Part shown: positions 1 through 17,035 of the stretch, one piece after another
Numbering within the stretch: the stretch's first letter is position 1
Layout of the letters: each line of letters starts with the position of its first letter
Source: an uncultured Verrucomicrobium sp.
GTDB taxonomy: Bacteria > Verrucomicrobiota > Verrucomicrobiia > Methylacidiphilales > GAS474
Assembly (NCBI GenBank): GCA_903889845.1
Contig: CAISZB010000456.1
Coordinates: forward strand, 1 to 17,035
DNA length: 17,035 nt
Direction of reading: 5' to 3'
The notes under the pieces: generated by a model
What the model was told of the DNA's origin: nothing
The model's database searches: none
Seen by the model: the letters and a program-made list of their open reading frames with translations, nothing else
Position numbers and translations under genes: made by a program

Positions 1-279
1 GAACGCTTCAACGAGGGCCTGGATTCGCACGAGAAGCCCGGGCGTGGGGACCGGCTCCGCTTCCCGCAGCCGGGCCCGGAGGCGGGCCTCCAGCCCCGCC
101 GGGGCGGTCCAGGCGGGGATCTGTTCCCGGATTGCGTCCCGGAGGATCCGGCGGCTTTCGAGGCGGGCGCGGCAATCGGGGCAGGCGGCCAGGTGCCCCT
201 CCAGCGCGAGGCTGGCGGAGAGGTCGAGCTCGCCGTCGAGGTAGGCGTCGAGGAGGGGAGAATGCTTTTCGCAGTTCAT
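1..279 (-). CDS. Zinc-finger anti-sigma factor (partial, 3' end outside window)
   Basis: Likely membrane or soluble anti-sigma factor that holds the ECF sigma factor encoded just upstream. The 93 visible residues start MNCEKHSPLLDAYLDGELDL and contain Cys3 and the H29-x3-C33-x2-C36 signature of the zf-HC2/ZAS anti-sigma domain. The frame stays open to the window edge, so any membrane segment and sensor part are not visible. Its ATG (277-279) overlaps the TGA stop of the sigma gene (276-278) as ATGA, which indicates translational coupling and fits the near-equal production expected of a sigma/anti-sigma pair. The zinc-finger call is seen directly; binding to the neighbouring sigma factor is inferred from the gene pairing. 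Confidence 0.85.
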   Translation of the reverse strand, partial: MNCEKHSPLLDAYLDGELDLSASLALEGHLAACPDCRARLESRRILRDAIREQIPAWTAPAGLEARLRARLREAEPVPTPGLLVRIQALVEAF

Positions 280-836
280 GCCAGGTTCTCCTTTTCTTTC
301 TTGGAAAGGGCGAGGGCGGCGTCGCGCAGGCGGTCGCGCGCCCGGGAGAGGCGGGACATGACGGTGCCGAGGGGGAGGCCGGTGACGGCGGCGACTTCCT
401 TGTAGCCGAGGCCCTCCAGGTCGCGCAGGACGATCATTTCGCGGAACTCCGGCGGCAGCGTCTCCAGCGCGCGCCGGAGCAGCCCGGCGCGGAGGGTCTG
501 CAGTTCCTTGGCCTCAGCCTCGGCGTCGCAGGAGGCGTCGGGCGGGTGGAGTTCCTCGTCGAAAGGTTCCTCGGCCTCGTGGCGGCGGCGCTTGCGGAGC
601 AGGGAGAAGCAGACATGGCGCACGATGGTCAGGAACCAGGCCTTGCCGTCGGCGCCGCGGAAGCGGGGGAAGGCCCGGTAGGCGCGGAGGAAGGCCTCCT
701 GCACGGCGTCTTCGGCGTCGCGGTCGTCGCGCAGGAGCCAGCGGGCGAGGTTGTGGGCGGCATGGCAATGGGGCATGAAAGTCTCTTCGAAAAGGGTCCG
801 GGACGCCGTCGAGGCTCCCCCTGCGCCGCTTTCCAT
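276..836 (-). CDS. ECF-family RNA polymerase sigma factor
   Basis: Alternative sigma factor of the extracytoplasmic-function class, 186 residues, directing RNA polymerase to a small regulon. Region 2 shows a PHxxAAxNLARWLLRD stretch followed by DAEDAVQEAFLRAYR and a WFLTIVRHVC core. Region 4 has LPPEFREMIVLRDLEGLGYKEVA and a helix-turn-helix with GTVMSRLSRARDRLR. The ATG at 834-836 was chosen because GGAAGGA lies just ahead of it. An in-frame ATG at 846-848 would add four residues but falls inside the conserved promoter-like element at 844-854, so it is less likely. The gene is coupled to the anti-sigma gene through an ATGA overlap and diverges from the metallophosphoesterase operon. The shared mirror-image motif between them suggests autoregulation and control of that operon. 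Confidence 0.92.
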   Translation of the reverse strand: MESGAGGASTASRTLFEETFMPHCHAAHNLARWLLRDDRDAEDAVQEAFLRAYRAFPRFRGADGKAWFLTIVRHVCFSLLRKRRRHEAEEPFDEELHPPDASCDAEAEAKELQTLRAGLLRRALETLPPEFREMIVLRDLEGLGYKEVAAVTGLPLGTVMSRLSRARDRLRDAALALSKKEKENLA

Positions 837-843
837 ACGTCCT

Positions 844-884
844 TCCATCCTATCTGTACGCTTAGGAGAGGCGTTTTATTCCCG
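844..884 (-). promoter_or_regulatory. Candidate ECF promoter for the sigma/anti-sigma operon
   Basis: Reading leftward, CGGGAATAAAA (884 to 874) is followed after 19 bases by GATAGGATGGA (854 to 844). Exactly the same two 11-base blocks occur on the opposite strand at 923-933 and 951-961. Their conservation in both outward directions, and their -35/-10-like spacing, suggest a promoter recognised by the adjacent ECF sigma factor. Transcription from here would start very close to the ATG at 836. The repeat is seen directly; promoter function is inferred. Confidence 0.5.
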
Positions 885-906
885 CGAGAGGAAACTGAGC
901 GGAAAA

Positions 907-921
907 AACTTTTCGAAAGTT
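907..921. repeat. Inverted repeat at the centre of the divergent promoter region
   Basis: AACTTT-TCG-AAAGTT is a 6-base perfect inverted repeat with a 3-base spacer. It lies close to the symmetry centre (about 903) of the divergent region, between the two outward-facing motif pairs. It could be an operator for a repressor or activator acting on both operons. On the minus strand GGAACTT (923 to 917) also matches the classic RpoE-type -35 hexamer, but no convincing -10 partner follows it. Confidence 0.35.
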
Positions 922-922
922 C

Positions 923-961
923 CGGGAATAAAAAGAGCGGGCCCGCGTTGGATAGGATGGA
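923..961 (+). promoter_or_regulatory. Candidate ECF promoter for the metallophosphoesterase operon
   Basis: CGGGAATAAAA (923-933) is followed after 17 bases by GATAGGATGGA (951-961), the same blocks that face the sigma gene on the other strand. The second block ends 48 bases before the metallophosphoesterase ATG, leaving room for a short leader with a ribosome site. The blocks are seen directly; that the neighbouring ECF sigma factor reads them is inferred. The spacer differs by two bases between the two copies. Confidence 0.5.
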
Positions 962-1009
962 GGCCGATTTTCGGTTTCCGGATTTTCAAACCCCACAACG
1001 GAGAGACCC

Positions 1010-1966
1010 ATGGACAACAACAATGACACGATTCGCGAGATCAGCCGGGACGGCGTCGACCGGCGCGGCTTCCTCAAATGCATGGCCTGGACAGGCACCG
1101 GCCTCATCTGGTCGATCAACGGGGGCATCCTCAGCTCGACCGCCTTCGGCGACACCGGCGCGGCGGCGACGGCGGAATTGAACTTCGTCCAGATCAGCGA
1201 CAGCCACGTCGGTTTCAACAAGGCGGCCAACCAGGACGTGATCGGGACCTTCCAGGAGACGGTGAGGCGGATCAATGCCCTGCCTCTTGGAAAAGCACCC
1301 GAGTTCGTCCTCCACACGGGCGACCTCACCCACCTGGCCGATCCGGCCGAGTTCGACACCGTCGACCAGATCATGAAGGGGATCAAGACGCCCCAGTGCT
1401 ATTACGTGCCGGGAGAGCACGACGTCCTCAACGACAAGGGGGCGCTCTACCTCGACCGCTTCGGCAAGGGGACGGCCGGATCCGGCTGGTACAGCTTCAA
1501 CCAGAAGGGGGTCCATTTCATCGGCCTCGTCAACGTGTTCAACGACCATGAAGGCGGGATGGGCATCCTGGGCCAGGACCAGCTCGACTGGCTCAAGAAG
1601 GACCTCGCCGCCCTTGCGGCGAGCACGCCGATCGTCGTCTTCGCCCACATCCCGCTCTGGGAGGTCTACGCGCAATGGGGTTGGGGGACGACCGACGGGG
1701 CGCATGCCCTGGCCCTGCTGAAGCGCTTCGGCTCCGTGACGGTCCTCAACGGCCACATCCATCAGGCGATGCAGAAGATCGAGGGGAACATGACGTTCCA
1801 CACCGCCCGCTCCGTCGCCTTCCCCCAGCCCGCGCCGGGGACCGCGCCGAAGCCGGGCCCGATGGTCGTCCCCGTCGAGCAGTTGCGCGGGATGCTGGGT
1901 CTGACCCGGGTCTCCTACGTCGAGACCGACAGCCACCTCGCGATCGTCGACTCGACGCTCGCCTAG
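1010..1966 (+). CDS. Tat-exported calcineurin-like metallophosphoesterase
   Basis: Predicted binuclear-metal phosphoesterase of 318 residues, exported folded through the Tat system. A twin-arginine motif DRRGFLK (17-23) precedes a modest hydrophobic stretch (about 25-46). The metallophosphoesterase metal motifs follow in order: D64-x-H66, GD at 104-105, GEHD at 135-138, FAH with H213, and GHIH at 248-251. The third motif has Glu where most of the family has Asn (GNHD). GGAGAG lies 5 bases before the ATG. It is the first gene of a tight rightward operon with a DUF2231 membrane protein and a cytochrome c, which suggests a job in the periplasm. The substrate cannot be read from sequence; phosphodiesters, nucleotides or phospholipids are all possible. 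Confidence 0.9.
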   Translation: MDNNNDTIREISRDGVDRRGFLKCMAWTGTGLIWSINGGILSSTAFGDTGAAATAELNFVQISDSHVGFNKAANQDVIGTFQETVRRINALPLGKAPEFVLHTGDLTHLADPAEFDTVDQIMKGIKTPQCYYVPGEHDVLNDKGALYLDRFGKGTAGSGWYSFNQKGVHFIGLVNVFNDHEGGMGILGQDQLDWLKKDLAALAASTPIVVFAHIPLWEVYAQWGWGTTDGAHALALLKRFGSVTVLNGHIHQAMQKIEGNMTFHTARSVAFPQPAPGTAPKPGPMVVPVEQLRGMLGLTRVSYVETDSHLAIVDSTLA

Positions 1967-1969
1967 GCC

Positions 1970-2410
1970 ATGCATCCCGATCCGGCGCTTTGGACGACGC
2001 TCTGGCCGAAGCTCCACGGGGCCAGCGCCCATTTCCCGATCGCCCTCGCGCTCGTCGCGGCGGTGTGCGAGGCGGCGGCGTTTCTTCTCGGCGAGGGAAG
2101 TCGCCGCGACGGGCTGCGGGCGGCGGGCTTCTACGCCATCGCCTTCGCGGCCCTCGGCACCGTACCCGCGGTCGCCTCGGGCCTGGTGATGACGAAGGGG
2201 GAGACGCTGGGGCACGACCTCCTGTTCTGGCACCACGTCTTCGTCTGGCCCTCGTTCGCCGCGATCGTCGGGCTGGCGGTGTGGCGCGTCCTGACGGGAG
2301 AGAAGATGTCGCGCCGGGCGCAGGCCCGGTATCTCCTGGCCCTCCTCGTCACGGCGGGGCTGATCTCCGCCGCCGGGTATTGGGGCGGGGAGATGATCGT
2401 CAACGGGTGA
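1970..2410 (+). CDS. DUF2231-type four-helix membrane protein
   Basis: Inner-membrane protein of 146 residues with about four hydrophobic helices (roughly 22-40, 50-71, 86-106 and 119-138). It has conserved-looking histidines near the N-terminus in KLHGASAHFPIAL (H16, H21) and in a HDLLFWHHVFVW segment before the third helix. This pattern fits the DUF2231 family, whose members often sit beside c-type cytochromes and may bind heme through histidines. That role is a family-level guess, not shown here. The gene starts 3 bases after the metallophosphoesterase stop and ends 7 bases before the cytochrome gene, so the three genes are almost certainly co-transcribed. Confidence 0.75.
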   Translation: MHPDPALWTTLWPKLHGASAHFPIALALVAAVCEAAAFLLGEGSRRDGLRAAGFYAIAFAALGTVPAVASGLVMTKGETLGHDLLFWHHVFVWPSFAAIVGLAVWRVLTGEKMSRRAQARYLLALLVTAGLISAAGYWGGEMIVNG

Positions 2411-2417
2411 GGGAGGG

Positions 2418-2822
2418 ATGAAGCGGCCCCCTTCTTCCGCGCTGGCCCCAGCCCTGGCCCTGGCCGCAGCGCTGACGGCGCTGGGCGGTGCCTGGGTGCT
2501 GGCGTGCGGGGTGAAGGCGCTTGCGGGAGGGGCGGCCCAGGCCGTTCCGTCCTCCGCCGTTTCCGAGGCCGATCGGGTGGCGCGGGGGCAACGCTTCTAC
2601 ACGCAAAGCTGCGCCCACTGCCACGGGGAGACGGGCGACGGCCAGGGGGAGGACGGCGGGGCCGACCTCCGGGGCCTCGCCGCCAGCAATGCCCGGATCG
2701 CCAACGCCATCACGCGCGGCATCAAGGGGGAGATGCCGACGTTTCGGAAACGGTATGATCCGCAGGAGGTCTCGGCCTTGGTGGCCTATGTGCGGACGTT
2801 TACGGCGGCTGCCGCTCCGTGA
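2418..2822 (+). CDS. Small class I c-type cytochrome, membrane-anchored or lipoprotein
   Basis: Single-heme cytochrome c of 134 residues carrying electrons outside the cytoplasmic membrane. The heme site CAHCH is at 65-69, followed by GETGDGQG. The likely axial methionine is M106 in GEMPTF. The C-terminal YDPQEVSALVAYVRTF helix is typical of cytochrome c. The N-terminus is a hydrophobic segment (8-29) ending VLAC, so Cys30 could be a lipoprotein cysteine, although the segment may simply remain as an anchor. GGGAGGG directly precedes the ATG. It is the last gene of the operon and is followed by a strong terminator. Confidence 0.9.
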   Translation: MKRPPSSALAPALALAAALTALGGAWVLACGVKALAGGAAQAVPSSAVSEADRVARGQRFYTQSCAHCHGETGDGQGEDGGADLRGLAASNARIANAITRGIKGEMPTFRKRYDPQEVSALVAYVRTFTAAAAP

Positions 2823-2837
2823 AGGGGAGCGGGCACG

Positions 2838-2871
2838 AAAAAGGCGGCGGGATTTCTCCCGCCGCCTTTTT
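2838..2871. terminator. Bidirectional rho-independent terminator
   Basis: A 10-base stem, GGCGGCGGGA (2843-2852) pairing with TCCCGCCGCC (2857-2866), has a TTTC loop and is flanked by five A on the left and five T on the right. Both strands therefore read as stem plus U-tract. It closes the cytochrome operon and can also stop leftward ilvC transcripts. Confidence 0.92.
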
Positions 2872-2920
2872 CAGGGACATCTCTTACTTCCGTTCCGCTC
2901 TCGCGTCGGAAGAGCCTGCC

Positions 2921-2940
2921 GTCGCAAAGCGACTTTTGTT
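2921..2940 (+). terminator. Weak backup hairpin with T-run
   Basis: GTCGC-AAA-GCGAC (2921-2933) followed by TTTTGTTT forms a short 5-base stem with a T-rich tail. It lies about 50 bases beyond the main terminator and may catch read-through from the cytochrome operon. The short stem keeps confidence low. Confidence 0.3.
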
Positions 2941-2984
2941 TCCCCAAGGGGAAGCTGAATCGCAGGGCCGGGAGGCAATCCAAG

Positions 2985-3006
2985 GGGGAAACCGAGAGGT
3001 TTCCCC
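2985..3006 (-). terminator. Hairpin just downstream of ilvC
   Basis: GGGGAAACC and GGTTTCCCC form a perfect 9-base stem with a 4-base loop, starting 10 bases after the ilvC stop. No U-tract follows on the minus strand, so it may protect the 3' end or act as a pause site, with the bidirectional terminator further on ending transcription. Confidence 0.5.
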
Positions 3007-3016
3007 GCTTGAAGCT

Positions 3017-4042
<1,026 letters not shown>

Positions 4043-4092
4043 GTCTTTCTCTTCTTTCGTTGGTGTTGGGATTAAAGGGAGGCTGGGGTGGA

Positions 4093-4587
4093 CTAATCTT
4101 CCTTCGGCTCGACGCCCTCGCGGGGCAGGGCGATCTTCCCCGTGCGGGTCAGGCCCAGGAGGCCGAAGTGGGTCATCAGGCTGATGAACTTGGAGACCTT
4201 GCTCTCGTTACCGGTCAGCTCGATCGTGAGGTTCTTCGGCTGCACGTCGACGATCTTCGCGCGGAAGATGGTGCAGATCTGCAGCACCTCGGCGCGGGTC
4301 TTCGCGCTCACCTTCACCTTCAGGAGGATGAGTTCGCGGTCGATGTACTCGCCGTCGCGGAAGTCCTGGACCTCGATCACCTCGACGAGTTTGTTGAGCT
4401 GCTTCGTCACCTGGTCGAGGGTCTTGTCGTCCCCCTTCACCACGAGGGTGAGGCGGGAGACGCTCTCGTCATGCGTCGGGCCGACGTTGAGGGTGTCGAT
4501 GTTGTAGCCCCGGCCGCTGAACATGGCGGTGATTCGGGTGAGGACCCCGAATTTATTTTCGACCAGGACGCTGATAGTGTGGCGCAT
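4093..4587 (-). CDS. ilvN: Acetolactate synthase small (regulatory) subunit
   Basis: Regulatory subunit of acetohydroxyacid synthase, which mediates valine feedback and stimulates the catalytic subunit. The 164 residues start [20 protein letters not shown], an ACT domain at about 3-78 containing [19 protein letters not shown]. The usual C-terminal half follows, with the [16 protein letters not shown] and [19 protein letters not shown] segments. The length is normal for the family. The gene is usually next to the catalytic subunit gene ilvB, but here ilvN is first in its operon and the upstream neighbour is an unrelated divergent gene, so ilvB must be elsewhere. ilvH would be an equally valid name. 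Confidence 0.96.
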
Positions 4588-4634
4588 ACGAACTTCTTTC
4601 TTCCCCCCTGCGATAGACGAAACGGGGAAGGGTC

Positions 4635-4662
4635 AGGCTAAAATCCTACCAACGCGGGTCAA
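4635..4662 (-). promoter_or_regulatory. Possible sigma-70 promoter for ilvN-ilvC
   Basis: Reading leftward, TTGACC (4662-4657) and TAGCCT (4640-4635) are separated by 16 bases and lie about 48 bases before the ilvN start. The -35 box is good and the -10 box is weak. No branched-chain leader peptide or T-box-like structure was recognised between it and ilvN. Confidence 0.35.
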
Positions 4663-4780
4663 GTACTTTCCAGTTGCAGCGGCAACCTCCGTACCACAAA
4701 CACAAGTCTCGCTAAAAGAAATCGCCGTATCTCGCGACAAATTTTTAGCTAACCGTTGAAAATGAATGTTTTATAAAATC

Positions 4781-4800
4781 CTGTCAGCGTTATCTGACAG
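4781..4800. promoter_or_regulatory. Operator-like inverted repeat
   Basis: CTGTCAG and CTGACAG form a perfect 7-base inverted repeat with a 6-base spacer, typical of a dimeric regulator site. It lies about 25 bases upstream of the -24 box of the sigma-54 promoter and in the divergent region shared with ilvN. It may bind an enhancer-binding activator or a repressor. A TTTTATAAAA palindrome (4769-4778) lies next to it. Confidence 0.5.
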
Positions 4801-4824
4801 CGATTTTCCCGAAACGCCACTCGA

Positions 4825-4841
4825 TTGGCACGATCCTTGTT
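4825..4841 (+). promoter_or_regulatory. Near-consensus sigma-54 (-24/-12) promoter
   Basis: TTGGCACG, then four bases, then TTGTT matches the sigma-54 consensus TTGGCACR-N4-TTGCW except for T in place of C at -12. Spacing is exact. The predicted transcription start is near 4852, only about 5 bases before the ATG at 4857, giving an almost leaderless message. This implies activation by an enhancer-binding protein. Confidence 0.6.
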
Positions 4842-4856
4842 CATATGATTAACATT

Positions 4857-5360
4857 ATGAAAATCCCGAAGACGCTCACTGGATGGTTCACCGCCCTCGC
4901 GCTGACCTGCGCGGTCATCGCGATGGCAGGCACGAGCAGCTCAACCGGCAGCACCGCACCGGCGAAGGACGACGGCTGGGAGATTGCCTCCGCCCTCGAC
5001 GTTCCCGGCAAGGGCGGCTGGACGACGTGCGCCCTCTTCGCCCGCAACCTGGAGCACCGCTTCACCGTCGCCGGGGGCGAGTATCATGTGGTCGTCTACG
5101 ATTGGACCGACGCCGTCGGCTTCGGCCAGCGCCACGCGCTCTTCGTCTTCCGCGACTCGGCGGGCCGCTACTGGGGCATCGACAACCGGCACGCCGCGAA
5201 GTGGCTTCCCGGGACGACGCCCGCCGCCTGGGTCGATTTCTGGGAACCCGACAAGAAGACCCTCCACCTCGTCGCGGAGATCAGCAACCCGAAGCTCCTC
5301 GGCAAGACCGCCGACAAGAGCCGCCTCGACGAGACGACGCTGGTGGCGTCGAATCCTTAA
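4857..5360 (+). CDS. Secreted protein of unknown function, possible papain/transglutaminase-like fold
   Basis: I do not recognise a named family. The 167-residue product begins MKIPKTLTGWFTALALTCAV with a likely signal peptide ending in AMA-GT. An ATG at 4845 would add four residues but lies upstream of the predicted sigma-54 start point, so 4857 was chosen. The mature part has a Cys in GGWTTCALFARNL (C58 from this start), a His in RHALFVF (H93) and an Asp in WGIDNR (D109). This order, with the Cys at a helix start and the His and Asp on adjacent strands, resembles papain-like or transglutaminase-like cysteine hydrolases. The enzyme idea is inference. The gene stands alone between divergent ilvN and a convergent glycosyltransferase. 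Confidence 0.75.
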   Translation: MKIPKTLTGWFTALALTCAVIAMAGTSSSTGSTAPAKDDGWEIASALDVPGKGGWTTCALFARNLEHRFTVAGGEYHVVVYDWTDAVGFGQRHALFVFRDSAGRYWGIDNRHAAKWLPGTTPAAWVDFWEPDKKTLHLVAEISNPKLLGKTADKSRLDETTLVASNP

Positions 5361-5393
5361 TTCCCTGATCAGGATTTAGGATTCGGGATTTTT
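5351..5393 (+). terminator. Probable terminator of the secreted-protein gene
   Basis: GAATCCT (5351-5357) pairs with AGGATTC (5378-5384) and an inner TCC/GGA stem extends it around CTGATCA. A run of five T (5389-5393) follows after a short gap. The stem overlaps the last codons of the gene and has mismatches, so strength is uncertain. Confidence 0.55.
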
Positions 5394-5400
5394 CAACCCC

Positions 5401-5436
5401 GTCCGGCTTTGCCCTGCGTCACCCGCAGAGCCGGAC
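5401..5436. terminator. Long hairpin at the glycosyltransferase 3' end
   Basis: GTCCGGCT (5401-5408) pairs with AGCCGGAC (5429-5436), with an inner CTGCG/CGCAG stem (5414-5418 and 5424-5428). It spans the glycosyltransferase stop codon. No U-tract follows on either strand, so it may stabilise the transcript or slow polymerase between the two convergent genes. Confidence 0.4.
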
Positions 5437-6936
5437 GAGGGCCCTTCGGTAGAACTCCCCGAAGGAGCCCGGCGGCAGGGTCCCCTCCGCGGAAAGGGGC
5501 AGGGCGAGGTCGAGCCACCGGACGGTGGTGTACGTTTCGGCCGCGAGGCGGCCCAGGGCGAGGTTCTCCTCGATGCGCTCCCGGCTCGGCAAATGCCGGT
5601 TGAGCCGGAACCGGGTGACCAGGGCCAGGAGATGGCCCGGCGTTCCCGGGGTCAGGCGCTTCAGCGCGGCGGCGGTGACGGTCTCCGCCCTGCGGATCGT
5701 TTCCACGTCGGCGGCGGCGTCCCGGCCCAAGGCGTCGAGTCCGGCGCGCAGCCCCAGCACGCCGGAGGAGAGGTTGTCCGGCAGGACGATCCGCCCGGGC
5801 CGCTTCTCCTCCGCCCGCCAGAAAATCGGGAGGAGCTGCGGGTGCCAGATCGATTGGGGCGGGGAGGTGCGGCCCTCCTCCTCCGGCCCCTCGATCACCG
5901 CGGCCAGCCAGCGCCACGCGCGGAGGGCCGGGGCGGCATCGACCGGGATCGCCTGGAAGAAATCGACCGTGGTGAAGTCGAACCCGATGCCGACGAGGCG
6001 CTGCGCCTGCTTCCACACGGCACTCCAGTCTCCGCGCCGGACGGCCCCCTGGGTGAGGTGGAGGACGGAACGGACGTGCGTGCGCCGGTGGGTGAGCATC
6101 TCGACCGCCGCCCCCTCGCCGGAGGAAAAGTCGCCCGCGGCGGCGAAGTGGTTCAGCGCGTTGCAGAGGGCATGGGACCAGAGGACGGCCTCCGGGCCGT
6201 CGTACTTCTCCTCCGGGGTAAATTGTCGCCGCCGCTGCCACTCGCGGCGGAAGAGTTCGTCCTCCCCCGTGATGAGGAGGGCCATGAGGGTCTCGGAGAA
6301 ATGGCGCAGCGTCCGGCGCTCCTCCGGGGGCCGGTCGGCCAGGCGCTGGAGAAGGCCGATCCCCTTCTTTCGCCGCGACGCGGGCGTCCACTGGTAGCCG
6401 TGGTGGAGGAGGTCGCTGCGGAGGGCAAAGTGGGGGGACTGGTAGTCCGGCGTCGGGTGGACGGTGCCGTGGAAGGCGTAGTCGGGCCGCGCCCGGCCGA
6501 TGCGGAAGATCCGGCTGCGGCTCGCCGCGCCGTGCAGGTAGATGTTCCGGATCACGAAGCTGAAGGAGTGGGGCAGGGCCGGGGAGAACGGGTCCTCCGC
6601 CTCCAGCGCGTCGCAGCGGGCCAGTTCCCGCAGCAATTCCCGCTTCAGCTCCGCGCTCACCTCCTCGTCGGCGTCGATCTGGAAGAGCCATCGCCCCGTC
6701 GCGTGGGCGACGGAGGCATTCCGCGCCGCCGCCTCGTCGCCGTTCCAGGGGAAGAAGTGGACCTGCGCCCCGGCCTCCCGGGCGATCTCCACCGTCCGGT
6801 CGGAGGAACCGGTATCGACGACGACCACCTCGTCGGCCAGCCCGGCGAGGCTCGCCAGGCACCGGGGCAGGTTCGCCTCCTCGTTCTTGACGATCAGGAT
6901 CGCGGAGAGGCGGGGACGGGAGGGGGAATCGCTCAT
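5419..6936 (-). CDS. Family 2 glycosyltransferase with long C-terminal extension
   Basis: Cytoplasmic GT-A fold glycosyltransferase of 505 residues, related by its motifs to the WaaE/SunS-like GT2 group. The N-terminus LSAILIVKNEEANLPRCL (10-27) is the nucleotide-sugar binding start. VVVDTGSSDRT (38-48) carries Asp41. Then come WNGDEAAARN (64-73) and WLFQIDADEE (83-92), in which D88-A-D90 is the metal-binding DxD-like motif. The catalytic domain ends near residue 220; the remaining 280 residues look helical and may be repeat-like, with no family recognised. There is no membrane segment. Acceptor and sugar are unknown; cell-surface glycan or protein glycosylation are possible. No clear ribosome site is seen, and a small hairpin sits just ahead of the start. 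Confidence 0.88.
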   Translation of the reverse strand: MSDSPSRPRLSAILIVKNEEANLPRCLASLAGLADEVVVVDTGSSDRTVEIAREAGAQVHFFPWNGDEAAARNASVAHATGRWLFQIDADEEVSAELKRELLRELARCDALEAEDPFSPALPHSFSFVIRNIYLHGAASRSRIFRIGRARPDYAFHGTVHPTPDYQSPHFALRSDLLHHGYQWTPASRRKKGIGLLQRLADRPPEERRTLRHFSETLMALLITGEDELFRREWQRRRQFTPEEKYDGPEAVLWSHALCNALNHFAAAGDFSSGEGAAVEMLTHRRTHVRSVLHLTQGAVRRGDWSAVWKQAQRLVGIGFDFTTVDFFQAIPVDAAPALRAWRWLAAVIEGPEEEGRTSPPQSIWHPQLLPIFWRAEEKRPGRIVLPDNLSSGVLGLRAGLDALGRDAAADVETIRRAETVTAAALKRLTPGTPGHLLALVTRFRLNRHLPSRERIEENLALGRLAAETYTTVRWLDLALPLSAEGTLPPGSFGEFYRRALVRLCG

Positions 6937-6946
6937 GCCGTGAGGT

Positions 6947-6963
6947 CGGTATCCTTGATACCG
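6947..6963 (-). repeat. Hairpin immediately upstream of the glycosyltransferase start
   Basis: CGGTATC and GATACCG form a perfect 7-base stem with a 3-base loop, 10 bases before the glycosyltransferase ATG. On the minus strand the loop and adjoining stem read AAGGA, a Shine-Dalgarno-like run that would be tied up in the stem. A translational effect is only a possibility. Confidence 0.35.
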
Positions 6964-7035
6964 GAAAGGGGAGCGGAGGCAAGGGCGGCCCTTCGGAGGA
7001 AATTCCCCCCCCCGCAGTGATTCCTCCCAGGGAGG

Positions 7036-7170
7036 TTAAGGCCGCGGTGCCTTCTTCCCGATTCCCCCGCAGTTGCATTCCCCTCCGCCGCACTTCTTTT
7101 TCCGCAGGGCGCGGCGGGCGAGGAAGCCGAGGGCGGCGAGGACGATCAGGGCGACGAGGAACGATTGCAT
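7036..7170 (-). CDS. FeoB-associated Cys-rich membrane protein
   Basis: A 44-residue protein with one N-terminal membrane helix (about 3-18), a basic stretch RRALRKKK, and a cysteine cluster C27-GGGE-C32-N-C34-GG. This is the layout of the small FeoC-like or FeoB-associated Cys-rich proteins that follow feoB in many bacteria. They are thought to assist or regulate ferrous iron transport, perhaps by binding iron. It starts 23 bases after the feoB stop and is preceded by a textbook AAGGAG 5 bases before its ATG. It is therefore almost certainly co-transcribed with feoB. Confidence 0.85.
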   Translation of the reverse strand: MQSFLVALIVLAALGFLARRALRKKKCGGGECNCGGIGKKAPRP

Positions 7171-7193
7171 GGGGTCTCCTTGGGAAGGGTACG

Positions 7194-9719
7194 TCACGCG
7201 AACCCGAGCCAACCCCCGGCCTGGTGGACGAGGAGGGCCATGAGGTAGGCGACGGCGGTCATGTAGCCGATGAGGAAGAGGGGCCAGCGCCAGGAGTTGG
7301 TCTCCCGCCGGACGACGGCGACGGTGCTCAGGCATTGCATGGCGAAGACGTAGAAGACCATCAGCCCCACGCAGACGAGGGGAGTGAAGACGGGCCGCCC
7401 GTCGGGCCAGGTCTCCGCCCGGATGGCGTCGCGCAGGGGGACGACGTTCTCCTCCCCCTCGCCGACGTTGTGGAGGATCGCCATGGTGCCGCTGAAGACC
7501 TCGCGCGCGGCGAAGGAAGTCACCAGGCCGATGCCGATCTTCCAGTCGAAGCCGAGGGGGCGGATCGCCGGTTCCAGGACGTGGCCCAGGTCCCCGGCGT
7601 AGCTCTGCGAGAGTTGCGCGGCGGGGTCGAGGCCTTCCTTTTTCGGATGGGTGGTGAGGAACCAGAGGACGACGGAGAGGGCCAGGATGACGGTTCCGGC
7701 CTGTTTGAGGAAGATGACGCCGCGCTCCCACATGACGGTGGCGACGGAGCGGAGGAGGGGGACGCGGTAGGGAGGGAGTTCCATCACCAGTTCGGTCCGC
7801 GCGCCGGGGAGGATCGTTTTATTAAAGAGCCAGGCAAAGAGGAAGGCGAAGGAGGTACCGAGGAGGTACATCGCCATCATGACGCCCGATTTTTCCCACG
7901 CGCCGAAGCGGCTCGACGGAAGCATGGCGGCGATGAGGAGGGAATAGACGGGGAGCCGCGCGGAGCAGCTCATCCACGGGGCGACGAGGATCGTGGCGAG
8001 GCGGCTCCGCTCGTTCTCGATGGTCCGCGTCCCCATGATGCCGGGGATGGCGCAGGCGTAGCTGCTGAGGAGGGGGAGGAACGATTTCCCGTGGAGGCCG
8101 ACGCGGCCCAGGAAGCGGTCGAGGAGGAGGGCGGTCCGGGAGAGGTAGCCCGATTCCTCCAGGATGGAGACGAAGAAGAAGAGGGTCAAAATCTGCGGCA
8201 GGAAGACGACGACGCCGCCCACTCCCGCCACGACGCCGTCGGTGAGGAGGTCGCTCAACTCGCCGTGCGGCAGGACGGCCTTCAGCCACGTGCCCAGCGC
8301 GGCGAAGCCGTTCTGGATCCACTGCATCGGGTAATCGGCGAAGTTGAAGAGGGCGAAGAAGACGAGGGCCATCGTCCCCGCCAGGGCCAGGAGGCCCCAG
8401 ACGGGATGGGTGAGGAAGGCGTCGGCCCGGTCGGAGGGGGAGAGCTTCTCCTCCTGCGCCTCGTGCTTGCTGCGGAGGGTGACGGCCTCGCGGCAGGCGG
8501 CGGAGACGACGGCGAAGCGGGCCTCGACCATGGCGCGGCGCCAGTCGAACCCGGCGTCGGCGAAGCGCTTCTGCCAGCGGGCGAGGACGGCGACCTCGGA
8601 GCCTTCGGAAACGGGGCGGTCGCACCCGGCGAGGTCGATCCGGGCCAGGCCCTCCAGGCGGGCGCCGCCGAGGGTGTTCCCCGGCTTCGCGGCATAGGCG
8701 CGGGCGATGTCGAGGGTGGCGGGCTCGATCTCCCCGGGGAAGTTCCATGTCCGGCGCGGGACGGGGAGGGTGGCGCGGGAGAGGGCGAGTTTCAGGGGGA
8801 GGATGCCCTTCCCCTTCCGCCCGTCGCAGACGACGACGGGGATGCCGAGGAGTTTCTCCAGGCGCGGGGCGTCGATGACGAGGCCCTCGGCCTCGGCGAG
8901 GTCGGCCATGGTGAGGGCGAGGACGACGGGGAAGCCAAGTTCGATGACCTGGAGGACGAGGTAGAGGTGGCGGTCGAGGTGGCAGGCGTCGACGACGCAG
9001 AGGATCCGCTCCGGGACGGGGGTCTCGATCTCCGGGCGGAGGCCGAGGAGGACGTCGCGGGCGATGGCCTCGTCCCGGGAGCGGGGCGCGAGGCTGTAGA
9101 TGCCGGGGAGGTCGATGAGGTCGATCCGGCCCCCGTGCTGGGAGAGGCACCAGCCCGACTTTTTCTCGACGGTGACGCCGGGGTAGTTCGCCACCTTCTG
9201 CCGGAGGCCGGTGAGGGCGTTGAAGAGGGTGGTCTTGCCGCTGTTCGGGTTCCCGATGACGGCGTAGCGGAGGGGCTGGGGAGGGGAGGGGACCTCCGGC
9301 GCGACGACGGGGATGGCGGGCAGCGGCCCATCGACGATGTGCGGGGCGGGGAAGATGTGGGTGGCGGGAGCCGAGGCCGGAGTGGGGTCGAGGCCGGTGC
9401 CGTGGGTCGTCGTCTCCTCCTCGACGGGGACGACTTCGATCTGGCGGGAAATCTTCCGGCCGAAGGCGAAGCGCGCCCGCCCGATGGTGACGATGACGCC
9501 CCCGGCGGCGCTCCGCTTCTGGACGATGGCCTTCGCGGTGAGGCCCAGTTCCATCAGGCGCTGGCGCAGGGAATGGGACTCCCCGGCGATCCGGTGGATG
9601 GCGACTTCCTGCCCGTCCGGGACGCTGTGGAGGGAACGGGAGCCGGGAGCATCCTTTTGCATCTCCTTTTGCATCCCTTGGGTAGTAGGCTCTTTCTTGG
9701 GCTCGGGCTCGCGCTTCAT
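7194..9719 (-). CDS. feoB: Ferrous iron transporter, FeoA-FeoB fusion
   Basis: Inner-membrane Fe(II) uptake protein of 841 residues combining two normally separate parts. Residues about 30-98 form a FeoA SH3-like domain (RQRLMELGL, FGRKISRQIEVVP). A proline-rich linker (about 99-148) leads to the FeoB G domain: G1 GNPNSGKTT (156-164), G2 Thr183 in YPGVTVE, G3 DLPG (203-206). The G4 position reads TMAD (270-273) instead of the usual NxxD, and G5 reads CDG (298-300). The membrane part has the two Gate regions, with conserved segments such as LSSYACAIPGIMGTRTI, SCSARLPVYSLLIAA and FAAREVFSGTMA. The start is uncertain: ATGs at residues 1, 16 and 20 are all possible and none has a well-spaced ribosome site. 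No Fur-box-like sequence was seen upstream. Confidence 0.95.
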   Translation of the reverse strand: MKREPEPKKEPTTQGMQKEMQKDAPGSRSLHSVPDGQEVAIHRIAGESHSLRQRLMELGLTAKAIVQKRSAAGGVIVTIGRARFAFGRKISRQIEVVPVEEETTTHGTGLDPTPASAPATHIFPAPHIVDGPLPAIPVVAPEVPSPPQPLRYAVIGNPNSGKTTLFNALTGLRQKVANYPGVTVEKKSGWCLSQHGGRIDLIDLPGIYSLAPRSRDEAIARDVLLGLRPEIETPVPERILCVVDACHLDRHLYLVLQVIELGFPVVLALTMADLAEAEGLVIDAPRLEKLLGIPVVVCDGRKGKGILPLKLALSRATLPVPRRTWNFPGEIEPATLDIARAYAAKPGNTLGGARLEGLARIDLAGCDRPVSEGSEVAVLARWQKRFADAGFDWRRAMVEARFAVVSAACREAVTLRSKHEAQEEKLSPSDRADAFLTHPVWGLLALAGTMALVFFALFNFADYPMQWIQNGFAALGTWLKAVLPHGELSDLLTDGVVAGVGGVVVFLPQILTLFFFVSILEESGYLSRTALLLDRFLGRVGLHGKSFLPLLSSYACAIPGIMGTRTIENERSRLATILVAPWMSCSARLPVYSLLIAAMLPSSRFGAWEKSGVMMAMYLLGTSFAFLFAWLFNKTILPGARTELVMELPPYRVPLLRSVATVMWERGVIFLKQAGTVILALSVVLWFLTTHPKKEGLDPAAQLSQSYAGDLGHVLEPAIRPLGFDWKIGIGLVTSFAAREVFSGTMAILHNVGEGEENVVPLRDAIRAETWPDGRPVFTPLVCVGLMVFYVFAMQCLSTVAVVRRETNSWRWPLFLIGYMTAVAYLMALLVHQAGGWLGFA

Positions 9720-9866
9720 TGGTCGGTTCTGCGCGTTTATTGTGGTCTTACCCCCGGGAATGGCAAGGCAGGAGCCGTCCCGGGGCGAGGCTAAAACGCC
9801 GCGCCTTCCTGAAGCTTTTTCCGGTCCAGGGGGACCGGAATCCCCCCAGCAAAAAAGCCGCGCCCC
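9720..9866. other. Intergenic region between the DUF4349 anti-sigma gene and feoB
   Basis: It holds one strong stem, TTCCGGTCC (9819-9827) with GGACCGGAA (9832-9840), which may separate the two leftward operons. No U-tract follows on the minus strand, so a standard terminator cannot be claimed. No clear promoter or Fur-type operator for feoB was recognised. Confidence 0.4.
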
Positions 9867-11909
9867 CTATTTCTTCCGTCCCCGCCGGACGAACCAGGCC
9901 ACGCCTCCCGCGAGGGCGAGGGCGGCCAGCCAGGGGGCGAGGAAGGCGAGGGCGACGCCGATCATCCGCGCACTCCACCCCAGGGCCGCCGCGCCTTCAC
10001 CCACCGTCCGGCGGAAGAGGGCCAGGGGGCCGTTCTCGTCGGGGACCAGTTTCCCGGCGCTCCATAGGGTGAGATCGATTTCGACGGTTCGGGAGGAAAT
10101 TCCCTCGGGGGCGTCGTGCCGCTCTTCGGTGAAGTCGGTCACCTTCCCCTCGTGCCGCAACCGTTCCAGGAGGGCCGGATAGTTGTCGAGCGGGAGGCGG
10201 AGGCGGAGACCCGCGACGGCGGTGCCGTCATTGGCCCGGATGAAGTTGGAGCCCTTCACCGTCGCGCCGAAGTCGGCGGCATGGGAGCGAAGCGAGGCGG
10301 CTTGCTCCTCGACGGCGTCGGCGCGGACTTCGATCTTGAGACCGGTCCGCTGGATCGGCTCGGCCTCGGGGAGGAGGCGGACCTCGAAGCGGACGGGAGC
10401 CTTTGCGTCGGTGCCGGAATCGTTCCGGGTAAAGGCGGCAACCGGGCCGACGGCGCGGACGACGGCCTCGGCTGCCTCGGCCTGTTCCGAGGGGACGCGA
10501 AAGGCGAGGACGGCCTCCGAGGTGGGGGCGGGGGTTGCGTCGGAGCCCTGCTTTTCGAGGTGGATATTGAGGATCTGCACGTCGGGCGCGGCGGCAGTCA
10601 GCGCGGTCTGCAACCGCCCGAGCGCCACGGGGACGTCGCCCCCGGGGGCCAGGAGGGAAAGGGAAAGGACGGCCCGGTCGGCCTGACTTTGCGAGAGGTC
10701 CCGCTCGCGGAGTTGGAAGGTGACCGTGGCGTAACGCACCTGGGCATCGCTGAGGCGGATTTCGGCCTCCATCGTCTCGATGTCGGCGCGGACGCGGCCC
10801 AGTTCCCGCTCCACCTGGAGCAGGTCGCTGACCTTGCCGTCCTTCTCGGCGAGCATCTTCACCAGGCGTCCCTCCATCACTCGCGCGTTGGCGAGGCGGG
10901 CCGTCGTGTCGGCGTAGGCCTTGGAGATGTCCTCCGCCCCGACGTTTCGGTTCTTCACCTCGCCGAGGAGAGCCGTTTGGGTGAGGAAGGCGTCGAGCTT
11001 CTCCGGGGCGACCTTCACGACGAGCGTGCCGGAAAGCTTCCCGTTCGGCCCCCGGACCTGGCTCTGCGTGTCGATGAATCCACCCGCCTCCGCCGCGGCG
11101 GAGGCGATCCCGGCGACGGCCTTGTCGAAGGCCGGGACGATCATTTCGACCATGCCGCGACGGACGATTTTCTTTAACTCGTCGGAGGCAGGGGCGGGTT
11201 CTTTGGCGGCCATGGGAGCGGCGGCGGCGATGGCTCCAATATCGGAGAAGCGGACGGAAGAGGAGTCGGAAAAGCTTCCCCCCTTTGAGGAGACGGGGTT
11301 CTCCATCCTAGACATGGCAGTCCCGGTGAAGGTGGGGGTATTCTGGAAAACATTTCCTTGTGCTTGCGCGCTTGCCGGGGCGGGGGTGGCAGGGGCCGCA
11401 TCGAGATTCGGGAGATCGCCCACATCCGACGGCGTGCTGTAGGCAGTTCGGGAACGAAAAGACCCTCCGTTCTCCGTTCTTTTTGTTCCTGGAAACGGCT
11501 CATGAGTCAGCATCGCCCCTGTGACGACGAGGGCGGCAATCCCGGCCAGCGCCCCGCCGTAGCGGAAGGCGGGAAGGGCGAAGGCCCGTCCGATCCCGAC
11601 TGCAAGCCAGGAGAGCGTCCACGGTCTGGAGGGAGGAGTGACTTCCTCCGATTCGATTTCCTCCGCCTCCTCGCGAAAGCGGGAGAGGAGGCGATCCTCC
11701 AAGGCGGCGTCGGGACGATGGGTTTCGAGGGTGGTTTTCAGGAGGGTGCTCATGGCGTGGTGTTCGGTGGCGATCCGGCGGCAGGCGGGGCAGGCGGCGA
11801 GGTGGAGGTCGAGGGCTTCCCGTTCGGCGGGAGCGAGCGCATCGGCCTCGGCCAACGCGAGCCATTCGTCGATCTGGTGGTGGAGGGTGGCGGCGGAAGG
11901 GGTCTTCAT
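9867..11909 (-). CDS. Membrane anti-sigma factor fused to a DUF4349 sensor region
   Basis: A 680-residue protein that probably holds the upstream ECF sigma factor and senses the envelope. The cytoplasmic N-terminus carries the anti-sigma zinc finger H36-x3-C40-x2-C43. A membrane helix (about 117-135) and a low-complexity Ala/Pro/Ser linker (about 136-240) follow. The DUF4349 region runs from about 242 to 410 (IVRRGMVEMIVPAFDKA, AGGFIDTQSQ, LVVKVAPEKLDAF, then a coiled-coil-like ARLANARVMEGRLVKML with VERELGRVRADIE). Two further stretches, about 425-500 and 524-600, look like diverged copies of its first module. A second membrane helix (about 648-672) ends in RRGRKK, placing the C-terminus inside. 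Its ATG overlaps the sigma stop as ATGA. The signal it detects is unknown. Confidence 0.87.
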   Translation of the reverse strand: MKTPSAATLHHQIDEWLALAEADALAPAEREALDLHLAACPACRRIATEHHAMSTLLKTTLETHRPDAALEDRLLSRFREEAEEIESEEVTPPSRPWTLSWLAVGIGRAFALPAFRYGGALAGIAALVVTGAMLTHEPFPGTKRTENGGSFRSRTAYSTPSDVGDLPNLDAAPATPAPASAQAQGNVFQNTPTFTGTAMSRMENPVSSKGGSFSDSSSVRFSDIGAIAAAAPMAAKEPAPASDELKKIVRRGMVEMIVPAFDKAVAGIASAAAEAGGFIDTQSQVRGPNGKLSGTLVVKVAPEKLDAFLTQTALLGEVKNRNVGAEDISKAYADTTARLANARVMEGRLVKMLAEKDGKVSDLLQVERELGRVRADIETMEAEIRLSDAQVRYATVTFQLRERDLSQSQADRAVLSLSLLAPGGDVPVALGRLQTALTAAAPDVQILNIHLEKQGSDATPAPTSEAVLAFRVPSEQAEAAEAVVRAVGPVAAFTRNDSGTDAKAPVRFEVRLLPEAEPIQRTGLKIEVRADAVEEQAASLRSHAADFGATVKGSNFIRANDGTAVAGLRLRLPLDNYPALLERLRHEGKVTDFTEERHDAPEGISSRTVEIDLTLWSAGKLVPDENGPLALFRRTVGEGAAALGWSARMIGVALAFLAPWLAALALAGGVAWFVRRGRKK

Positions 11910-12430
11910 GGCAGGAGGGAGGGAAGGAGGGCGGCTTCCCGGCGGAGGGTTTCCATGGCGCGGCCCAGGATGCCGCGCAGGGCCCCGTGGCTGAGGCCCA
12001 TGTGGTCGGCGATGCCCTGGTAGTCCATCCCCTCCATGAAGCGGAGGGTGACGGCGAGGCGGTGATTCTCCGGCAGGGCGGCGAGGAGGGCATCGACCTG
12101 TTGGGTCTGTTCCCGGGCTTCCAGGTCGGAGGCTGGGGAGGGGGCTACGGGATCGGCGTGGTGGTCGCCCGCTTCTTCGGAGAAGGGGCGGCGGCGGGAG
12201 CGGCGCAGGCGGTCGATGGCCCCGTTCCGGGTCAGCGCGGAGAGCCAGGCGGGGAGTTTCTCCGTTGGCGGCAGGCGGCGGCCTTCCCGGTGGGTCTTGT
12301 AGGCCTTGAGGAAGGTTTCCTGGACAACGTCTTCCGCCTCGGCCCCGTCCTGCAGGACGGCGTAGGCGACGGCGTGGAGCCGCCGCCCGTGCTCCCGGAT
12401 CAGGGTTTCAAAGAGGGCGTGGGCATCCAT
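11906..12430 (-). CDS. ECF-family RNA polymerase sigma factor
   Basis: Second ECF sigma factor of the window, 174 residues. Region 2 shows YAVLQDGAEAEDVVQETFLKAYK and AWLSALTRNGAIDRLRRSRRR. Region 4 shows LPENHRLAVTLRFMEGMDYQGIA and the helix-turn-helix LSHGALRGILGRAMETLRRE. It is only distantly similar to the sigma factor at 276-836, so the two should have different targets. The stop overlaps the start of the DUF4349 anti-sigma gene by ATGA. No Shine-Dalgarno sequence precedes the ATG, and the promoter motif found at the first sigma gene is absent here. It lies downstream of glnA but behind a strong terminator, so it is probably a separate unit. Confidence 0.92.
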   Translation of the reverse strand: MDAHALFETLIREHGRRLHAVAYAVLQDGAEAEDVVQETFLKAYKTHREGRRLPPTEKLPAWLSALTRNGAIDRLRRSRRRPFSEEAGDHHADPVAPSPASDLEAREQTQQVDALLAALPENHRLAVTLRFMEGMDYQGIADHMGLSHGALRGILGRAMETLRREAALLPSLLP

Positions 12431-12510
12431 TCAAAAGGAGGAACGAACGGGCGGGGAAAACGGCGCGCGGTTTTTTCGATTTTCCACCGCTTTCCTCCGT
12501 TTGCCACCCC

Positions 12511-12546
12511 AATAAAAAAGCCGCGCCCCTTGCGGGACGCGGCTTT
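12511..12546 (-). terminator. Rho-independent terminator of glnA
   Basis: Reading leftward, AAAGCCGCG (12546-12538) pairs with CGCGGCTTT (12525-12517) around a TCCCGCAAGGGG centre that can itself pair. The T-rich run TTTTTTATT follows. It lies about 30 bases after the glnA stop and should insulate the second sigma operon from glnBA transcription. Confidence 0.93.
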
Positions 12547-12575
12547 CTTTGGAACCGAGGCGGTCCGGGGAATCC

Positions 12576-14744
<2,169 letters not shown>

Positions 14745-14905
14745 GGATGGTGGATGCGTTGGGTTGTTGTTTGTTTTTCTAGCCCCCGGCGCCCCGGAAG
14801 ATTCTCCCGGAAGACGGAGGCAAAGAGTGTGTTTGGAGGAACGCTGTGTGTGTCGTGAGGGGGGAAGGGGAATGCCTGCATCCAAGGACGCAGCCCCGCT
14901 TCCAA

Positions 14906-14950
14906 CCCCCCACCCTTGAGGGGGGCCGGGGGGAGGAGTCCCTCCCCCCG
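14906..14950. terminator. Pair of G/C-rich hairpins between glnB and glnA
   Basis: CGGGGGGAGG (14927-14936) and CCTCCCCCCG (14941-14950) form a perfect 10-base stem with an AGTC loop. Next to it CCCCCC (14906-14911) can pair with GGGGGG (14920-14925). They lie 8 bases after the glnB stop. Without a U-tract they are more likely attenuators or mRNA-stability structures that set the glnB:glnA ratio than full terminators. Confidence 0.45.
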
Positions 14951-14958
14951 AGTCTCAC

Positions 14959-15657
<699 letters not shown>

Positions 15658-15668
15658 ATGGAAAGAAA

Positions 15669-15684
15669 AGCAACTGCCGTGCCA
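15669..15684 (-). promoter_or_regulatory. Consensus sigma-54 promoter of glnBA
   Basis: Reading leftward, TGGCACG, then GCAG, then TTGCT matches the sigma-54 consensus TGGCACG-N4-TTGCW at every fixed position. Predicted start is near 15658. Sigma-54 control through NtrC is the classical mode for P-II and glutamine synthetase genes, which supports the call. A TTCCC-GTCC-GGGAA inverted repeat (15780-15793) about 100 bases upstream could be an activator site. Confidence 0.8.
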
Positions 15685-15842
15685 TGCCGGGGTCCGGTAC
15701 CTCTCGGCGGCGGGTTCTTTTTGCCGCATCTCTGGGGAGGGGAAGGGGACTCTATTTCATTTCACTCAGTATCAAGGAGTTCCCGTCCGGGAAGGGAAAA
15801 CGCTCGTGTCCGTCCCTCGATCCCCTATAATCAAGGGCAGCT
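15685..15842. other. Divergent glnB/pta intergenic region
   Basis: This stretch separates the glnB sigma-54 promoter from pta. It contains the TTCCC-GTCC-GGGAA inverted repeat (15780-15793) and a TATAAT hexamer at 15826-15831. The hexamer is a perfect -10 box, but it is only 11 bases from the pta ATG and has no good -35 box, so it may not be used. AAGGG (15833-15837) is the likely ribosome site for pta. Confidence 0.4.
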
Positions 15843-16937
15843 ATGAACCTCCTGGAATCCGTTTTCAAGAAGGTCCAGAACCATCCGAAGCGGATTGTGT
15901 TCCCGGACGGGAACGAGATCCGTGTCCTGAAGGCGGCGGAAGAGTTCGTCTTCAACAAGTTGGGCATCGCCATCCTCCTCGGGGACCGGGAGGAGATCCT
16001 GGCCAAGGCGCAGGAGGCGAATGTTTCCCTGCACCGCATCCTCATCATCAATCCGCGCGAGGCCGACGACGTCCCGGTCTTCCTGAAGTACCTGACGTCG
16101 ATGCCGCGTTACAAGTCGATGGCGCAGGCGGAGGCCCTCCGCATCGTCACGACCCCCAATTACTTCGCCGCCCTCATGATCCAGCACGGTCAGGCCGACG
16201 GCCTGGTGGGCGGCCTCCAGGCCAGCTCCGGCAGCCTGCTTCGGCCTCTGTTCCAGATCATCAAGACGTTGCCCGACGTGAAGTCGATCTGCGGCTGCAT
16301 GGTGCTGGAGGTGCCGAAGTCGACCTACGGCGACGAAGGGCTCTTCTGCTTCGGCGACTGCGCCGTCATCCCCAAGCCCTCGCCGGAGCAGCTCGCCTCG
16401 ATCGCGATCGAGGCGGGGAAGCTGATGCGGCAGTTGACCGGCATCCCGCCCCGGGTGGCGATGCTCTCCTACTCGACGAAGGGGAGCGCCCAGACGGAGG
16501 ACGTGGAACGGGTCGTCGCCGGGACGGCCCTGGCACGCCAATATCTGATGGAGAAGAACCTCGACATCGAGGTCGACGGGGAGCTGCAGGCCGACGCGGC
16601 GATCGTCCCCGAGGTGGCGGAGTTCAAGGGCGTCTCCGGCCCCGTCGCGGGCAAGGCGAACGTCCTCGTCTTCCCCGACCTGGCGAGCGCCAGCATCGGC
16701 GCGAAGCTGGTGGAGCGGCTGGCGAAGGCGAGCGCCTTCGGGCAGCTCCTCCTCGGCCTCGACAAGCCCGCCGCCGAGGTCTCCCGCGGCGCGACGACGC
16801 GGGACATCCTGGGCGTCGCCGCCATCGTGGCCCTCCAGGCCATCGCCTACCGCAAGCTCTACCCGGAGCAGGGCGCCCGTTACGTCCCCGTCGAGGAGAC
16901 GGAGGAGATTCCGGCGATCAGCGCGGCCGAGTTGTAA
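15843..16937 (+). CDS. pta: Phosphate acetyltransferase
   Basis: Interconverts acetyl-CoA and acetyl phosphate for acetate overflow or use; 364 residues, the short single-domain form. Motifs include KRIVFPDGNEIRVLKAA at the N-terminus, ADGLVGG, MLSYSTKGSA, VDGELQADAA and KANVLVFPDL. The catalytic S314-R315 and D321 (EVSRGATTRDI) are kept. The usual SGN after FPDL is SAS here (282-284). A phosphate butyryltransferase is the main alternative, but the motifs favour the acetyl enzyme. An acetate kinase gene is a common partner but is not within the window. The start is backed by AAGGG 5 bases ahead of ATG. Confidence 0.92.
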   Translation: MNLLESVFKKVQNHPKRIVFPDGNEIRVLKAAEEFVFNKLGIAILLGDREEILAKAQEANVSLHRILIINPREADDVPVFLKYLTSMPRYKSMAQAEALRIVTTPNYFAALMIQHGQADGLVGGLQASSGSLLRPLFQIIKTLPDVKSICGCMVLEVPKSTYGDEGLFCFGDCAVIPKPSPEQLASIAIEAGKLMRQLTGIPPRVAMLSYSTKGSAQTEDVERVVAGTALARQYLMEKNLDIEVDGELQADAAIVPEVAEFKGVSGPVAGKANVLVFPDLASASIGAKLVERLAKASAFGQLLLGLDKPAAEVSRGATTRDILGVAAIVALQAIAYRKLYPEQGARYVPVEETEEIPAISAAEL

Positions 16938-17035
16938 GAAACTGTTTAGAATCTCCGGTGGGTCGCGTTGGCCCGGAAAGGCTCTCCGCCTAGGCGCGAG
17001 CGGCACGGTGTGTTGAACACACATCGTGACCGGGA
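16938..17035. mobile_element. Palindromic non-coding segment, possible mobile-element end
   Basis: Right after the pta stop the sequence begins GAAACTGTTTAGAATCTCC, which resembles the terminal inverted repeats of IS5-type elements. It then carries a perfect CGCCTAGGCG palindrome (16987-16996) and a stem GTGTGT-TGA-ACACAC (17008-17022) with outer CACG/CGTG arms. No coding frame of note is present. The other end lies beyond the window, so mobility is only a suggestion from the sequence style. Confidence 0.35.

What the first reader, a model, noticed from the sequence alone, without database searches (positions are those of the whole stretch)
844..961. Mirror-image divergent promoter shared by an ECF sigma operon and an exported-protein operon
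Both 11-base blocks, CGGGAATAAAA and GATAGGATGGA, occur once on each strand facing outward (884-874 with 854-844; 923-933 with 951-961), symmetric about position 903. Two identical blocks with -35/-10-like spacing on both sides of one intergenic region are unlikely by chance. The simplest reading is that the sigma factor at 276-836 recognises this motif, drives its own operon and drives the metallophosphoesterase-DUF2231-cytochrome c operon. The spacer differs (17 versus 19 bases), which could make one side weaker.
Basis: partly seen in the sequence, partly recalled or inferred. Interest (0 to 1): 0.72.

Follow-up and report, generated by a model that had tools for sequence, protein, structure and literature searches.

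The report
Paired back-to-back ECF sigma factor promoters
A stress-type sigma factor in a verrucomicrobial bacterium sits back-to-back with an exported phosphoesterase operon, and both appear to be switched on by the same sigma-specific promoter; the arrangement recurs in other phyla, where the gap between the two promoters tends to change by about whole turns of the DNA helix.

Summary
Block A is the -35 of an ECF26-type promoter (published consensus GGAATA / GT). Block B is not the -10: no exact copy occurs in 86 other intergenic regions, and the conserved -10 is a GT 17-18 nt after GGAAT (859-858 on -, 947-948 on +). B covers the predicted start site and, on the minus strand, the sigma's first codons. 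Of 87 loci with the sigma divergent from the metallophosphoesterase (MPE), 79 carry both promoters. Where the sigma is not adjacent, the MPE-side motif and a long anti-sigma match agree, both present or both absent, in 22 of 24 genomes. One sigma driving its own operon and the MPE-DUF2231-cytochrome c operon is thus well supported by comparison, but untested by experiment. Exploratory: -35 to -35 distances favour steps of about one helical turn (48 of 51 loci); the rule, frozen, held in 11 of 14 further loci (p = 0.03). The window (43 bp) narrowly breaks it.

The parts
874..884 (-). -35 block of the sigma-operon promoter (GGAAT at 882-878)
   Evidence: GGAAT on this strand in 51 of 54 loci
858..859 (-). 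-10 element GT of the sigma-operon promoter, 18 nt after GGAAT
   Evidence: GT at offset 18 in 42 and at 17 in 8 of 51 minus arms; ECF26 consensus -10 GT (PMC6180224)
844..854 (-). block B: predicted initially transcribed region; its ATG (848-846) is a sigma start codon, predicted TSS at about 848
   Evidence: TSS rule (12th-13th base counted from the G of GT) read from Table 1 of PMC6180224
923..933 (+). -35 block of the metallophosphoesterase-operon promoter (GGAAT at 925-929)
   Evidence: GGAAT on this strand in 53 of 54 loci
947..948 (+). -10 element GT of the metallophosphoesterase promoter, 17 nt after GGAAT
   Evidence: GT at offset 18 in 40 and at 17 in 10 of 53 plus arms
951..961 (+). 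block B copy: predicted initially transcribed region, TSS at about 958
   Evidence: not conserved in relatives
903..913 (.). A/T tract between the two -35 elements, possible shared upstream element
   Evidence: sequence; A+T peaks between the -35s in the 22-27 and 33-37 bp classes
276..848 (-). ECF sigma factor (190 aa from the ATG at 848)
   Evidence: Sigma70_r2, Sigma70_r4_2
1..279 (-). anti-sigma factor, cut by the contig end; a matching C-terminal part is at G000:C160:50-529
   Evidence: (zf-HC2)
1010..1966 (+). metallophosphoesterase, probably exported: twin-arginine-like start (DRRGFLK) and a GEHD motif
1970..2410 (+). DUF2231 membrane protein
2418..2822 (+). cytochrome c (cbb3 subunit III-like domain, CAHCH)

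Best explanation
844-961 holds two back-to-back promoters for the ECF sigma factor encoded at 276-848. Each is GGGAATAAA (-35), with GT (-10) 17-18 nt after GGAAT, and transcription starting about 11 nt past the G of GT. When the anti-sigma factor lets the sigma go, the sigma makes more of itself and its anti-sigma factor (leftward) and turns on the metallophosphoesterase, the DUF2231 protein and the cytochrome c (rightward). The leftward mRNA starts at or within a base or two of the sigma start codon (leaderless). Shown by comparison: the promoter elements, their conservation, and their link to both genes. Inferred: recognition by this sigma, release from the anti-sigma factor, start sites, leaderless mRNA. 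Unknown: the signal and the enzyme's substrate.
For: The published ECF26 consensus is -35 GGAATA / -10 GT, and the listed S. meliloti rpoE1-operon promoter has GGAAT-N18-GT. 79 of 87 divergent loci carry both promoters; GT offsets in 58 non-redundant loci are (18,18) 47, (17,17) 6, mixed 5. In a later set, 17 of 21 divergent loci carried both. Motif counts: 157 in 23,994 bp of intergenic DNA against 0 in 76,560 bp of MPE coding DNA. In scan loci without a divergent sigma the motif lies within 100 bp upstream of MPE in 12 of 14 non-Bacteroidetes and 0 of 10 Bacteroidetes (5 of 29 too short to judge); a long anti-sigma match (E up to 1e-20, cut-off chosen after seeing the values) is in 12 of the same 14 genomes and 0 of the same 10; the two agree in 22 of 24. 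All 8 MPE-bearing Verrucomicrobiota genomes have the anti-sigma factor (7, G392), and all 7 anti-sigma genomes of 288 are MPE-bearing. Strict GGGAATAAA-N14/15-GT sites: 2 of 2 in G000 and 2 of 3 in the single-contig G002 lie here. The sigma matches S. meliloti RpoE6, an ECF26 member (36% identity over 135 aa).
Against: No transcript data. 8 of 87 loci, and 4 of 21 later ones, lack one or both arms under the strict rule; Gemmatirosa has both -35s but no GT at 17-18. L060 has the motif without a long anti-sigma match, L075 the reverse. G003 and G036 have strict sites elsewhere (4 of 6 and 1 of 3), and the reversed-pattern control gave as many as 4 hits in G002, so regulon size is not settled. 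Another ECF sigma could read the sites; the window has a second one at 11906-12430. Start codons that fit a leaderless mRNA are found in only 19 of 58 loci.
Confidence: 0.88

Rival explanations
1. One reading: block A is the -35 and block B the -10 recognised by the sigma.
For: Both blocks are exact on both strands; B occurs nowhere else in G000; two such pairs are very unlikely by chance.
Against: B is exact in 1 of 87 intergenic regions, while a GT just upstream of it is conserved at fixed spacing. On the minus strand B overlaps a start codon that sister L002 also has there (ATGGAAGG).
Confidence: 0.05
2. Block B is a second feature: a copy made by template switching between the two inverted arms, or a shared site for another regulator.
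For: The within-locus 11-base match in L001 is an outlier; the next best of 58 loci is 6. The likeness runs from GCGT through GGATGGA with small differences (by eye).
Against: Across loci the excess of within-locus likeness is slight (p = 0.019, with L001 itself the largest value), so there is no sign of general arm-to-arm copying. No second regulator is known here.
Confidence: 0.4
3. The two promoters are read by the housekeeping sigma or by a different ECF sigma, and the shared motif is coincidental.
For: No transcript data exist here.
Against: The motif matches ECF26 promoters and not the recalled TTGACA/TATAAT consensus; its presence agrees with that of the anti-sigma gene in 22 of 24 genomes.
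Confidence: 0.07

Closest known systems
ECF26 sigma factors RpoE1/RpoE4/RpoE6 of Sinorhizobium meliloti (PMC6180224, PMC3511301; passages seen)
   Same: -35 GGAATA, -10 GT, same spacing, own operon autoregulated (RpoE1), anti-sigma gene downstream, few targets, a cytochrome c-like target (RpoE4); rpoE6 is divergent from a serine protease gene.
   Different: The target here is a metallophosphoesterase-DUF2231-cytochrome c operon rather than sulfite oxidase; our anti-sigma query found no match in the pSymA stretch that holds ecfR6 (E up to 1e-3).
ThnR-activated close divergent promoters (PMC4834489; search listing and start of abstract only)
   Same: Two close divergent promoters whose output rises when both are together.
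   Different: That pair is activated by a LysR-type protein, not described as read by an ECF sigma.
PDB 2zo9 phosphohydrolase (GpdQ, name recalled) and Rv0805 (2hy1)
   Same: Metallophosphoesterase likeness by sequence (E = 3.3e-07 and 5.9e-04).
   Different: The present family has GEHD where 2zo9 has GNHD (135 of 135 readable of 138 loci), and 122 of the 135 carry DRRGF near the start.

Membership tests
ECF26 sigma factor / promoter | Promoter consensus -35 GGAATA, -10 GT | tested here: met
   against the consensus
ECF26 sigma factor / promoter | Sigma with regions 2 and 4, next to an anti-sigma gene | tested here: met
ECF26 sigma factor / promoter | Assignment by the ECF group profiles (ECF classification) | not testable with these tools
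   No library here holds ECF group models; the best NCBIfam hit, PRK12533, is below its cut-off (168.7 against 248 bits)
ECF26 sigma factor / promoter | Sequence likeness to a named ECF26 member | tested here: inconclusive
   36% identity over 135 aa to RpoE6; named members of other groups not compared
ECF26 sigma factor / promoter | COG5662-type anti-sigma factor with membrane segment | tested here: inconclusive
   zf-HC2 found in the window and L002; COG5662 and the membrane segment not scored
Class III phosphodiesterase (GpdQ/Rv0805 type) | Metal-binding motifs D-x-H, GD, GNHD, GHxH (recalled) | tested here: not met
   D-x-H, GD and GHxH are invariant in the 4-row alignment; N of GNHD is E in 135 of 135 readable of 138 loci

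The most novel reading that the evidence does not exclude
The two promoters of the pair are held in helical phase: across bacteria their -35 elements stand mostly near 5, 15, 25, 36, 46 or 56 bp apart, so evolution changes the gap by about whole DNA turns. A possible reason is that both polymerases use the same A/T-rich minor-groove contacts between them (shared alpha-CTD sites), coupling sigma autoregulation to target output. The window, at 43 bp and out of step with its sister (37 bp), is a near-exception.
Probability: 0.55. Interest if true: 0.68.

Novelty: new variant of a known kind. Interest (0 to 1): 0.5.

Why it matters
It gives a sparsely studied lineage a regulator-target pair that can be tested in a laboratory host, extends ECF26-type promoters to loci labelled Verrucomicrobia and Acidobacteria, and ties an uncharacterised phosphoesterase family to a dedicated sigma factor. 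If the helical phasing holds, these back-to-back promoters are coupled through the DNA between them, which can be tested by adding half or whole turns.

Tried and rejected
Block B as -10: rejected by conservation. General copying between the two arms: only a slight excess across 58 loci, with the window itself the largest value. Regulon size: with GGGAATAAA-N14/15-GT, sites outside this locus are 0 of 2 in G000, 1 of 3 in G002 (in coding sequence by eye), 4 of 6 in G003 and 1 of 3 in G036 (last two not examined further); the reversed-pattern control for the wider N14-17 pattern gave 0, 4, 3 and 1 hits. L209, with a second inverted TTATTCC/GGAATAA pair, lies between an rpoA-like ORF and the end of another ORF, so it was not taken as an ECF pair; L208 looks alike by eye. 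A phasing test on anti-sigma loci without MPE was not possible in the 288 Verrucomicrobiota genomes: the 7 with the anti-sigma factor all had MPE (at most 9 candidates scored per genome, so misses are possible). A first shuffle count mixed in palindromes and was replaced. Leaderless sigma mRNA as a general rule: only 19 of 58 loci. Literature searches: among the listed titles and abstracts (12 of 21 listed) I saw none on this MPE-DUF2231 locus or on helically phased ECF promoters; the library lacks most subscription journals.

Full report
What is there. The window is contig C456 of a fragmented genome (593 contigs). One relative in the same order, G036, has a contig of the same length (32,009) as a record named Candidatus Methylacidiphilales, so the window is taken to be Methylacidiphilales, Verrucomicrobiota (inferred). 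Leftward: an ECF sigma (276-848) and an anti-sigma factor cut by the contig end (1-279; a matching C-terminal part is at G000:C160:50-529). Rightward: metallophosphoesterase (MPE), DUF2231 protein, cytochrome c. The blocks are exactly as reported.

Chance. At least two inverted 11-mer pairs turned up in 8 of 100,000 first-order Markov sequences of the region, at least one in 915.

Relatives. L002 (same genus; MPE 85% identical), L003 (the same place as L034) and L004 (same order) have the same divergent arrangement. All keep an outward GGGAATAAA on both strands; none has block B in the intergenic region with up to 2 mismatches. A genome scan with the MPE alignment kept 80 loci, from records labelled Verrucomicrobia, Acidobacteria, Planctomycetaceae, Bacteroidetes and others (more existed). 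51 of the 80, with L001, L002 and L004 making 54, have an ECF sigma divergent from MPE within 1.2 kb; GGAAT faces outward on both strands in 50 of 54. GT follows GGAAT at 18 nt in 40 of 53 plus arms and 42 of 51 minus arms, at 17 nt in 10 and 8; any other offset shows 0-8. With further Verrucomicrobiota and plasmid loci there are 138 loci, 87 divergent, 79 with both complete promoters, 58 non-redundant. In all 87 regions block B is exact only in the window; 5 others have one copy with 2 mismatches.

Controls. GGAATA-N16/17-GT occurs 157 times (both strands) in 23,994 bp of these intergenic regions and 0 times in 76,560 bp of MPE coding DNA. Of 29 scan loci without a divergent sigma, 5 were too short; of the rest, the motif lies within 100 bp upstream of MPE in 12 of 14 non-Bacteroidetes and 0 of 10 Bacteroidetes loci (labels; misses L075 and L090). 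Searching those 24 whole genomes with the anti-sigma alignment, a long match (E up to 1e-20, a cut-off set after seeing the values) was found in 12 of the 14 and 0 of the 10, where the best was 7.6e-10 over the N-terminal part. Motif and anti-sigma gene agree in 22 of 24; L060 has the motif without the gene, L075 the gene without the motif. In Burkholderia stagnalis the MPE lies elsewhere and still has its own copy of the motif. Of 288 Verrucomicrobiota genomes, 7 had the anti-sigma factor, all MPE-bearing; the eighth MPE-bearing genome, G392, has it too.

Identity of the motif. PMC6180224 (passages seen) gives the ECF26 consensus -35 GGAATA / -10 GT, and lists the promoter of the rpoE1 operon as GCCGGGAATAAATCCATAGCCCTCCGTGTCTTATCCTCG. 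Reading the last base of the listed sequences as the start site (it is lower case, the mark for a start found by both methods, in several), the start is the 12th-13th base counted from the G of GT. In the window this predicts 848 (-), the A of an in-frame sigma ATG, and about 958 (+). PMC3511301 (passages) reports RpoE1/RpoE4 as sulfite-responsive with few targets. The window sigma is 36% identical to S. meliloti RpoE6 over 135 aa. Membership of ECF26 could not be scored.

Start of the sigma gene. In 19 of 58 non-redundant loci an in-frame start codon lies 9-16 nt past the G of GT, in 13 of them at 12 or 13; in 10 of the 19 no other start was listed between there and the first aligned residue (my counts from the listing; the window has a further ATG at 836). 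This predicts a leaderless mRNA. In several other loci the same spot starts a short reading frame (ATGATTGAAAG... in Chthoniobacterales-like loci) that overlaps the sigma start about 20 nt further on (read by eye).

Block B. It begins 4-5 nt after the G of GT and covers the predicted start region. On the minus strand its ATGGA is the sigma's Met-Glu, kept in L002. Its exact repeat on the plus strand is peculiar to this genome. Whether a local copying event or selection made it is open.

Helical phasing (found after looking, so exploratory). Distances between the first G of the two GGAAT elements, in non-redundant loci with distance up to 100 bp (n = 51; 7 loci with 147-641 bp left out): 3, 5, 5, 13; 22-27 (20 loci); 33, 33, 36 x7, 37 x3; 43, 43, 45, 46, 46, 48; 55-57 (8); 96. 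The Rayleigh measure is highest near period 10.3 (R = 0.71); 48 of 51 lie within 2.6 bp of one phase where about half would by chance; the exceptions are L001 (the window, 43), L089 (43) and L068 (22); without the two largest clades R is 0.67. Taking one locus per sigma cluster: at 65% identity, 22 clusters, R(10.5) = 0.677, p = 0.00025 against a smoothed null (the floor of 4,000 draws), p = 0.0007 when the best period from 8 to 13 is allowed; at 60% only 6 clusters remain and p = 0.06 and 0.13. Within clades the gap often changes by near-whole turns (27, 36-37, 48; 57 against 27; 55 against 3), but L001 against L002 (43 against 37) does not.

Tests of that rule. Written down before fetching 8 plasmid loci, it met one qualifying pair, in phase (L219, 16 bp). 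Loci fetched earlier gave 56 (L115, seen before the rule) and 36 (L118), in phase. Pairs lacking GT on an arm: 33 (L220), 89 (L224) and 25 (L132) fit, 9 (L117) does not. A+T content peaks in the gap, at about 11-15 bp from each -35 in the 22-27 bp class and at about 14 and 22 bp in the 33-37 bp class, less clearly in wider gaps. A shared set of alpha-CTD contacts is my inference; that such contacts lie near -42 and -52 is recalled.

Function. The operon's enzyme is distantly related to 2zo9 (GpdQ, recalled name) and Rv0805 but has Glu in place of the Asn of GNHD in all 135 readable of 138 loci; that this Asn binds metal is recalled. The signal and substrate remain unknown.

Verdict. The pair belongs to a module conserved beyond this phylum, and its spacing rule is the part most worth testing.

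Noticed in passing
window 1010-1966 (residues 135-138): The metallophosphoesterase family has GEHD where 2zo9 has GNHD: Glu replaces the Asn in 135 of 135 readable of 138 loci, and also in the Burkholderia and Streptomyces plasmid homologues looked at.
   Followed up: partly
L047, L049, L051, L180 and L057, L061, L064 (minus arm): A short reading frame starting at the predicted transcription start overlaps the sigma start codon, in some as ATGA or GTGA, suggesting translational coupling (by eye).
   Followed up: partly
window 9867-12430: A second ECF sigma (11906-12430) is followed by a protein with a zf-HC2 anti-sigma domain and DUF4349.
   Followed up: no
L098 (Mucilaginibacter sp. SMC90): In this Bacteroidetes locus, without the motif or a nearby sigma match, the same phosphoesterase is followed by a YceI protein and, further on, a histidine kinase and a LytTR regulator.
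   Followed up: no
G000:C160:50-529: The missing C-terminal part of the window's anti-sigma factor appears to be at the end of another contig, so C160 probably adjoins the left end of the window.
   Followed up: no
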